From Streptomyces sp. V3I8 (GTDB lineage: Bacteria > Actinomycetota > Actinomycetes > Streptomycetales > Streptomycetaceae), in the NCBI RefSeq assembly GCF_030817535.1, contig NZ_JAUSZL010000002.1, forward strand, positions 4,526,001 to 4,590,000: a DNA stretch of 64,000 nucleotides, read 5' to 3'. The notes under the pieces were generated by a model that saw only the letters and a list, made by a program, of their open reading frames with translations, made no database searches and was not told the origin of the DNA. Below are positions 1-64,000 of this stretch, in pieces. Position 1 is the stretch's first letter; every line of letters begins with the position of its first letter. The position numbers and the translations under genes are program-made.

Positions 1-1
1 G

Positions 2-1150
2 ATCATCTCCTGGATCGTCCTGGTGCCCGGCATCGCCGCGGCCATCTGCGGAGTCAAGGGCACCGCCGCCCTCGGCGTCCTCGCCGTCGTCACCTACATC
101 GAGGTCGACACCGCCTGGCCGCACCAGGACCAGACCGGCCTCCCCGACTTCATCCTCGTCGCCGTGGGCGGGGCACTCGCGACCACGGCCTGCGCGGTGC
201 GGGTCCGCGAGGAGCGGCGGATGCTGCACATGCGCGACGTCGCCGACACGACCCGCCGTACCGTCCTGCGCCCGATGCCCACTCCCTGGGCGGGCCTGGA
301 ACACGCGGCCGTCTACCTCGCCGCCGACAGCGAGGCCCGCGTCGGCGGCGACTTCTACGACATCCAGCCGGGCCCCCACGGCACCCGCGTCCTCCTCGGG
401 GACGTCCAGGGCAAGGGCCTTCCCGCGGTCGACGCGGCCGCCGCCCTGCTCGGCACGTTCCGGGAGTCGGCGTACCACGAGGCGTCCCTGGCCGTCGTCG
501 CCGAACGGCTGGAGGTGCGGATGGGGCGCCACCGCCGGTACGTGACGGACCTCGGCGGCGCGCCGGAGCGCGGCGTGGAACGCTTCGCGACCGCGGTCCT
601 CGTCGCGTTCCCGCCGCCCGGCGCCCCGGCCGGGCACATCGAGGTCGTCAACTTCGGGCACGAGCCTCCGCTCGTCGCCGGACAGGGCGGCGTGCGCCTC
701 CTGCCGCCCGGCGACGGCCTGCCGCTCGGCCTGGCCGGGCTGACCGGACCGGAGGCGGCCCTCCCGCCGGTCCGCCGGGTGCCCTTCGCCCCCGGCGAGA
801 CCCTGCTCCTCGTCACGGACGGCGTGACCGAGGCCCGCGACGCCGACGGCACCTTCTTCCCCCTGCACGCCCGCGTCGCCCTGGCCGTCTCCACCGACCC
901 CGCCGCCGCCCGCCCCCGCACCCTCGTCGAACTGGTCCGCGAAGGCACCCTCCGCCACAGCGCCGGACACCTGGTGGACGACACGACGATCTTCGCCGTA
1001 CGCCAGGCGAGGCAGGCGAGGCAGGCGAGGCAGTCGGGGCAGACGCGACAGGCCGGGCAGGACGGGCGGGCCGGGCAGGCGCGAAACGGCACCTCTCCTC
1101 CCGTACCGCCCCCGCACGGATCCACTGCGCACCCGCACCGGTTACCGTGA
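2..1150 (+). CDS. Membrane PP2C-type (SpoIIE) serine/threonine phosphatase, 5' end outside the window
   Basis: The frame is open to the first base, so the start lies upstream; 382 residues are visible. The N-terminal part holds about three hydrophobic segments (membrane anchor). A PP2C_SIG/SpoIIE domain follows, with the metal-site signatures GGDFYD, GDVQGKG, VTDGVTEARDADG and VDDTT all present, so the phosphatase should be active. In Streptomyces such proteins act on phosphorylated anti-anti-sigma factors; the partner is not visible here. The last 50 residues are a low-complexity Gln/Arg/Gly tail built from a 9-bp unit (RQA repeated, about 1003-1080) that is unlikely to be part of the fold. 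The next gene starts 5 bp downstream, so the two are probably cotranscribed. Confidence 0.9.
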   Translation: MISWIVLVPGIAAAICGVKGTAALGVLAVVTYIEVDTAWPHQDQTGLPDFILVAVGGALATTACAVRVREERRMLHMRDVADTTRRTVLRPMPTPWAGLEHAAVYLAADSEARVGGDFYDIQPGPHGTRVLLGDVQGKGLPAVDAAAALLGTFRESAYHEASLAVVAERLEVRMGRHRRYVTDLGGAPERGVERFATAVLVAFPPPGAPAGHIEVVNFGHEPPLVAGQGGVRLLPPGDGLPLGLAGLTGPEAALPPVRRVPFAPGETLLLVTDGVTEARDADGTFFPLHARVALAVSTDPAAARPRTLVELVREGTLRHSAGHLVDDTTIFAVRQARQARQARQSGQTRQAGQDGRAGQARNGTSPPVPPPHGSTAHPHRLP

Positions 1151-1154
1151 CGCC

Positions 1155-2381
1155 GTGGTGATCGAAGGGGAGGAGACTACGGGGATGCCCGGAACCGTCT
1201 TGCTGATCGCAGCGTCGCCGACGGGCAAGGGCTGCCTCGTGGACGCCGCGTCCGTACTCCCCGTCCTCGCCGCGGTGGCCCCCTCCGTGCTCTCGGGCAC
1301 CGACACCGCGAACGTGGTCGAACTCGCCGACCCGCTGCAGCCGCAGGCGGTCCTGACCCGGCTGCGCGCCGCCGCGACGGCCCCCGGCCCGCTCACGGTC
1401 TTCCTCGCCGGGCAGCTCCAACTCGACCGCCGCCAGCGGCTTCCGCACCTCGCGCTGGCCCGTACGACCCCCGCGACCGTCCGCTACACCGGCTTCCCGT
1501 GGCACTGGATCCGCGAGGAACTGCGGCTGCGCACCCCGGGCAGCACGGCCCTGCTCGTCGACCTGCACACCGATGCGGAGACCTGGCTGCACCTGGGCGC
1601 CCAGCCCCTCACCGTGGGGCCGGGCGTCGCGCTGTACGGCCGGCTGGCCCCGCCTCCGCCGCGCCGCTCGGTGGCGGTGCCCACGTACATGAAGTCCCTG
1701 GCCACGATCCTGCGCAGCGGCCACCGCCCGCCGCTGGCCCGCCTCCACCAGCAGGCCCTGACCCGGTCGCACGGCGAGGACCCGGACTCCGGCGGCCGCG
1801 ACCTCGTGCTGGCGTTCGAGCCCAGACATCCGGGAGCGGCTCCAACCTCCGCCCCCGCCCCCGTCTCCGTTCCTGTTCCCGTTCCCGTTCCTGTTTCCGT
1901 GGTTCCGCCTCCGCTCCCGCCGGCCGCGCCACCTGCTCCCGCCCCCGAACCCGCTCCCGCCGACCCGCATGCCGAGATCACCGCCGCCGTCCAGGGCGGC
2001 CGGCACGCCGAGGCGGCCGCCCTGGCCGAGTGGTGGGAGCGGACCGCGCTGCGGACGTACGGGCCCGGGGCCGACGAGGTCGTGCACTGGATGGAGGTAC
2101 GGGCGGACCTGGCCATGTTCGCCGGCGACGCCGAGCTCAGCTGCCGGATCTGGCTGGCGGTGGCCGACGCCCGGCTGGCCGCGGGGCAGTCCCCGGCCGC
2201 GGCCGGTGTCGAGGCGGCCGTCGACCGGGCGCACCACCAGTGGGGCCGGATCGGCGACCCGGCGCGCGTGCGTGAGCTCGGACCGGCACTGGCCGTCCTG
2301 CGCGGGCGCGTGCCGGGACGGCGGCAGGGCGCGCTGGACGACATCCAGCGCAATCTCAGCCGCCTCCAGACACAGACCTAG
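1155..2381 (+). CDS. Hypothetical protein with TPR-like C-terminal half
   Basis: This 408-residue protein follows the phosphatase by 5 bp. A GTG at 1155 is possible, but the ATG at 1185, preceded by GGGGAGGAG, is the better start (398 aa). The N-terminal 200 residues look like an alpha/beta domain with no catalytic motif I recognise. A Pro/Val linker (VPVP repeats, about residues 232-275) leads to an all-helical region of about 130 residues that resembles helical repeats seen in Streptomyces proteins linked to stress-response or conservon-like systems. There is no signal peptide or membrane span, so it is cytoplasmic. Function unknown; the context suggests it works with the phosphatase. Confidence 0.75.
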   Translation: MVIEGEETTGMPGTVLLIAASPTGKGCLVDAASVLPVLAAVAPSVLSGTDTANVVELADPLQPQAVLTRLRAAATAPGPLTVFLAGQLQLDRRQRLPHLALARTTPATVRYTGFPWHWIREELRLRTPGSTALLVDLHTDAETWLHLGAQPLTVGPGVALYGRLAPPPPRRSVAVPTYMKSLATILRSGHRPPLARLHQQALTRSHGEDPDSGGRDLVLAFEPRHPGAAPTSAPAPVSVPVPVPVPVSVVPPPLPPAAPPAPAPEPAPADPHAEITAAVQGGRHAEAAALAEWWERTALRTYGPGADEVVHWMEVRADLAMFAGDAELSCRIWLAVADARLAAGQSPAAAGVEAAVDRAHHQWGRIGDPARVRELGPALAVLRGRVPGRRQGALDDIQRNLSRLQTQT

Positions 2382-2460
2382 ACCTAGACACAGACCTAGA
2401 CCTGAGACCTGGACCTGGGACCTAGACCTGAGACCTGGACCTGAGACCTGGACCTGAGAC
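2367..2460. repeat. Imperfect tandem repeat of AGACCTGGACCTG-type units
   Basis: Units of 6-15 bp (AGACCT, GGACCT, GAGACC) run from the last codons of the upstream gene past its stop codon to 2460. The stretch lies between two convergent genes. Confidence 0.85.
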
Positions 2461-2525
2461 CACCGGAACCCGCGGTCCGGGACCGCGCCCGCCCCGTACC
2501 CGCCCTCCGCGCCCGGGGGTGCCGG

Positions 2526-3869
2526 TTACAGAGGCGGGTGGGCCGGGGCCGGGCCCAGGGTGGTCGTGCCGGGGGCGGTGCGGTGCCCGAGTCCCGTCCG
2601 GTACGCGTCCAGGGCCGCGTCGATCCGGCCCGTACGCCGCAGCAGGTCACCGAGCAGCCGGCACAGGTCGGCCAGGTCGCCCGCCGCGCCGGCCCGTTCG
2701 AGCAGGCTGAGCGCGCGGACGTAGTGTTCCTCGGCCGTCTCGGTGTCCCGGCCGTCCTCCGCGATGATGCCGAGCAGCCGGTGCGCGCCCGCCGAGTGGA
2801 CGGCCCCGCGCTCCGAACTCAGGTCGCCCAGCACGCCGTGCAGCAGCGCCGCCGCCTCGTCCGACTTGCCGCGCCGGTGCAGCACGTCCGCCAGCTCCAC
2901 CGCGACCTGGCTGGTGTAGAGCGTGGCGCGCTGGGCGGTGTGCATGGACAGCGCCTCGCGCAACTCGCTCTCGGCGCGCTCCAGGTCGCCGTTCTGCACG
3001 GACAGGTATCCGCGCATCCAGTGGCAGTTGGCCAGCTCGGTACGGATCTGGAGCTGGCGGTACAGCTCGGCCGCCTTGCCCAGGGACGCGTCGGCCTCGG
3101 CCATCCGCCCCTCGGCGATCATCGTGCGGGCGACGGACCGGTGCATACGCGCCAGCAGCGCGGGATCGCCGACCTGCGGGGCCAGCGCCAGCGCGAACTC
3201 CGCGGCCTGCGCGGCGCGCGCGTGCGCACCCATGTCCATGTAGGGCGCGATCACCGCCGCGTAGAGCAGCAGCAGGGCGTCGGGGTCGTGCAGCCCGCCC
3301 TTGTTCAGTTCGTCGATGGCGGATTCCAGCAGGTAGCAGGCGTAGCGGAGTTCGCCCGCGAGGTAGTGCGAGACGGCCCGGCCGCGCAGGGCCGGCACGC
3401 GCACGGGCAGGGGTTCGTCCGCGAGCCGCTTCTCCGACTCCTCGAAGCGCTGCCGTGCCGTCGCCAGGTCCCCGGTGTCCAGGGCGCACTCGCCGAGGCC
3501 GAGCAGCGCGGCCGCGCACTCGGCGTCGAGGCCGTGGGCCTCGGCCTCCGCGAGCAGGGCGGTGTACTGCTCGGCGGCGACCTCCGCCTCGCCGGTCGCC
3601 AGCGTGCGCCGGGCATCGGTGAGCCTGAGCCGCAGACCGGTGGCGAGGTGGGCGGGCCGCCCGGTCGCCAGTTCCTCGTACGCGACCCCGAGCCGCTCGG
3701 CGATGTGCCGCAGCGCCTCCTCGGAGGGCCGTACGCGTCCTGCCTCCAGCGTGGAGACGTACGCGGGGGTGTAGGCGGGTTCCGCCAGTTGTTTCTGTGT
3801 CAGCCCGCGTTCCGTACGCAGCAGCTGCACTCTGCGCCCGATGATTCCCGGGTCGTCGCGCTCGGCCAT
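2526..3869 (-). CDS. XRE-family transcriptional regulator with TPR-like sensor region
   Basis: This 447-residue protein begins with an XRE helix-turn-helix (residues 10-65; IGRRVQLLRTERGLTQKQLA, then YVSTLEAGRVRPSEEAL). About 370 residues of helical repeats follow, containing Ala/Leu-rich TPR-like pairs. This is the architecture of Streptomyces quorum- or peptide-type regulators of the AfsR-tail or Rgg-like kind. I chose the ATG at 3869 because the HTH starts directly after it and the upstream extension has no conserved look. A GTAAG/CTTAC dyad lies just upstream of the start (see separate entry) and suggests autoregulation. It is transcribed divergently from the small membrane peptide gene at 4080. 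Confidence 0.88.
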   Translation of the reverse strand: MAERDDPGIIGRRVQLLRTERGLTQKQLAEPAYTPAYVSTLEAGRVRPSEEALRHIAERLGVAYEELATGRPAHLATGLRLRLTDARRTLATGEAEVAAEQYTALLAEAEAHGLDAECAAALLGLGECALDTGDLATARQRFEESEKRLADEPLPVRVPALRGRAVSHYLAGELRYACYLLESAIDELNKGGLHDPDALLLLYAAVIAPYMDMGAHARAAQAAEFALALAPQVGDPALLARMHRSVARTMIAEGRMAEADASLGKAAELYRQLQIRTELANCHWMRGYLSVQNGDLERAESELREALSMHTAQRATLYTSQVAVELADVLHRRGKSDEAAALLHGVLGDLSSERGAVHSAGAHRLLGIIAEDGRDTETAEEHYVRALSLLERAGAAGDLADLCRLLGDLLRRTGRIDAALDAYRTGLGHRTAPGTTTLGPAPAHPPL

Positions 3870-3872
3870 GGC

Positions 3873-3898
3873 GTAAGCATGCCAGTAAGCCGACTTAC
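3873..3898. promoter_or_regulatory. Candidate autoregulatory operator (GTAAG half-sites)
   Basis: There are three half-sites just upstream of the XRE gene start: GTAAG at 3873-3877, GTAAG at 3885-3889 and the inverted CTTAC at 3894-3898. The last two form GTAAG-CCGA-CTTAC. The position, 4-29 bp before the start codon, suits repression by the adjacent regulator. No experimental motif is known to me. Confidence 0.4.
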
Positions 3899-4079
3899 AC
3901 CTGTCCGCTATCCAACTTCCGCTTGCAACGGGACAGTTAACTCTTGCCGCGGGGGCGCCGATCGGCTCAATGCGGCCCTTGCCGTGGGGGCGGACACGCT
4001 CTAGGTTAAGCGGCGCATTAAGCGCACGATGAAGCACGTTTAATACGCTGGCCTACGTTGACGATGCGAGGTTGTCGCC

Positions 4080-4193
4080 GTGTTCCGACGCATTGCCGCG
4101 CGTTACCTCCCGGCTCGTTTCATCGCGGCGCTGAGCGCTGCCGTGCTTGCCTTCGCCGCGCTGGTGAGTGCGGCGAACGCGGTGCCCCGGTAG
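4080..4193 (+). CDS. Small membrane peptide (37 aa)
   Basis: The frame starts at GTG 4080 and encodes a 37-residue peptide: a basic N-terminus (FRRIAARYLPAR), one hydrophobic helix (FIAALSAAVLAFAALVSAANA) and a short VPR tail. The A+T-richer upstream sequence (4010-4055) looks like a promoter in this GC-rich setting. Codon third positions are GC-biased, which supports translation. It could be a membrane microprotein or a signal peptide without mature protein; there is a possible AxA cleavage site close to the end. Function unknown. Confidence 0.5.
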   Translation: MFRRIAARYLPARFIAALSAAVLAFAALVSAANAVPR

Positions 4194-4311
4194 GCACCGG
4201 CTCCCCCTGAGGGTCCCCGAGGGCTTCCCCCCCCCGGGGCGCTGCCCCGCCGGGTTGAAAGTGGTTTCTCAACTCCTGCCCGGGGTGTGCACAGGGACGG
4301 CCGTTAGCGTG

Positions 4312-4340
4312 CTCCGCCGTATGGAGAATCTACGGCGGAG
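4312..4340. promoter_or_regulatory. Perfect 10-bp inverted repeat spanning the permease start codon
   Basis: CTCCGCCGTA (4312-4321) and TACGGCGGAG (4331-4340) are exact inverse complements around a 9-nt loop, with the ATG start at 4321 on the edge of the stem. An mRNA hairpin here would hide the initiation region. It could alternatively be a DNA operator. Confidence 0.55.
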
Positions 4341-5334
4341 TGTGGGCGACGGGGTGCGGGTGGCCGCCCGTGCGCTGGTGTACGCGGTGGTCGGCGGGAC
4401 GGCGCTGCTCACCGTCGTCACCGTGGGGTCCGTCCTCGGGCCGACGGTCGCGCTCGATCTCGCCACTCCGGCCACGGCCGCCTGGTGGACGGTGTTCACG
4501 GCCGTCGCCGTACAGGGCATCCCCTTCCTGCTGCTGGGCACGGTCGTGTCGGCGGCGATCGGGGCCTTCGTTCCCGAGCGGGTCCTCAGACGCGTACTGC
4601 CGGGGAACCCGGTGCTCGCCGTACCCGTCGCCGGGGCGGCCGGGGCCGTACTGCCGGGGTGCGAGTGCGCATCCGTGCCCGTGGCGGACAGCCTGATGCG
4701 GCGCGGGGTCGCGCCGGCCGCCGCGCTCGCCTTCCTGCTGTCCGCGCCCGCCGTCAACCCGGTCGTCCTCGTCGCCACCTCCCTCGCCTTCCCGGGGGAG
4801 CCGGCCATGGTCGGCGCCCGGCTCGTCGCCTCGCTCGCCACCGCCGTGGTGATGGGCTGGCTGTGGGTGCGCTTCGGCAAGGAGGAGTGGCTGCCGTCCG
4901 TACGGCGCGGGACCGGCCCGGCGACCGCCGCGGGCGGGTGGCGGGGCTTCCGGGACGGGCTGCGGCACGACTTCCTGCACGCCGGGGGCTTCCTGGTGCT
5001 GGGGGCGGCGGCCGCGGCGACGTTCAACATCCTGGTGCCGCGGTCCCTGCTCGGCGTGTTCACCGGTTCGCCGTGGCTGTCGGTGCCGCTGCTCGCGGTC
5101 CTCGCGGTGGTGCTGTGCGTGTGCTCCGAGGCGGACGCCTTCGTGGCGGCCTCGCTGACCGGGTTCTCGCCGACGGCGCGACTGGCCTTCATGGTCGTCG
5201 GCCCCATGGTCGACCTGAAGCTCGTCGCCCTGCAGGCGGGCACCTTCGGGCGGGCGTTCGCGGTGCGGTTCTCGTCCGTGACCTGGGTGGTGGCCGTGCT
5301 GAGCAGCGTGCTGGTGGGCGGGTGGCTGCTGTGA
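4321..5334 (+). CDS. Permease of the DUF318/UPF0718 family
   Basis: This 337-residue polytopic membrane protein has about eight hydrophobic segments. The family hallmark GCECASVPVADSLMRRG (around residues 112-128) and the matching CSEADAFVAASLTGF segment in the second half (around 270) show the internally duplicated DUF318 permease fold. The family is thought to move metal or metalloid ions or anions across the cytoplasmic membrane; the substrate here is unknown. ATG 4321 was chosen over longer in-frame starts because the first membrane helix follows it closely. The stop overlaps the next start by 4 bp (GTGA), giving translational coupling to the TIGR03943 partner, the usual pairing for this family. 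Confidence 0.88.
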   Translation: MENLRRSVGDGVRVAARALVYAVVGGTALLTVVTVGSVLGPTVALDLATPATAAWWTVFTAVAVQGIPFLLLGTVVSAAIGAFVPERVLRRVLPGNPVLAVPVAGAAGAVLPGCECASVPVADSLMRRGVAPAAALAFLLSAPAVNPVVLVATSLAFPGEPAMVGARLVASLATAVVMGWLWVRFGKEEWLPSVRRGTGPATAAGGWRGFRDGLRHDFLHAGGFLVLGAAAAATFNILVPRSLLGVFTGSPWLSVPLLAVLAVVLCVCSEADAFVAASLTGFSPTARLAFMVVGPMVDLKLVALQAGTFGRAFAVRFSSVTWVVAVLSSVLVGGWLL

Positions 5335-6101
5335 GCCCCCGTCCGCGCCCGCGCCCGCGCCCGCAGAGCGTGCTGCTGCTCCTGTGCGGGGCGGCGCTGC
5401 TCAGGATCTCCCTCTTCGGCGAGCTGTACCTGCGGTACGTGAAGGAGGGCCTGCGCCCGTACCTCATCGCCTCCGGCACGGCACTGATCGCCCTGGGCCT
5501 CCTGGACCTGCTGACCCGCCCCCACGCCGAGGACGCCACGAACGCCGCCCCGAACGCCGACACGAAGAAGACCCCGCTCCGTGACAACCCCCACGACCAC
5601 GACCACGCCCGAACCCCCCGCGTCGCCTGGCTGCTCACCGCTCCCACCCTCGCCCTCCTCCTCTTCCCGCCGCCCGCCCTCGGCTCGTACAGCGCGGAAC
5701 GCGAGGAGGCGAGGGTCGCCGCGCAGGGCGCCGGCACCTTCCCGGCGCTCCCGGCCGGGGACCCCGTCGACCTGACCCTCGGCGCGTTCGCCTCCCGGGC
5801 GGAGTGGGACACGGGCGCGTCGCTGGCGGGCCGCACGGTCCGCCTGACGGGCTTCGTCACCCGCGACGACGACGGCACCTGGTCGGTGGCCCGGCTCCTC
5901 GTCACCTGCTGCGCCGCCGACGCCCAGGCCCTGAAGGTCGGGATCCGCGACGAGGAGGCCCCGCCCGCCGACACCTGGGTCACGGTCACCGGCACCTGGC
6001 ACCCCACGGGCACACCGGGCACGGACGAGGCCCGCCCGGTCCTGGACGCGACATCGGTGAAGACGACGACGACACCTTCGAACCCGTACGAGAAGCGGTG
6101 A
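5331..6101 (+). CDS. TIGR03943-family (YcgQ/DUF1980-like) membrane protein, partner of the permease
   Basis: This 256-residue protein starts at a GTG that overlaps the permease stop. An Arg/Pro-rich start is followed by two hydrophobic helices (residues 14-60), a His/Asp-rich loop (NPHDHDHART, possible metal contact), a third helix and an extracytoplasmic OB-like domain. That domain contains the conserved LAGRTVRLTGFVT and the LVTCCAADAQ cysteine pair typical of the family. It is probably the accessory or metal-sensing subunit of the permease. In several Gram-positive bacteria the pair is linked to metal homeostasis; this is not proven here. Confidence 0.85.
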   Translation: MSPRPRPRPRPQSVLLLLCGAALLRISLFGELYLRYVKEGLRPYLIASGTALIALGLLDLLTRPHAEDATNAAPNADTKKTPLRDNPHDHDHARTPRVAWLLTAPTLALLLFPPPALGSYSAEREEARVAAQGAGTFPALPAGDPVDLTLGAFASRAEWDTGASLAGRTVRLTGFVTRDDDGTWSVARLLVTCCAADAQALKVGIRDEEAPPADTWVTVTGTWHPTGTPGTDEARPVLDATSVKTTTTPSNPYEKR

Positions 6102-6259
6102 CGTCGGCGACGGCACTTGGAAAAGTAGTTCAACCGGGGCCGATACCCGCGATTCCGGCGTTACAGTTCCCTCCTGACGCGCAGGGTGAGGGACGCGTCA
6201 CACATCGCGACGAAGAAGCCGCCGGGTGATCCAGAGCGGCGGTGCATCTGGGGGGCCTC

Positions 6260-8335
6260 GTGCACGAGATGGTCAAGGGCGCCAATGTCGAACTGACGGC
6301 ATTGAGCGAGGACGTGGGCTCCGTCATGGTGAGCCTGGGCTGGAGCAGCCCGACGGGCGAGGGCGACGCGGACGTGTCCGTCCTGCTGCTGACGTCGGAC
6401 GGCAAGGTCCGCAGTGACACGGACTTCTACTTCTACAACAACCCGGTGGCGGCCGACGGTTGCGTGCAGCTGCTGGGCAAGGCGCCCACGGCGGACGGCA
6501 ACGAGGACCGCATCACCTTCGACCTGACCGCGATCCCGGCGGACGTCGAGCAGATCGTCGTGGCGGCGAGCCGTTACGACGGAGCAGGGTTCGGGGACCT
6601 GGACGACGTCCGGGTGACACTGGCCGACGGCTCAGGCGAAGGGCTGCTGCGGTTCTCCATCGAGGACGCCGGGGCGGTCGGCGCACTCCTCTTCGGCGAG
6701 CTCTACCGGCGCGCGGGCGACTGGAAGTTCCGTGCCATCGGGCAGGGGTACGAGTCCGGGCTCGCGGGTCTGGCCCAGGACTTCGGCGTCGATGTCGACG
6801 ACGACGCGGAAGAGGCGGAAGAGGCCGAGGCGGCGCAGCGGGCCGGGGTGGAGGTACCGACCGAGGCCGTTGCCGTGGAGGCGGAGCCCGCTGCCGACGC
6901 GGGAGCGGTTCCGGCGCTCGTCGTCGTGCCCGAGCAGGCGGCGGCGGAGCCGGCGGTGGACGGTACGGCCGAGGCCGTACCGGTGCCGGTTTCGGTGCCG
7001 CCGCCCGTACCGGTACCGGCACCCCGGCCCCGTACGGCCAAGAAGAAGGTCACGCTGCCCAAGGTCGCCAAGAAGTCGCTCGCGGAGAACGACTCCTGGC
7101 GGTCCGCCCGGCTCTTCCCGGTCTCCGCCCTGAAGAGTGACCGCGACAGGGAGACCCGCGCGACATCCGTACTGCTGTCCGTGATGGCGCAGGTGCCGGA
7201 ATTCGGCCGGCGGCTCACCGCGGAGTTCGGGGCGCCCGCCGGACGCATGGAGACCTTCACGGAGGTCTCGCTGCCGAACGGCGACTCCCCGCGCCGGCCG
7301 GACGGTGTGATCCGCGTGGAGCGGGCGGGCAAGCTCTGGACCGCACTGGTCGAGACCAAGACCAACGGCAACTCCCTCAAGCCGGACCAGGTGCAGGCGT
7401 ACGCCGACATCGCCGCCCGCCGGGGCTACGAGGCCGTCATCACCCTGTCCAACGACGTGGAACTGGACGGCAGCCCGCTCGTCGACGTCAAGACGGACGG
7501 CCGGCGCAAGCACAAGGTGGCGCTGCGGCACCTGTCGTGGGCCGAGGTCACCCACCAGGCCCAGATGCTGATCCGCCACGAGGGCGTCGGCAACGCGGCA
7601 CACGCCTGGCTGCTCCAGGAACTCCTGCACTACCTTCAGCACGACAACTCCGGATGCCACGGATTCCAGAACATGGGACCGGCCTGGGTGCCCGTGCGCA
7701 ACGGCATCGACGACGAGACCCTCTGCCAGGGCGATCGGCGGGCGGTGGAGGTCGTCGAGAACTGGGAACGCCTCGTCCGGCAGGTGTGCCTGCGCCTGGG
7801 CGGAGAACTCGGGCAGAAGGTGCTGCCCGTGCAGCGGACGAAGCGCGGTACGGATCCCCGCGCCCGCCGAGCGGACCTCGCCGACCAGCTCTGTCTGGCG
7901 GGCAGACTGGATTCCGAGCTGCGTATCGAGGGCACCCCGGGCATCCTCGCGCTCTGCGCGGACCTGCGGACCGGCAGACTCCGTACGTCCATCGAGATCG
8001 CCGTCCCGGAACAGGGCTATCCGCTGACCTGGGCCAAGCGGCTCGTCCGTCAGCTCACCGAGGCCCCTGCCGACCTGCATGTCGAGACACTGCTGTCGGG
8101 TCAGGCCGGCGGGCCGCGCGGGACGCTGGAGCGACTGCGTCCGGAACCCGGTGACCTCCTTCCCAAGAACGCTGCCGAGATCGCGGGCTTCCGGCTGTCC
8201 CTCTTCCGGAACATGGGCAGCACGCGCGGCGCCGCCGAATCCGGTTTCATCCGCAGCGTCGACGAGGCCGTGGACCGTTTCCACGACCACGTGGTCACAC
8301 ACCTGGAACGGCGCCCGGCCTCAACGCGTCGTTGA
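6260..8335 (+). CDS. TerD domain fused to a PD-(D/E)XK nuclease-like domain
   Basis: This is a 691-residue fusion. Residues 1-180 are a TerD domain (start MVKGANVELTAL; DFYFYNNP; GELYRRAGDWKFRAIGQGY), a Ca2+-binding fold of the tellurite/stress-response Ter system. An acidic stretch, a Pro/Val/Ala linker and a Lys-rich patch (AKKKVTLPKVAKK) lead to a second globular part. Around residues 346-385 it carries RPDG (Asp348), then ETK (Glu365, Lys367), then QVQAY, the order expected of a PD-(D/E)XK nuclease core. The last 300 residues are unrecognised. I prefer GTG 6260, with GGGGGG just upstream, because TerD proteins begin right there; GTG 6242 is the alternative. No signal peptide. Nuclease activity is an inference from motifs. 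Confidence 0.85.
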   Translation: MHEMVKGANVELTALSEDVGSVMVSLGWSSPTGEGDADVSVLLLTSDGKVRSDTDFYFYNNPVAADGCVQLLGKAPTADGNEDRITFDLTAIPADVEQIVVAASRYDGAGFGDLDDVRVTLADGSGEGLLRFSIEDAGAVGALLFGELYRRAGDWKFRAIGQGYESGLAGLAQDFGVDVDDDAEEAEEAEAAQRAGVEVPTEAVAVEAEPAADAGAVPALVVVPEQAAAEPAVDGTAEAVPVPVSVPPPVPVPAPRPRTAKKKVTLPKVAKKSLAENDSWRSARLFPVSALKSDRDRETRATSVLLSVMAQVPEFGRRLTAEFGAPAGRMETFTEVSLPNGDSPRRPDGVIRVERAGKLWTALVETKTNGNSLKPDQVQAYADIAARRGYEAVITLSNDVELDGSPLVDVKTDGRRKHKVALRHLSWAEVTHQAQMLIRHEGVGNAAHAWLLQELLHYLQHDNSGCHGFQNMGPAWVPVRNGIDDETLCQGDRRAVEVVENWERLVRQVCLRLGGELGQKVLPVQRTKRGTDPRARRADLADQLCLAGRLDSELRIEGTPGILALCADLRTGRLRTSIEIAVPEQGYPLTWAKRLVRQLTEAPADLHVETLLSGQAGGPRGTLERLRPEPGDLLPKNAAEIAGFRLSLFRNMGSTRGAAESGFIRSVDEAVDRFHDHVVTHLERRPASTRR

Positions 8336-8355
8336 GCCCGGGTCGTGCGTCCGGC

Positions 8356-8382
8356 CCGGGGGACGGTCACGCCGTCCCCCGG
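8356..8382. terminator. Bidirectional hairpin terminator
   Basis: An 11-bp perfect stem (CCGGGGGACGG and its complement) with a 5-nt loop sits between the stops of two convergent genes (8335 and 8391). Confidence 0.8.
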
Positions 8383-8390
8383 CCCTCGCG

Positions 8391-10205
8391 TCACGGACGT
8401 GGTGCGGTCGTCGGTTTCGGTGGGGGCGGGAGGGTGCCTCCGGGGGAGCCGGCGAGTTGCCATACCTCGTTCAGTTGCTGGGCGGCGTACGTGCCGGGCT
8501 CCTGTGTGCCGGTGAGGCCCGTGACCCGGACGGGCTTTCCGTCGCGTTCGGCGAACAGGGCCAGGGTGACGGCCAGTTCCGGTGAGTACACGCTCTCCCA
8601 GACCGTCCGTGTGCCCGGGCCGCTGCCCGCGCCCGCCGAGTGGCCGGCCGGCAGGGCGGGCACCGGCTCCGGCACGGCGGTCCGTGTCGGGGGCCGCGCC
8701 TTGGCCTGCGCGAAGAGGGGGTCCGTGGCGTACGGCCCGCTCATCAGGCCGGCGGCGAACGCCGCTTCCTTCTCGTGCATCGCCGTACGCCTCTCCGGCC
8801 GTGTGGTGCGCACCGTACGGCCCGCCTCGGTGATCTTCGCGACGGTGTACGGGGTCGCGTAGGTGCCGCCGGCGGCCACGGTGGCGTACGCCGAGTTCAG
8901 CCGCAGGGGCGTCGGAGCCGTCTCCTTGGCGAGCCCGGCCAGCGGGCCGCCGGACCGCAGGGTCCTGGCGAACGGTTCCAGGACGGTGCCCGCCTCGACC
9001 GCCCCGTCGACGGCGTCGTTGAACGGCTGGTGCGCGTAGTCCGCCCCGCCGTACAGCACCCGGACCGCGCCGTCGCCGGGAACGGTCGCCACGACGGCCG
9101 TGTGCAGCCGCGCGCCCTTGCCGCCGCTGCCGCCGCCCTCGCCGTCCGCGGCCGTGGCCGTCCGCTCGCGCACCAGCTCCGCCGTCTCGTCCTGGAGGGC
9201 GAGGTCGAAGGTGGTGTGCACCGTGTAGCCGCCGCGCGCCAGCTGGTCCTGGGTGATGCCGAGCCGGTCGGCGGCCTCGGCGGACGCCGCGTCGATCAGG
9301 TACTGGCGCCGCCCGTCCGTGCTGCCCGGCGGGTAGAAGCGGAAGGCCGGGAAGCGGGCGGCCGACCGCTCGCCGGCACTGATCGCGCCCGAGTCCGCCA
9401 TCGCGTCGAGGACCCACGCCCAGCGCCGCCGCAGCGTCCCCGTCACCTTCGCGTCCGCGCCCGCCCGTTCGTAGTACGAGGGCAGATTGAGGATCCCCGC
9501 GAGGGCCGCGCCCTGGGAGACCGTCAGGTCCCCGGCACCGACGCCGAAGTAGTTCCGGGCGGCGGACTCGATGCCGGCGGCGCCGCGGCCGAAGTACACG
9601 GTGTTGAGGTAGCCCTCCAGGATGTCGTCCTTGGACCGGGTACGGTCCAGCTTCACGGCGATCAGCGCCTCGTGCGCCTTGCGCTGCAGGGACTGCTCGG
9701 GGGTGAGCAGGGCGTTCTTCACGTACTGCTGGGTGATGGTGGAGCCGCCCTGGCGGTCGCCGCCCGTCACGGCGGCGAGCGCGGCCCGCAGGATCGCGGA
9801 GGGGGCGACCCCCGAATCCGTACGGAAGGAGCGGTTCTCCGCCGCGATCACGGCGTCCTGGACGTGCCGGGGGACCTGCCGCAGCGGGATGTCCTGGCGG
9901 TCGACCGGCCCGCGCCGGCCCAGGTACTCGCCCTCGGAGTCCACGAAGACCGTGCTCTGGCTGACGGTCTCGGGGTGCGGCTCGGGAATGGGCGTCATCC
10001 GGTACGCGACGACCAGCGCGGCGCACGCGGAGACGAACAGCGCCAGCAGGGCGGCCAGGACACGGCGGAGCCGGCGGCCCCTGGTGCGGCGCAGACGGAG
10101 CCGGACGCGGCGCAGACGCCCGCCGACGGCACGGAGCCGGTCGCGGGCGCCGCCGGGGGCATTCCCCCCGCCGGCGCCGCCGCGGTCACCGTGGCGGCCG
10201 CTCAT
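8391..10205 (-). CDS. Class A PBP-like glycosyltransferase with degenerate transpeptidase domain
   Basis: This 604-residue protein has a basic N-terminus, one membrane anchor (about residues 48-70) and a GT51 peptidoglycan glycosyltransferase domain. Its motifs are readable: ENRSF with the catalytic Glu, GGSTITQQYVKN, RKAHEALIAVKLD and KDDILEGYLNTVYFG. The C-terminal penicillin-binding domain is present in outline, but the SxxK nucleophile motif reads T407-V-L-E410 (EAGTVLEPFA), and no SxN or KTG motif is found where expected (near AGHSAGAGSGPGTRTVWES). It should polymerise glycan strands but not cross-link. The ATG overlaps the upstream sigma-factor stop by 4 bp, so the two are coexpressed. 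A neutral or regulatory role for the dead domain is possible. Confidence 0.87.
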   Translation of the reverse strand: MSGRHGDRGGAGGGNAPGGARDRLRAVGGRLRRVRLRLRRTRGRRLRRVLAALLALFVSACAALVVAYRMTPIPEPHPETVSQSTVFVDSEGEYLGRRGPVDRQDIPLRQVPRHVQDAVIAAENRSFRTDSGVAPSAILRAALAAVTGGDRQGGSTITQQYVKNALLTPEQSLQRKAHEALIAVKLDRTRSKDDILEGYLNTVYFGRGAAGIESAARNYFGVGAGDLTVSQGAALAGILNLPSYYERAGADAKVTGTLRRRWAWVLDAMADSGAISAGERSAARFPAFRFYPPGSTDGRRQYLIDAASAEAADRLGITQDQLARGGYTVHTTFDLALQDETAELVRERTATAADGEGGGSGGKGARLHTAVVATVPGDGAVRVLYGGADYAHQPFNDAVDGAVEAGTVLEPFARTLRSGGPLAGLAKETAPTPLRLNSAYATVAAGGTYATPYTVAKITEAGRTVRTTRPERRTAMHEKEAAFAAGLMSGPYATDPLFAQAKARPPTRTAVPEPVPALPAGHSAGAGSGPGTRTVWESVYSPELAVTLALFAERDGKPVRVTGLTGTQEPGTYAAQQLNEVWQLAGSPGGTLPPPPKPTTAPRP

Positions 10206-11287
10206 GAGGGGGTGTCCGTCCGTGCGACGAGCTTGCCCGCGGAGTCGTACGCCTTCACGTCGACGTCGTTCGGCAACTTCCCGCCGTCGTCGGGGAACCG
10301 GGTGTCCGCGTACCAGGCCGACCAGCCGGGGGAGCCCGCCAGGGTGAGGACGCGCGCGGTGAACGTCCCTTCGGAGGTGCGCAGTTCGACGCGCGACACC
10401 TCGCGGGTGCCCCGGTGGACCCCGGAGAGGAGGAGCCGCCCGCCGGACGCGGTCTCCGCCCGGACGGTCAGCCCGGAACCACCGTCCTCGTCCAGGCGGT
10501 GGAACAGGTTCGGCTGCCCCGGCGCCGACCAGTGCGTGCCGTCCTTGGTCAGCCACAGCTCCACACCGGGCATGGCGGTGACGCGCTCGCCCGGCGTGAC
10601 GACCCGGACCGCCGTGTCCTGCACCGATATCCGCTCGCCGCCGCCCCCGGAGTCCGTGCCGCGGACGGCTCCCATGACCAGCGGCACCAGGAGCAGGGCC
10701 CCCGCCGACGTGAGCACCGCCGTGGTCCGGCGCCGCTGCCTGCGGCGCGTGCGGCCGGCCTCCTCGACGGCGCGCCGGGGGACGGGCCCGGGCAGGGCCG
10801 GACTCCCCGCGTACGGGCCCTCGCGGTACGCGGGATGGGCGCGCAGCGCCTTCCCGGCCCGGCGCCGGAGCGCTTTGACCGCGCCCGGCGAGGAGCCGAG
10901 CAGCGCGGCCACCTCACGGTGGCCCAGCCCGTCCCAGTGCTGCAGCACGGCCACCGCCCGCCGCCGGGGCGGGAGCGCGGCCAGCACCTCGGTGAGCGGG
11001 TCGAGCGGATCGGGGGCGTACGGCGGCGGTGCGGGCGTGGCCTGGGCCCCGAGGACGCGCGCGGAGCGGACGAGCGGCCGGGGCCGGCGCCGCAGGAAGT
11101 CCCGTACCAGCGCCCGCCGGACGTAGAACTCCGCGTCGTCGCCCGGTATCCGGCGCCGGGCGTACACCTCCGCCAGCGCCGTTCTCGCGCGTCTGTCCGC
11201 GTCGGCGGTGTTCCCCGTGAGCAGCAGGGCCGTACGCGTGAGCCGGGGCCAGTACGCCTCGGCACGGGCGGTGAAGTCGTCGTCCAT
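10202..11287 (-). CDS. ECF-type sigma factor with C-terminal membrane span and extracytoplasmic domain
   Basis: This 361-residue protein fuses a sigma-like part to a membrane domain. Residues 1-160 contain a weak region 2 (FTARAEAYWPRLTRTALLLTG) and a clear region 4 (LPPRRRAVAVLQHWDGLGHR, then VAALLGSSPGAVKALRRRAG) of the SigE/SigJ type. A basic linker, one hydrophobic helix (about residues 188-208, TAVLTSAGALLLVPLVMGAV) and 150 extracytoplasmic residues with no recognised fold follow. This puts sensing and transcription in one chain; release would need proteolysis or membrane-bound action. Region 2 has lost several usual core-binding and -10 residues, so promoter recognition is uncertain. 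It is coupled to the PBP-like gene by an ATGA overlap and is divergent from the ECF gene at 11455. Confidence 0.8.
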   Translation of the reverse strand: MDDDFTARAEAYWPRLTRTALLLTGNTADADRRARTALAEVYARRRIPGDDAEFYVRRALVRDFLRRRPRPLVRSARVLGAQATPAPPPYAPDPLDPLTEVLAALPPRRRAVAVLQHWDGLGHREVAALLGSSPGAVKALRRRAGKALRAHPAYREGPYAGSPALPGPVPRRAVEEAGRTRRRQRRRTTAVLTSAGALLLVPLVMGAVRGTDSGGGGERISVQDTAVRVVTPGERVTAMPGVELWLTKDGTHWSAPGQPNLFHRLDEDGGSGLTVRAETASGGRLLLSGVHRGTREVSRVELRTSEGTFTARVLTLAGSPGWSAWYADTRFPDDGGKLPNDVDVKAYDSAGKLVARTDTPS

Positions 11288-11454
11288 GGTCAGTCGAGCG
11301 CGACGATGCGCGCCACTCCCTCCGGCTCAGTCCTGCGTGGTGCTTGTGCTTCGATGTACGCGACCTGTGTGACGTACGGGACCTGTACGCACGACAGAGG
11401 CGGCCGGGTTGCACGGGACTTCCGAGAACAGCGGCAGGGGGTGTGGCGGGGGAT

Positions 11455-11964
11455 ATGACGGAGGACGAGTTCGACGGGTTCTACGCGGCCGCGTTCCCCC
11501 GGCTGACCGGGCAGCTCTACGCCTTCACCGGTGACCACGGCGAGGCGCAGGACGTCGTCCAGGAGGCGTTCGTCCGGGCCTGGGACCGGCGGCGGGAGTT
11601 CCTCGCCGACGGGGCACCCGAGGCCTGGATCCGTACGGTCGCGATGCGGCTCGCGGTGAGCCGCTGGCGGCGGGCCCGGCGCTGGCTGGAACTGGTGCGC
11701 CGCAATCCGTCGCCGGAGCACACACCGGGGCCGGGACCGGAGCGGGCCGTCCTCGTGGCGGCGTTGCGGGAGCTGCCCGAGGCACAGCGCATGGCTGTCG
11801 TTCTGCACCATCTGTGCGACTTGAGTGTCGAACAGGTAGCCTCCGAAACCGGTGCGCCCGTGGGGACGGTCAAGGCCCGGCTGTCCCGTGGCAGGGCGGC
11901 ACTGGCACGGCGGCTCGGCGAGGCCGACGAACTGGGTGAGAGGGAGGACGACCGTGTCCGATGA
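11455..11964 (+). CDS. ECF RNA polymerase sigma factor (SigE family)
   Basis: This 169-residue protein is a standard ECF sigma factor. Region 2 is FDGFYAAAFPRLTGQLYAFT to DVVQEAFVRAWDRR and region 4 is LPEAQRMAVVLHHLCDLSVE to GTVKARLSRGRAALAR. ATG 11455 follows GGGGG and matches the usual N-terminus; the in-frame upstream extension overlaps the divergent promoter and is unlikely. The last 11 bp overlap the start of the next gene, a membrane protein that is the likely anti-sigma factor or regulator. The divergent gene at 11287 is a second, membrane-tethered sigma factor. Confidence 0.93.
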   Translation: MTEDEFDGFYAAAFPRLTGQLYAFTGDHGEAQDVVQEAFVRAWDRRREFLADGAPEAWIRTVAMRLAVSRWRRARRWLELVRRNPSPEHTPGPGPERAVLVAALRELPEAQRMAVVLHHLCDLSVEQVASETGAPVGTVKARLSRGRAALARRLGEADELGEREDDRVR

Positions 11965-12937
11965 GCCCGCACCCGGCCGCCGGCCCGAGGACCGGCGCGA
12001 GGACCGGAGCGAGAGCGGGTACGAGAGCGGGTACGGGAACCGGCCCGGGGACGACGTGCGCGGCGCCGATTCCGTTGGCTCGGAACTGGCCATCGCGCTG
12101 CGCGGGCTGGCGCAGGACCACGAGGCTCCGGCCGCCGTCCCGGGGGCCGAGATCCGCCGTCGCGCGGTACGCCGCCGGCGGCGCCGCGGTGCCGCCCTGG
12201 CCACCGCGGGAACCGCCGGCCTCGGGGCGCTCGCCCTGGTCCTGGCCGTGGTGCTGACCGGCGGTGAGGACACCCGCACGGCGCCGCCCGCGGCCGGTCA
12301 CGGCGTGCGGACCCCGTCGCCGGCCACCGCCGTGCCCTCACCGGTCACCGTCGCCGCCACGGTGGACCTCGCCCGGCGGGAACTGACCGCCGGGGGGCGC
12401 ACCCTGCCCGTCTCCGCCGGGGTGGACAAGTCTCCGACGCCGACGGGGCTGATGACGGTCACCGCCAAGTACAAGGTGGCCATGGTGCCCGGCACCGTGG
12501 CGGGCTGGGACCAGTACGAGGTCAAGTCGGCCTGGGTGGTGCGGCTGCGCGGCCCCGACGACCGTACGAACTACCTTCTCGCCCTCGGCTGGGACGAGAA
12601 GGCGCCCGGCAGCTACGACAGCACCGGCGGCGCCATCGGGATGCGGACCGCGGACGCGATGTGGCTGTACGGGGTGCTCGACCCGGGATCGGTGGTGGAG
12701 GTGGTGGGGCCGGCCCCGGAGCAGCCGGTCCCGACACGCTCGGCCACGCGCTCGGCCACGGACACCGGCACGACGGACACCGGCACGGAGGAAGCGACAC
12801 CGGGGGCGGCACCGCCGGAGGACGCGGCGGAGGTGTCACCGCCGGAGCCGACGGCGGCCCCGGGCAACGGCGTGGGTGCCGACACCGGCGCGGACGGCGG
12901 CGTGGGCGCGGACGAGGGTCCGGTGCCGTCGCGGTAG
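11954..12937 (+). CDS. Membrane regulator with L,D-transpeptidase-like domain lacking the catalytic Cys
   Basis: This 327-residue protein starts at a GTG inside the end of the sigma gene (11-bp overlap). It has about 80 charged cytoplasmic residues, one membrane helix (about residues 78-98, ALATAGTAGLGALALVLAVV) and an extracytoplasmic domain of about 140 residues. That domain begins VDLARRELTAGGRTLPVS with a later PTPTGLMTVTAKY, as in YkuD/L,D-transpeptidases. Where those enzymes have S-H-G-C-x-R this one reads STGGAIGMR (Ala227), with no Cys or His, so it cannot be catalytic. A Thr/Pro/Gly/Asp-rich tail ends the protein. The position after an ECF gene fits an anti-sigma factor that binds cell-wall fragments; no ZAS zinc motif (HxxxCxxC) is visible. 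Confidence 0.8.
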   Translation: MSDEPAPGRRPEDRREDRSESGYESGYGNRPGDDVRGADSVGSELAIALRGLAQDHEAPAAVPGAEIRRRAVRRRRRRGAALATAGTAGLGALALVLAVVLTGGEDTRTAPPAAGHGVRTPSPATAVPSPVTVAATVDLARRELTAGGRTLPVSAGVDKSPTPTGLMTVTAKYKVAMVPGTVAGWDQYEVKSAWVVRLRGPDDRTNYLLALGWDEKAPGSYDSTGGAIGMRTADAMWLYGVLDPGSVVEVVGPAPEQPVPTRSATRSATDTGTTDTGTEEATPGAAPPEDAAEVSPPEPTAAPGNGVGADTGADGGVGADEGPVPSR

Positions 12938-12967
12938 TCCCCGGAGTCCGGGGTGAGGTCCGGGGAC
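12937..12967. terminator. Hairpin between convergent genes
   Basis: GTCCCCGG (12937-12944) pairs with CCGGGGAC (12960-12967) in the 45-bp gap between two stops. The stem is short and there is no T-run. Confidence 0.5.
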
Positions 12968-12982
12968 CACCGCGGGGCCGGT

Positions 12983-13408
12983 TCAGTGGGCGTGCGGCAT
13001 GAGCCGGTCCACCACGCGGCGGGCCGCGCCCGGACGGGGCCCGGGGACCGCAGGCGGACGTTCCCAGTCGCAGGGCGGCGTGGGCCGGCGGTGCGGGACC
13101 GCGCCCTGTTCCTTCAGCGCGACGCTCACCAGACCCAGCAGGAGCTGGACGTCGGCGTCGCAGTCGAGGAGGACGGTGATCCAGGAGGCGCCCGGGCGCA
13201 CCCTGATGGCACTGGCGTGCAGCAGTTGGGGGAGCAGTCGTTCGACCGCCGTGGGGGTCAGGCAGAGGTCGACGGAGTCGTCGGAGTGGAAGTGGGCGAT
13301 CTCGTGTCCCGCCGAGGCGAATGCGAGCCCGGTACCGCACCGGGGCGGGCCACTTACCAGGTTCGGCCAGGTCTCCAGGAGAGCCATGGCGCGATGAGCC
13401 GCGGTCAT
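12983..13408 (-). CDS. Luciferase-domain (DUF5519-like) protein
   Basis: This protein has 141 residues from ATG 13408, or 147 from GTG 13426 (AGGTGA lies upstream of the GTG). The core GTGLAFASAGHEIAHFHSDD, then VDLCLTPTAVERLL and SGWV-like ASWITVLLDCDADV, matches the small DUF5519 'luciferase domain' family, which has no demonstrated light-emitting activity in actinobacteria. It is cytoplasmic. It stands alone between convergent and codirectional neighbours. A basic, Pro-rich C-terminal tail of about 35 residues lies beyond the domain. Confidence 0.7.
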   Translation of the reverse strand: MTAAHRAMALLETWPNLVSGPPRCGTGLAFASAGHEIAHFHSDDSVDLCLTPTAVERLLPQLLHASAIRVRPGASWITVLLDCDADVQLLLGLVSVALKEQGAVPHRRPTPPCDWERPPAVPGPRPGAARRVVDRLMPHAH

Positions 13409-13490
13409 GACCTCATCCTCGCGCACGCTTCACCTGGAGGACCACCCCCAGCAACCTTCGACTACGCCCGCGACACGAGCAGTTACCCGA

Positions 13491-14483
13491 TCACCAGTCG
13501 GTCCCCGTTCCCGTCTCCGTGTCCGTCTCCGTCTCCGTTTCTGTCCCCGCCCCTGCCTCCTGTTCGTCCTGCGGGGCCAGCTCGTCGGAAGCCTCGTCAC
13601 TCCCGTCGGTCCCGTCACTCCCGTCGGCCTCGGACGCTCCGGAAGGCGCCGGGGACTCGGCGGTCCCGGCCGCCTCCGAGGGCCGTGCCGCCGGCGTCCG
13701 GCCGGCGAGGACGTCCCGCAACCGCCGCGTGCCCGCCTCCGCGGCCTCCCGGGTGTCGTCGGCGTCGATCTCGTCGAGGCCGCCGTTGGTGAGGGAGAGC
13801 GCGCTGTCGCCGACCCGTACGGCGGCGAAGTCCAGGGTGAGGACGGCGGGCAGACCGCCGCCGTCACCGCTCACGGTCACCCGCAGGCCCTCGCGCGCCT
13901 CGCCCAGGCCGGGCAGCGGCGCGGCGGCGGCCTGCACCGTGAACCGCCCGCCCCGGACGTCCGTGGCCGTGAACTGCCCGCAGGTGTCCGGCACCGTCCT
14001 CAGCCAGGCCAGCGAGGCGTCCAGCGCCGCCCGGTCGTACGCCCCGATCTGGTAGCGCACCTGCGCCTGGTCCTCGGCGTCGTCGAGGCCCGTCACCGCG
14101 CGGGCCCCGGCGGGCTCGCCCAGCAGGTCCTCCGCGTACAGGCCGTCGAGCAGCCGCTGGCAGTCGGGGACGTCCGCCTTGCCCTTGAGGAGGGCGTCCC
14201 GCCAGGTCGCCGCGCCCTCGGTGCGGGTCCAGCCGTCGCCCAGGTCGGCGGGGGTGACCAGCGCCGACTTCGCCTGCGCCTCGGTGAGCGTGGGCGCGAC
14301 GGTCACCGAGGGGGAGGGCGACGCGGCCCGCGCGGCCACGGGGGAGGCGGAGCCCGCCGTGTCGTCCGCGGCGCCGCCCCGGCCGTCCGAGCACCCGGCC
14401 GTGCTGAGCAGCGCGGCCACCGCCAGGACCGGGACGAGGACAGCGGCGGTACGCCGGGCACGGCGGGGCGGACGGTTCAGCAC
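13491..14483 (-). CDS. Secreted lipoprotein with Thr/Glu/Asp repeat tail
   Basis: This 330-residue protein has a classic lipoprotein signal (RR-rich start, hydrophobic core, lipobox LSTAGC at about residues 26-31), so it is anchored outside the membrane. The mature domain (LTEAQAKSALVTPADLGDGW) is of the kind found in many Streptomyces surface lipoproteins of unknown function. The C-terminus is a low-complexity Glu/Asp/Thr/Gly segment (TETETETDTETGTGTDW) written by a short DNA repeat at 13495-13550. GTG 14483 is preceded by AGGAGG at good spacing. Function unknown. Confidence 0.8.
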   Translation of the reverse strand: MLNRPPRRARRTAAVLVPVLAVAALLSTAGCSDGRGGAADDTAGSASPVAARAASPSPSVTVAPTLTEAQAKSALVTPADLGDGWTRTEGAATWRDALLKGKADVPDCQRLLDGLYAEDLLGEPAGARAVTGLDDAEDQAQVRYQIGAYDRAALDASLAWLRTVPDTCGQFTATDVRGGRFTVQAAAAPLPGLGEAREGLRVTVSGDGGGLPAVLTLDFAAVRVGDSALSLTNGGLDEIDADDTREAAEAGTRRLRDVLAGRTPAARPSEAAGTAESPAPSGASEADGSDGTDGSDEASDELAPQDEQEAGAGTETETETDTETGTGTDW

Positions 14484-14635
14484 GGATGCCTCCTACGGCT
14501 GCCTGCGACAGGGACCACCTCTCACGGCACCACCGCGCGCCGCCCCCCACCAGCGCACCGGGCCGACCGGGTGAGCCGGGGAGGGAGCGGCGGGTCCGGG
14601 ATGCCCGCGTCCGCCGCCGAGGCCAGACTGGGACC

Positions 14636-16459
14636 GTGCCGGGAAGGATCGAGGACTACGCCCTCGTCGGAGACCTGCTGACCGCCGCCCTGATCGGCCG
14701 CGACGGCAGCCTCGACTGGCTGTGCCTGCCCCGCTTCGACTCCCCCGCCTGCTTCGCCGCGCTGCTGGGCGACGAGGACAACGGCCGCTGGCGGATCGCC
14801 CCGGTGGCCGCGTACGACGGCGGCCTGACCTCCCGGCGCCGCTACCGCGGGGACTCCCTCGTCCTGGAGACCGAGTGGGAGACGGACACCGGCCGGGCCA
14901 CCGTCGTCGACTTCATGCCGCGCCGCGACGGCGCCCCCTGTGTCGTACGCGTCGTCGAGGGCGTGGCCGGCACGGTCGGCCTGCGCATGGACCTGCGGCT
15001 GCGCTTCGGGTACGGGAGCGTGGTGCCCTGGATGCACCGCGAGCACGGGCAGCTCACGGGGGTCGCCGGCCCCGAGTCGGTGCGGCTGTCCACCCCGGTC
15101 CCGCTGGCCGCGCACGGGCGGGCCCACACCGCCGACTTCACCGTCACCGCGGGCGAGCGCATCCCCTCCGTCCTCACCTGGGGGCCCTCCCACCTGCCCG
15201 CGCCCGGCCCGGTGGACCCCTTCGAGGCGCTGCGCCGCACGGAGGAGTACTGGAGCCGCTGGCTGGAGCCCTTCTCGTACGACGGCACCTACCGTGACGC
15301 GGTCGTACGGTCCCTCATCACCCTCAAGGCCCTCACCTACGAGCCGACCGGCGGCATCGTCGCCGCGCCCACCACCTCGCTGCCCGAACAGCCCGGCGGA
15401 GTACGCAACTGGGACTACCGCTACTGCTGGCTGCGGGACGCCGGCATGACCCTGGAGGCACTGCTGCGCAGCGGCTTCACCGCCGAGGCGGACGCCTGGC
15501 GCGGCTGGCTGGAACGGGCGGTGGCCGGCCGCCCGCAGGACATCCAGATCATGTACGGCATCGGCGGCGAGCGCCGGCTCACCGAGTGGACGGCCGACTG
15601 GCTGCCCGGGTACGAGGGGTCGCGTCCGGTACGCATCGGCAACGGCGCGGCGCTGCAGCAACAGCTCGACGTACCGGGCGAGTTGATGGACACCCTGTCC
15701 CTGGCGCTGGGCGCGGGACTGCGTCCCCAGCGGCATCTCGTCGCGCTCCAGCGGGCCGTGCTCGACCATCTGGAGAAGGTGTGGTCCCGCCCCGACCAGG
15801 GGCTGTGGGAGACGCGCGGCGAACCCCGCCACCACGTCCACTCCAAGGTCATGTGCTGGGTCGCCTTCGACCGCGCGGTCCGGCTGGCCGAGGAGCACGG
15901 GCGCCCCGGGCCCGTCGCGCACTGGCGCGGCGTCCGGGACCGTATCCACCGGGAGGTCTGCGAGCGCGGCTTCGACCCGGCGCGCTCCACGTTCACGCAG
16001 TCCTACGGCTCGCGCGCCCTGGACGCCGCGCTGCTGCTCATCCCGCGCACCGGCTTCCTGCCGCCGGACGACCCGCGGATCGTCGGCACGGTCGCCGCCG
16101 TCGAGCGCGAGCTGGCGGACGGTGACGGCCTCGTCCGCCGCTACTCGACGGGCCGCGCCGCGGGGGGTGGAGCCGTCGGCCCCGACGGGCTGACCGGCGG
16201 CGAGGGCGCCTTCCTGGCCTGCTCCTTCTGGCTCGCGGACGCCCTGCGGCTGACCGGCCGCGAGGACGAGGCCCGGAGCCTGTTCGAACGGCTGCTGCTC
16301 CTGCGCAACGACGTCGGACTGCTGGCCGAGGAGTACGACCCCCTCGCCCGGCGCCAACTGGGCAACTTCCCGCAGGCGTTCACGCATGTCCCGCTCGTGC
16401 GGGCGGCCTACGGGCTCGACGGCCACGCGACCGGTCCGGCACGCGGAACCGTTCCGTGA
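14636..16459 (+). CDS. Glycoside hydrolase family 15 protein (trehalase / glucoamylase-like)
   Basis: This 607-residue cytoplasmic enzyme has an N-terminal beta-domain (IEDYALVGDLLTAALIGRDG, then LDWLCLPRFDSPACFAALLG) and an (alpha/alpha)6 catalytic barrel from about residue 225. Landmarks are VRNWDYRYCWLRDA (general acid region), WTADWLPGYEGSRPVRIGN and GGEGAFLACSFWLADAL, which carries the likely general base Glu. The family in actinobacteria includes trehalases and alpha-glucan hydrolases acting on internal trehalose or glycogen; the exact substrate cannot be told from the sequence. GTG 14636 was chosen because homologues start at this motif. The length is normal. The next gene begins 53 bp downstream. 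Confidence 0.9.
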   Translation: MPGRIEDYALVGDLLTAALIGRDGSLDWLCLPRFDSPACFAALLGDEDNGRWRIAPVAAYDGGLTSRRRYRGDSLVLETEWETDTGRATVVDFMPRRDGAPCVVRVVEGVAGTVGLRMDLRLRFGYGSVVPWMHREHGQLTGVAGPESVRLSTPVPLAAHGRAHTADFTVTAGERIPSVLTWGPSHLPAPGPVDPFEALRRTEEYWSRWLEPFSYDGTYRDAVVRSLITLKALTYEPTGGIVAAPTTSLPEQPGGVRNWDYRYCWLRDAGMTLEALLRSGFTAEADAWRGWLERAVAGRPQDIQIMYGIGGERRLTEWTADWLPGYEGSRPVRIGNGAALQQQLDVPGELMDTLSLALGAGLRPQRHLVALQRAVLDHLEKVWSRPDQGLWETRGEPRHHVHSKVMCWVAFDRAVRLAEEHGRPGPVAHWRGVRDRIHREVCERGFDPARSTFTQSYGSRALDAALLLIPRTGFLPPDDPRIVGTVAAVERELADGDGLVRRYSTGRAAGGGAVGPDGLTGGEGAFLACSFWLADALRLTGREDEARSLFERLLLLRNDVGLLAEEYDPLARRQLGNFPQAFTHVPLVRAAYGLDGHATGPARGTVP

Positions 16460-16512
16460 TCCGTTCGGTGAAGCGGCGGTGCATCCCGGGTGACTTCTGC
16501 GAGGCTGACCCG

Positions 16513-17493
16513 ATGCAGACCCTTTACAGAAGACTGCTCGGCATCCTCCCGCGCATAGGCGTGCGGGTGGTCGACCTCGGTCCCGGTACGGCTCTGGTGT
16601 TCCGGCGGGGCGAACGGACCGTCGTCCCCGTGGGACGCGGGGCCGATCTGGTCGCCCGCGGCAAGGAGCGGTACACGGTCACGGACGCCGGCGCGGACAC
16701 CTGGGTGGTGGCCCGCGGCTCCACGGGGCGGAGCGTGACGAGCGTCCCCCTCGGCGGCGCCGGGGCGCGGCTGCTCCTCGACGGGACGGTACCGGCGGAC
16801 GGGGAGCGGGAGTTCCAGCTCGCCGCCTCCCACTACCTGTGCGCCCAGCATGTGGCGGCCCTGCTGGAACTGAACCGCGTGAACTGCGTGTTCGACGTCG
16901 GGGCCAACACCGGACAGTACGGGAAGGGGCTGCGGCGGTTCGGGTACACCGGGCGCATCGTGTCGTTCGAGCCGGTCTCCGACACGTTCGCGAAGCTGCG
17001 GAAGTCCGCTGCGGGCGATCCCGACTGGCACGTGTACAACTTCGCGCTCGGGCGTGAGGAGGCCGTCCGGTCGATCCACGTGGACTGGAAGTCCATGAAC
17101 TCGCTGCTGCCGCCCAGCGAGTACGGCAAGGAGCGGTACCGGCGGTTCGCCAAGGGGCGTACCGAGGAGATCGAGATCCGGCGGCTCGACGACGTGATGC
17201 AGAAGGCGCTGGAGGGGATCGAGGACCCGCGGCCGTATCTGAAGATGGACACGCAGGGCTTCGACATGGAGGTGTTCGCGGGGGCGGGCGAGCGGATCCC
17301 GGAGTTCGTGGGGATGCAGTCCGAGGTCGCCGCCCTCCAGCTGTACGAGGGGAGTCCGGCGATGGGGGAGGCCGTGGCCGCGTACGAGGCGGCGGGCTTC
17401 GGGGTCACCGGGATGTACCCCGTCACCCGGGACCCCGCGACCGGCCGGGTCGTGGAGTTCGACTGCGTGATGGTGCGGACGGGGCCCCACTGA
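16513..17493 (+). CDS. FkbM-family SAM-dependent methyltransferase
   Basis: This 326-residue protein has a C-terminal Rossmann methyltransferase domain from about residue 125: FDVGANTGQYGKGLRRFGYT (SAM motif I), IVSFEPVS (motif II), LDDVM, and YLKMDTQGFDMEVFAGA, the FkbM signature. The first 110 residues (VVPVGRGADLVARG) are an extra beta-rich stretch not typical of short FkbM enzymes. FkbM enzymes O-methylate sugars or natural products. No polysaccharide or polyketide cluster surrounds it, so the substrate is unknown. ATG 16513 is favoured; the frame runs back into the GH15 stop. A very strong hairpin follows. Confidence 0.88.
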   Translation: MQTLYRRLLGILPRIGVRVVDLGPGTALVFRRGERTVVPVGRGADLVARGKERYTVTDAGADTWVVARGSTGRSVTSVPLGGAGARLLLDGTVPADGEREFQLAASHYLCAQHVAALLELNRVNCVFDVGANTGQYGKGLRRFGYTGRIVSFEPVSDTFAKLRKSAAGDPDWHVYNFALGREEAVRSIHVDWKSMNSLLPPSEYGKERYRRFAKGRTEEIEIRRLDDVMQKALEGIEDPRPYLKMDTQGFDMEVFAGAGERIPEFVGMQSEVAALQLYEGSPAMGEAVAAYEAAGFGVTGMYPVTRDPATGRVVEFDCVMVRTGPH

Positions 17494-17497
17494 TCGC

Positions 17498-17541
17498 GCG
17501 GTTCTCCGCGCCCCTGCTTTTTCAGGGGCGCGGAGAACCGC
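17498..17541. terminator. 19-bp perfect hairpin, dispersed Streptomyces repeat family
   Basis: Arms GCGGTTCTCCGCGCCCCTG and its exact complement enclose a 6-nt CTTTTT loop, starting 4 bp after the FkbM stop. The GTTCTCCGCGCCCC core is shared, with variants, by the repeats at 22884 and 24841. Confidence 0.85.
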
Positions 17542-17720
17542 ACGGCCGACCCCCACCGGACCCGCGGCCGGACCTCCCCGGGGCCCGCAGGGCGTTCGGG
17601 GGGTCGCGGGATCGGTAGGCTGGGGGCACTGCGAGTCACCCGTCCGCGCGCTTCCGCACCGCTGAAGTGCCGTTCGCAGTAGTCGTGTTGGCCTTCTGCT
17701 GTGTTGAGGATGATTCCCTG

Positions 17721-19229
17721 GTGCTCGTCGCGGAGCGGTATCGGTTGCAGACGTCCATCGGCCGGGGCGGGATGGGCGAGGTGTGGCAGGCCACCGACGA
17801 GGTGCTCGGCCGGGCCGTGGCCGTCAAGCTGCTGCTGGGGGACGACGCGGACAGCGCGGCCGCCGCGCGGTTCCGGCTGGAGGCGCAGACGGCGGCCAGG
17901 CTCAGTCACCCGTACGTCGTCGCCGTCTTCGACTTCGGCGCCTGGGACGACCGCTTCTACCTGGTCATGGAGCTCGTCGAGGGCCAGAGCCTCGCGCAGG
18001 AGCTGACCGCGTCCGGCACGCTCGGCGCGGAGCGGGTGGCCACCATCGCCGCGCAGGCCGCCGCCGGTCTCGCCGCCGCCCACCGCGAGGGGATCGTGCA
18101 CCGGGACATCAAGCCCGGCAACCTCATGGTCGACACCCAGGGCACCGTCAAGATCGGTGACTTCGGCATCGCCCGTTTCGTCGACGACCCGGCGTCCGCG
18201 CTCACCACGGCCGGCCAGATCGTCGGAACCAGCCTCTACCTCGCCCCCGAACGCGCCCTGGGCCGGCCGGCGTCGGCCTCCTCGGACGTGTACTCGCTGG
18301 GCTGCGTGCTCTACCAACTCCTCACCGGCAGACCGCCGTTCCAGGGCGAGAGCGCGACCATCACCCTGCACCAGCACATCGACATGGCGCCGGTGCCGCC
18401 GCGCGAGCACGGTGTGCACGTGCCGCCCGCCTTCGAGAACTACCTCCTCGGCCTGCTCGCCAAGCAGCCCGAGGACCGGCCCACGGCCCACGAGGTCGCA
18501 GACTGGTTCGCCGGGGGAGCCTGGCAGGGGCGGGCCGAACCGCTGCCGGTGGCCACGCGGCAGCCGCGTACCCAGGTGTCGTACGCCGCCGCGCCGCCGC
18601 GGCCCGGGCAGCCCGGGACCGCCGACGGCGGGGCCCCGACGACGTACCGGCTGCCGCAGACCGGCGGCCGGGCGGCCGCCCGCGCCGCCCGCTCCGAGAC
18701 CTCCTCGCACTCGGCCCCTTCGCGCCGCGCACGGCCCGCCGCCGGTGGCGGGCGTGGCGGTGTCGGGACCGCGGTCCGCCGCCGGCCCCGGGTGTTCGGC
18801 GTCCTCGCCGGCGCGGTGCTCTTCGTACTGGCCGTGATCGCGGGCATGTCGATGTTCTCGCCGGACGACACCGCCACGGAGAAGGGGGCGCCGGACGCGT
18901 CCTCCTCCGCCGGCCCGGCCGCGGGATCCTCCGGCGGAGCGTCGGGCGGCGGAGCCACCGGCCGTCCGGTGGCCGGAACCGCGGACCAGGACCAGAACCA
19001 GAACCAGAACCAGGACCCGGGCCAGGACCCGGGCCAGGACGGGACCGTGCCCGACGCCGGTACGGCGCCCACCGCCTCCCCCTCCGCCTCCCAGGAGCCG
19101 CCGGTCACGGCCCCGGACCCCGCCGAGGGCGGGGACGAGGCCGGGAAGGACAAGGACGGCAGGGGCGGGCCGGACGAGAACGCCGGCGACGACGGGAGCG
19201 GCGACGACGAAGGGGACGCGGAGGACTGA
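17721..19229 (+). CDS. Membrane serine/threonine protein kinase (PknB type)
   Basis: This 502-residue protein is a Hanks-type kinase at residues 5-265. It has glycine loop GRGGMGEVW, catalytic Lys in AVAVKLLL, HRDIKPGN, DFG (KIGDFGIARF) and APE (LAPERALGR). A Pro/Ala linker, one membrane helix (about residues 357-378) and an extracytoplasmic tail of about 125 residues follow. The tail is low complexity (GTADQDQNQNQNQDPGQDPG and acidic Gly/Asp repeats) and has no PASTA domain, so it senses something other than muropeptides or serves as a spacer. GTG 17721, preceded by TGAGGA, is the preferred start because kinases begin at this point. It is convergent with the PucR-type regulator, 11 bp away. 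Confidence 0.92.
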   Translation: MLVAERYRLQTSIGRGGMGEVWQATDEVLGRAVAVKLLLGDDADSAAAARFRLEAQTAARLSHPYVVAVFDFGAWDDRFYLVMELVEGQSLAQELTASGTLGAERVATIAAQAAAGLAAAHREGIVHRDIKPGNLMVDTQGTVKIGDFGIARFVDDPASALTTAGQIVGTSLYLAPERALGRPASASSDVYSLGCVLYQLLTGRPPFQGESATITLHQHIDMAPVPPREHGVHVPPAFENYLLGLLAKQPEDRPTAHEVADWFAGGAWQGRAEPLPVATRQPRTQVSYAAAPPRPGQPGTADGGAPTTYRLPQTGGRAAARAARSETSSHSAPSRRARPAAGGGRGGVGTAVRRRPRVFGVLAGAVLFVLAVIAGMSMFSPDDTATEKGAPDASSSAGPAAGSSGGASGGGATGRPVAGTADQDQNQNQNQDPGQDPGQDGTVPDAGTAPTASPSASQEPPVTAPDPAEGGDEAGKDKDGRGGPDENAGDDGSGDDEGDAED

Positions 19230-19240
19230 GGGCGGCTCCC

Positions 19241-20293
19241 TCAGAGGTCCTTCTCCGGCCAGTCCAGCAGCCGCGCCCCGATGACCGCGGTCTGCAGCGT
19301 GTACCGGTGGACCGGGTCCGCCGGATTCGCGCCGGTCAGCTTGTGGATGCGTGCCAGCCGGTACGTGAGCGCGCGGACGCTCAGCGACAGGCGCCGGGCG
19401 GCCTCCGCGGCGACACAGCCCGAGTCGAAGTACGCGGTGAGGGTGTCGAGCAGCGGTTCGGCACCGCCCCGGGCCGCGCGCAGCGGCCCGAGCGCGCTGA
19501 CCACCAGGTCGGCCATGGCCTGCCGGTCCCGCGTGAGCACGGGGTAGACGAGCAGGTCGGCCGAGCGCAGCACGGGGGTGTCGAACTCCATGCGCTGCGC
19601 CAGGTCGAGGGCGTTCAGCGCCTCCTCGTACGACTGGACGACCCCGCCGGGCCCCGGCCGGGAGCGTCCGATGGCGACCTGTCCGCCGTCGGTGGCCGCG
19701 TACGCCTGCTTGGCGAAGAAGGAGAGCACGTCGTCCTGGTCGCCGGGGGCGATGCACACCAGGCGCCCGTCCTTGGTGGTCACCAGGATGCTGCGGTCGC
19801 CGAACCTGGCGATCAGCGCGCGTTCCACCTCGCGGGGCACGGCGTCCCCCTCGTCGTAGCCCGTCCTGCCGCGCGCGACGGCGACGGCGTGCGCGTGCGA
19901 GAGGCGCAGCCCGAACCGCTCGGCGCGCTCGGCCAGCAGACCGAGGTCGCTGCGGCCGTGCAGCAGGTCGTCGATGAACTCCCGGCGCGCGGCCTCCTCC
20001 TGCCGTACGGCCAGGAGCTGCGCCCGCTCGTAACCCTCGGCGAACGCGTCGACGGCCTGCTCGACGGCGGCGAGGGTGCTCATCCCGCCCGCGGCGGGCC
20101 AGTGCACGCGGGCGGCGGCGAGGTGCGCGCCGACCAGGGCGCGCAGTCCGAACCCCGCCTCGGCGGCCCGTTCGCCCAGCACCCGCCGGGACTCGAGCTC
20201 GTCGCGGGTCAGTCGGCGGCCGGTCGCGGAGGCGTCCGCGAGGATGCGCCCGTACCCGTCCAGGTACTCCTCGGGTATGTCCCGCCCCGCCAT
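19241..20293 (-). CDS. PucR/CdaR-type transcriptional regulator
   Basis: This 350-residue protein has an N-terminal helical domain, a GGDEF-like middle domain and a C-terminal PucR helix-turn-helix: YFDSGCVAAEAARRLSLSVRALTYRLARIHKLTG (about residues 285-320). Members control purine, amino-acid, sporulation or secondary-metabolite genes in Streptomyces. ATG 20293 follows AGGGGG at 5-nt spacing. The long open frame upstream (to about 20600) is GC-driven and not included. The target is unknown; about 480 bp of intergenic DNA separate it from the divergent NfeD-like gene. Confidence 0.88.
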   Translation of the reverse strand: MAGRDIPEEYLDGYGRILADASATGRRLTRDELESRRVLGERAAEAGFGLRALVGAHLAAARVHWPAAGGMSTLAAVEQAVDAFAEGYERAQLLAVRQEEAARREFIDDLLHGRSDLGLLAERAERFGLRLSHAHAVAVARGRTGYDEGDAVPREVERALIARFGDRSILVTTKDGRLVCIAPGDQDDVLSFFAKQAYAATDGGQVAIGRSRPGPGGVVQSYEEALNALDLAQRMEFDTPVLRSADLLVYPVLTRDRQAMADLVVSALGPLRAARGGAEPLLDTLTAYFDSGCVAAEAARRLSLSVRALTYRLARIHKLTGANPADPVHRYTLQTAVIGARLLDWPEKDL

Positions 20294-20771
20294 GTGTCCC
20301 CCTGGTGCCGCCGGTTCCGCGATGAGCCGTCCCCGTCTTTCTAGCGCATACGGGAGAAGGACGGCACGGCTGGGACGGGGCTCGCTGCCGGAGTACGGCA
20401 GATGCGTGGCGGACGTCGGGTGCTCCTCGGCACGGGGGCGGTTCCCGGAGGCGGCGGGGCGGGATCCCGGTCCCGGCCGTCCGATGACGGTGTCCGGTAC
20501 CGGGGCCCCTGTCGCTCCCCCGTGGCTCCCCCGTTTCTGCCCGGCCATCATGGCGCGCGCGGACGGCACGCCGCACTGCCGGAACCGGGCAGTGTTCATG
20601 CGTTCTCGATGCCGGACGGCGCCCGGGCATCCACGACGCGCTCCGGCCCATGTGCCGACACGGCATCAAGAGAGCGTAAAGACTGCCGGATCACGGCAAT
20701 GAGGACATGTCCATGAACCTGACATGATGCGGCTCCGGCGAGGTGACGGCACGGACGGGGAGGCGGACCGG
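20294..20771. other. Intergenic region with no supported gene
   Basis: These 478 bp lie between divergent genes. Open frames here are extensions of the PucR frame or GC shadows. Short dyads occur (ATGTCCATGAACCTGACAT, 20706-20724, an imperfect inverted repeat). Otherwise I see only the two divergent promoter regions. Confidence 0.5.
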
Positions 20772-21287
20772 ATGACTCTGTTTCTGGGTCTCGGCATCGC
20801 GGGGATCGTGCTGCTGCTCCTGACGCTGGTCTTCGACGGCGTCCTGGAAGGGCTGTTCGGCGGGGCGGGCCTCCTCGACGGGCTCTTCGACGGACTGCTC
20901 TCGCTGCCGGTCGTCGCGGGCTTCGTGTCCATGCTCGGGTTCGGCGGGGCGCTCGTGCTCGGCACGACCGGCCTGGGGGCCGGACCCGCCACCGCGGTGG
21001 GCGCCGGCGCCGGAGCCGGCGCGGGCTGGCTGACCTGGCGGCTGAGCCGGGCCCTGATGCGCGACGACCCCGCCGCCGTGCCGCGCGGCACGGACCTGGT
21101 GGGCAGCCCGGGCTCCGTGGTCACCGCGATCCCGGCCGACGGCTACGGCGAGGTGCTGGTGCGCCTCGCGGGCCAGCCGCTGAAACTCGCGGCGAAGAGC
21201 ACCGAAGCCGTGCCCCGGGGCGCGGAGATCTGGGTCGAGGAGTCCTTGTCACCGACGTCGGTGGCGGTCCGCCCGGCCCGGAGCTGA
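20772..21287 (+). CDS. NfeD-like membrane protein, partner of flotillin
   Basis: This 171-residue protein has a long hydrophobic N-terminal half (about three helices, MTLFLGLGIAGIVLLLLTLV onward, rich in Gly/Leu/Ala). A C-terminal beta-rich OB-like domain follows (VGSPGSVVTAIPADGYGEVLVRLAG). This resembles NfeD-type proteins that sit next to flotillins across bacteria. ATG 20772 has GGGGAGG nine bases upstream. The flotillin gene follows after 125 bp, so the pair probably assembles one membrane-microdomain complex. Confidence 0.75.
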   Translation: MTLFLGLGIAGIVLLLLTLVFDGVLEGLFGGAGLLDGLFDGLLSLPVVAGFVSMLGFGGALVLGTTGLGAGPATAVGAGAGAGAGWLTWRLSRALMRDDPAAVPRGTDLVGSPGSVVTAIPADGYGEVLVRLAGQPLKLAAKSTEAVPRGAEIWVEESLSPTSVAVRPARS

Positions 21288-21289
21288 AG

Positions 21290-21362
21290 CAGTCCGGCCA
21301 CCGAAGTAGTCCGGCCACCGAATCAATCGGGCCACCGAATCAATCCGGCAGCCGGATCAATC
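21290..21362. repeat. Direct repeats of TCCGGCCACCGAA(T)
   Basis: About five imperfect units of 14-18 bp (GTCCGGCCACCGAA, AATCAATCGGGCCACCGAATC and variants) fill the gap between the NfeD-like and flotillin genes. Confidence 0.7.
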
Positions 21363-21412
21363 CGACATACGCACCGATCCGCCGCCTTGGGGGCGGCAGG
21401 GGGGAATCCGTC

Positions 21413-22849
21413 ATGGGTCCAGTTCTCACAGCGGTCGTGGGAGTCGTCGTACTCCTCGTCCTGCTCGCACTCGTCGTCGTCACGCGCTACAAGGTGGCCG
21501 GGCCCAGCCAGGCCTTCATCGTCACCGGGCGGCGCGGCAAGAAGTCCACCGACCCGGACACCGGCCGGGTGGTCACCGACAACAGCGGCCAGAAGGTCGT
21601 GGTCGGCGGCGGTGTCTTCGTCGTGCCGTTCGTCCAGCAGAAGTTCACCCTCGACCTGTCCAGCCGGCACATCCCGATCTCGGTGCGCGGCGCGGTCACC
21701 CTGCGCGGCGTCAAGGCGAACCTCGAAGGTGTCGCCATCGTCAAGGTCGGCGGCACCGAGGACTCCATCCGCGCCGCCGCCCAGCGCTTCCTGATGCAGC
21801 AGAACGGCATCGTCGGCTTCACCCAGGAAGTGCTCTCCGGCGCGCTGCGCTCCATCGTGGGCCGGATGTCGGTGGAGGACATCATCCGGGACCGTGCCGC
21901 GTTCGCCGGGCAGGTCGCGGAGGAGGCCGAGGCGAGCCTGTCCGGGCAGGGCCTGGTGCTCGACGCCTTCCAGATCCAGGACATCACCACCGAGGGCTCG
22001 TACCTGGAGGACCTCGGCCGCCCCGAGGCCGCCCGCGCCAAGCAGGAGGCCGACATCGCGGAGGCGGTGGCCCGGCGCGCCGCCGAGCAGGCCCGGCTGA
22101 AGGCCGAGGAGGAGATCGCGATCGCCCAGCGGACGTTCGCGCTCAAGACCGCCGAGATCAAGGCCGAGACGGACGAGGCCGCGGCCCGGGCCGCGGCGGC
22201 CGGCCCGCTCGCCCAGGCGGCGCGCAGCCAGGAGGTCCTCGCCGAGCAGGAGAAGGTCGCCCAGCGGCAGGCCGCGCTGACCGACCGCGAGCTGGACACC
22301 AAGGTCCGCAAGCCCGCCGACGCCGCCCGCTACCAGGCCGAGCAGGAGGCGGAGGCCCGCCGGGTCGCCCTGGTCAAGCAGGCCGAGGCGGACGCGCAGC
22401 GGTCCCGGCTGACCGGTGAGGGCGAGAAGGCGCACCGCGCCGCGCTCGCCGACGCCGTACGCATCGAGGGCGAGGCGGAGGCCGCCGCGATCGGGGCGAA
22501 GGGCGCCGCCGAGGCCGAGGCGATGCGGCTGAAGGCCGACGCGTTCGCGCGGTACGGCGACGCGGCGGTGCTGCAGATGCTGGTCGAGGTGCTGCCGCAG
22601 GTCGTCGCCAAGGCGTCCGAGCCGCTCAGCGCGATCGACAAGATGACGGTGATCTCGACGGACGGGGCCGGCCAGTTGTCCCGCACCGTCGCGGACAACG
22701 TCGCGCAGGGGATGGAGCTGCTCGGCTCCACGACGGGGGTCGACCTGCCGGAACTGCTCCGCAGGATCACGGCGCCGACGCAGGCGCCGGCGCCGGCCCA
22801 GACCCCGGCGGCCCCGCCCGCCGACGGCAAGGTCGAAGTCACCGACTGA
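21413..22849 (+). CDS. floT: Flotillin / SPFH-domain protein
   Basis: This 478-residue protein has an N-terminal membrane hairpin (VLTAVVGVVVLLVLLALVVV), an SPFH/band-7 domain (about 30-190; AFIVTGRRGKK, VVPFVQQKFTLDLSSRHIPI) and a long Ala/Glu/Lys coiled coil (about 200-390) with the EADAQR / EGEAEAAAIGAKGAAEAEAM pattern of flotillins. A Pro/Ala tail ends it. Flotillins scaffold lipid microdomains and affect membrane fluidity and cell-wall machinery. It lies downstream of the NfeD-like partner and upstream of a K+/H+ antiporter pair. The symbol follows homology only. Confidence 0.92.
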   Translation: MGPVLTAVVGVVVLLVLLALVVVTRYKVAGPSQAFIVTGRRGKKSTDPDTGRVVTDNSGQKVVVGGGVFVVPFVQQKFTLDLSSRHIPISVRGAVTLRGVKANLEGVAIVKVGGTEDSIRAAAQRFLMQQNGIVGFTQEVLSGALRSIVGRMSVEDIIRDRAAFAGQVAEEAEASLSGQGLVLDAFQIQDITTEGSYLEDLGRPEAARAKQEADIAEAVARRAAEQARLKAEEEIAIAQRTFALKTAEIKAETDEAAARAAAAGPLAQAARSQEVLAEQEKVAQRQAALTDRELDTKVRKPADAARYQAEQEAEARRVALVKQAEADAQRSRLTGEGEKAHRAALADAVRIEGEAEAAAIGAKGAAEAEAMRLKADAFARYGDAAVLQMLVEVLPQVVAKASEPLSAIDKMTVISTDGAGQLSRTVADNVAQGMELLGSTTGVDLPELLRRITAPTQAPAPAQTPAAPPADGKVEVTD

Positions 22850-22878
22850 CGGGACGGACGTCTTCCGCAGGCCCGAGG

Positions 22879-22930
22879 GGGCTGATCGCGCAGTTCCCCG
22901 CACCCCCGAAGGCGGGGCTGCGCTCCCGCC
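22879..22930. repeat. Dispersed Streptomyces hairpin repeat, partial copy
   Basis: The stretch CTGATCGCGCAGTTCCCCGC followed by a C-run and GGCGGGGCTGCGC matches one arm of the repeat at 24841-24955. It lies in the gap between flotillin and khtT. Confidence 0.6.
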
Positions 22931-23010
22931 CGGTCGCGGACGAGTCCGTCCTCCCGGCCCGCCGTAGGGTGAATGCGATACGCAGATCGACATCGGACAA
23001 GGGACCAGTC

Positions 23011-23496
23011 ATGGGCACTCCACGCCTCAGCAGTACGCCGTTGCCGGGAATAGGGGTGCGGTACGACCTGACGACCCGCGAGCAACGCCGCATCTCGGTG
23101 GTCGCGCACCGGGACGGCGGCCGCACGCTGAGCGCGTACCGCAAGGACGACCCCGACGCCTGCGCCCTCTCCGTGCGGCTCTCCGCGGGAGAGTCCGCCG
23201 CGCTGATCGACGCGCTGCTCCCCGACCACCACAGCCCCAGCCTGCTCTCCACGACCGAGCTGGGACTGGTCGCCGAGCGGATCGAGCTGTCGTCGGTCTC
23301 GCACTGGAACGGACGGCTGCTGGGTGACACCCGCATGCGGACCGAGACCGGTGTGTCGATCGTCGCCGTACTGCGCCGGGCCGAGGCCATCCCCTCGCCG
23401 ACGCCGGACTTCCGGCTGGCGGGCGGGGACACCCTGATCGTGATCGGCACCCGTGAGGGCGTGGAGTCGGCCGCGACCATACTCGGAAGGGAGTGA
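23011..23496 (+). CDS. khtT: Cation:proton antiporter regulatory subunit (TrkA-C domain)
   Basis: This 161-residue protein has an N-terminal alpha/beta part (LPGIGVRYDLTTREQRRISVV) and a C-terminal RCK/TrkA-C domain (DTRMRTETGVSIVAVLRR, then FRLAGGDTLIVIGTREGVES). The order and size are those of KhtT, the gating subunit of a K+/H+ antiporter. The antiporter gene starts 3 bp after the stop, so the two form an operon. In Bacillus KhtT responds to pH and c-di-AMP; transfer of that to this protein is inference. Confidence 0.9.
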   Translation: MGTPRLSSTPLPGIGVRYDLTTREQRRISVVAHRDGGRTLSAYRKDDPDACALSVRLSAGESAALIDALLPDHHSPSLLSTTELGLVAERIELSSVSHWNGRLLGDTRMRTETGVSIVAVLRRAEAIPSPTPDFRLAGGDTLIVIGTREGVESAATILGRE

Positions 23497-23499
23497 CAC

Positions 23500-24774
23500 G
23501 TGCACTCATCCGCGGTCTTCCTGATCGAGTTCGGCGCCATCATCCTCGGTCTCGGACTGCTCGGCCGGTTCGCCGGACGCTTCCAGTTCTCCCCGATACC
23601 GCTCTACCTGCTGGCCGGGCTGGCGTTCGGCGAGGGCGGGCTGCTGCCGCTGGGCACCAGTGAGGAGTTCGTCGCGATCGGCGCCGAGATCGGCGTCATC
23701 CTGCTGCTGCTCATGCTCGGCCTGGAGTACACGGCGACCGACCTGGTCTCCAACCTCAAGACGCAGTACCCGGCGGGTCTGGTGGACGCCGCCCTGAACG
23801 CCCTGCCCGGCGCGGCGATGGCGCTGCTGCTGGGCTGGGGCCCGGTGGCGGCCGTCGTCCTCGCCGGAGTCACCTGGATCTCCTCCTCCGGTGTCATCGC
23901 CAAGGTCCTCGGCGACCTGGGCCGGCTCGGCAACCGTGAGACCCCGGTGATCCTGAGCATCCTGGTCCTGGAGGACCTCTCCATGGCGGTCTACCTGCCG
24001 ATCATCACGGCCCTGCTGGCCGGTGCCGGGATCGCGGCGGGCAGTCTGACGCTCGCCATCGCGCTCGGTGTCGCCGGGCTCGTGCTCGTCGTCGCGGTGC
24101 GCTACGGCCGGCACATCTCCCGGTTCGTCTCCAGCGACGACCCCGAGAAGCTGCTGCTGGTGGTGCTGGGGCTGACCCTGCTGGTCGCCGGTGTGGCGCA
24201 GCAGCTGCAGGTGTCGGCGGCCGTGGGCGCGTTCCTCGTCGGCATCGCGCTGTCGGGGGAGGTGGCCGAGGGTGCGCACGGTCTGCTCTCACCGCTGCGG
24301 GACCTGTTCGCCGCGGTGTTCTTCGTCTTCTTCGGGCTGCACACGGACCCGGCGAGCATCCCGCCCGTCCTGCTGCCGGCGCTGGCCCTGGCGGTCGTGA
24401 CCACCGGCACGAAGATCGCGACCGGTTACTGGGCCGCCAAGCGGGCGGGGATCTCGGTGAAGGGGCGGTGGCGGGCCGGGGGCACGCTGGTGGCCCGCGG
24501 CGAGTTCTCCATCGTGATCGCCGGGCTGGCCGTCACGTCCGGCATCGAGCCGCGGCTCGGGCCGCTGGCCACGGCGTACGTGCTGATCCTGGTGATCGTG
24601 GGCCCGCTCACCGCGCGGTACGCGGAGCCGGTGGCGATGCTTCTGACCCGGGGGTCCACGGCGGTCGCTCCTGCGGAGGGCGAGGCGGAGGGCGAGGGCG
24701 AGGGTGAGGGCGAGGCGGGAGGAGAGCTGAGCCGCGACCTGGTCCCCACTCCGGACACCCCCGCGGAGAAGTAA
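23500..24774 (+). CDS. khtU: Monovalent cation:proton antiporter (CPA2, KhtU-like)
   Basis: This 424-residue protein has about twelve hydrophobic segments and the CPA2 landmarks VTWISSSGVIAKVLGDLGRLGN and VLILVLEDLSMAVYLP-like motifs (ILVLEDLSMAVYLPI). It exports K+ or Na+ in exchange for protons. GTG 23500 is 3 bp after the regulatory subunit gene. The C-terminal 40 residues are an acidic Gly/Glu repeat (EGEAEGEGEGEGEAGG) written by a hexamer expansion. A large inverted repeat follows the gene and may end transcription. Confidence 0.92.
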   Translation: MHSSAVFLIEFGAIILGLGLLGRFAGRFQFSPIPLYLLAGLAFGEGGLLPLGTSEEFVAIGAEIGVILLLLMLGLEYTATDLVSNLKTQYPAGLVDAALNALPGAAMALLLGWGPVAAVVLAGVTWISSSGVIAKVLGDLGRLGNRETPVILSILVLEDLSMAVYLPIITALLAGAGIAAGSLTLAIALGVAGLVLVVAVRYGRHISRFVSSDDPEKLLLVVLGLTLLVAGVAQQLQVSAAVGAFLVGIALSGEVAEGAHGLLSPLRDLFAAVFFVFFGLHTDPASIPPVLLPALALAVVTTGTKIATGYWAAKRAGISVKGRWRAGGTLVARGEFSIVIAGLAVTSGIEPRLGPLATAYVLILVIVGPLTARYAEPVAMLLTRGSTAVAPAEGEAEGEGEGEGEAGGELSRDLVPTPDTPAEK

Positions 24775-24840
24775 CGCGGGGTACCGGGGAGGGGGAGGGG
24801 GCGCGGTGGCGTACCGGGTGCGGCCCGGTCGGGGTGGCCC

Positions 24841-24955
24841 GCGCAGTTCCCCGCGCCCCTGGGTGGGATGGGGGTGCTGTGGGACGTCGGGTGCGGGCGG
24901 GCGGGGGGAAAAGCTGGGGCGGAGCCCCGCTTTTCAGGGGCGCGGGGAACTGCGC
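24841..24955. repeat. 21-bp perfect inverted repeat with inner hairpin (dispersed family)
   Basis: The arm at 24841-24861 (GCGCAGTTCCCCGCGCCCCT plus G) and its exact complement at 24935-24955 enclose 73 bp that contain a second small hairpin (GGGGC-GGA-GCCCC). It lies between convergent genes and could act as a bidirectional terminator. Related copies are at 17498 and 22879. Confidence 0.85.
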
Positions 24956-25045
24956 GCTCAGCCCCCACCGGGCCGCACCCGGATCCCCGTAGGGGTCAGG
25001 CCCCCGGCCCGGTGGGAGACGGTTCCCGTCTTCCGGGAACGGCTG

Positions 25046-25621
25046 TCAGACGCCGACGCCGAAGTCGGACGCGATGCCCGCCAGACCGGACGCATACCCC
25101 TGCCCCACGGCCCGGAACTTCCACTCGGCGCCGTGCCGGTACAGCTCGCCGAAGACCATCGCCGTCTCGGTGGCCGCGTCCTCGGACAGGTCGTAGCGGG
25201 CGATCTCGGCGCCGCCGGCCTGGTTGACGACCCGTATGAAGGCCCCCCGCACCTGCCCGAAGCTCTGCCCACGGCTCTCGGCGTCGTGGATGGAGACCGG
25301 GAAGACGATCTTCGCGACCTCGGCGGGCACGGCGGCGAGGTCGACCTTGACCGACTCGTCGTCGCCCTCGCCCTCACCGGTGAGGTTGTCACCGGTGTGC
25401 TCGACCGAACCGTCCGGGCTCTTGAGGTTGTTGTAGAAGACGAAGTGCTGGTCGGACAGCACCTTGCCGGAGGCGTCGACGAGCAGCGCGGAGGCGTCGA
25501 GGTCGTAGTCGGTGCCCGTCGTCGTCCGCACGTCCCAGCCGAGGCCGACCAGCACGGCGGTCAGGCCCGGCACCTCCTTGCTGAGCGAGACATTGCCGCC
25601 TTTGGACAGGGAAACTCCCAC
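25046..25621 (-). CDS. terD: TerD-family stress protein
   Basis: This 191-residue protein is a complete TerD domain: [19 protein letters not shown], then [30 protein letters not shown] and [19 protein letters not shown]. The acidic loops [10 protein letters not shown] and [13 protein letters not shown] fit Ca2+ binding. TerD proteins are linked to tellurite, oxidative and phage stress and, in Streptomyces, to development. GTG 25621 has GGAGATCAG nearby. A 16-bp palindrome lies 41 bp upstream and is shared with the next gene upstream (spo0M). Confidence 0.93.
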
Positions 25622-25662
25622 GCTGATCTCCTTGTTGGTGCGGACGTACGTCGTGAAAAAAA

Positions 25663-25678
25663 TCTACAGCACTGTAGA
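25663..25678. promoter_or_regulatory. Palindromic operator TCTACAG-CA-CTGTAGA upstream of terD
   Basis: This dyad has perfect 7-bp arms, lies in an A+T-rich pocket 41 bp upstream of the terD start and is closely matched at 26762-26777 upstream of spo0M. A common repressor is likely. Confidence 0.65.
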
Positions 25679-25696
25679 AAATAAGGAAGGCGACCT

Positions 25697-26728
25697 TCAG
25701 CCCGCGTTCTCGCCCTCCCGGCCCTCCCGGCCTTCCCCGCCCGCCCCGTCGGCGGCCTCGGCGGCCACCAGCCCGCCCGCGAGGCCCACGGCGAGTCCCG
25801 CCGTGCCGAGGGCGACCGTCGTGCCGATGCCGGGCGCCGACCGGTCGTGCCCGTACGCGGCGTCGGGCCCGTACGACTCCCGGTGCTCGACCAGCTCCCG
25901 GACCCACCCGTCGACCACGGTGTTCCAGTCGTGGTGCGCGGCCGGCCCGTGGGAGTGGGGGACGGTGAACCGGATGAGCGTGTCGTCGCCCGCGGAGAGG
26001 CGGCCGCCGCGCTTGTCCGCCTCCAGGACCACCTCCATGGCGGCGGGGGCGGCGAGGAAGGTCAGCTCGATCTCGCGCACCGCGTGGGCGTACTCGGCCG
26101 AGGGGGTGAGCTCCAGCTCCTGGCGGAAGGGGAGTTGCTGCCCGGTGCCGCCGATCCGGCCCGGTTCCAGGCCGGCGGACCGGAAGCCGAAGCCGAGCTG
26201 CCCGAAGGCCTCCAGGATCGCCTCCTGCGCGGGCCGCGGCGTCACGACCAACCGGTCCAGGCCGCCTCCGTCCGGGCCGCCCCCGTCCGGGCCGCCTCCG
26301 TCCGGATCGTCCTCGTCGTCCCGCGCGCCCGCCGCCGACAGCTCCGTACGCAGCCCGAGGGTGATGCCCACCTCCCGCCCGTACACCTCGGTGACCGGTG
26401 TCTCCCACGGGAGTGCGACATCGAACGGAACGGTCCGCTCCGCACCCGCGCCGAGGCGGAACCCGCCACAGACGGTGAACCGCTCGAAGACGACCGGGCG
26501 CCCACCCTCCCCGGCCCCGTTTGTCTCCCCGGCCCCGGCCCCGGCCCCGGGCCCGACCCGCGCGACGAGTTCCAGTGCGATCCGCTCGATGTCGACGTCC
26601 GCGTCGCCGCCCGCCAGCCGGACCTCGCCCGACAGCGTGCCGCCCGGCAGGACGGGCCCCGGGCCCAGGACGGTGTCCACCGTGGGACCACCCACACCGA
26701 GCGATCCGGGCAGCCGTTCGAACTCCAT
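25697..26728 (-). CDS. spo0M: Sporulation-control protein Spo0M family
   Basis: This 343-residue protein has the arrestin-like Spo0M domain over residues 1-230. Landmarks are VDTVLGPGPVLPGGTLSGEV, ADVDIERIALELVARV, VPFDVALPWETPVTEVYGRE and FRFTV-like segment LIRFTVPHSHG. A Gly/Pro/Asp insert (DGGGPDGGG repeats) interrupts a loop, and the tail is a hydrophobic Gly/Ala segment (possible membrane contact) with a GEGREGREGE end. Spo0M proteins influence cell division and sporulation. ATG 26728 with GAAGGAG upstream is preferred over GTG 26740. It lies upstream of terD with a shared operator motif. Confidence 0.88.
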   Translation of the reverse strand: MEFERLPGSLGVGGPTVDTVLGPGPVLPGGTLSGEVRLAGGDADVDIERIALELVARVGPGAGAGAGETNGAGEGGRPVVFERFTVCGGFRLGAGAERTVPFDVALPWETPVTEVYGREVGITLGLRTELSAAGARDDEDDPDGGGPDGGGPDGGGLDRLVVTPRPAQEAILEAFGQLGFGFRSAGLEPGRIGGTGQQLPFRQELELTPSAEYAHAVREIELTFLAAPAAMEVVLEADKRGGRLSAGDDTLIRFTVPHSHGPAAHHDWNTVVDGWVRELVEHRESYGPDAAYGHDRSAPGIGTTVALGTAGLAVGLAGGLVAAEAADGAGGEGREGREGENAG

Positions 26729-26761
26729 CGAGGGGTCCACTCCTTCGTGTGCGGGGTCGCG

Positions 26762-26777
26762 CTCTACGTACCTGTAG
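26762..26777. promoter_or_regulatory. Operator-like dyad TCTACGTACCTGTAGA upstream of spo0M
   Basis: It shares TCTAC at one end and CTGTAGA at the other, with identical spacing, with the palindrome at 25663-25678. It lies 33 bp upstream of the spo0M start. Confidence 0.55.
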
Positions 26778-26944
26778 AAGGGTAAGGGGCTCCCTACTTT
26801 GCTATTCCTTTACACTGGTGGGTGTTCGAACGACGACGTGTGACAACAACCGAGGAGCGACGGTTCCACCATGGGTGAACCTCCCAGTATCAGCCGTGCC
26901 ACGCCCGGCCCGGAACGCATGCGTACGGGAGCGGGGGTGGCACG

Positions 26945-28294
26945 GTGACCGAGGTCCTGCTGCTTCTGCTCGCCCTGTCCCTCACCCTCGCCTGCGCGCT
27001 GTTCGTGGCGGCCGAGTTCTCGCTGACCACGGTCGAGCGGGGTGATCTGGAGCGGGCGGCCGAGGCGGGTGAGCGGGGCGCGGACGGGGCGCTGAAAGCG
27101 GTTCGCAAGCTGACGTTCCAGCTGTCCGGCGCCCAGCTCGGCATCACCGTCACCTCCCTGGTGATCGGCATGCTGGCCGAGCCGTCGCTGGCCGTGCTGC
27201 TGGAAGGACCGCTGAAGGCGGTCGGCCTGGGCGGCGCGGCCTCGTCGGCGGCCACCCTCCTGGGGGTCGTGGTCTCCACCGTCGTGCTGATGGTGGTGGG
27301 CGAGCTGGTGCCGAAGAACTGGGCGATCTCGCGCCCGCTGGCCGTCGCCAAGGTGGTGGCGGGACCGCAGCGCGTCTTCACGGCGGCGTTCGGCCCGTTC
27401 ATCCGGCACCTCAACAACACCGCGAACCGGTTCGTCCGCCGCTTCGGCCTGGAGCCCGCGGAGGAACTGGCCTCGGCGCGCGGCCCCGAGGAGCTCGTCG
27501 CGCTGGCCCAGCACTCGGCCGAGCAGGGCGCGCTGGAACGGGACTCCGCCGAGCTGTTCGTGCGCACCCTGCATCTGGGCGAGCTGACCGCGCAGAACGT
27601 GATGACGCCCCGCGTCGACGTGCGGGCCCTGGAGGCCCACGCCATGGCCACCGACGCCGCCAACCTCACGTACGCGACCGGCCTGTCCCGCTTCCCCGTC
27701 TACCGCGACACCCTGGACGAGGTCGTCGGCACGGTCCACATCCGTGACGTCCTCGCCCTGGAGCCCGGCGAACGGGCCGTGACCCCCGTCACCGAGCTGG
27801 CCACGGCCCCGCTGCTGGTGCCGGACAGCCTGCCCGCCGACCTGCTCCTCGAACGCATGCGCACGGCCCGCACGATGGCCGTCGTCATCGACGAGTACGG
27901 CGGCACGGCCGGGGTGGCCACGGTGGAGGACATCGTGGAGGAGGTCGTCGGCGAGGTCCGCGACGAGCACGATCCCGTCGAGGTGTCCGACCTGCTGCCC
28001 GCCCCCGCCGCGCCGGACGGCCGCGCGGTGTGGGAGGCGGACGGCGGTGTCCGGCTGGACGAGCTGGCCGGCATCGGGCTGCGGGCGCCGGAGGGTCCGT
28101 ACGAGACGGTCGCCGGTCTGGTGGCCACGCGGCTGGCGCGGATCCCGGTCGAGGGCGATGTCCTCGACCTGGACGGCTGGCGGCTGGACGTCCTGGACGT
28201 GGAGCACCACCGGGCCGACCGCGTCCGCATCACCGAACCGGCCGGCGAGCGGGCGGAACAGCCCGTCGGCCAGAGCGCGCGGGAGTCCCGATGA
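26945..28294 (+). CDS. CNNM/CorC-type hemolysin-family transporter (full length)
   Basis: This 449-residue protein has an N-terminal DUF21/CNNM membrane domain (four hydrophobic segments in the first 190 residues; VAAEFSLTTVERGDLERAAE, GITVTSLVIGMLAEPSLA), a CBS pair (about 215-340; MTPRVDVRALEAH, VIDEYGGTAGVATVEDIVEEV) and a C-terminal CorC_HlyC domain. The family exports Mg2+ or Co2+ across the membrane. GTG 26945 follows closely on GGGGGTGG. The stop overlaps the next start by 4 bp (ATGA), giving coupled synthesis of two paralogues. Confidence 0.92.
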   Translation: MTEVLLLLLALSLTLACALFVAAEFSLTTVERGDLERAAEAGERGADGALKAVRKLTFQLSGAQLGITVTSLVIGMLAEPSLAVLLEGPLKAVGLGGAASSAATLLGVVVSTVVLMVVGELVPKNWAISRPLAVAKVVAGPQRVFTAAFGPFIRHLNNTANRFVRRFGLEPAEELASARGPEELVALAQHSAEQGALERDSAELFVRTLHLGELTAQNVMTPRVDVRALEAHAMATDAANLTYATGLSRFPVYRDTLDEVVGTVHIRDVLALEPGERAVTPVTELATAPLLVPDSLPADLLLERMRTARTMAVVIDEYGGTAGVATVEDIVEEVVGEVRDEHDPVEVSDLLPAPAAPDGRAVWEADGGVRLDELAGIGLRAPEGPYETVAGLVATRLARIPVEGDVLDLDGWRLDVLDVEHHRADRVRITEPAGERAEQPVGQSARESR

Positions 28295-29322
28295 GCACGT
28301 CCACCACCGTCCAGCTGGCCATCGGCGCCCTGACGCTGCTGACCAACGCGTTCTTCGTCGGGGCGGAGTTCGCCCTGATCTCCGTACGCCGCAGCCAGAT
28401 CGAGCCGCTGGCGCAGGAGGGCAACAAGCGGGCCCGGATGACCCTGTGGGGTCTGCGGCACATCTCGGCGATGATGGCGACCGCCCAGCTGGGCATCACC
28501 GTCTCGTCGCTGGTGCTGGGCGCGGTCGCCGAACCGGCCATCGCGCACCTGCTGGAACCCGCCTTCGAGGCGGCCCACGTCCCGCACGGCCTGGTGCACC
28601 CGATCGCCTTCGTGATCGCCCTCACCGTGGCCACGTACCTGCACATGCTGATCGGCGAGATGGTCCCCAAGAACCTGGCCCTCGCCGCGCCGGTGCCGGC
28701 CGCGCTGCTGCTGGGCCCGGCGCTGGTGGCCCTCACCCGGGCGCTGAAGCCGGTGATCTTCGGCATCAACGCCTTCGCCAACGCCCTGCTGAAGCTGCTG
28801 CGCGTCGAGGCCAGGGACGAAGTGGAGTCGGCCTTCACCGACGACCAGCTCGCCCGGATGGTCGTCGACTCCAGTGAGGCCGGTCTCCTCACCGCCGCCG
28901 ACGGCGAACGGCTGCGGGACGCACTGGAGCTGGGCACCCGCCCGGTCGGCGAGATCCTCGTGCCGGCCCAGCGGATGCGTACCGTCGACGCCACCGTGAC
29001 GCCGGCGCGGCTGGAGCGGGCCGCCGCCGAGGCCGGCTTCTCCCGGTTCCCCGTGACCGGCGGGGACGGCACGCTGCTCGGCTACCTCCACATCAAGGAC
29101 ACCCTCGGGGTCGCCGACCGCGACCGCCCGTTCCCGCGGAGCGCGCTGCATCCGGTGACCCGTGTCCGCATCGACACCCCGCTCGACGACACGCTCACCG
29201 CCCTGCGGGCCACGGGCAGCCACCTCGCGGCGGTCACCGGAGAGGCGGGCAAGGTCCTCGGCTTCGTCACGATGGAGGACGTCCTGTCGGAACTGGTCGG
29301 TCCGGCCCCGGCGGGGGTCTGA
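28291..29322 (+). CDS. CNNM-type hemolysin-family transporter lacking the CorC_HlyC domain
   Basis: This 343-residue paralogue of the preceding gene has the same DUF21/CNNM membrane domain (LLTNAFFVGAEFALISVRRS, QLGITVSSLVLGAVAEPAIA) and CBS pair (ILVPAQRMRTVDATV, FVTMEDVLSELVG), but it stops after the CBS region. Its missing C-terminal domain and the ATGA overlap suggest a heterodimer with the longer protein. Substrate (probably Mg2+ or another divalent cation) is inferred from the family. Confidence 0.92.
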   Translation: MSTSTTVQLAIGALTLLTNAFFVGAEFALISVRRSQIEPLAQEGNKRARMTLWGLRHISAMMATAQLGITVSSLVLGAVAEPAIAHLLEPAFEAAHVPHGLVHPIAFVIALTVATYLHMLIGEMVPKNLALAAPVPAALLLGPALVALTRALKPVIFGINAFANALLKLLRVEARDEVESAFTDDQLARMVVDSSEAGLLTAADGERLRDALELGTRPVGEILVPAQRMRTVDATVTPARLERAAAEAGFSRFPVTGGDGTLLGYLHIKDTLGVADRDRPFPRSALHPVTRVRIDTPLDDTLTALRATGSHLAAVTGEAGKVLGFVTMEDVLSELVGPAPAGV

Positions 29323-29343
29323 CCGGCGCCGGTCCCGGGCCGG

Positions 29344-29982
29344 TCACCGCAGCGGTCGGCGGACCCACACCGCGCGGGACGCCGCGTCCGGGCCGGCACC
29401 GGGTCCAGGACCGGCACCGGGCCCGGGCCCGGGCCCGGAACCGGAACCGGCGCCGGACCCGGGGCAGGGCTCGGTGGCGGGGATGCCGTACCTCGTCCAT
29501 CCCCAGGCACGGAAGGTCTCCGCAGCCGCGCCGTCCGTCGGCACGCCGTTCGTCGTCGCCATGACCAGCTCGGTCTCCAGCCGGACCAGCAGCCGTTCGA
29601 CCAGGCGTGTCGCGATGCGGCGGCGGCGGTGGCCCGGCAGCACCATCAGCTCGGCGAGCAGGAACGTACGGCCCGAGGCGGTGTGCTCCTCGACGTCGGC
29701 CGGCAACGCCCCCCGGAAGTCCGGCCGGCCCTCTGCGTCGGACGGCGCCCGGAACCCGTACGCGCAGCCGACCGGCTCGGCCGCGTCGGCGACCACCATG
29801 TCGAAGCCGGTGTGCTGCACATGCTGCTCCAGCCGGTGCAGGAAGCCCTGCCGGTCGGGGGGTACGGCCCCCGCCGCGCCCTCACCCGCACCCCGGTACG
29901 CGCCGACGTACACGTCCGCGACGGCGTTCCGCTGTTGCTCGGCCTGCCACCGGGACAGTCTGCGCAAGTACACCTCTGCCAT
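29344..29982 (-). CDS. GNAT-family N-acetyltransferase
   Basis: This 212-residue protein contains the acetyl-CoA site AELMVLPGHRRRRIATRLVE (about residues 111-130) followed by ATTNGVPTDGAAAETFRAWGW, the usual end of the GNAT fold. The substrate is unknown. The last 45 residues are a Gly/Pro/Ala/Ser repeat (GSGPGPGPGAGPGPGAGPDA) ahead of a short conserved-looking end VWVRRPLR, so the repeat is an internal expansion. ATG 29982 has a Gly-rich GGGGGGAGG-type ribosome site upstream. Confidence 0.88.
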   Translation of the reverse strand: MAEVYLRRLSRWQAEQQRNAVADVYVGAYRGAGEGAAGAVPPDRQGFLHRLEQHVQHTGFDMVVADAAEPVGCAYGFRAPSDAEGRPDFRGALPADVEEHTASGRTFLLAELMVLPGHRRRRIATRLVERLLVRLETELVMATTNGVPTDGAAAETFRAWGWTRYGIPATEPCPGSGAGSGSGPGPGPGAGPGPGAGPDAASRAVWVRRPLR

Positions 29983-30531
29983 ACGGGCCTCCCCCCGGCC
30001 GCGGGACGGATATCCCCGGACTCGGCATCATCACAGCCGGAGCCGCCGGGGTAAACGGTGCCTCGGCGTCCTGTCGACGGGCCGTCATACGCGGCGGACC
30101 ACCCCGGGGGGTGGGCACGACCGCCGGTCTCGCCTACTCTCTGGACAGAATGACAAACAGGACTCGCCCAGAGCCCGCGAGTTCTGAACCGTGAACGGTG
30201 AACTGTGTCGAAGCCGTGTCCGCGGCTTCCCTCGCGCCCCCGGCCCCCGGGTGCATCATCCCCCTGATCCCGGGCGCCAGGACGATGCGATCGCCACCAC
30301 CGAGGGAACAACCTCTCGCCCCCTCGCGCACGGGCCCCTGACCACAAGTCCCTTGCGGATCCGCCGGCGGTGCACTCCCGCGTGCCGCCGCGATCCGACG
30401 AGGGATCTCCGGCCCTGAACCGTCGTCGGGGGGCGACGCGGAGGGCAGTGCGGTCGCCGCCGGTGAGCACGACACCGGCGGCGGCCCGCACACACCTGGA
30501 CGCCCCGCACGGGTGTTCCCGGCGGCGGGCG
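29983..30531. other. Intergenic region with no supported gene
   Basis: These 549 bp have only GC-driven open frames. They should contain the promoter for the acetyltransferase at the left edge. Short inverted words occur (CTGAACCGTGAACGGTGAAC near 30183) but nothing convincing. Confidence 0.5.
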
Positions 30532-30965
30532 TCAGCCGACGCACACCACGAGCAGGCGGAGCTGCGACGAGGGGGCACCGGTGCCCGGGTCCGCGGGGGA
30601 CCGTGTGACGGCGTCGGCCGCGGGGCGCCGGGCGTCCGGCCGCGCCGACGGCGGCCGGGTGTCCCGCGACGCCCCTTCCCCGGCGGAGCCCGCGACCTCC
30701 GGCGCCGAGGCCGCCTCCGCACGGTCGCCCGGGTACCGGTCCGGCGCGGTGCACGTCAGGCCGCCCCCGACGAGCGCGACGGCGGTCGCGACCACGGCCC
30801 GCGCTGGTTCTTCCTCCACCGGGCGAGCTGACGGCGCCGCGCGGCCCGCCCCTGCGGTACGGCCTGCGCACCTGCGAAGCCGTCGTACGGGTCCGGACCC
30901 GTGGCCAGGTCCGTACTCAGGTCCGGATCCAGGTCTGTGCCCGTGGCGGCGCTCCCGGCGGTCAT
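30532..30965 (-). pseudogene. Frameshifted single-span membrane protein (or sequence error)
   Basis: From ATG 30965 the frame encodes 55 plausible cytoplasmic residues ending in ARRRQLARWRKNQR. It then runs into GPWSRPP and a stop. The frame one base away continues at exactly this point with AVVATAVALVGGGLTC, a membrane helix, and a Pro/Ala/Asp-rich tail to the stop at 30532. A single missing base near 30796-30803, in the run GCGCGGGCC, restores one protein of about 145 residues with a basic cluster directly before a hydrophobic helix. I read it as a broken gene; a sequencing deletion in a GC-rich run is equally possible. Function unknown. Confidence 0.6.
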
Positions 30966-31100
30966 GGTGACCCGGGGCCGGACGGTGTCACGGATGACGG
31001 CGACCGGGGCTGTGACGAGGCCTTCCCGGGACTGTGTGCAGTCTGTGTGACGCTCCTGCGCGGAACCCGTCACAGGGCGACGGCTCCTTCGGGACGCCGG

Positions 31101-31436
31101 TCAGTCCCCCCGCTTCCCGGCGCCCGCCGCCCGCCGGTACTCGTCGTTGATCCGCTGTGCTTCTTCGAGCTGGTCCTCGAGGATCACGATGCGGCAGGCC
31201 GCGTCGACCGGGGTCCCCCGGTCCACCAGCTCACGCGCGCGGGCCGCGATCCGCAGCTGGTAGCGGGAGTAACGCCGGTGTCCGCCCTCGGAGCGCAGCG
31301 GAGTGATGAGCCGCGCCTCGCCGATGGCCCGGAGGAAACCGGGAGTGGTGCCGAGCATCTCGGCGGCCCGTCCCATCGTGTACGCGGGATAGTCGTCGTC
31401 GTCCAGTCGATCGCCCAGCGGACTGTCTTCTGTCAT
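31101..31436 (-). CDS. MerR-type helix-turn-helix regulator
   Basis: This 111-residue protein has a MerR DNA-binding domain: YTMGRAAEMLGTTPGFLRAI, EARLITPLRSEGGHRRYSRYQLRIA and ARELVDRGTPVDAACRIV. A short C-terminal coiled segment (ILEDQLEEAQRINDEYRR) follows and there is no effector domain, so it responds to partner proteins or acts constitutively, like BldC- or HspR-type small MerR proteins. ATG 31436 is preceded by GAGGTGAC. It sits on the opposite strand to a GvpU-like gene, 470 bp away. Confidence 0.88.
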   Translation of the reverse strand: MTEDSPLGDRLDDDDYPAYTMGRAAEMLGTTPGFLRAIGEARLITPLRSEGGHRRYSRYQLRIAARARELVDRGTPVDAACRIVILEDQLEEAQRINDEYRRAAGAGKRGD

Positions 31437-31908
31437 GTCACCTCGTTCTGCAACGCGTCTGGGGGCCCTGGCGCCGTACGGCACCAGGGCCCCGAAGGAA
31501 ATTGAACACCATCTGCCGGCGCTACTGTCGCGCCGACCTTCTGTTTCCGCAGTCCGGCCCGGGAGAGGGCCTGGAGTACGGGGATCGCGGATGCGTGACC
31601 GGGGACCACCTTCCAATCCGGGGTCTTGCGGTACCCGGTCCGAATCCTCTCGGCCGGGCGATCCTGATGGCGTCTGCTCCGTCCTTCCTGTCACGACCTG
31701 CGAACTTCACTTGCACGTACGGGTACTCCGCCCGCCAGTTCGTGTCTGCCGGGCCCTGCTCGACCTTGTCTACGAGAGAAACCTTAGCCACAGTCCCGGC
31801 CAATGTCTACTCTGGCAAAGGTAGATTTTGGTTGGCACGGGTTCCAGTTATCCTGCCGTCGTCCCCGCGGGGGGTAAGTGCGGGGCCCACTGGATAGAAT
31901 CGGCTCTC
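31437..31908. other. Lower-GC intergenic region with an unassigned minus-strand frame
   Basis: These 472 bp are less GC-rich than their surroundings. A minus-strand frame from ATG 31803 reads AGTVAKVSLVDKVEQGPADT and continues with natural-looking composition for about 50 residues, but its codon usage is not Streptomyces-like. It may be a remnant or a transferred fragment. No other gene is supported. Confidence 0.4.
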
Positions 31909-32310
31909 ATGTCGAACCCTGACGAACTGCTCGTCGGCATCGCTGCCCTGGTGGAATCCGGGCAGAGCAACCGGATGTCGCTGACCGTGGTTACCGGTGG
32001 TGCCGTCATCACCGGCCGACTGGCTCCCGAGGACGTGTGGCGGGGGCGGGTCTCGGAGGTGCTGAAGGACTCGGAGCACCTCGGCCCGTTCGCCGGTATC
32101 TTCCTCGCCGGCCGGAGCAAGGACCGTGAACACCGCGAGGACCATGAACACCGCGAGGGCCGCGACGAGGCGCCCACGCACCTGCACTTCCATCTCGCCC
32201 GCATCCTGCAGGGCAATGTCGGGATCCCCGAGACCGGCGGGATGTACCGCGTCGCGATCGAGGACGTCAGCGCCTGGACCATGGGCGACTTCAGCTACTC
32301 CGACCACTGA
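31909..32310 (+). CDS. GvpU-like / conserved small cytoplasmic protein
   Basis: This 133-residue protein begins PDELLVGIAALVESGQSNRM and continues SLTVVTGGAVITGRLAPEDVW, which resembles GvpU-type gas-vesicle accessory proteins; the match is by eye and moderate. A His/Glu/Arg/Asp insert (DREHREDHEHREGRDE), written by a 15-bp repeat, interrupts the middle. No other gas-vesicle genes are in the window. A strong terminator follows the stop. Start ATG 31909; the longer frame upstream lacks support. Confidence 0.65.
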   Translation: MSNPDELLVGIAALVESGQSNRMSLTVVTGGAVITGRLAPEDVWRGRVSEVLKDSEHLGPFAGIFLAGRSKDREHREDHEHREGRDEAPTHLHFHLARILQGNVGIPETGGMYRVAIEDVSAWTMGDFSYSDH

Positions 32311-32324
32311 CCACCGACGGACAG

Positions 32325-32370
32325 ACGAGGGAGGGCCCTGCCGACATGTGTCGGCAGGGCCCTCCCTCGT
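32325..32370. terminator. 22-bp perfect hairpin terminator
   Basis: Arms ACGAGGGAGGGCCCTGCCGA plus CA (32325-32346) and the exact complement (32349-32370) flank TG. It lies between two convergent genes and is probably bidirectional. Confidence 0.9.
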
Positions 32371-32408
32371 CGCTGTACCGGTGACCCGTACAGCCGCTGT
32401 CCGGCGGG

Positions 32409-32759
32409 TCAGCCGGCGACGACCGCCGGCGGCTGGGAGTCGCCCAGCATCGCCGGCTGGGAGTCGCCGAGCATCGCCGAGGCGTTCTCCAGCGGGCTGA
32501 GGGCACGCGGGGCGGGCGCGGGCTCCTCGGCGCTGCGGCAGGTGAAGCCGAGCCGGGCCATGGCCCGGGTGACCTCGCCGCCGGTGAAGTCGCGGCGGTC
32601 CTGCCGGGTGATGACCTCGCCCACCTGCTTGACGGGGTACTGGCGGCGGCCGATGACCACGGACTCACCCGTGATGGCCTCGGGCTTGATGCCCTTCATC
32701 GAGTCCAGCACCCCGCCCTTGGTGAGGTCGAACGGGAACCGGGCGATGACACAGCGCAT
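32409..32759 (-). CDS. SCO5918-family protein
   Basis: This 116-residue protein (MRCVIARFPFDLTKGGVLDS, VVIGRRQYPVKQVGEVITRQ, RDFTGGEVTRAMARLGFTC) matches the conserved Streptomyces family found beside the DEAD-box helicase / cold-shock genes, named after SCO5918. The function is unproven; its neighbours suggest a role in RNA metabolism in the cold. The C-terminus has a recent in-frame duplication (MLGDSQPAMLGDSQP). It follows the helicase gene after 80 bp on the same strand. Confidence 0.8.
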   Translation of the reverse strand: MRCVIARFPFDLTKGGVLDSMKGIKPEAITGESVVIGRRQYPVKQVGEVITRQDRRDFTGGEVTRAMARLGFTCRSAEEPAPAPRALSPLENASAMLGDSQPAMLGDSQPPAVVAG

Positions 32760-32839
32760 GATGCCTCACAGTCACAGAGGAGTGGGGAGAAGGAGGGCCG
32801 GGCCGACCGGGGGGACCCAGGCTACCGAAGGCGTGGGGA

Positions 32840-34348
32840 CTACGCTGCCGCGTCGACGGCGGAAGAGCGCGGCGCCGAGCGGCGTGCGGTGTCGCCGACG
32901 GACCGGCTCCGGCCGCCACGGCCGCGGCGGCCGCGGGACGCGGAGGGGGACGACGAGGACGCGCTGCGCCGGGGGCGCTCCGAGGCGGGCGCGGTGATGG
33001 TGACCGGGACGCCCGAGGGGGCCTGCGCGCCGGTGATGCGGCCCAGCTCGGCCTCGCCCGAACGCACTTGCGTGGTCTGCGGGTTGATGCCCGCGGCGAC
33101 CATCAGCCGGCTCATCTCCCGGCGCTGGTTGGGCAGGACCAGCGTGACGACGCTGCCGGACTCGCCCGCGCGGGCCGTGCGGCCGCCGCGGTGCAGGTAG
33201 TCCTTGTGGTCGGTGGGCGGGTCGACGTTCACGACGAGGTCGAGGTTGTCGACGTGGATCCCGCGCGCCGCGACGTTCGTCGCCACCAGCACCGTCACGT
33301 GTCCGGACTTGAAGCGGGACAGCGTCCGCGTGCGCTGCGGCTGGGACTTGCCGCCGTGCAGGGCCGCCGCCCGGACACCGCTGTTCAGCAGGTGCTCGGT
33401 GAGCCGGTCCACCGCGTGCTTGGTGTCCAGGAACATGATGACCCGGCCGTCGCGGGCCGCGATCTCGGTGGTCGCCCGCTGCTTGTCCGCGCCGTGCACG
33501 TGCAGGACGTGGTGCTCCATGGTGGTCACGGCGCCCGCGGACGGGTCGACGGAGTGGACCACGGGGTCGGTCAGGTAGCGGCGGACCAGGAGGTCGACGT
33601 TGCGGTCCAGTGTGGCCGAGAACAGCATCCGCTGGCCGCCGGGGCGCACCTGGTCGAGCAGCTCGGTGACCTGGGGCATGAAGCCCATGTCGGTCATCTG
33701 GTCGGCCTCGTCGAGAACCGTGATGGACACCTGGTCCAGGCGGCAGTCGCCACGGTCGATGAGGTCCTTGAGGCGGCCGGGGGTCGCGACGACCACCTCG
33801 GCGCCGGCCCGCAGCGCGCCGGCCTGGCGGCCGATCGACATACCGCCGACGACCGTGGTCAGCCGCAGCTGCAGGGAGCGGGCGTACGGGGTGAGCGCGT
33901 CGGTGACCTGCTGGGCCAGCTCGCGGGTGGGGACGAGGACCAGGGCGAGCGGCTGCCTCGGCTCGGCGCGCAGTCCCGCCGTACGGGCGAGGAGCGCGAG
34001 GCCGAAGGCGAGGGTCTTGCCCGAGCCGGTGCGGCCGCGGCCGAGCACGTCGCGGCCCGCGAGCGAGTTCGGCAGGGTCGCGCCCTGGATCGGGAACGGG
34101 ACGACCATGCCCTCGTGGACGAGGGCGGCGAGCAGCTGCTCCGGCATGTCGAGGTCGGAGAACGCCTCGACGGCGGCCAGCGCCGGGGTGACCGACTTCG
34201 GCAGGGCGAACTCGCCCTGGGGGCCGCTCGGCCGGCGTCCGTAGCCTTCGCTGCGGCGGGGGGCGCCGGAGCGGAAACCGCTCTTCGCGGGACCCGGACT
34301 CGAGGTGCGGGTGCGGGAGTAGCGGTCATTCGTGCGCGTGCGGTTCAC
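32840..34348 (-). CDS. DEAD/DEAH-box RNA helicase
   Basis: This 502-residue helicase has all core motifs: Q-motif region VVPFPIQGATLP, Walker A GRGRTGSGKT, PTRELA, VATPGRL, DEAD (VLDEADQM), SAT (LFSATLD), and the C-terminal domain with ATNVAARGIHVDNLDLVVN and HRGGRTARAG. Basic, low-complexity ends (Arg/Ser/Gly) suit RNA binding. It lies with a cold-shock gene upstream and the SCO5918-like gene downstream, all on one strand, so it is probably induced by cold. GTG 34348 was used because it gives the basic N-terminus MNRTRTNDRYSR. Confidence 0.93.
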   Translation of the reverse strand: MNRTRTNDRYSRTRTSSPGPAKSGFRSGAPRRSEGYGRRPSGPQGEFALPKSVTPALAAVEAFSDLDMPEQLLAALVHEGMVVPFPIQGATLPNSLAGRDVLGRGRTGSGKTLAFGLALLARTAGLRAEPRQPLALVLVPTRELAQQVTDALTPYARSLQLRLTTVVGGMSIGRQAGALRAGAEVVVATPGRLKDLIDRGDCRLDQVSITVLDEADQMTDMGFMPQVTELLDQVRPGGQRMLFSATLDRNVDLLVRRYLTDPVVHSVDPSAGAVTTMEHHVLHVHGADKQRATTEIAARDGRVIMFLDTKHAVDRLTEHLLNSGVRAAALHGGKSQPQRTRTLSRFKSGHVTVLVATNVAARGIHVDNLDLVVNVDPPTDHKDYLHRGGRTARAGESGSVVTLVLPNQRREMSRLMVAAGINPQTTQVRSGEAELGRITGAQAPSGVPVTITAPASERPRRSASSSSPSASRGRRGRGGRSRSVGDTARRSAPRSSAVDAAA

Positions 34349-34733
34349 GTGGAACCTTCCTTGACATGGCGCGTATCAAGGAATTCCCGCGAAGAACGAG
34401 CAGCGCAGAGAATTGCAAGAACGAGCCGAAGAAAAGAGGAGCCGAATCGGTTGGGGAATCGAAATCGGCGGAGAATGTTCGCGGGGCGGTCCACCCGGCG
34501 CGGTGCACTGTTCCCTGGACGGGGCCGGCCCGGGGGCCGGTCGTTCTTCCGTGTGCGAGCCGGGTCCGGAGGATTTTCATCCGGAGCTCGACGGAGAACC
34601 CCGTGGTGCGGGCGGCGGTGCGCGGGTGACGACGTGCGACCTGGCGGAGTGCGGGTCGCGGAACCCCGGAAAGCAGCGAGCTGGGGCCCGCACCCCAAGG
34701 TGCGGGCCCCAGCTGCGAAGTGCGTGCCGACGA
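34349..34733. other. Leader / intergenic region upstream of the helicase
   Basis: These 385 bp hold the terminator of the cold-shock gene (34679-34714) and the 5' leader of the helicase mRNA. The stretch 34360-34470 is A+T-richer and may hold the helicase promoter. No gene is supported. Confidence 0.6.
34679..34714. terminator. 16-bp hairpin after the cold-shock gene
   Basis: AGCTGGGGCCCGCACC and its exact complement surround CCAA, 20 bp past the cold-shock stop on the minus strand. Confidence 0.85.
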
Positions 34734-34937
34734 TCAGGCGGGAACGATGTTCTCGGCCGTCGGGCCCTTCTGACCCTGCGCGATGTCGAACGTGACCTTC
34801 TGGCCCTCGTTCAGCTCGCGGAAGCCCTGGGCGGCGATGTTCGAGTAGTGGGCGAAGACGTCGGCGCCGCCGCCGTCCTGCTCGATGAAGCCGAAGCCCT
34901 TTTCTGCGTTGAACCACTTCACGGTACCGGAAGCCAT
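34734..34937 (-). CDS. Cold-shock protein (CspA family)
   Basis: This 67-residue cold-shock domain protein has RNP1 (KGFGFI), RNP2 (DVFAHYS) and the invariant [20 protein letters not shown] start. It binds single-stranded nucleic acid and acts as an RNA chaperone. ATG 34937 has GGAG at good distance (GAAGGAGAAAAAAATG). A leader of about 160 nt with a hairpin lies upstream, as is common for cold-shock mRNAs, and the helicase follows downstream. Confidence 0.97.
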
Positions 34938-35034
34938 TTTTTTCTCCTTCGGGGCGGTGCTCGGAGTGCACACTGCGTGTACTCCGTGTCGCCGTGATGA
35001 TCACCCCGCCGGAAATAACCGGAGCCATAAAGGA

Positions 35035-35060
35035 TCCCCACCCGAATGAACTGGTGGGGA
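35035..35060 (-). promoter_or_regulatory. Hairpin in the cold-shock mRNA leader
   Basis: TCCCCACC (35035-35042) pairs with GGTGGGGA (35053-35060) around a 10-nt loop within the presumed leader. It could be a temperature-sensitive element. Confidence 0.4.
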
Positions 35061-35102
35061 CACCTGCAAGATTTTCGGGAACCACAACTGCAACTGAGAT
35101 CG

Positions 35103-35131
35103 ACACTAGCACGGTGGGCAGGTCTTTGCAG
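35103..35131 (-). promoter_or_regulatory. Vegetative promoter of the cold-shock gene
   Basis: On the minus strand CTGCAA (-35-like) and TAGTGT (-10) are separated by 17 bp, close to the Streptomyces SigHrdB consensus. The predicted start of transcription is near 35096, giving a leader of about 160 nt. Confidence 0.55.
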
Positions 35132-35215
35132 GGTCTGCTAAATCACACGGCCGGTCGGGTAAGTAATATTCATCGCGCTTCGCAGCCAATTCTTACTTTG
35201 TTGGCACAGATATTG

Positions 35216-35254
35216 GCGGACCCGGGGCGCATGGTTTCTGGGTGTCCCGGGTCC
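35216..35254. terminator. Hairpin after the lipase gene
   Basis: The left arm GCGGACCCGGG and right arm CCCGGGTCCGC flank about 17 nt just beyond the lipase stop (minus strand). Confidence 0.7.
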
Positions 35255-35262
35255 GCCCGGTG

Positions 35263-36588
35263 TCAGGGCTGGATCGGCATGCTCCAGCAGTTGGACGTGG
35301 TGGACCGGCCGGAGAGGCGGTCCACCAGCCAGTCGACCGCGTCGCCCTGGTCCGCCAGCAGCGGGGCGAAGTGATTCAGCAGGGCGCTGCCGACGTTCGG
35401 CAGGACCACGGGCTTGTAGGTGACGTCGGCGCCCTTGCCGCACCAGTCGACGGCGAGGGTGCGGGCCTGACCGTGCGGGACGAGGTTGTCGCTGGTGCCC
35501 GTCGCCAGCCGGACGGGCCCGGACGGCTTGAGCCTGCCGATGCGCTGCCCGTCCAGGAACCTCTTCAGTTCGGGCGAGGCGGCGATGATGTCGCCGAGGG
35601 TGCTGCCGTCGGTCGTCCACCGGGTGCTCTTGGTGTAGCCGTAGCCGAGCAGGCCGTCGCCGACGCACATGGTGGACAGGTCGGCGAGGGCCGCCTTCCC
35701 GGCGGCGTTCAGGTGTGCCTCGGCGATGGGCCTCAGCTCGGGGTCGGACTGGAGGAACCCGTTGAGCGACCAGCCCAACGCACCGGCCAGTTCGCTGCCG
35801 TCGATGGCCTTGGTGACGGCGGCCAGGTCGGCGGGCGGCGCGCCCGCGTAGGTGCCGGCGAGGGTGACGTCGGGGGCGTACGAGGACTGCAGTTCGGCGG
35901 CCGCGGCCGTCGCCCCGCCGCCCTGGCTGTAGCCGTACAGCCCGACCGGGGAGGCGGTGGTGACCGAGCCGCCGGTGACCGAACGGGCCGCGCGCACGGC
36001 GTCCAGGACCGCGTGCGCCTCGTCGACCCGGTCGACGTAGGTGTGCAGCCGGTCGGTCGCGCCGAGGCCCGCGTAGTCGGTGACGACCACGGCGGTGCCC
36101 TTGGCGAGGAGCCGGTAGATCGCCAGGTCCTCGTAACCGACGGACACCGTCTCGCCGTTGAGGGTCAGGGGGTGTTCCAGGCCCATGGACGCGGCGCACT
36201 GGTCGCCCTGGCCCAGGGTGCCGGGCGCCACCGCGACCAGGGGGCGCGGTCCGCCGCCCTTCCAGCGGGCCGCCGGTTCGATGTACGCCCCGGTGACGGC
36301 GACCGGTTTCCCGTTCGAGTCGGTGGACTTGTACATCAGCCTGGTCGCGGTGCCCGGCAGCGGCCCGTGCAGGCTGGGCAGGCTGAGGGCCAGGGGGAGC
36401 GGCTCGCTGCGGACGAGCGTGCCGTTCGCGGCGGGCAGGGCGGTCGGCGGGTTGTAGAACGCGGGGATGGTGACGCCCCGGGACACGACCTCGTCCGCCG
36501 CCGTGGCGGCGGTGGCCGTGAGTGCCTGGGCGGTGAGGCAGGCGACGGCGGTGACCGCCGCGGCGAGCAGTCTGTGGCGTGCGGGCAT
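35263..36588 (-). CDS. Secreted LIP-family lipase / esterase
   Basis: This 441-residue protein has a Sec signal peptide (MPARHRLLAAAVTAVACLTA, cleavage near ATAADE). The alpha/beta-hydrolase fold is of the secretory triacylglycerol lipase (LIP) type: PGTLGQGDQCAASMGLEHP, VVVTDYAGLGATDRLHTYVD, nucleophile elbow GYSQGG (Ser at about residue 219), then GTSDNLVPHGQARTLAVDWC with the likely Asp. The late His of NHFAPLL completes the triad. It releases fatty acids outside the cell. A TetR-type operator lies in the divergent promoter region shared with the MMPL exporter. Confidence 0.9.
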   Translation of the reverse strand: MPARHRLLAAAVTAVACLTAQALTATAATAADEVVSRGVTIPAFYNPPTALPAANGTLVRSEPLPLALSLPSLHGPLPGTATRLMYKSTDSNGKPVAVTGAYIEPAARWKGGGPRPLVAVAPGTLGQGDQCAASMGLEHPLTLNGETVSVGYEDLAIYRLLAKGTAVVVTDYAGLGATDRLHTYVDRVDEAHAVLDAVRAARSVTGGSVTTASPVGLYGYSQGGGATAAAAELQSSYAPDVTLAGTYAGAPPADLAAVTKAIDGSELAGALGWSLNGFLQSDPELRPIAEAHLNAAGKAALADLSTMCVGDGLLGYGYTKSTRWTTDGSTLGDIIAASPELKRFLDGQRIGRLKPSGPVRLATGTSDNLVPHGQARTLAVDWCGKGADVTYKPVVLPNVGSALLNHFAPLLADQGDAVDWLVDRLSGRSTTSNCWSMPIQP

Positions 36589-36706
36589 GGCGAACCTCCT
36601 GTGGAGCGGCCGGCAGAGAGGTGCACGAGAGCGGCGGCGCGGAGTCGCAGACGCGTCCCACGGGTCTGGCCGTGCCGCTGTGAAGTGGTTCGCCTGGAAC
36701 TTACCT

Positions 36707-36723
36707 ACGAGTAAGTTACTCGT
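36707..36723. promoter_or_regulatory. TetR-type operator ACGAGTAA-G-TTACTCGT
   Basis: This is a 17-bp perfect palindrome in an A+T-richer pocket, upstream of both the lipase and the MMPL exporter. Sequence and spacing resemble operators of TetR repressors of lipid-related genes. No TetR gene is in the window. Confidence 0.65.
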
Positions 36724-36738
36724 GGTAGCAGTAGGGAG

Positions 36739-36754
36739 GTTACGGTTCGGTAAC
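36739..36754. promoter_or_regulatory. Second dyad GTTAC-GGTTCG-GTAAC
   Basis: Perfect 5-bp arms with 6-nt spacing, 15 bp beyond the first palindrome. It may be a weaker second site. Confidence 0.4.
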
Positions 36755-36947
36755 TTGGCGGGGGCCGACGTGGACCAGACCAGGGGCTGACACGGCGGTA
36801 CGCCCTCTCGTACCGCAGAGGGACCCGGTGGCCCGTCTCTACTGCGTACCGAGTAGCGAAATGTGTCGGCAGCCGCACGACGACAGGACGGGTCTGCACC
36901 GGACAGCCTTGGAGGACATTCGGCACCAGATCAGGAGACCTTCTGCC

Positions 36948-39194
36948 GTGGCTACTTTCCTTTATCGACTGGGCCGTCTGGCCTTCCGGCGTCGCTGGTA
37001 CGTCGCCCTGGTGTGGGCGGCCGTCCTGGCCGCGGTCGGCCTGGGCGCGATGAAGGCCCCGGCTGCCGCGGACGAGGGGTTCGCCATGCCGGGCATCGAG
37101 TCCCAGAAGGCGTTCGACCTGATGGAGCAGCGCTTCCCCGGGGCGTCGGCCGACGGCGCGACCGCCCGGGTCGTCTTCGTCGCACCGGACGGCAGGAAGG
37201 TCACCGCCGCCGGGAACAAGCGGGCCGTCGAGAAGGCCGTCACCGAACTGGGCGACGGCACCCAGGTCGCGAGCGCCGCCGACCCCTTCGAGACGCGGGC
37301 CGTCAGCAAGGACGGCACGACGGCGTACGCGACCGTCACCTACAAGGTCGAGCCCCAGGACCTGACCGACGCGAGCAGGTCCCACCTGGAGGAGGCCCTC
37401 GTCGGGGCCCGGGACTCCGGGCTGACCGTGGAGGCCGGCGGCACCGCCATGGAGGACACCGGCGGGCCGGGCGGCGCGGCCGAGCTGATAGGCGTCGCGA
37501 TCGCCGCGGTCGTCCTGCTGGTCACCTTCGGTTCCCTCGCCGCGGCCGGGCTGCCGCTGCTGACCGCCGTCATCGGCGTCGGCATCAGCATGGCCACGAT
37601 CCTGACCCTGGCCAGCACCTTCGGCCTGTCCGCCACGACCGGCACCCTCGCGATGATGCTCGGCCTCGCGGTCGGCATCGACTACGCCCTGTTCGTGGTC
37701 TCCCGCTACCGCGAGGAGCGCGCCAAGGGCCGTACGCCCGAGGAGGCCACCGGGCTGGCCGTCGGCACCGCCGGTTCCGCCGTCGTCTTCGCGGGGCTCA
37801 CCGTCGTCATCGCCCTCGCCGGACTCGCGGTGGTCGGCATCCCGATGCTCACCAAGATGGGTCTGGCCGCGGCCGGCGCGGTCGTCGTCGGTGTGCTGAT
37901 CGCGCTGACGTTCGTCCCCGCGCTCCTCGGCTTCTGGCCGAACGCCGTGCTCACCCGGCGGGCCCGCAGGAGCGGCCGGGTCGCCCAGAACACCCAGAAC
38001 ACCCAGAACACAGAGAACACAGAGAACACCAAGGACAACGGGGGCACGCGCTGGGCGCGGTTCGTCCTGCGCCGCCCCGTGCCCGTCCTGCTGCTCGGTG
38101 TGGTGGGCCTCGGCGTGCTCGCCGTGCCGGTGGCCGACCTGCAGCTGGGCATGCCCGGCGACGAGGCGAAGTCGACCGCGACCACCGAGCGCCGCGCCTA
38201 CGACGCGCTCGCCGAGGGCTTCGGCCCCGGTTTCAACGGCCCGCTGACCTTCGTCGTGGACGCCAAGGGCGACTCCGACGCCAAGGGCGCCGTGGAGACC
38301 ATCTCCGGGAAGATCGGCGGCACGGACGGTGTCGTGTCCGTCTCCCCGGCGCGCTTCAACGAGGCCGGCGACACGGCGGTCTTCTCCGTCGTGCCCTCCA
38401 CCGCGCCGACCGACCAGAAGACCAAGGACCTCGTACAGACCATCCGCGACGAGCGGCCCGGGATCGAGTCGGGGACCGGGGCGACCTTCGAGGTCACCGG
38501 CACCACCGCGATGAACATCGACATCGCCCAGAAGGTCCAGTCGGCCCTGGTCCCCTACCTGGTCGTGGTCGTCGGTCTGGCGATCATCCTCCTCATGGTG
38601 ATCTTCCGGTCCCTGCTCGTCCCGCTGAAGGCGGCTCTCGGCTTCCTGCTGTCCGTCCTGGCGTCCCTCGGCGTGGTCGTCCTGGTCTTCCAGCAGGGCC
38701 ACGGCGCGGGCATCATGGGCGTGGAGCAGACCGGGCCGATCATGAGCCTGATGCCGATCTTCCTGGTGGGCATCGTCTTCGGTCTGGCCATGGACTACGA
38801 GGTCTTCCTGGTCTCCCGGATGCGCGAGGCGTACGTCCACGGCGAGACGCCCGAACAGGCGGTGACCAGCGGGTTCCGGCACAGTGCCCGGGTCGTGGTG
38901 GCCGCCGCGCTGATCATGATCGCGGTCTTCGCCGGGTTCATCGGTGAGAGTGAGCCCATGATCAAGATGATCGGGTTCGGACTGGCCACCGCCGTCCTCT
39001 TCGACGCCTTCGTCGTCCGCATGGCGATCGTGCCCGCCGTCCTCGCGCTGCTCGGCCACCGGGCCTGGTGGCTGCCGGGCTGGCTGGACCGGCTGCTGCC
39101 CCGCGTCGACGTGGAGGGCGAGGCGCTCAGCCGCCGCCCCGGGACGGACCGGGCCCCCTCCGACGAGGCCGACCTGGAACCGGCGCGCACCTGA
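36948..39194 (+). CDS. MMPL-family RND transporter
   Basis: This 748-residue protein has twelve predicted membrane segments in two halves, each with an extracytoplasmic loop. Motifs include GLAVGIDYALFVVSRYREE and, in the second half, GLAMDYEVFLVSRMREAY (proton-relay Asp-Tyr pairs). MMPL proteins export lipids or lipid-linked compounds. GTG 36948, preceded by AGGAG, gives the usual FLYRLGRLAFRRRWYV start. The central linker holds an in-frame NTQ/NTE repeat (37989-38030). It is divergent from the lipase, with a shared operator, and is followed by a strong terminator. The substrate is unknown. Confidence 0.93.
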   Translation: MATFLYRLGRLAFRRRWYVALVWAAVLAAVGLGAMKAPAAADEGFAMPGIESQKAFDLMEQRFPGASADGATARVVFVAPDGRKVTAAGNKRAVEKAVTELGDGTQVASAADPFETRAVSKDGTTAYATVTYKVEPQDLTDASRSHLEEALVGARDSGLTVEAGGTAMEDTGGPGGAAELIGVAIAAVVLLVTFGSLAAAGLPLLTAVIGVGISMATILTLASTFGLSATTGTLAMMLGLAVGIDYALFVVSRYREERAKGRTPEEATGLAVGTAGSAVVFAGLTVVIALAGLAVVGIPMLTKMGLAAAGAVVVGVLIALTFVPALLGFWPNAVLTRRARRSGRVAQNTQNTQNTENTENTKDNGGTRWARFVLRRPVPVLLLGVVGLGVLAVPVADLQLGMPGDEAKSTATTERRAYDALAEGFGPGFNGPLTFVVDAKGDSDAKGAVETISGKIGGTDGVVSVSPARFNEAGDTAVFSVVPSTAPTDQKTKDLVQTIRDERPGIESGTGATFEVTGTTAMNIDIAQKVQSALVPYLVVVVGLAIILLMVIFRSLLVPLKAALGFLLSVLASLGVVVLVFQQGHGAGIMGVEQTGPIMSLMPIFLVGIVFGLAMDYEVFLVSRMREAYVHGETPEQAVTSGFRHSARVVVAAALIMIAVFAGFIGESEPMIKMIGFGLATAVLFDAFVVRMAIVPAVLALLGHRAWWLPGWLDRLLPRVDVEGEALSRRPGTDRAPSDEADLEPART

Positions 39195-39217
39195 GACGAC
39201 CACCCTCCCCCCCCCGG

Positions 39218-39257
39218 GACGGGGCCGCCCGTGACGAGCGACACGGGCGGCCCCGTC
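39218..39257. terminator. 16-bp hairpin after the MMPL gene
   Basis: GACGGGGCCGCCCGTG and its exact complement enclose 8 nt, just after the exporter stop and before the histidine kinase start. Confidence 0.85.
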
Positions 39258-39323
39258 GGCCGTTCGCACCCGGAAGCGTCCACGATGTCCCCGACGGATG
39301 CAGTCCACCCACCGGAGAACCCG

Positions 39324-40796
39324 ATGTCCAGCAGCCTGGAGCGCTACACGGACCGCCTGGAGCGGTACGCGGACCGCCACCCGCGCGTCATCGACGTGGC
39401 CCTGGCCGCGGTGCTGATGGGCTCCGCGACCCTCGGCAGCTCGCTCACCCTGCCCGGCACCGACCCGCCGGACCACGACAGCGCCGGGACCATCCTCATG
39501 GGGGTGTCCTGCCTGGCCCTGCTGAAGTACCGCGGGTACCCGCGCACCACCGTCGCCGTGACCACGGTCTGCACGGTGATCGCGATCAACCTGGGATACC
39601 TGGTCACGCCCCTGCTGCTGGCTCCGGTCATGGCGGCGCTGTACTGGCTGGCCGTCCTCAGCGACGAGAGGACCACCCGCCTCCACGGCATCACCGTCAT
39701 GGCGGTGGTGACGGCCGGCTCGGTGCTGTCCGACTCGTCGGACGGGCACTCGATCGTGCTCAGGACGGTCGGGCCCTTCTTCTGGCTGCTGCTGCCGATC
39801 GCCGCGGGCAACATGACGCGGCTGCGGCGCGCCTATCTGAAGGCCGTGCAGGCCCGTGCCGAGCACGCCGAGCGCACCCGGGAGGAGGAGGCGCGGCTGC
39901 GCGTCACCGAGGAGCGCATGCGGATCGCCCGCGAGCTGCACGACGTCGTCGCCCACCATCTGGCCCTGGCCAACGCGCAGGCCGGCACCGCGGCCCACCT
40001 CGCGGTCAGCGATCCGGAGCAGTCGCGGAGGATCCTCACCGACCTGACCGGGACCACGTCCTCCGCGCTGCGCGAGCTGAAGGCGACGCTGGGGCTGCTG
40101 CGGCGCAGCGACGACCCGGCCGCCCCGTCGCTGGAGCCGTCGCCCGGCCTCGACGGACTGCCCGGCCTGGTGGCGGCGTGCGCGTCGGCCGGGGTCACGG
40201 TCACGGTGGCCACGGAGGGCGAGCCGCAGCCGCTGTCACCCGGGGTGGACCTGACGGCGTTCCGGATCGTGCAGGAGGCGCTGACGAACGTGACCAAGCA
40301 CGCCGCGGCGGAGACGGCGCACGTGCGGCTCGCGTACGTGGCCTCGCGTCTGCTGATCACGGTCACCAACGACGGTCCGGCGGCCGTGCCGGTCCGCCGG
40401 GCCCCGGCGGCCCCGCCCGCTTCGGCGGCCCCGGCAGCCGCTGAGCCGGGGCAGAGCCGGGGCTTCGGCGTCATGGGCATGCGCGAGCGGGCCCAGTCGA
40501 TCGGCGGTGAACTCTCCGCCGGTCCCCGCCCGGAGGGCGGCTTCCAGGTCACCACGGCGCTGCCGCTGCAGCCGTCGGTGACGGAGGAGACCGGGCCGGA
40601 GGGGCCCGGGCGGGCGGAGCAGGCAGAGCCGGCGGAATCCCCGGGACCGCACGCGGCACCGGGGCCGGCGCACGCGCAGGCGGAGGCGGAGGCGGCCGAC
40701 CCGGGCAGCCCCGCGGCAGGGATCTGCGACCCCCAAGAAGCCTTCCGGGCCTTCAGGGCACTCAAGGCGGCCAAGTCCGAAGGAGACAAGACATGA
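39324..40796 (+). CDS. NarL-type sensor histidine kinase
   Basis: This 490-residue protein has about four membrane helices (residues 22-150), a HisKA_3 dimerisation domain with phospho-acceptor His in RIARELHDVVAHHLALANAQ, and a HATPase (FRIVQEALTNVTKHA N-box; RGFGVMGMRERAQSIGGELS G-box). ATG 39324 with GGAG upstream is favoured; ATG 39285 with GGAAG is possible. A Glu/Pro/Ala-rich tail of about 80 residues extends past the ATPase domain and ends in a helical segment. The stop overlaps the response-regulator start (ATGA). Signal unknown. Confidence 0.93.
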   Translation: MSSSLERYTDRLERYADRHPRVIDVALAAVLMGSATLGSSLTLPGTDPPDHDSAGTILMGVSCLALLKYRGYPRTTVAVTTVCTVIAINLGYLVTPLLLAPVMAALYWLAVLSDERTTRLHGITVMAVVTAGSVLSDSSDGHSIVLRTVGPFFWLLLPIAAGNMTRLRRAYLKAVQARAEHAERTREEEARLRVTEERMRIARELHDVVAHHLALANAQAGTAAHLAVSDPEQSRRILTDLTGTTSSALRELKATLGLLRRSDDPAAPSLEPSPGLDGLPGLVAACASAGVTVTVATEGEPQPLSPGVDLTAFRIVQEALTNVTKHAAAETAHVRLAYVASRLLITVTNDGPAAVPVRRAPAAPPASAAPAAAEPGQSRGFGVMGMRERAQSIGGELSAGPRPEGGFQVTTALPLQPSVTEETGPEGPGRAEQAEPAESPGPHAAPGPAHAQAEAEAADPGSPAAGICDPQEAFRAFRALKAAKSEGDKT

Positions 40797-41476
40797 GCGT
40801 CGTCAGGGTGCTGCTCGCCGACGACCAGGCCCTGTTGCGGGCCACTTTCCGGATTCTGATCGACTCCTGTGAGGACATGACCGTGGTCGGGGAAGCCTCC
40901 GACGGCGCGGAGGCGGTGGACCTGGCCCGCGCCCACCACCCCGACATCGTCCTCATGGACATCCGCATGCCGGGCACGGACGGTCTGGCCGCCACGTCGG
41001 CCATCTGCGCGGACCCGGACCTGGCCGCGACCCGCGTCCTCATCCTGACCACGTTCGAGACCGAGGACTACGTCGCCCAGGCGCTGCGCGCGGGTGCCAG
41101 CGGCTTCCTGGGCAAGGACGTCACGGCCGACACCCTGCTGGCCGGTCTGAGAACCGTGGCGTCCGGCGAGGCCCTGCTCTCACCGGGGGCCACCCGCACC
41201 CTGATCACCCGCTTCCTGACGTCCCCGGCACCGGGGGGCCGGCTCGCGCCTCCGGAACGCCTGTCCGACCTCACGACGCGCGAACGCGAGGTCATGTCAC
41301 TGGCGGCGGAGGGCAAGTCCAACACCGAGATCGCCGAGGACCTCACGGTCAGCCCCCTGACGGTACGCACCCACATCCACCGGGCCATGACGAAACTCGG
41401 CGCGAGGGACAGGGCCCAACTGGTGGTGATCGCCTACCAGACGGGCCTGGTGCAGGCGGATCCGACGGCACCGTGA
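40793..41476 (+). CDS. NarL/LuxR-type response regulator
   Basis: This 227-residue protein has a receiver domain (LLADDQALLRATFRI; phospho-acceptor Asp in DIVLMDIRMPG; Lys in GKDVT) and a LuxR helix-turn-helix (LTTREREVMSLAAEGKSNTE to VRTHIHRAMTKLG). It is the cognate partner of the preceding kinase by overlap. Targets are unknown; the adjacent MMPL exporter is a candidate. Confidence 0.95.
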   Translation: MSVVRVLLADDQALLRATFRILIDSCEDMTVVGEASDGAEAVDLARAHHPDIVLMDIRMPGTDGLAATSAICADPDLAATRVLILTTFETEDYVAQALRAGASGFLGKDVTADTLLAGLRTVASGEALLSPGATRTLITRFLTSPAPGGRLAPPERLSDLTTREREVMSLAAEGKSNTEIAEDLTVSPLTVRTHIHRAMTKLGARDRAQLVVIAYQTGLVQADPTAP

Positions 41477-41484
41477 GACCCGCC

Positions 41485-41600
41485 GCGGCCGGGATGTACG
41501 GGACGTACAGGACGTACGGGTCGCGGCGGGTCGGTGGGAGACCGTGGGCTCCGGTGGGCTCCGGTGGGTTCCGGTGGGGCTCCGCCGGATCCCGGCAGGC
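41485..41600. repeat. Short tandem repeats after the response regulator
   Basis: Units GTACGGGAC/GTACAGGAC and then GGGCTCCGGTG/GGTTCCGGTG repeat between the regulator and the convergent DUF4394 gene. Confidence 0.65.
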
Positions 41601-41609
41601 CCGGTGGGA

Positions 41610-42491
41610 TCAGGTGCCGGTGAGGCTGATGGCCACGTCCGTGACGTTCAGGGGGAACTGGCCGACGGCCGTCGGCTCGCCGGTGAGGACGTTGACGCTG
41701 TAGAAGAACGCCCGGGTCGCGTTGTACGGCAGGAGCGAGGCGAAGGCGTCGTTCGCGATCGTCTTGCCGTTCGACAGGGTGCTGTAGATGTCCAGGCCCG
41801 CGTCCGAGCCGGCGTCGAAGCCCAGGAGGCCGGTCGTGACGAGGCTGCCCGCGTTCGGCGGCGACTGGATGACGACCTGGTCGTTGAACGTGTCGATGTC
41901 GAACAGCGTCGTCGCGGTGGACCCGACCAGGTCGTTGTTCGTGTAGCCGGCCGCGGTCACGCCCTGGGCCGCCGTGGTGGCCGGCGGGATGTTCAGCGCG
42001 CTGTCCGTGGCCGTCGTGTGGTCGTTCAGGTTGTGCCGCAGGTTCTGGCCGTAGTTGCTGATCACCCGCAGCCGGTCGGCGGCCGGGTTGAAGTCGATGT
42101 CGAAGGCCGTGCCGTACAGCGAGGTCTGCAGCTGCGAGACCTTGGTGGCGACCACCGTGTCGGTGGTGGCCGGCGGCATCTTGATCGTGTAGATGCCGCC
42201 CTTGTCGCCGACGCCGTACAGCAGGCCGTTCTGCACCCGGAAGTCGATGCCGACCAGCTTGGTGTCGCCGGCGAGCCCGTCGATCACCAGCACCCAGTTG
42301 AGCACCTTCGGGTTGTCCGTCAGGAACGTGGACATCAGGGTGCCGTCACCGGCGAGGCCGTACGCCCGCAGGCCGGGGGTGGCGGCGGGGGCGGCGGAGC
42401 TGGCGCCGGGCGCGCTCACCGTGAGCGCGGTCGCCGCGGACACGACCGCCACCGCCACCGCGATTCTCTTTCTCCATGCTGCTTTCATCAT
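41610..42491 (-). CDS. Secreted DUF4394-domain protein
   Basis: This 293-residue protein has a signal peptide (RKRIAVAVAVVSAATALTVS, cleavage near GASSAAP) and a beta-propeller-like DUF4394 domain: LVGIDFRVQNGLLYGVGDKG, TAFDIDFNPAADRLRVIS and YTNNDLVGSTATTLFDID. Its function is unknown; it is extracellular. ATG 42491, with GGAGGG at 5-nt spacing, is the natural start. It is divergent from the PucR regulator at 42710, which may control it. Confidence 0.9.
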   Translation of the reverse strand: MMKAAWRKRIAVAVAVVSAATALTVSAPGASSAAPAATPGLRAYGLAGDGTLMSTFLTDNPKVLNWVLVIDGLAGDTKLVGIDFRVQNGLLYGVGDKGGIYTIKMPPATTDTVVATKVSQLQTSLYGTAFDIDFNPAADRLRVISNYGQNLRHNLNDHTTATDSALNIPPATTAAQGVTAAGYTNNDLVGSTATTLFDIDTFNDQVVIQSPPNAGSLVTTGLLGFDAGSDAGLDIYSTLSNGKTIANDAFASLLPYNATRAFFYSVNVLTGEPTAVGQFPLNVTDVAISLTGT

Positions 42492-42709
42492 TATTTCCCT
42501 CCCGTTCGCGCGTGCCGGAAAAGTGCCGTTCCCTGTTCCTCATTAAGCCCAGGCGCCTGCGGCCCCACAAGCGGATCGCTTCACAAGTACGCCCGGATCA
42601 AGGAACTTTGCGCACGGTGACACATGCGTCCCGGGATATCCGCGGCCGATTCACCCGCGGTGACAATCGCCGACCGGTTTTCGTCTGTCGGCGCCCGCTC
42701 CGTGCTGAC

Positions 42710-44071
42710 ATGCTCATGGCTATGGGGAGTCTCTTCGCCGAGCTGGCCCGGCAGGCGTCGGCCAACGCCCGCCGCGAGGTCGAGACGTACGTGCGCGAGA
42801 TCCCGGAACTGGGATCACTGGACTCGAACTCCCGGGCCAGGACCGAGACGATCGAGTACGCGGTGTGGTTCAGGCGCCGGACCGTCGAACTGGCCCCGGA
42901 GAACGGCAGGCTGACCGACGGCGACCTCGGCTACATCGCGTCGATGGGCGGGGCGCGGGCCGGCGCGGGCATGTCGCTGGACTCACGGCAGCGCGTCCTG
43001 CGTGTGCACACCGAGCTGATGCTGCGCGAGATCAACGAGGCGACCGAGGCCCAGCGCGGCGGTGACGTCGAGGAACTCATGCGGATCATGAGCTGGTTCG
43101 CCCCGCAGGGCGAGCGCGGCATCGGCGCCTACCGCCAGGGCTTCGTGACCGCGATGCGCCGCCGGTTGCCGTACGTCGCCCAGGTCGGCCTGCTCGCCCG
43201 GTCGCTGCTGTCCGGGGACCCCATGGCGGCGGAGCTCGCCCACGTCACGGGCATGGAACTCGCCGAGCACTACACGGTCACGGTGATCCGGGTGCCCGAC
43301 TGCCCGCTCGACGACCGTGCCTTGGAGAACGGCATCGAGGAGCTGGTGAAGGCCCGCCGGGTGCCGGTGACCTGGAGTCCGTCGGTCCGGAGCCCGGGAG
43401 GGGACGGAGACGGAGACGGGGAGGGGATCGGACGCAGGGGTCAGGGCAGGGGCGGTGAGCTCATCGCCCTGGTGCCGGGGAGCACGGACGCCCCCGCCCC
43501 CGTTCTCGCCGGTGCCGGTGCCGGTGCCGGTGCCGGTGCCGGAGACGAGGGAGGAGGCGGAGTCGGAGGCGGAGGCGAGGAGGCCGTGCGACCGCCCGCC
43601 GTCGACGCGCTCGTGACGGACTTCGCCCCGGTCCTCGGCCGTTTCTGCGCCGTCGGTACCGCCGGCGCGCCCCGGTCCGGGCTGGCCGGCGCCCTCGACC
43701 GGGCCCGCCGGATCAGCAGGGCGGCCCCGCTGCGGCGGACGACCGCGCGACTGCGGCCGCACACGATGGCGGACGTCTTCGTCGAACTCGCCGTGGCGGA
43801 GGTGCCGTTCGTCGACGACTGGCTCCAGACGGTGGCCCGGCGCCTGCGGCCGGGCCCGGACCTGCTGCTCACCCTGGACGCGTACTACCGCCACGACATG
43901 AACCGCGGCCCCGCGGCGGAAGCCCTCAACGTCCACCCGCGCACCCTGGACTACCGGCTCCGCCGGGTGCGCGAGCTCACGGACATCGACCCGGGCTCGA
44001 CGCACGGCGTCCGCGTCCTCGGCGCGGTCGTCACGCGGAGCCTGTCGGGGGCGTGGCGGATCAGCCCGTGA
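42710..44071 (+). CDS. PucR-type transcriptional regulator with repeat-expanded linker
   Basis: This protein of about 453 residues has an N-terminal helical sensor region (SLFAELARQASANARREVET, then HTELMLREINEATEAQR) and a C-terminal PucR helix-turn-helix (YYRHDMNRGPAAEALNVHPRTLDYRLRRV). Between them lie two low-complexity stretches, GDGDGDGEG and AGAGAGAGAG followed by a Gly run, written by hexamer expansions at 43400-43590. The start is uncertain: ATG 42710, 42716 and 42722 are all possible and no clear ribosome site is seen. Its last 11 bp overlap the end of the convergent DUF5707 gene. Confidence 0.85.
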   Translation: MLMAMGSLFAELARQASANARREVETYVREIPELGSLDSNSRARTETIEYAVWFRRRTVELAPENGRLTDGDLGYIASMGGARAGAGMSLDSRQRVLRVHTELMLREINEATEAQRGGDVEELMRIMSWFAPQGERGIGAYRQGFVTAMRRRLPYVAQVGLLARSLLSGDPMAAELAHVTGMELAEHYTVTVIRVPDCPLDDRALENGIEELVKARRVPVTWSPSVRSPGGDGDGDGEGIGRRGQGRGGELIALVPGSTDAPAPVLAGAGAGAGAGAGDEGGGGVGGGGEEAVRPPAVDALVTDFAPVLGRFCAVGTAGAPRSGLAGALDRARRISRAAPLRRTTARLRPHTMADVFVELAVAEVPFVDDWLQTVARRLRPGPDLLLTLDAYYRHDMNRGPAAEALNVHPRTLDYRLRRVRELTDIDPGSTHGVRVLGAVVTRSLSGAWRISP

Positions 44072-44546
44072 CGTCGCCCATGACGTCGCCCGTGATGTCG
44101 TCCGGGACATCGAAGGAGGCGGCGCGGGGCACGAACGCCGTGTCGCCGTCCTCGGCCGTCGCCAGCGCCGAGATGTGCCAGGTGCCCCGGTCCAGCTCGG
44201 CCTCCTCCGCCTTCGTGACCTTCAGCGTGTACGTGCAGCGGGACGTCCCGTCCGAGACGCTCCGGCACTTCGCGTCGTCCACGGACCGCAGCTCCGCCTC
44301 GGTCGGGTCCAGCTCCGAACTCGCGGGCCACGCGATGACCTTGAGCCCGCGGACGCCCGAGTCGTCACTCACCTCCGTGGTGAAGGTCAGCGAACCCGCG
44401 CCGCCGCCGGCCGGAGCGACGTAACGCGCCGAGCTGTTCTCCAGGGCCGTCCCGGAGGAGGTGGAGGCCATGGCGAGCCCGCCGGCCGCGACCGCGCCGA
44501 CGACGGCGACACCGATGAGCGACGAGACGAGAATGCGCTTGGACAT
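44061..44546 (-). CDS. Secreted DUF5707-domain protein
   Basis: This 161-residue protein begins MSKRILVSSLIGVAVVGAVA (signal peptide, cleavage near AMAST) and has the DUF5707 core LENSSARYVAPAGGGAGSLT, FTTEVSDDSGVRGLKVIAWP and CTYTLKVTKAEEAELDRGTW. Two Cys residues may form a disulfide. Extracellular, function unknown. Its end (a GDVMGDVTG repeat) overlaps the stop region of the PucR gene by 11 bp. Confidence 0.88.
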   Translation of the reverse strand: MSKRILVSSLIGVAVVGAVAAGGLAMASTSSGTALENSSARYVAPAGGGAGSLTFTTEVSDDSGVRGLKVIAWPASSELDPTEAELRSVDDAKCRSVSDGTSRCTYTLKVTKAEEAELDRGTWHISALATAEDGDTAFVPRAASFDVPDDITGDVMGDVTG

Positions 44547-44870
44547 GAGTGGGCCCCCTGATTTTCTGAAATTGGATACGTGGCCGCATCCGCGATTCCG
44601 CGGTACGCAACGGAATGGAGCGCGATGGAACGCAATGGAGCGCAATGGAACGGAAAGAAATCGGAGAGTGCCGCGTGGAAAAGCAGGAAAGCGCGGTGTG
44701 ATTCGTTCGCTTTTCGCCGCGGTCGTTCTCCCGATGTGTTCGAGATTACGGTCCGGTGCGTCGCGCGGTCGTCGCGCCGCCGGATGAGCGGTGCCTGCAA
44801 CCAGAGGTAGAGGCGGTCCGCCTCCGGTCGGATCCGGGCCGCCCGCCCGCGGCCATAGCCTTACCGGGTC
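44547..44870. other. Divergent promoter region with 10-bp tandem repeat
   Basis: These 324 bp separate the DUF5707 gene from the large kinase. Besides the repeat at 44611-44650 they hold A+T-richer pockets near 44650-44720. No gene is supported. Confidence 0.6.
44611..44650. repeat. 10-bp unit repeated four times
   Basis: Units CGGAATGGAG, CGCGATGGAA, CGCAATGGAG and CGCAATGGAA follow without gaps, about 65 bp upstream of the DUF5707 start. Confidence 0.85.
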
Positions 44871-47297
44871 ATGAAATCTGCCCTCGCCGTGAAGTCCGTC
44901 GTACGCCGCGCCGACGACCGGCTGCTCCCGCTCCTGCTGCTGTGCGCCCAGGCCGTGGTGTGGCCCGGGGCGGCGCTCCTGCGCGGGTCCGCGCCCGGCG
45001 CGTCCGCCCTGCTCGTGGCGGTCCTGGTCGCCGGACCGGTGACGGCCGCGCTCGCCCTGCGGCGTACGCGCCCGGTCCCCGCCCTCGTCCTGGTCGCCGC
45101 CGCCTGCGCGCTGGGCGCCGGCCCGCTGCCCACCGGGGCGACGGCGGTCCTGGGGACCGCGGGTGTCGCACTGGCGCTGTTCACCGTGGCGGCCGAACGG
45201 GACACCTTCACCGCCGTGCTGTGCGTCACGGCACTCGCCGCCTGGCAGCTCCTGCAGAACCTCAGCCTGCACGGGCTCAGCGACCGCGACGGACTCGACC
45301 TCGTCCTGACGGCCCTGCTGTACGCCACCGCGTGCGGCGCCGGCCTCCTCGTCCGGCGCACCCGCCGGGCCCACCGGACGGCCGAGCTCCTGCTGAAGCG
45401 GGCCGAGGCCGAGCGGCACCGGCTGCCGGCGGCCGAACGGCGGCGGATGGAGAGGGAGCTGCACGACGTCAGCGCGCACCATCTGACGGCCGTGGTGGTC
45501 ACGGCGGGCGCGGCCCTCGGGTTGCGTGAGCGCCGGCCGGAACTGGCCGAGGAGGCACTGCGGTTCGCGGTCGGTACCGGCCGCGAGGTCACCCGCGCGC
45601 TCGGCGCGGTACGGGCGCCTGCGCCCTCCCGGGAGGAACTGTCCCCGCCGGAGGAACGGCTGCGGGAGCTGGTCGAGGGCTTCCGCCGCCTCGACCAGCC
45701 GGTGGACTGCGAGATCGACGCGCTGCCGGACGGCGTCGTCGCCGACGCGGCCCACGGCATCGTGCGCGAGGCGCTGACCAACGTGGCCCGGCACGCGCCC
45801 GGCGCGCACACGAGCGTGCTGTGCCGGTACGGCGGCACCCGCACCGAGGTCGTGGTCACCAGCGCGGCGCCGCCGTCCGGTGCGACGGCGCACGGGGCGG
45901 GCCTCGGCGGGGGACGCGGCCAGAGCTTCCTGCGGTCCCGGGCCCGGGAGGCGGGCGGCACGCTGACCAGCGGGCCCACCGCGGAGGGCGGCTGGGAGGT
46001 GCGCGCGGTCCTGCCCGGCCGGACGGCGGCGCCGGCGGAACGGGCCGTGCCGCGGAGCTACCGCGTGGCACAGGTGACGGCCGCCGTCGGACTCGTCCTG
46101 CAGCCGCTGCTCCCGGTGCTGGTCGTCCGGTCGCAGACCGTGCCGGACGGGGCGCGGGTGTCGGCGGGCATGCTGTTCGCCCTGCTGGCCGCGGCCCAGG
46201 TGGTCGCGCTGCTGTGGCTGCGGCGGGCGCCCCGCACCGCACAGGGCGCCCTGTGCGGCCTGGCCCTGCTGTGGCCGGTGGCGATGGACGCGGGCGACTA
46301 CACGGGCCCGGTCCTCCTGCCGCCCGCGCTGAGCCTCCTCGCCACGTGCGTGGCGCTCGCCGCGCAGGCGTACCGCGCGGCGGCGGACCCGGCGGACCCG
46401 GCCCGCGCGGGCGTGGAGGCGGGCGCGGACAGGGGTACGACGGGTGGGGGTGCGGGCCGGAGCGCGGACGCGGTTCCTCACGCGCTTCGAGGGCTCGCCG
46501 TCACCGCTGCGGCGGTGCATGCCGTGGCCGCTGCCGGAGCGGTCCTGGAGCGGGGTACGCCGGTTCCCGTCTGGACGGTGGTCGCGGGCTCGGCCGCCGG
46601 GGCGTGCGCGGCGGCCGGCGCGGCCCGGTGGGCCGGTGGCCTGCGCGGGCGGCGGGAACGGGCCGCCCGGGGTGCGCGGGACGAGCGCCTCGCCGCCTGG
46701 ACCGGGGAGGCGGTCCGGGACGCCTGGGCCGAACGGCGCCGGATCGCCGCCGGGCTGGAGACCACCGTGCTGGCGCGCACCGCCGACATGGTCGCCCAGG
46801 CGCAGGCGGGCCGGCTCGACGTGACCGCCGAGCGCGCCCGCGAGGCCCTCACCGCGATGCGCGCCCTGCTCGACACGGTCCGGGACGGCGGGGCGGATCC
46901 CGAACTGCGGCCGCAGCCCACCCTCCAGGCCCTCGACCTGCTGGCCCACCAGTCCCGGGCCGCCGGCCGCGACGTCGAGATACGGCTGACGGACCGCGTA
47001 CCGCGCCGGCTCCCCACCGCCGTGGACCTGGCCGCCTACCACGCCGCCGAGACGGTCCTCGCGGCCGGCGGGGACGAGCCCGCCCTGCTCGAACTCGACG
47101 CCGACGGAGATACGTTGACGCTGACGGCCACCGGGGTGCCCCGCGCCGCCCGCCCCGCCGTACGGGAGCTGCTGGCGGCCCGGGCCGCCGCCCTCGGCGG
47201 CACCCTGGACACCGGCCCGCCGGGCACGGTCGGCCTCCGGCTGCCGCTCGCCCCGGAACCGCGGACGCGGGAGGACGACGAGGAGAGGGAGCGATGA
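44871..47297 (+). CDS. Duplicated NarL-type histidine kinase with a degenerate second half
   Basis: This 808-residue protein contains two membrane-plus-kinase modules. Module 1 has about five helices, then RMERELHDVSAHHLTAVVVT with His198 and an ATPase N-box (IVREALTNVARHA); its G-box is unusual (GGGRGQSFLRSRAREAGG). Module 2 has more helices, then ERRRIAAGLETTVLARTADM, where Glu630 replaces the His. Its ATPase N-box reads LAAYHAAETVLAAGG without Asn, so it cannot bind ATP normally. It is coupled to the response regulator by ATGA. The dead half may sense or restrain the live half. ATG 44871 has no strong ribosome site. Confidence 0.85.
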   Translation: MKSALAVKSVVRRADDRLLPLLLLCAQAVVWPGAALLRGSAPGASALLVAVLVAGPVTAALALRRTRPVPALVLVAAACALGAGPLPTGATAVLGTAGVALALFTVAAERDTFTAVLCVTALAAWQLLQNLSLHGLSDRDGLDLVLTALLYATACGAGLLVRRTRRAHRTAELLLKRAEAERHRLPAAERRRMERELHDVSAHHLTAVVVTAGAALGLRERRPELAEEALRFAVGTGREVTRALGAVRAPAPSREELSPPEERLRELVEGFRRLDQPVDCEIDALPDGVVADAAHGIVREALTNVARHAPGAHTSVLCRYGGTRTEVVVTSAAPPSGATAHGAGLGGGRGQSFLRSRAREAGGTLTSGPTAEGGWEVRAVLPGRTAAPAERAVPRSYRVAQVTAAVGLVLQPLLPVLVVRSQTVPDGARVSAGMLFALLAAAQVVALLWLRRAPRTAQGALCGLALLWPVAMDAGDYTGPVLLPPALSLLATCVALAAQAYRAAADPADPARAGVEAGADRGTTGGGAGRSADAVPHALRGLAVTAAAVHAVAAAGAVLERGTPVPVWTVVAGSAAGACAAAGAARWAGGLRGRRERAARGARDERLAAWTGEAVRDAWAERRRIAAGLETTVLARTADMVAQAQAGRLDVTAERAREALTAMRALLDTVRDGGADPELRPQPTLQALDLLAHQSRAAGRDVEIRLTDRVPRRLPTAVDLAAYHAAETVLAAGGDEPALLELDADGDTLTLTATGVPRAARPAVRELLAARAAALGGTLDTGPPGTVGLRLPLAPEPRTREDDEERER

Positions 47298-47977
47298 GCC
47301 TCAAGGTGCTGGTCGTGGACGACCAGGGCATCGTACGGGCGGGGTTCGCCGCCGTGATCGACGCCGAGGAGGACATGACGGTCGTCGGCGAGGCCGCCGA
47401 CGGAGCGGCCGCGGTACGCCTGGCCGCCGAACTCGCCCCCGACGTGATCGTCATGGACGTACGGATGCCCGTGCTGGACGGAATCGCCGCGACCCGGATC
47501 ATCACCGGCCGCGAGGACGCGCCCCGGGTCCTGGTGCTGACCACCTTCGACCTCGACGCGTACGTCTTCGACGCGCTGCGGGCGGGCGCCTCCGGCTTCC
47601 TGCTCAAGGACGTGCACGTGGCCGAACTCCTCCAGGGCATACGGGTGGTGGCCGGCGGGGAGAGCGTGCTCGCCCCGTCCGCGACCCGCCGGCTCATCGG
47701 CCACTACGCGTCGGCGCCGGGTGCCGGGACGCGGGCCGCCGACGGACCGGGCGGGCTGGACAGCCTGACCGGCAGCCAGCGCAACGTCCTCGCCCTGGTC
47801 GCGTCCGGCCTCAGCAACGCGGAGATCGCCGGCGAGCTCGGCATCACCGTCGGCACCGTCAAGTCCCACGTCAACGCGCTGCTGCGCAAACTGGGCCTGC
47901 GCGACCGCGTACAGGCGACGATCCTGGCGTACGACCTCGGCCTCGCCCGCCCGAACCCACCGGGCGCCACCCTTTGA
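47294..47977 (+). CDS. NarL/LuxR-type response regulator
   Basis: This 227-residue protein has a receiver domain (VLVVDDQGIVRAGFAAVIDA; Asp in VIVMDVRMP; Lys in LLKDVH) and a LuxR domain (LTGSQRNVLALVASGLSNAE, then VKSHVNALLRKLGLRDR). It is coupled to the duplicated kinase. A small membrane protein gene follows 59 bp downstream, probably in the same operon. Confidence 0.95.
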   Translation: MSLKVLVVDDQGIVRAGFAAVIDAEEDMTVVGEAADGAAAVRLAAELAPDVIVMDVRMPVLDGIAATRIITGREDAPRVLVLTTFDLDAYVFDALRAGASGFLLKDVHVAELLQGIRVVAGGESVLAPSATRRLIGHYASAPGAGTRAADGPGGLDSLTGSQRNVLALVASGLSNAEIAGELGITVGTVKSHVNALLRKLGLRDRVQATILAYDLGLARPNPPGATL

Positions 47978-47983
47978 CGGCCT

Positions 47984-48022
47984 GCATCCGACCCGCATCC
48001 GACCCGCGTCCGACCCGCATCC
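47984..48022. repeat. 11-bp tandem repeat GCATCCGACCC
   Basis: About 3.5 copies (one with GCGTCC) lie between the response regulator and the small membrane protein gene, just ahead of its ribosome site AAGGAG. Confidence 0.85.
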
Positions 48023-48036
48023 AAGGAGTCCGCCCC

Positions 48037-48396
48037 GTGACCGGCAAGAGCCTCGGCCGGCGCTTCGGCCGCATGTCCCTGCGCCGCCCGATCCGCTTCC
48101 TGACCCGCCCCCTCTCCGACGTCTTCGCCCGCGTCTACCTGCTGGGCTGTGCCGCTCTGCTCGGATGGGCGCTGGTGGCGAGCGCGGGCGACGGTTCGGA
48201 CGGGTCCATGGCGCTCGTCATACCGCTGTTCGCCACCGCCCCGGCCTGTCTCGTGCCGTTGCTGCTGCTGCCGGAAGGGGCCGGCCTGCTCCTGGGCTCC
48301 GTCGTCGTCGGGGCACTGGCCAACGCCATGGTCATCGGCTGGTGCGCCCGTGCACTGCGCGGGGGCCGGGACCGGGGCGCGGACCCGGTGTCCTGA
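48037..48396 (+). CDS. Small membrane protein, SCO4225-like
   Basis: This 119-residue protein has a basic N-terminus (GKSLGRRFGRMSLRRPIRF) and about three membrane helices (VYLLGCAALLGWALVASAGD, ALVIPLFATAPACLVPLLLL, GLLLGSVVVGALANAMVIGW). It resembles the SCO4225 membrane-protein family that accompanies two-component systems in Streptomyces; the match is by eye. GTG 48037 is chosen for the AAGGAG eight bases upstream. Its stop lies inside a hairpin that also contains the stop of the convergent MFS gene. Confidence 0.7.
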   Translation: MTGKSLGRRFGRMSLRRPIRFLTRPLSDVFARVYLLGCAALLGWALVASAGDGSDGSMALVIPLFATAPACLVPLLLLPEGAGLLLGSVVVGALANAMVIGWCARALRGGRDRGADPVS

Positions 48397-48410
48397 GCGT
48401 GCGGCTCAGG
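48392..48410. terminator. Hairpin containing both convergent stop codons
   Basis: CCTGAGC-GTGCG-GCTCAGG: the plus-strand TGA (48394-48396) lies in one arm and the minus-strand stop (48406-48408) in the other. Confidence 0.6.
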
Positions 48411-49764
48411 CGGGGACGCCGGTCCTTTCCCGCTCCGTACCGGCCGGCCGCGCCGACCGCGTCCGCACACCGAAGACCGCCAGGACGACCGCCCCCACCA
48501 GCCACGTCCCGGCGATGAAGAAGAAGACGGCCCGGTACCCCTGCCCGGTGTAGAGCGCCGCGACGATCAGCGGCCCCGCGGCGTTGGACAGCCGACCCAG
48601 CCCGTAGGACACGCTCGTGCCCAGCGACCGGCTCCGCGTGTCGAAGAGTTCGGGCGAGTAGGCGTACGCGAGGGCCGTGTAGCCGCGCTCGAAGAGGTTC
48701 ACCAGGAAGCCGAACACGATGATGAGCACGGGGTCGAAGGTGAGCCCGTACAGCAGACCGCACACCGCGATGACCGTACCGAAGGCGACCAGGCACCACT
48801 TGCGCTCGAACCGGTCGGTGACCAGTGACGCCAGATAGCAGCCGAGCGGTGCTCCGACGGTGGTGAGGGCCACGTAGAAGACGGACTTCTCGACGCTGAA
48901 GCCCTCCTTCGCCAGCAGGGTGGGCGCCCAGCTGGAGTAGCCGAAGAAGCCGATGGTCTGCGTCATCCACAGCACGGACAGCAGCAGGGTCGGGAGCAGG
49001 TACTTCTTCCGCAGGAGCAGCCGCAGCGGCGCCTTCGCCGAGGGTGTCCCGGCGACCGGGGGGACGGGCTCGGGAAGGGGACCCTTCTCCGCCGCGACGC
49101 TCGCCTCGATCTCCCGCAGCACGGCGTCCGCCGCGTCGTGCTCGCCCCGGCTCTCCAGCCAGCGCGGCGACTCCTTGAGGTGGCGGGCGAACAGGACGAG
49201 CAGGATGCCCAGCGACCCCCACAGGTAGACCAGCCGCCACGACCAGTCGTTGAGCGGGACGACCACGCTGGCGACGAGATTGGTGACGGGCGTGCCGCAG
49301 ATACCGATGGCGATGGCGTACGCCTGGTACTTGCCGCGGATCGCCGACGGATACATCTCGTTGACGTAGACGACCCCCACGACGGTCATCGCCGACAGGC
49401 CGGCCGAGGTCAGGACGCGGAACACGCCGAGCGACACGAGGTCCCAGGAGAACACGGCCGCGAACGAGGAGACGCCGAAGAACAGCGTCGTCCACAGCAG
49501 GGCCCGTTTGCGGCCCCACCGGTCGGCGATGGACCCGGCGACGATCGCGCCGATGAACATGCCGACGAAGGAGAGCGAGGTGACGTAGGCGACCTGGTCG
49601 ACGGTCAGGCCCCACAGCTTGATCAGTTTCGGCGCGGTGGTGGCGAAGCTGTTGATGTCCGCGAACTCGAAGAAGTACGCGAAGGCGACGGCGAGCAGGG
49701 TGACCTTGTGGAACCGGGAGACGGGGAGCCTGTCCAGCCGGTTCAGCGCGTTGGCTTGGTGCAT
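48406..49764 (-). CDS. MFS transporter (aromatic/organic-acid type)
   Basis: This 452-residue protein has twelve membrane segments and the MFS signature GSIADRWGRKRALL between helices 2 and 3, with ESPRWLESRG in the central loop as in sugar- and acid:H+ symporters. The operon position after LigJ- and LigI-like genes suggests uptake of a protocatechuate-, gallate- or phthalate-type acid. ATG 49764 is used. A five-copy repeat lies between it and the lactonase gene. Confidence 0.9.
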   Translation of the reverse strand: MHQANALNRLDRLPVSRFHKVTLLAVAFAYFFEFADINSFATTAPKLIKLWGLTVDQVAYVTSLSFVGMFIGAIVAGSIADRWGRKRALLWTTLFFGVSSFAAVFSWDLVSLGVFRVLTSAGLSAMTVVGVVYVNEMYPSAIRGKYQAYAIAIGICGTPVTNLVASVVVPLNDWSWRLVYLWGSLGILLVLFARHLKESPRWLESRGEHDAADAVLREIEASVAAEKGPLPEPVPPVAGTPSAKAPLRLLLRKKYLLPTLLLSVLWMTQTIGFFGYSSWAPTLLAKEGFSVEKSVFYVALTTVGAPLGCYLASLVTDRFERKWCLVAFGTVIAVCGLLYGLTFDPVLIIVFGFLVNLFERGYTALAYAYSPELFDTRSRSLGTSVSYGLGRLSNAAGPLIVAALYTGQGYRAVFFFIAGTWLVGAVVLAVFGVRTRSARPAGTERERTGVPA

Positions 49765-49783
49765 GAGCGGCCCTTGGGGGAGT

Positions 49784-49867
49784 CGGTACGAACAGGGGGT
49801 CGGTACGAACAGGGAGGAGCGGTACGAACAGGAAGTCGGTACGAACAGGGGAGCGGTACGAACAGGG
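49784..49867. repeat. Five-copy repeat CGGTACGAACAGG, period 17-19 bp
   Basis: Copies start at 49784, 49801, 49820, 49837 and 49854. They lie in the gap between the LigI-like and MFS genes, both on the minus strand. Confidence 0.9.
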
Positions 49868-49888
49868 GAGCCGGCGGGGCCGGGGACG

Positions 49889-50809
49889 TCAGAAGTCCTC
49901 GCCGGGCCAGTACAGGCGCATCGGGTTGGCGACGAGGAGCTTGTGCCGCTGCTCGTCGGTGACCGCCACGTGGGGTATGTGGTCGACGAGGAGGCCGTCG
50001 TCCGGCATGTGATCGGTGAGGTTGGGGTGCGGCCAGTCGGTGCCCCACAGCACCCGGTCGGGGAACTCCTCGACGACCCGGCGGCCGAAGGGGACGACGT
50101 CCGTGTAGGCGTGCCGTTCGCCGTCCAGGGCGGCGGGCCCCGTCACACTGAGCCGCTCGGGGCAGCTCACCTTCACCCACACGTCATGGGCCTCGACGAA
50201 CCGCAGGAACCGGGTGAACTGCGGGCCGTCCACCGGCTGCGTCACGTCCGGCCGTCCCATGTGGTCCACCACCAGCGGCACCGGCAACGATCCGAAGAAG
50301 TCCTCCAGTCCGGGCAGGTCGGCGCTCTCGAAATAGAGGACGACGTGCCAGCCCAGCGGGGCGACCTTCTCGGCGATGGTGCGCAGGTCGTCGGCGGGCG
50401 AGGTGTCCACCAGCCGCCGTACGAAGTTGAAGCGCACCCCGCGCACGCCCGCCGCGTCGAGTGCGAGCAGCTCGCTCCCGCCGATGTCGGGACGGACGGT
50501 CGCGATGCCGCGCGCCCGGCCGCCGGCCGACCGGACGGCGTCGGCCATGGCGCTGTTGTCCGCGCCGTGGCAGGTGGCCTGCACGATGACGTTGCGGGCG
50601 ACGCCCAGGTGGTCGCGGAGCGCGAACAGGTCCTCCTTGCCGCCGTCGCAGGGCGTGTACTTGCGCTCGGGCGCGAAGGGGAACTCCGCCTGCGGACCGA
50701 AGACGTGGCAGTGCGTGTCAACGGTCCCGGGCGGCAGCCGGAAGGCGGGCGCGGACGGATCCGCGTACCAGTCCAGCCAGCCGGGCGTCCTGGGGGAGAG
50801 GGAGGTCAT
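49889..50809 (-). CDS. Amidohydrolase, 2-pyrone-4,6-dicarboxylate lactonase (LigI)-like
   Basis: This 306-residue amidohydrolase has VDTHCHVFGPQAEFPFAPER with KYTP (active-site region typical of LigI), VIVQATCHGADNSAM, VVDHMGRPD and WGTDWPHPN with the catalytic Asp. LigI hydrolyses 2-pyrone-4,6-dicarboxylate to 4-oxalomesaconate in the protocatechuate 4,5-cleavage and gallate pathways. It lies 8 bp downstream of a LigJ-like gene whose product uses that compound, which strongly supports the call. ATG 50809 follows GGGAGG-type sequence. Confidence 0.85.
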   Translation of the reverse strand: MTSLSPRTPGWLDWYADPSAPAFRLPPGTVDTHCHVFGPQAEFPFAPERKYTPCDGGKEDLFALRDHLGVARNVIVQATCHGADNSAMADAVRSAGGRARGIATVRPDIGGSELLALDAAGVRGVRFNFVRRLVDTSPADDLRTIAEKVAPLGWHVVLYFESADLPGLEDFFGSLPVPLVVDHMGRPDVTQPVDGPQFTRFLRFVEAHDVWVKVSCPERLSVTGPAALDGERHAYTDVVPFGRRVVEEFPDRVLWGTDWPHPNLTDHMPDDGLLVDHIPHVAVTDEQRHKLLVANPMRLYWPGEDF

Positions 50810-50817
50810 CGGCCGCC

Positions 50818-51843
50818 TCACCGCCCCTGTCGCTCGAGCAGGGCGTCCAGGCGCGGGTACACCGCGCGGGCGTTGTGCTCCTGGACCGCCGCCAGGTCGT
50901 CCGCGGACAGGCCGGCGGCCTCGGCGTACCGGCGGGTGTCGTCGAAGTGGTGGCCGGTGCACGGGTCGACGTCGCGGACCGCGCCGATCATCTCCGAGGC
51001 GAAGAGGAGGTTGCGGGCCGGGACGACGTCGTACAGGAGGTCCGAGCCGGGCTGGTGGTAGACGCAGGTGTCGAAGTAGACGTTGCCCAGGACATGTTCT
51101 TCGAGCGGCGGCTTGCCCAGTGCCATCGCCAGGCCCCGGAAGCGGCCCCAGTGGTAGGGGACGGCGCCGCCGCCGTGCGGGATGACGAAGCGCAGGGTGG
51201 GGAAGTCCGCGAACAGGTCGCCCTGGACCAGCTGCATGAAGGCCGTGGTGTCGGCGTTGAGGTAGTGCGCGCCGGTGGTGTGGAAGGCCGGGTTGACGCT
51301 CGTACTGACGTGGATCATCGCCGGTATGTCGTACTCCGCCATCTTCTCGTAGAGCGGGTACCAGGAGCGGTCGGTGAGCGGCGGGGAGGTCCAGTGGCCG
51401 CCCGAGGGGTCGGGGTTCAGGTTCACCGCGACGGCGCCGTACTCCTCCACGCAGCGGGTGAGTTCGGGGACGCAGGTGGCGGGGTCGACGCCCGGCGACT
51501 GCGGGAGCATCGCGGCCGGCACGAACCGCTCCGGGTACAGCCGGGCGACCCGGAAGCAGAGTTCGTTGCAGAGCGCGGCCCAAGCGGCGGAGGTCGCGAA
51601 GTCCCCGACGTGGTGGGCCATGAACGACGCGCGCGGCGAGAAGACCGTCAGGTCGATGCCGCGCTCGTCCATCAGCCGCAGCTGGTTCGGTTCGACGCTC
51701 TCGCGCAGCTCGTCGTCGCCGATGCGCAGGCCGGCGCGGGAGGGGGCGGCCGACGGGTCGGCGAGGGAGGCGACCTGCCGGTCGCGCCAGGCCGCCAGGG
51801 CCGGTGGGGCGGTCGTGTAGTGACCGTGACAGTCGATGATCAT
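50818..51843 (-). CDS. 4-oxalomesaconate hydratase (LigJ)-like amidohydrolase
   Basis: This 341-residue amidohydrolase begins MIIDCHGHYTTAPPALAAWR, the LigJ signature with the metal-ligand HxH. Further landmarks are NLNPDPSGGHWTSPPLTDRS, FVIPHGGGAVPYHWGRFRG (second metal His) and FASEMIGAVRDVDPCTGHHFDD. LigJ hydrates 4-oxalomesaconate to 4-carboxy-4-hydroxy-2-oxoadipate. It is the first gene of a minus-strand operon with the LigI-like gene and the MFS transporter. The ring-cleavage dioxygenase and the aldolase of the pathway are not in the window. Confidence 0.88.
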   Translation of the reverse strand: MIIDCHGHYTTAPPALAAWRDRQVASLADPSAAPSRAGLRIGDDELRESVEPNQLRLMDERGIDLTVFSPRASFMAHHVGDFATSAAWAALCNELCFRVARLYPERFVPAAMLPQSPGVDPATCVPELTRCVEEYGAVAVNLNPDPSGGHWTSPPLTDRSWYPLYEKMAEYDIPAMIHVSTSVNPAFHTTGAHYLNADTTAFMQLVQGDLFADFPTLRFVIPHGGGAVPYHWGRFRGLAMALGKPPLEEHVLGNVYFDTCVYHQPGSDLLYDVVPARNLLFASEMIGAVRDVDPCTGHHFDDTRRYAEAAGLSADDLAAVQEHNARAVYPRLDALLERQGR

Positions 51844-52055
51844 TTACGGCGTCCTCCACGGGCTGCTCTGCTGCTGGGTGCCGTGCAGCCTCGCTCCGCC
51901 CCGCGCCGCCGGACGAGGGGGCCGGACACAGAACTAACGTCCCCTTAACACTGCGGCGGGTGCGGGACCGGTGTGGTCTACATTCGGTTGTGCGGCTACG
52001 GGGAGTGGCCGCGGCGAACGGAAGTGCCGTGGAGCGGCCGAAGGAGGTGGACAGG

Positions 52056-52745
52056 GTGCAGGTACTGCTGGCCGAGGACGACGACGGTGTGGCGGCGGCG
52101 CTCGTGGAGGTCCTGTACGACCACGGCCATGTCACCCGGCGGGTGCGGTACGGCAGGGACGTCCTCACCTACCACCGCAGCTCCGACCTGCTCCTTCTCG
52201 ACCTGGGCCTGCCCGACACCGACGGCCTGGAGGTGCTGCGCGCGCTGCGGGCGGTGAGCGACCTGCCGGTGCTGGTGCTGACCGCGCGCGGCGACGAGCG
52301 CTCGGTGGTGCGCGGGCTGCGGCTCGGCGCCGACGACTACCTCGTCAAGCCGGTGCGACTCGCCGAACTGCTCGCCCGCATCGACACCGTCACGCGGCGC
52401 AACACCGCGGCCGGGCGCAACGCCACCACGAGCGCTCCCGCCGCACGGACGGTCCGCGCCGGTGACGTCGAGGTGGAACTCGACGCGCGCCGGGTCCGGG
52501 TCGCCGGGACGGAGGTCGAGCTGACCACGAAGGAGTTCGACGTCCTCGCCGCGCTGGCGGGGCGGGCGGGCACCGCGGTCAGCCGCGAGCAGGTCCTGGA
52601 CGAGGTGTGGGGCGACGCCCACCACGCCGTGTCCCGCTCCCTGGACGTCCACCTCACCCAGCTGCGCGCCAAGCTGCGCCGCCCCGACCTGCTGACGACG
52701 ATCCGCGGCTTCGGCTACCGCTTCGGCGACCTCGACGGGGACTGA
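52056..52745 (+). CDS. OmpR-type response regulator (TctD-like)
   Basis: This 229-residue protein has a receiver domain (VLLAEDDDGVAAALVEVLYD; Asp in LLLLDLGLPDTDG; Lys in DYLVKPV) and a winged-helix output domain (VELTTKEFDVLAALAGRAGT to TIRGFGYRFGDLDG). GTG 52056 follows AAGGAGG at 8 nt. It heads an operon with a histidine kinase and a TAXI-type binding protein and is divergent from the LigJ-LigI-MFS operon. That layout resembles TctDE systems for tricarboxylates. Confidence 0.93.
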   Translation: MQVLLAEDDDGVAAALVEVLYDHGHVTRRVRYGRDVLTYHRSSDLLLLDLGLPDTDGLEVLRALRAVSDLPVLVLTARGDERSVVRGLRLGADDYLVKPVRLAELLARIDTVTRRNTAAGRNATTSAPAARTVRAGDVEVELDARRVRVAGTEVELTTKEFDVLAALAGRAGTAVSREQVLDEVWGDAHHAVSRSLDVHLTQLRAKLRRPDLLTTIRGFGYRFGDLDGD

Positions 52746-52830
52746 AGCGTGCGCTTGAGGACCGACAGGGACTGAAGCGTGCGCTTGAGGACCGACAGGG
52801 ACTGAAGCGTGCGCTTGAGTACCGACAGGG
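52741..52830. repeat. 30-bp repeat, three copies, between response regulator and kinase
   Basis: Three copies start at 52741, 52771 and 52801; the first two are identical and the third differs by one base. Copy 1 contains the regulator's stop. In one frame each copy reads LKRALEDRQG. Shorter ACTGACAGGG units continue to about 52862. Confidence 0.92.
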
Positions 52831-52878
52831 ACTGACAGGGGCCGAGGGGGGACTGACAGGGACGGGAGGAGCCGACGC

Positions 52879-54444
52879 GTGCGCACCAGGGTCCAGGCCG
52901 CACTGCTGCTGTTCGTCGTGATCGCGGTGGCCGCGTTCGCCGTGCCGCTGCTGCTCTTCACCGCGTCCGACCGCACCCAGCAGCTGGTCCTCGCCCGCAG
53001 CGCCGACCTCGACCGCTTCGCGTCCCTCATGGACCAGGCCGCGGCGACCGGCGACACCTCGGCCGTCGCCGCCGAGGCACGCCGCTACACCGAGCTGTAC
53101 GGGGAACCGCTGGTCGTCACCGACACGCGCCGCAACCCGGTCGTCCAGACCGGCGGCATGCGGGCCGTCGACCCCGCCGTGACCCGGCTGCTCGACGCGG
53201 CGCTGCGCAACCAGACCGCGCACCCCTCGGGCGCGCTACGACCCTGGTCACGGGGGTACCGGATGTTCGCCGAGCCCGCCGGTACCGGGACCCGGGTCTC
53301 CGGGGCCGTGGTGCTGCGGGCCTCGGTGGGCACCGCGTCGGAGGAGATCACCCGCCGCTGGGCCGCCGTCCTCGCGGGCGCCGCGCTGGCCGCCGTCGCG
53401 TGCACGGTCCTCGCCCGGGTCGCGACGGGGTGGGTGGTCAGCCCGCTGCGCCGGCTGGACCGGGCCGTCGGCCGGCTCGCCGCGGGGCTCCCGCCCGAGC
53501 AGACCCTCCCCCGCTCCCCACTTCGTCCGAGCGGGGCGACCCCCATGGGCGGCCCGCCCGAACTGCGTCAGCTGACGATCGGCTTCAACCGCATGGCGCG
53601 TACGGTCACGGCCGCCCTGGAGCAGCAGCGCAGGCTCGTCGCCGACACGTCCCACCAGATGCGCAACCCCATGGCGGCGCTCCGCCTGCGCGTCGACGCC
53701 CTGCACACGCATCTGGTCCCGTCCGGCGAGCGCACGTACAACGGGGTCACCACCGAACTGGACCGCCTGGAGACCCTGCTCGACGACCTGCTGGCCCTCG
53801 CCACCGCGGAGCACCGGGCAGGGGAGCTGACGGTGACCGACGGCTCGGGCGTGCATTGCGACGCGGCGGCGGTGGCGGCGGACCGGCACCGCCTGTGGGA
53901 ACCGGTCGCCGAGCGCGCGGGATCCCGCCTGACCCTCCGGGCCGCCCCGGCCGCCGCCCCCTCGGTCCCTGTCCTGGCCGCCTGCACGGAGCGCGAACTC
54001 GCCCAGGTCACGGACATTCTCCTGGACAACGCCATCAAGTACGCGGGTGAGGGCGCGTCGATCTCCCTCCACTGCGCCGCCGCCGCCGGGTCGGGCTCGG
54101 GCTCCGGGTCCGGGTCCGGCTCCGTGGTTCTCACGGTGACGGACGACGGCCCCGGCCTCGGCACGGAGGAACTGGCCCTGGCCACGACGAGGTTCTGGCG
54201 CGCGGGCCGCCAACGCCACGACGGCACCGCGGGTACGGGCCTGGGCCTGGCCATCGCCGAACAGCTCCTGGCGGGCCGCGGCGGCCACCTGGAACTGGCC
54301 CCGGCCGAACCGAGAGGGCTGCGGGTGCGGGCGGTGATCCCCGGAGCGGAGCCGGGTCCGGCGCCGGACCCGGGTCCGGAACCGAGGCCGGGGCCCGGAC
54401 CGCGGCCCCCCGGCGCCCGGGGCGCGTACGGCGGCACGCCATGA
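52879..54444 (+). CDS. Sensor histidine kinase (HAMP/HisKA, TctE-like)
   Basis: This 521-residue protein has a membrane helix at residues 5-28, an extracytoplasmic sensor of about 130 residues, a second helix (about 153-175), a HAMP region and a HisKA domain with the phospho-acceptor His in VADTSHQMRNPMAALRLRVD. The HATPase has LLDNAIKYAGEG (N-box), DDGPGLG and GTGLGLAIAEQLL. A Gly/Ser expansion (GSGSGSGSGS) sits in an ATPase loop, and a Pro/Gly/Glu tail ends the protein. The stop overlaps the TAXI gene (ATGA). Confidence 0.92.
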   Translation: MRTRVQAALLLFVVIAVAAFAVPLLLFTASDRTQQLVLARSADLDRFASLMDQAAATGDTSAVAAEARRYTELYGEPLVVTDTRRNPVVQTGGMRAVDPAVTRLLDAALRNQTAHPSGALRPWSRGYRMFAEPAGTGTRVSGAVVLRASVGTASEEITRRWAAVLAGAALAAVACTVLARVATGWVVSPLRRLDRAVGRLAAGLPPEQTLPRSPLRPSGATPMGGPPELRQLTIGFNRMARTVTAALEQQRRLVADTSHQMRNPMAALRLRVDALHTHLVPSGERTYNGVTTELDRLETLLDDLLALATAEHRAGELTVTDGSGVHCDAAAVAADRHRLWEPVAERAGSRLTLRAAPAAAPSVPVLAACTERELAQVTDILLDNAIKYAGEGASISLHCAAAAGSGSGSGSGSGSVVLTVTDDGPGLGTEELALATTRFWRAGRQRHDGTAGTGLGLAIAEQLLAGRGGHLELAPAEPRGLRVRAVIPGAEPGPAPDPGPEPRPGPGPRPPGARGAYGGTP

Positions 54445-55487
54445 CGAATCCGAACCCGAACCCGAACCCGAACCCGCACTCGCATCAGCCTTCGCGTCTT
54501 CCGCCGGTCGGCCGCCGTACCCTCCTCCACGCCGCCCTCGGCACCGCGGCCGCCGCCGTCCTGGGCGGTGCGCTCACGGCCGACGCCTCGCGGCAGCGGC
54601 CCGGACCGAGCGGTGTGCTGCGCGTCGCGACCGGCGAGCCGACCGCCTTCTACGAGGCGTTCGGCCGCCTCCTCACCGCGGAGGTCGAGTCGGCGTACCC
54701 CCGGCTGCGCTGCCGCGTCCGCACCACCGCGGGCAGCCTCACCAACATCGAACTGCTCCGTGACCGTCGCGCCGACCTCGCCCTCGTGCTCACCGACACC
54801 GCGCTGGCCGCCCAGGGCACCGACCTCTTCCCGCGCCCGGTGCCGCTGCGCGCGATCGGCCGGGTGTACGAGACCTACCTGCAGTTCGTCGTCCGCGCGG
54901 ACTCACCCGTGCGCGAGGTGTCCGACCTTGCCGGGCACACCGTCTCGCTCGGCGCGACCGGTTCGGGCGCGGCCGTGCTGGGCGAGCGGCTCCTGCACGC
55001 GGCGGGCCTCGCCCCCGGCACCGACGTCCCCGTGCTCCATCTCCCGCTGGCCGACGCGGCCGACGCGATGCGGAGGGGTGCGGCGGAGGCGCTGATCGTC
55101 GCGGGCGGCGTACCGCTGCCGGATCTGACCGCGCTCGACGAGAGCCCCGGGCTGCGGTTCCTGCCGCTGGCCGGGCTGCTGCCGAGGCTCGGTGGCGGCG
55201 AGGGACTGGCCGGTTCGGGTCTGGAGGAGGTGTCGCTGCCGCAGGGCGCGTACCGGTCGGCGGGCGGGGTCGCCACCATCGGCGTGTCCAACCTGCTGGT
55301 GTGCCGTCCCGACCTGCCCCGTGCCGTCGCAGAGGCGCTGACCCGTCTGCTGGCCCGGCGCGCGACCGCCCTCGTACCCGACAACGCGGTCGGCGCACAG
55401 TTCCTCGATGTCGGCAGCCTAATCGGCACGGGCGGTGTCGCGCTGCACCCGGGGGCGGCGGAGGCGTACCGGGCGCTGCACGGCTGA
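54441..55487 (+). CDS. TAXI-family solute-binding protein
   Basis: This 348-residue protein starts with an NPNPNPNP repeat and has a Tat-like signal (GRRTLLHAALGTAAAAVLGG). The TAXI binding fold follows: VLRVATGEPTAFYEAFGRLL, TTAGSLTNIELLRDRRADLA, VSLGATGSGAAVLGERLLHA. TAXI proteins normally deliver acidic solutes to TRAP transporters, but no DctQM permease genes are present. Coupling to the kinase (ATGA) suggests it is the ligand-binding sensor of the two-component system. Confidence 0.88.
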   Translation: MTNPNPNPNPNPHSHQPSRLPPVGRRTLLHAALGTAAAAVLGGALTADASRQRPGPSGVLRVATGEPTAFYEAFGRLLTAEVESAYPRLRCRVRTTAGSLTNIELLRDRRADLALVLTDTALAAQGTDLFPRPVPLRAIGRVYETYLQFVVRADSPVREVSDLAGHTVSLGATGSGAAVLGERLLHAAGLAPGTDVPVLHLPLADAADAMRRGAAEALIVAGGVPLPDLTALDESPGLRFLPLAGLLPRLGGGEGLAGSGLEEVSLPQGAYRSAGGVATIGVSNLLVCRPDLPRAVAEALTRLLARRATALVPDNAVGAQFLDVGSLIGTGGVALHPGAAEAYRALHG

Positions 55488-55628
55488 AACCGCGGGGGAG
55501 GAGCGGGGGCGCGTAAGGGGCGCGCGGGAGGAGCATCGGGGGGCACGGGAGTCGTGCATCAATTCGAGTACACGCCCCCCGGATGACAAGGGCTTTCCAG
55601 GATCGTTCGGCTGCCGGCTTCCCGCCTC

Positions 55629-56025
55629 GTGATGGATTCGGAGATTGCCGGCGGGGGGGGGCCTGCGCGACCGTTCCCCGAACCGCTCCGTCCGCGGCGG
55701 GACGCGTACCGGCCCGTCCTCGTGCGGCGCACGGAGACCGGCGGGGAAGCGGCCTTCGCCGCGCTGCTGGAGTCGGGCGAGGTGCGCGAGGTGCACGACC
55801 GCATCGACGACCGGTTGGAGGAGCTGGTGGGCTGCCTGCGGCCGGGTGATCCGCCGGACGCGCGGGACCTGGCCGCCGTGGTGACCGAGCTGCGCGCGGG
55901 CGTCGAGCCAGGGCCGCCGGCACGACGCCACCACGTACGCGGCCCTGTCCCCGCAGTGGTGCGCCACGGCCACTCCGCGGGAACGGGCCGTCCTCGCCAT
56001 GGACGGCACACTCCTGCCGGCCTGA
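55629..56025 (+). pseudogene. Frameshifted unknown protein with a G9 tract
   Basis: From ATG 55629 the frame crosses a run of nine G (55653-55661). It then encodes DAYRPVLVRRTETGGEAAFA and EVREVHDRIDDRLEELVGCL with Streptomyces-like codons up to about 55905. From about 55912 good coding continues one frame over: HDATTYAALSPQWCATATPR, then a TGA at 56023-56025. One extra base near GGGCCGCCGG would explain it. The full protein would be about 131 residues. I do not recognise the family. It may be a real pseudogene, a phase-variable gene or a sequence error. Confidence 0.55.
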
Positions 56026-56064
56026 CGGCTGGGCCGGCGGCGGGGCGGCGGGCAGGATGACCCC

Positions 56065-56448
56065 ATGACGAAACTTTCCGTACGGTCGGTCCGCCGTGGC
56101 TCCTCCGGTTCGGTGCTGTCGTTGTGGTCGCAGGACTCCGTGCTGTCGATCGGCTCGGTGGGTTCGGTCCTGTCGGTGGGCTCCGTCGGGTCGGCCCTGT
56201 CAATCGGCTCGATCGGCAGCGCCCTGTCGGCGGGCTCGATAGGTTCCTCCCTCTCGCTGCTCTCCACCGGGTCGTGGCTGAGTACGGGCTCGCTGTTCTC
56301 GGCGCAGTCGCGGTGGTCGGTGCTGTCGTGGCGCTCCACCGGCGGTTTCCTGGCCGTGGGAGGAGCCGTGGGGATGGCGGGAGTGGCGGTCGGCGGCGCT
56401 TTGCTGATGACGCGGATGCTGCACGGGGCCGACACCGGCACCGACTGA
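56065..56448 (+). CDS. Ser/Gly/Leu repeat protein with C-terminal membrane helix
   Basis: This 127-residue protein is made of 5-10-residue units such as SVLSIGSVGS, SALSIGSIGS and SALSAGSIGS (residues 15-62). The SxLSxGSxGS spacing suggests a beta-solenoid with Ser/Leu/Val ladders. A segment SRWSVLSWRSTGG and a membrane helix (FLAVGGAVGMAGVAVGGALL) end it. Similar unnamed repeat proteins occur in other actinobacteria. There is no signal peptide. It lies 39 bp after the frameshifted gene and may form an operon with it. Function unknown. Confidence 0.75.
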   Translation: MTKLSVRSVRRGSSGSVLSLWSQDSVLSIGSVGSVLSVGSVGSALSIGSIGSALSAGSIGSSLSLLSTGSWLSTGSLFSAQSRWSVLSWRSTGGFLAVGGAVGMAGVAVGGALLMTRMLHGADTGTD

Positions 56449-57100
56449 ACCCTGGGCCCTGGGCCCCGGGCCCCGGCCCCGGCCTCGGGCCCCGGCCTCC
56501 GGCCTCGGGCTCCGGCCTCGGGCTCCGGCCCTGGGCTCCGGGCTCCGGGCTCCGGCCCCGGGCTCCGGGCTCGGGCCTCGGACTCCGGCCCCGGGCCCCG
56601 GGTTTCGGGTTCCGGACCTCGGACCTCGGGCCTCGGGTCCCGGCCCCGGGCTTGGGCTTGGGTCTCGGGCCCCGGCCCCGGCCTTGGGTCTCGGGCCCCG
56701 GCCTCGGACTCCGGCCCCAGGCTCCGGGTTTCGGGTTCCGGACCTCGGGCCTCGGACTCCGGTCTCGGCCTCGGGCGCTGGCCCCGGGCTCCGGCCCCGG
56801 GCTCCGGCCTCGGACTCCGGCCCCGGGCTCCGGCCCCGGGCTCCGGGTTTCGGGTTCCGGACCTCGGGCCTCGGACTCCGGTCTCGGCCTCGGGCGCTGG
56901 CCCCGGGCTCCGGCCTCGGACTCCGGCCCCGGGCTTCGGGCTTCGGGCTTCGGATTCCGGGCCTCGGGCTCCAGGCACTGGGCTCCAGGCACCGGGCACC
57001 GGGCCTTGGGCTCCGGGCCCCGGATCCGGCACTTCGTATCCCGGGCACCCGGACCCCGTATCCCGCACTCCGGGCCTCGCGATCGCCCCCGCGCCCCCGC
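56449..57100. repeat. GC-rich minisatellite of GGGCTCCGG-type units
   Basis: About 650 bp of imperfect 6-12 bp units (GGGCTCCGG, GGCCTCGGACTCC, CCCCGGGC). It contains a longer direct repeat: about 75 bp starting near 56720 recur starting near 56840 (offset 119 bp). All six frames are largely open, so apparent ORFs here are artefacts. Confidence 0.9.
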
Positions 57101-57752
57101 CGTCCCGCCGTCCCGCCGTCCTGGGCGTCACGGCCGTGCCGTGTCGGGTCTCGTCGACGACCCCGGCGGGACCGGCGCCCGCGTCTGCGGTGTCCGTCAT
57201 CTCCGTGGCGTTGCGACGGCTGTCGCGCGAAGGTGCTCGATGCCGGTGTCGAGAGCGGCCTTGAGGTGGGTGGACGTGGATGGCGGCAGGACGGCGGTGG
57301 CGGTGGTGGCGTAAGCCGCGGATGCGACGGGGGCGGGGGCGGTGATGGGGATGGGGATGGGAGCAGGGCGCGTCGGCCCGACGGGGCGGATGGTGACCCG
57401 CCCATCGGGCCGACGCGGCCGACCTGACGGGCGACGGTCCGGTGGACCGCCCGGCGCGACGAACCGCGCCGGGCGTTGACAGAGGGCGTGCGAAGGGACC
57501 GCACTCCGCATTCCCACCACCCGAGCCCTTTTCCGTCGTGACACTCCCCCATGGGCCCCTGTGCGCCCCTCGGTCACTCTTCCGGGCGCGTGACCGACGC
57601 CACAACAATGGTCCCTCACGCCCCCGCTCCTGGCAGTGGTGGCTACACCTGTCCGAGCCGGGGGGAACGGCGCGGGGCAGTCATCAGGCAGGAAGGCGGC
57701 CCGACGGCCGCCGAAAGAGGCGGCAGCCATACCGCCGGGGGGCAACAACAGC
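57101..57752. other. Region without a confident gene upstream of the GT2 synthase
   Basis: These 652 bp contain, on the minus strand, a GC3-biased frame ending at 57197 (STHLKAALDTGIEHLRATAV near its end). An ATG there overlaps that stop and runs into the minisatellite. This could be a decayed gene pair. The GT2 promoter should lie at the right edge. Confidence 0.4.
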
Positions 57753-59003
57753 ATGTCCGATTACATGACCCCTGCCGCCGGGCATCCGGTCGCAGCGGAG
57801 ACGGGCCCGACAGGCCCCGCACATCGTCAGCGAAGCCGCCGGGGGAACGCCGCCGGTCACCACACGAGGGGCCGACGTGCGCACGGCACCCATCGGCGTC
57901 GTCTGGTCAGCCAGGGCGCGGCTCCGCTGATGGAGACCGTCGTGATCCTCCCCGCCCGGAACGAAGAGGACGGCGTGCTGCCGGCGCTCGACTCACTTGC
58001 CGGGCAGAGCTCCCCACCCGACCTGATCCTCATCGTGGTCAACAACTCCTCCGACCGCACCGAGGAGTTCGCTCGTGGGTTCGCCGACCGGCCCGGAGTG
58101 CCGCGTACGGTCGTCTTCAACCTGCCGGAGAATCCGCACAAAAAGGCCGGCGCTCTCAACCACGGCATCCACTGGCTGCACAGCGCATCCGGGGGGCTGG
58201 CGGCCACCGCGAAATACCTGCTGGTCATGGACGCGGACACCAGCCTGCACCCGAGGTTCCTGGAACGGGCGCGCAACGTCATGGCTTCCGACCGGCGGCT
58301 GGGCGGGCTCAGCGCCACCTGCCTCGGCCGCACCGGACTGTGGAAGAACCTGTGGCAGCGCTACCTCCTGGGAATGCAGATCATGGAGTACGGGCGCTAT
58401 GCCCGTGGCCGCTACCGCTTCGGTATCCACAGCATGTCGGGAGCCGGCTCCTTCTACCGCACCGAGGCCTTGCTGAGCATCCTGCGCTGGCGCGGAGAGG
58501 TGTTCTGGGAGGACCACGCCAACCTCGTGGAGGACTACGAGACGACGCTCGCGCTGAAGGAGGTGGGCTGGAAGGTCACGGCCAACCAGCACTGCATCGC
58601 CTACACCGATCTCATGCCCACGCTGCGAGAGCTGATCGGCCAGCGCGAGCGCTGGGGGCGTGGCACGGTCGACACCCTGCGGCGGCGCGGCTGGACCAGG
58701 TACACCTGGTTCTCCATCACCAGCATGGTGCTCGGCTTCGTCGGCTTCCTCTACACGCTGGGCTGGCTCGCCACCTGGACCGGTGTGATCGCCGACAAGG
58801 GCTTCGTCCTGGACCCGGTCTGGCTGTGCCTGGTCGTCTTCTGGATCGTGTACGCGGCCTTCCGCACCCGCCACCTCGGCTGGAAGGGCGTCCTGGTCGA
58901 CGTACTGATGCTGCCGGGACTGGTCTTCTCCACCGTGCGGGCCTACTGGTTCGTCTCCTCGGTCCTGAAGTCGTACGTCACCCGCGTCTCCGCCTGGCAG
59001 TGA
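57753..59003 (+). CDS. Processive family 2 glycosyltransferase (polysaccharide synthase)
   Basis: This 416-residue protein has a GT-A domain: VVILPARNEEDGVLPALDSL, VVNNSSDRTEE, VMDADTS (DxD), LVEDYETTLALKEVGW and QRERW, the Q-x-x-R-W motif of processive synthases. A C-terminal block of about four membrane helices forms the export channel. Members make cellulose, hyaluronan-like or poly-GlcNAc polymers; the product here is unknown. ATG 57753 is used although the first 55 residues are basic and low complexity; ATG at about 57930 is an alternative. A small membrane peptide gene follows 140 bp downstream. Confidence 0.9.
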   Translation: MSDYMTPAAGHPVAAETGPTGPAHRQRSRRGNAAGHHTRGRRAHGTHRRRLVSQGAAPLMETVVILPARNEEDGVLPALDSLAGQSSPPDLILIVVNNSSDRTEEFARGFADRPGVPRTVVFNLPENPHKKAGALNHGIHWLHSASGGLAATAKYLLVMDADTSLHPRFLERARNVMASDRRLGGLSATCLGRTGLWKNLWQRYLLGMQIMEYGRYARGRYRFGIHSMSGAGSFYRTEALLSILRWRGEVFWEDHANLVEDYETTLALKEVGWKVTANQHCIAYTDLMPTLRELIGQRERWGRGTVDTLRRRGWTRYTWFSITSMVLGFVGFLYTLGWLATWTGVIADKGFVLDPVWLCLVVFWIVYAAFRTRHLGWKGVLVDVLMLPGLVFSTVRAYWFVSSVLKSYVTRVSAWQ

Positions 59004-59059
59004 CCGGTTCGGGCACAGCCACGTCCTCTCGTGCCCGGATCCACGAAACCCGGCCGTAC

Positions 59060-59110
59060 AACCGAACCGAACCGAACCGAACCGATGCGAACCGATGCGA
59101 ACCGATCCGA
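59060..59110. repeat. AACCG pentamer repeat
   Basis: ACCGAACCGAACCGAACCGA followed by GATGCGAACC-type variants lies between the GT2 gene and the small peptide gene. Confidence 0.8.
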
Positions 59111-59143
59111 TGCGACCGACAGGTCGCCGAAAGGAACACGATC

Positions 59144-59329
59144 GTGAACTACCTCAGCGGTACCGGAACCGGTCTCGTCACCGGAGGGGCCTCCCTCGCG
59201 GCCACCGGAACGTCCTCCACCGCCGGCCTGCTCGTCGCGGCCAGCCTGGCCCTGGTGATGGGAGGGCTGGCGACCTACACCGCGGCCGCTCGCCGTCGGC
59301 GTCGTGATGCCAGCGCGGCCGGCCACTGA
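59144..59329 (+). CDS. Small membrane peptide downstream of the GT2 synthase (61 aa)
   Basis: This 61-residue peptide begins with a Gly/Ser/Thr segment (NYLSGTGTGLVTGGASLAAT), has one membrane helix (AGLLVAASLALVMGGLATYT) and ends in a basic cluster (AARRRRRDASAAGH). GTG 59144 is preceded by AAAGGAACACG (good ribosome site). The orientation (outside N-terminus, positive inside) fits a single-span subunit of a synthase complex. No family recognised. Confidence 0.7.
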   Translation: MNYLSGTGTGLVTGGASLAATGTSSTAGLLVAASLALVMGGLATYTAAARRRRRDASAAGH

Positions 59330-59494
59330 GCCGCGGCCCAGGAGACCCGTGGCCGTGAGCCGGCGCGTGGGCCGCACAAGGACACCGGACGTCCGGTGTC
59401 CGACTCGGCCACGACCGGACGGGTCGCACTCGAACATCACGGGTGGACCTGGTCCGACAGCACGAATCGGGCACGGCCCGAGCCGCGGATCCGT

Positions 59495-60202
59495 TCAGCT
59501 GAAGGGAACGGCCTCCGTGGGGGAGGTGTGCCAGTTGGTGACGATCGGGTCGTCGACCGTGATGGTGCCGACCGGCAGGGAGACCGGGTCGGGGTCCTCG
59601 TCGCCGACGGCGACGATGATGCTGTCCAGCTCCTTGCCACCGTCCGTGCTGGTGGTCTTCGGATTCACCCCGGCGTACGCGACGGTGCTCCCGCTCAGCT
59701 TGATCTGCTCGCCGACGGACTGCTCCGCGGGCCCCGCCTCGGTGCCGTCGGATCCGAACGCCACGGTCGGGAGCTCGGCGGGCAGGTAGCAGGTGATCCC
59801 CGACTTGGCCTTCGCGACGATCAGGATGTAACCACCGGCCTGGGTCTCGGACTTGGTGCTCCACGAGATGTCGTTGGCGCCGCAGACCTGTCCGACCTGC
59901 TCGCGCTCACCGTTGCCGGTGTCGGCGCCGGAGCCCTTGTCCGCGCTCTGCTCGCTCCCCTTCCCGCCCTCCTTCGCACTGCCCTTCGCACTGCCCTTCG
60001 CACTGCCCTTCTCGCTGTCCTTCCGGTCGCTCCCGGCCGACGAGCCGGACGGGGTGGCGGCATCGTCCGCCGGGCTCGCGGAGGAACTCCCCGAGGCGCC
60101 GGTGTCCGTGTCCGCGTCCGCCTCCTGGCACGCGCTCATCAGCAGGGCGCCGCCCACGACAGCTGCGGTGACGAGGATGGCCCTGCGACGGATGCCGAAC
60201 AT
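59495..60202 (-). CDS. DUF4232-domain lipoprotein
   Basis: This 235-residue protein has a lipoprotein signal (FGIRRRAILVTAAVVGGALL, lipobox MSAC), a Ser/Lys/Asp linker with KGSA repeats (KGSAKGSAKGSAKEGGKG) and a DUF4232-like beta domain with two Cys (VGQVCGANDISWSTKSETQA, KSGITCYLPAELPTVAFG). It is anchored outside the membrane; function unknown. ATG 60202 follows AAGGGGA. Confidence 0.87.
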   Translation of the reverse strand: MFGIRRRAILVTAAVVGGALLMSACQEADADTDTGASGSSSASPADDAATPSGSSAGSDRKDSEKGSAKGSAKGSAKEGGKGSEQSADKGSGADTGNGEREQVGQVCGANDISWSTKSETQAGGYILIVAKAKSGITCYLPAELPTVAFGSDGTEAGPAEQSVGEQIKLSGSTVAYAGVNPKTTSTDGGKELDSIIVAVGDEDPDPVSLPVGTITVDDPIVTNWHTSPTEAVPFS

Positions 60203-60394
60203 GAAGTCCCCTTTGGTGAAACGTAGTTGAGGCCGTAGCGGAGTCGCCCGCTCGGCGCTCGCTCGATCACTATGAGGGGGCTGCGACCCGAAAGGATCCC
60301 GACGGCTCCGTTCCAGGACAACGCCGTCACGGACTGGTGACATGATCACGAACGGCCGCACCGGCCCTGCCCGGCTTCGGAGCCGGGCACGGGC

Positions 60395-60847
60395 TCAGGA
60401 AAGCCGCCCGGCCTCATGGAGCGCGTCGAAGACCATCCCGTCGACGGCCGAGACCCGGTTCCGATCGGCGTAGCGGAACCAGGCCTTCTCGGCGATCTCC
60501 CGCGAAGGAGTCAGCCCGCCGCGGTGATCGGCGGTGTAGCAGATCATTCGGAAGGGACCGTGCTCCGGGTGGCCCGCGTGGATCTCGAAAGTGCCGAAGT
60601 GCACCATGGAACCGGGGACGATCGCCGCCCGCAGTTCTTCGTCGATCTCCCGCACCAGGGTCTCGCTGTCGGACTCGCCCGGCTCCCGATGACCGCCCGG
60701 GAAGTAGAAGCGATCCCTTCCGTGACTACGCGTCACCAACACCAGGCCGTCCCGGACGAGGACCCACGCCACCTTCTCCGGCACACCCCTGCCATCCACC
60801 ATGACCGGACCGTAACGGAGCGCATCGCCTGCGTCAGCATCGTCCAC
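60395..60847 (-). CDS. NUDIX hydrolase
   Basis: This 150-residue protein contains a full Nudix box, GGHREPGESDSETLVREIDE followed by ELRA (about residues 51-74), with the metal-binding Glu residues in place. It hydrolyses nucleoside diphosphate derivatives; the exact substrate is unknown. GTG 60847 is assumed; ATG 60802 is possible. Convergent or tandem relations with neighbours give no further hint. Confidence 0.92.
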   Translation of the reverse strand: MDDADAGDALRYGPVMVDGRGVPEKVAWVLVRDGLVLVTRSHGRDRFYFPGGHREPGESDSETLVREIDEELRAAIVPGSMVHFGTFEIHAGHPEHGPFRMICYTADHRGGLTPSREIAEKAWFRYADRNRVSAVDGMVFDALHEAGRLS

Positions 60848-60926
60848 GACTGAGGGGACCTGTTCCAGGCCGGTGGAGTGTTCCGGTACCGGGCCCCGCC
60901 GCCGGGCCCTCCCAGCCCGGGTCCTC

Positions 60927-61886
60927 TCAGACCGAGCCCCGCGGCACCGTCACCACGTGCTTGCCCGCGACACCGCCGCGCTCGAACGCCTCGTGCGCCG
61001 CGGCGATGTCCGCGAGCGGATACACGCTGTCGATCACCGGGCGCAGCGCACCCGAGGTGACGAGGTCGGCCACATCGCACAGCAGGGGAGTCTGCGGGTT
61101 GGCGCTGAAGGTACGGATGCGGCGGGAACCGTACACGCTGGAGGCGGCGATCGCGGCCAGGGCCGACGGGGACAGTCCCACGGTGACCATCCGGCCGCCC
61201 TTGGCCAACCGGCTCCGGTAGCGGGGCAGTTGCGAACCGACGGCGTCGACGACGACATCGAACGGCCCGATCTGTTCCGGGGCGGTGGAGCCGTGGTCCA
61301 GGACCTCGTCGGCGCCGAGGTCGGTGAGGAGTCCGGCGTGGCGGTCGCGGGCCAGCGCGGTCACCCGGCCGCCCATCGCGTGCGCCAGTTGCACGGCGGC
61401 CGTGCCCACACCGCCGGCCGCGCCCCGGACCAGGACCCGTTCGCCGCTCGCGAGGTGCACGCTGTCGCGCAGCGCGATCAGCGCCGTGGCACCCGCGACG
61501 ACCAAGGAGGCCGCCTCGACCGACGAGAGGTCCGCCGGGGCGTGCGCGATCCGGCCCGCGGGGACCACGACGTACTCGGCCGCCCCGGCGACGGTGTGCC
61601 GCTGCCGCGGATGCACCATGCCCCACACCCGGTCCCCGGCCCGGAACCCCGGGACACCGGCGCCGGTCGCGGCGACGGTGCCCGCGAAGTCCAGGCCCGC
61701 GCCGATCGGGAACCGGCGTCCCGACACCATCTTCACTCCGCCAGTGCGGACGAGCACGTCGTGTCCGTTCACGCTGGACGCCTCGACCGACACCAGCACC
61801 TCCCCCGCGCCGGGAGAGGGACGGTCCACGTCGTTGACGCGCAGTACGTCCGCCGTACCGAAACCCATGATCTGAACGGCCTTCAT
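60927..61886 (-). CDS. NAD(P)H-dependent quinone oxidoreductase (zeta-crystallin type MDR)
   Basis: This 319-residue medium-chain dehydrogenase/reductase starts MKAVQIMGFGTADVLRVNDV. Landmarks are GLDFAGTVAATGAGVPGFRA and the nucleotide-binding motif VLVRGAAGGVGTAAVQLAHA. The Cys/His residues of the zinc site are absent, so it is the quinone-reductase branch. It is divergent from an XRE/MmyB-type regulator across 130 bp, a common regulator-target arrangement. Confidence 0.93.
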   Translation of the reverse strand: MKAVQIMGFGTADVLRVNDVDRPSPGAGEVLVSVEASSVNGHDVLVRTGGVKMVSGRRFPIGAGLDFAGTVAATGAGVPGFRAGDRVWGMVHPRQRHTVAGAAEYVVVPAGRIAHAPADLSSVEAASLVVAGATALIALRDSVHLASGERVLVRGAAGGVGTAAVQLAHAMGGRVTALARDRHAGLLTDLGADEVLDHGSTAPEQIGPFDVVVDAVGSQLPRYRSRLAKGGRMVTVGLSPSALAAIAASSVYGSRRIRTFSANPQTPLLCDVADLVTSGALRPVIDSVYPLADIAAAHEAFERGGVAGKHVVTVPRGSV

Positions 61887-62016
61887 GTCGCTGTCCTCAC
61901 GTGACCGGATGTGGTGCGTCCGATGCTGAAGCCCGCACGCGGCATCACGGGCGTTCCCCTTTTCCTGGGTCCGGCAGACCCACCCTGGCGAGTCGCGCCC
62001 ACGGCATACTGGCGCC

Positions 62017-62958
62017 GTGACCGACGCCCCGCACGTCCCGCACACCCCGCAGGTCCCGCAGGTCCTGAGCGACGGTCCCCGACGCGAGCTCGCCGACTTC
62101 CTGCGCACGCGTCGGACCCGGCTGCGACCGCAGGACGTCGGCCTGGAGCCAGGCCCGCGGCGGCGCGTCGCCGGGCTGCGGCGGGAGGAACTGGCCCTGC
62201 TGGCCGGGGTGAGCCCGGACTACTACCAGCGCATGGAGCAGGGACGCGACGTACGGCCCTCCGACCAGGTCCTGGACGCCCTCGCGCGCGCCCTCGGCTT
62301 CTCCGCCGGGGAGACCCGGCACCTGCACGCCCTCGCCGCCGCCGCACGCACCCGGTCCCGGCCGCCGCGTACGTACGCGGCGGGTACGTACGAGCCGTGT
62401 ACGTACGAGCCGGAGGAGGTACCGGACACCACGCTGCGACTGCTGCGCGACATGACCTCGCCCGCTCTGGTCATCGGCCGTTTCCTGGACGTGCTGGCCT
62501 GGAACCCGCTCGGCGGCGCCCTGCTGGGGGAGTTCAGCCGGCAGCCGCAGCGGGAGCGGAATCTGCTCGCACTGTTCCTGAGCCCCGAAGCCGACCGGGC
62601 GTGCCCGAACCGGGCGGCCACCGTCGCCGAGCTGATCGGGATGCTGCGGACACAGGTCGCCGTTGATCCCGGCCATCCGCGCGCGGTCGAGCTGGTGGGT
62701 GAACTGGCGGTCCGGAGCGACGAGTTCGCGGCGCTGTGGGCCCTCCACGACGTGGAGGAACCGACCCGCGGCCAGATGCGCCTCGACCACCCTGAGGTCG
62801 GCGAACTGAACCTGGACTGGGACGTCTACCTGATACCGGGCGACCCGGGCCCCGCGCTCATGGTCTGCACCGCGGCCGAGGGCGGCCCCGACGCCGACCG
62901 CCTCCAACGGCTCGCCGACCTGCAGGGCGCCCGGAACGAACACCCCGCACGGGGATGA
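62017..62958 (+). CDS. XRE/MmyB-type transcriptional regulator
   Basis: This 313-residue protein has an HTH with the hallmark RRRVAGLRREELALLAGVSP, then YYQRMEQGRDVRPSDQVLDA, and an MmyB-like ligand-binding (PAS-like) C-terminal domain (LVIGRFLDVLAWNPLGGALL, VDPGHPRAVELVGELAVRS). Such regulators usually repress the divergent oxidoreductase gene, here at 61886. GTG 62017 is used. A TYAAGTYEPCTYEPE repeat lies between domains. Confidence 0.93.
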   Translation: MTDAPHVPHTPQVPQVLSDGPRRELADFLRTRRTRLRPQDVGLEPGPRRRVAGLRREELALLAGVSPDYYQRMEQGRDVRPSDQVLDALARALGFSAGETRHLHALAAAARTRSRPPRTYAAGTYEPCTYEPEEVPDTTLRLLRDMTSPALVIGRFLDVLAWNPLGGALLGEFSRQPQRERNLLALFLSPEADRACPNRAATVAELIGMLRTQVAVDPGHPRAVELVGELAVRSDEFAALWALHDVEEPTRGQMRLDHPEVGELNLDWDVYLIPGDPGPALMVCTAAEGGPDADRLQRLADLQGARNEHPARG

Positions 62959-63613
62959 CAGACGCGATGACCTGCACCCGTGTCACTCATGGTGCCGTGC
63001 GGCGCTGGGAGCACGGGCGAAGAACGTCCGGTCGCCCTCGGCCGGCAGCGCCTGCCCGTGGTCGGCGTACCAGCCCGTGGTCGGCGTACCAGCCCGGCGT
63101 GGATGGAACCCAGGCTTCCAGAGCCTCCGGGAAGGCGCACAGGGCCTCACGGCCGGTGATGTGATCGTCTGGTGTCAGGGATCGGTGATCGGTGATCGGT
63201 CATGGAGAGGCCCCCGCCCGGCCGGTGATCCGGCTTGCCGGTGTCAGGCGCTGATGTCGGAAGGGGCGCTCTCGGGGCCTTGGGCGCTGAGCTTCTGCCG
63301 TGTCTTCAGGACACCCGGAACGGTTCCCGCGGCGAAGGCCGCAACGGCCAGAGCGGAGATCGCCATGGCCCGCAACGCGGGTACTTCGTCTCTTCGGCAT
63401 CAGGCCCTCCCCTGGCTGCGAGCCACCCGCCACCGCCGGAGTCGGAACCGGACCTGATCCACTACGGCTCCACTACGGCTCCACTACGGCGATCGCGTAG
63501 GACTGGCGAGTGGCAAGAGCTGATGCGGAACGCCGACCGGGCGGCGCACTCCGGAGCGGTGCCGGAGTACGCCGCCCGCGGGCGGGACGAGCTGCCGGAG
63601 GCAGTCCGCGCGG
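62959..63613. other. Degraded intergenic region
   Basis: These 655 bp have no confident gene. Present are a duplicated GTGGTCGGCGTACCAGCCCG (63058-63094), a three-copy CCACTACGGCT repeat (63459-63490), a short minus-strand frame (63244-63366) and, from about 63522, a plus-strand frame reading RNADRAAHSGAVPEYAARGR that may be a fragment. It looks like gene remnants. Confidence 0.5.
63244..63366 (-). CDS. Possible 40-aa peptide or gene remnant
   Basis: From ATG 63366 the frame reads AISALAVAAFAAGTVPGVLK and ends PSDISA, with Streptomyces-like codons and one hydrophobic segment. It could be a small membrane peptide or the tail of a lost gene. No ribosome site is clear. Confidence 0.3.
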   Translation of the reverse strand: MAISALAVAAFAAGTVPGVLKTRQKLSAQGPESAPSDISA

Positions 63614-64000
63614 TCACCGCGGGTCGCGGTTGAACACCGCCTTCGACCAGCGGTAGCCGAGCCCCGCGAGGCCCAGGCACCAGACGATGGTGATCCACCA
63701 GTTGTTGCCGATCTCGGTGCCGAGAAGCAGCCCGCGCAGGGTCTCGATGGCGGGCGTGAACGGCTGGTACTCGGCGATCGGCCGGAACCAGCCCGGCATC
63801 GCGTCCACCGGGACGAAGGCGCTGGAGATGAGCGGCAGGAAGACCAGCGGCAGCGCGTTGTTGCTGGCTGCCTCGGCGCTGGGGCTGATCATGCCCATCC
63901 CGACCGCGATCCAGGTGAACGCCAGGGCGAACAGCGCAAGCAGCCCGAACGCCGCGATCCACTCCAGAGCCGTGGCGTCCGTGGAGCGGAAGCCGATGGC
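63614..64000 (-). CDS. ABC-2 type (DrrB-like) transporter permease, N-terminal part outside the window
   Basis: The C-terminal 128 residues of an ABC-2 permease are visible. They read IAVGMGMISPSAEAASNNAL, then FLPLISSAFVPVDAMPGWFR and the conserved YQPFTPAIETLRGLLLG, followed by a last membrane helix and the end FNRDPR. DrrB-type permeases export antibiotics or lipids with an ATPase encoded upstream (beyond the window end). The frame is open to the last base, so the gene is cut by the window. Confidence 0.9.
   Translation of the reverse strand, partial: AIGFRSTDATALEWIAAFGLLALFALAFTWIAVGMGMISPSAEAASNNALPLVFLPLISSAFVPVDAMPGWFRPIAEYQPFTPAIETLRGLLLGTEIGNNWWITIVWCLGLAGLGYRWSKAVFNRDPR

Follow-up and report, generated by a model that had tools for sequence, protein, structure and literature searches.

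The 64,000-nucleotide stretch of Streptomyces DNA analysed here (the window) contains a gene at 6260..8335 on the forward strand whose 691-residue product joins a TerD domain, a flexible linker with a lysine patch, and a module with a predicted PD-(D/E)XK nuclease core. The fusion is confirmed as an architecture, since a single open reading frame, a Pfam TerD domain and motifs in nuclease order make up the one chain that the first-pass annotation had proposed; cleavage by the module is predicted from its sequence and modelled fold. We favour, with a probability of roughly 0.6, a lone and conditionally active nuclease formed by a two-domain module, in which the C-terminal domain would gate or dimerise the enzyme and TerD would act as a tether or as a sensor of something other than Ca2+.

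The reading frame is open from a GTG at 6242, and DNA alignment with relatives places the start at the GTG at 6260, downstream of a run of G residues; this gives 691 amino acids and agrees with the numbering used previously. The gene is apparently monocistronic, with an ArsP-like permease gene upstream (4168-5334, forward strand) and a converging transglycosylase/PBP gene downstream (8391-10556, reverse strand). The protein matched no PADLOC family at E values up to 10, within HMMER's filters; NCBIfam gave weak matches alone, located over the linker, and no Pfam or NCBIfam model scores above its cut-off in the module. The linker (about residues 181-274, 6800..7081, forward strand) is of low complexity, rich in Ala, Glu, Pro and Val, and ends in the Lys/Arg patch RPRTAKKKVTLPKVAKK (residues 256-272, 7025..7075, forward strand). 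It is variable, with DNA similarity returning at 7016-7025 in several Streptomyces loci, and RTAKKK is also present in five other Streptomyces proteins (L022-L026).

AlphaFold2, fold matches and alignment delimit the nuclease core to residues 294-426 (7139..7537, forward strand). The 417-residue module (residues 275-691) was modelled confidently (pLDDT 89, pTM 0.88), and the predicted core has a helix with E298, E335, D348 and E365/K367 in or beside strands, and a helix with Q377 and Y381. The series RPDG...ETK...QVQAY in nuclease order (Asp348, Glu365, Lys367), to which the first-pass annotation drew attention, is indeed present and invariant. D348 of RPDG (7301..7303), E and K of E365-T-K367 (7352..7360), and Q377-x3-Y381 within QVQAY (7388..7402), all on the forward strand, are found in all 220 covering rows, and together with E298, E335 and P347 they are invariant in 220 of the 221 relatives aligned, the exception being L038, which begins inside the module at a contig end and does not cover the motif. 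In FokI and BamHI, E and K likewise follow D by 17 and 19 residues. Membership of the PD-(D/E)XK group is supported by the D...(D/E)xK order with its conservation and by a modelled core fold that places the motif on central strands. A structure prediction that gave a non-nuclease fold, or set Asp348, Glu365 and Lys367 far apart, would have counted against a nuclease; judged by secondary structure and fold matches, the outcome does not do so.

The fusion of a PD-(D/E)XK-type domain to TerD is supported by profile, AlphaFold2 model, fold matches and motif alignment. VRR_NUC (PF08774) matches residues 344-392 with an E value of 0.015 and 15.8 bits, below its cut-off of 23.8, and gave no match in 13 genomes of relatives; TnsA and Tox-REase-7 are further weak profile matches, whereas AF1548, MspJI and FokI match the module in fold. 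The nearest Foldseek matches are MspJI and EcoT38I, a second look also gave MspJI together with AspBHI, and archaeal Holliday-junction resolvases appear towards the end of the listed fold matches. A BFVD fold search gave one match with E < 0.001, several listed rows being annotated as PD-(D/E)XK or restriction proteins, and a PDB profile search gave a single chance-level match (E 1.3). The module thus has in common with PD-(D/E)XK nucleases the D-E-x-K order, the Q-x3-Y helix and the fold, but differs in its sub-cut-off VRR_NUC score and in having another C-terminal partner domain.

Four residues, N398, W427, E454 and W476, are identical in 221 of 221 aligned relatives, indicating that the conserved unit extends beyond the nuclease core. 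Residues 430-691 are conserved jointly with the nuclease part in these relatives. This region had been described as an unassigned domain of 300 residues; its length is 262, and it consists of a conserved helical connector (residues 427-468, 7538..7663, forward strand, from the relatives' alignment and AlphaFold2) and one domain (residues 469-688, 7664..8323, forward strand) for which fold comparison suggests a likeness to YbjN and type III secretion chaperones. The likeness is in the predicted fold only. Identity with YbjN (PF10722) by sequence was rejected, hhalign giving a probability of 0.4% against 16 YbjN sequences, within the 0.1 to 0.5% of four shuffled controls. The domain differs from these proteins both in lacking sequence-profile similarity to the YbjN sequences and in forming one chain with a nuclease core.

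In the mechanism that we propose, the catalytic unit would be the PD-(D/E)XK core together with the chaperone-like domain. D348 and E365 would hold the metal and K367 would be the catalytic lysine, with Q377/Y381 and E298 in supporting roles. The C-terminal domain may bind a protein or peptide ligand, make a dimer, or both, and ligand or dimer would then control the timing with which active sites come together on nucleic acid. TerD, attached by the flexible linker with its Lys patch, would tether the enzyme or bind a ligand other than Ca2+.

A possible but clearly less probable alternative is that the protein is an orphan modification-dependent (type IV) restriction enzyme, its core cutting modified foreign DNA while the C-terminal domain and the Lys patch read the substrate, so that no partner methyltransferase would be needed. 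The closeness of MspJI, EcoT38I and AspBHI in fold is consistent with this, as is a gene that is lone, patchily distributed and carried on plasmids too. The match to MspJI-like enzymes is confined to the nuclease half, however: Pfam lists no known DNA- or target-reading domain, such as SRA, in the module, the C-terminal fold is like that of protein-binding chaperones, and the TerD fusion is left unexplained. Generic methyltransferase domains occur in four of the 139 near neighbours of fused genes, a count that does not come from a specific search for a partner methyltransferase.

Residues 275-691 occur once in this genome and belong to a large family. A protein search found at least 1800 relatives at E values up to 0.001, and among the best 120 of these 118 have TerD, the two without it being short-contig fragments. 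Searching from a stand-alone relative gave at least 4905 90%-identity clusters at the same threshold, the best 120 of which are all 442-508 amino acids long and without Pfam domains. No curated family exceeded its cut-off in the proteins tested, and a single biochemical result could therefore annotate a widespread gene. The module is present in 19 of 396 genomes of the phylum by single-sequence search, and in 43 of 296 genomes of the class (17 of 114 genera) by profile search. A scan of named genomes gave 279 relatives among 312 stretches, and 80 loci from other Actinomycetota, including Microbacterium, Nocardioides, Micromonospora, Kribbella and Lentzea, were kept. The TerD profile has no match in the 1500 bases upstream of any of these 80 (540 or more bases of upstream sequence are present for 79), so the module stands alone in them.

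The fused form is found in Streptomyces, Rhodococcus and the genus of genome G235. In a tree of 54 rows all 18 fused rows form one clade (99/96), which suggests that TerD and the module were probably joined once; given the tool's warning that long branches connect the two fused branches, a single origin is likely, not proven. The module was matched in 103 of 295 Streptomyces genomes. Single matches over at least 95% of its length are present in 84 of them, two with an in-frame stop and one split near the N-terminus, and the other 19 have shorter or split pieces only, one at a contig end. The genus of G235 has matches in 34 of 78 genomes: 23 full-length and single, one in two pieces of a single 648-residue frame, five partial or split, and five to TerD alone. 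The gene is solitary, patchy and sometimes broken.

The fused gene has no common neighbourhood. Among 16 Streptomyces loci compared (L155-L169 and L174), five have the window's neighbouring genes, two lie at a common second place, and the other nine have at most four scattered gene clusters in common with other intact loci. At nine loci in other places, the DNA resembles the window from 9-16 bases ahead of the start codon onwards (42 in L160). Two remnants lie at recognisable places: L170 has on either side genes that border the window's copy as well, and L172 has five neighbours in common with the intact copy L165. The module was found on six Streptomyces and five Rhodococcus plasmids; there was no match in 50,697 phage records, and a scan of viral contigs gave one partial relative (L040). 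No conserved operon partner was seen: the commonest other ORF cluster is present at 22 of 77 stand-alone loci, in varying places and on both strands, and no further cluster among the first 12 listed occurs at more than four of the 20 fused loci from the G235 genus.

These distributions bear on a second alternative, a housekeeping or DNA-damage nuclease that processes ends or branches and is kept or lost by lineage, with TerD providing stress-dependent localisation. Some parts of the tree group stand-alone relatives according to host family, defence models are not in excess beside fused genes (see below), and the late appearance of Holliday-junction resolvases in the fold list would fit. We nevertheless regard this as unlikely, because the gene is patchy within a single genus, its neighbourhoods differ, and copies are broken.

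The TerD domain occupies residues 1-180 (6260..6799, forward strand), as determined by Pfam and by alignment to solved TerD proteins. It is a clear member of its family, PF02342 covering residues 2-175 with an E value of 3.4e-48 and 164 bits against a cut-off of 25.3, and aligns full-length with both solved proteins (chains 2kxt/2kxv and 3ibz). Unlike these it is joined to a nuclease module, and its canonical Ca2+-ligand loop is degenerate. Klebsiella TerD binds two Ca2+ ions, through positions 40, 41, 42, 78, 79 and 89 (Ca1) and 29, 82, 84 and 88 (Ca2), according to PMC8779313, which cites Pan 2011. With the numbering of chain 2kxt taken as equal to that of the Klebsiella protein, the loop GDNRTGEGDGDDE of solved TerD corresponds to GKAPTADGNED in the fusion protein. 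A two-residue deletion removes D78 and N79 in all 129 fused proteins; a phmmer alignment puts the gap two residues later, with Lys-Ala opposite D78-N79, and the ligands are lost in either alignment. Position 82 is P in 124 of the 129, position 84 is G in only six, position 88 is E in 118 and D in none, and position 89 is D in 124, A in three and E in two. D42 is retained in 129, D40 in 124 and W29 in 127, whereas canonical TerD copies in the same genome (L001-L005) retain the Ca2+ loop. In L162, one of the 16 Streptomyces loci, the TerD part is scarcely recognisable (E 0.0011).

A Ca2+-binding TerD, as put forward in the first-pass annotation, was rejected by this ligand mapping, and the loss of D78 and N79 in every fused protein leaves Ca2+ control unsupported. 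Without the canonical ligands, a role as tether or as binder of another ligand is more likely, and a nucleotide derivative, proposed for TerD in PMC7159879, could conceivably be that ligand.

Defence models were compared near to and far from the gene, counting models rather than genes or distinct proteins, among neighbour ORFs that were called mechanically and dropped if longer than 1000 residues or beyond 149 proteins or 49,500 residues. At 36 fused chromosomal loci, 139 near neighbours (of 143) match five PADLOC models and 131 far proteins (of 132) match 41, so there is no excess nearby. At 44 selected stand-alone loci of 77, 63 models are matched near and 19 far, with 149 proteins in each set (of 175 and 151, respectively). 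The stand-alone result speaks against a plain lack of enrichment. PD-T4-6 (kinase-type) models, each matched by two members, make up most of the 25 listed for the near set, and the excess may be model redundancy.

The Rhodococcus plasmids provide a different picture, with CBASS near the gene at three (L041, L042 and L124) of four annotated loci but not at L125; a fifth plasmid record is unannotated. The set at L041 (12303-16154) comprises an SMODS cyclase, E1-E2/ThiF, JAB and a NucC-like DUF6602 protein, all by profile. At L042 (671-9053) the cyclase is identified by profile and the rest by annotation, with two genes between, and at L124 CBASS is identified by annotation, JAB being absent from the table listed. 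L041 and L124 have most protein accessions in common, so two of the three CBASS loci are one lineage. L042 additionally encodes a SIR2 protein, and two of its genes match LeoA/BnzB weakly. A gene for a RES-family NAD+ phosphorylase, with a small gene next to it, is also near the fused gene at three of the four loci (L041, 6558-7304; L124, 6648-7304; L125, 11533-12177).

The CBASS loci are a positive sign for a defence role; PADLOC and the chromosomal neighbours of fused genes, which fall below their far controls, give none, and the stand-alone loci go the other way in number of models. We grade this role between open and weak. The more specific proposal of the first-pass annotation, that Ca2+ binding by TerD turns on the nuclease when phages attack or DNA is damaged, could appeal to TerD homology, the CBASS sets, and the retained D42 and D40, but is very improbable given the missing D78/N79, the mostly changed G82, G84 and D88, and the PADLOC results on protein and neighbours. 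Equally improbable is a catalytically silent fold acting as a nucleic-acid or protein scaffold, as some PD-(D/E)XK domains are inactive but invariance at every motif position would be difficult to account for if there were no catalysis.

A conditionally active nuclease admits a broader and frankly speculative extension. The module may define a large unnamed actinobacterial family of one-gene effector nucleases, in which the chaperone-like domain senses foreign or misfolded protein and licenses the nuclease, one branch having re-used a TerD stripped of Ca2+ binding for another stress ligand; we consider this doubtful. If true, the protein of that branch would be a one-protein DNA destruction switch triggered by stress or infection. 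TerD domains are abundant and their role is obscure, and a TerD in cis with a nuclease offers a testable output for a Ter protein.

Ter-system parts are linked to nucleases elsewhere: PMC11090510 describes TerY-P modules in CoCoNuT and related restriction systems, and also reports inactivated PD-(D/E)xK domains. TerY-P is a three-gene VWA/phosphatase/kinase cassette, whereas the present gene encodes TerD and nuclease in a single chain. No mention of a TerD-nuclease fusion was found in the literature consulted, including passages of PMC8779313, PMC8123226, PMC7244524, PMC7159879 and PMC11090510; an earlier description is possible in Anantharaman 2012, the main Ter-system paper, or Daigle 2015.

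Comparison of Streptomyces loci revealed a palindrome-like element upstream of the gene, TGAGGGACGCGTCACAC in the window (6187..6203, forward strand), one arm of which departs from TGTG-N8-CACA. The exact element precedes the gene by 40-103 bases at 13 of the 16 Streptomyces loci, across differing neighbourhoods, against 0.03 of 16 expected by mononucleotide shuffling; the three without it are the window, L157 and L160. It is present in 20 of 31 loci of a second, partly overlapping set and absent from all 23 loci compared in Rhodococcus and the G235 genus. It resembles CRP-type sites, and its conservation may be due in part to common ancestry of the upstream region.

The genome has 20 TerD matches. 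One is a canonical TerD gene with an intact Ca2+ loop in the window itself (L003, 25061-25615, reverse strand), about 17 kb away. Others (L006, L011/L014, L012, L013, L015 and L017; G000:C2) sit in frames of 453-783 residues, which are open frames and not gene calls, L011 and L014 being side by side and equal in length; the genome may thus encode additional TerD fusions. A further observation concerns the C-terminal tails of stand-alone relatives (L048, L064, L079 and L086, for example), where a short peptide, S(T/S)A-hydrophobic-SS, recurs. It is found within the last 120 residues of 51 of 80 stand-alone proteins and in none of 118 fused ones, and is possibly a binding or degradation tag.
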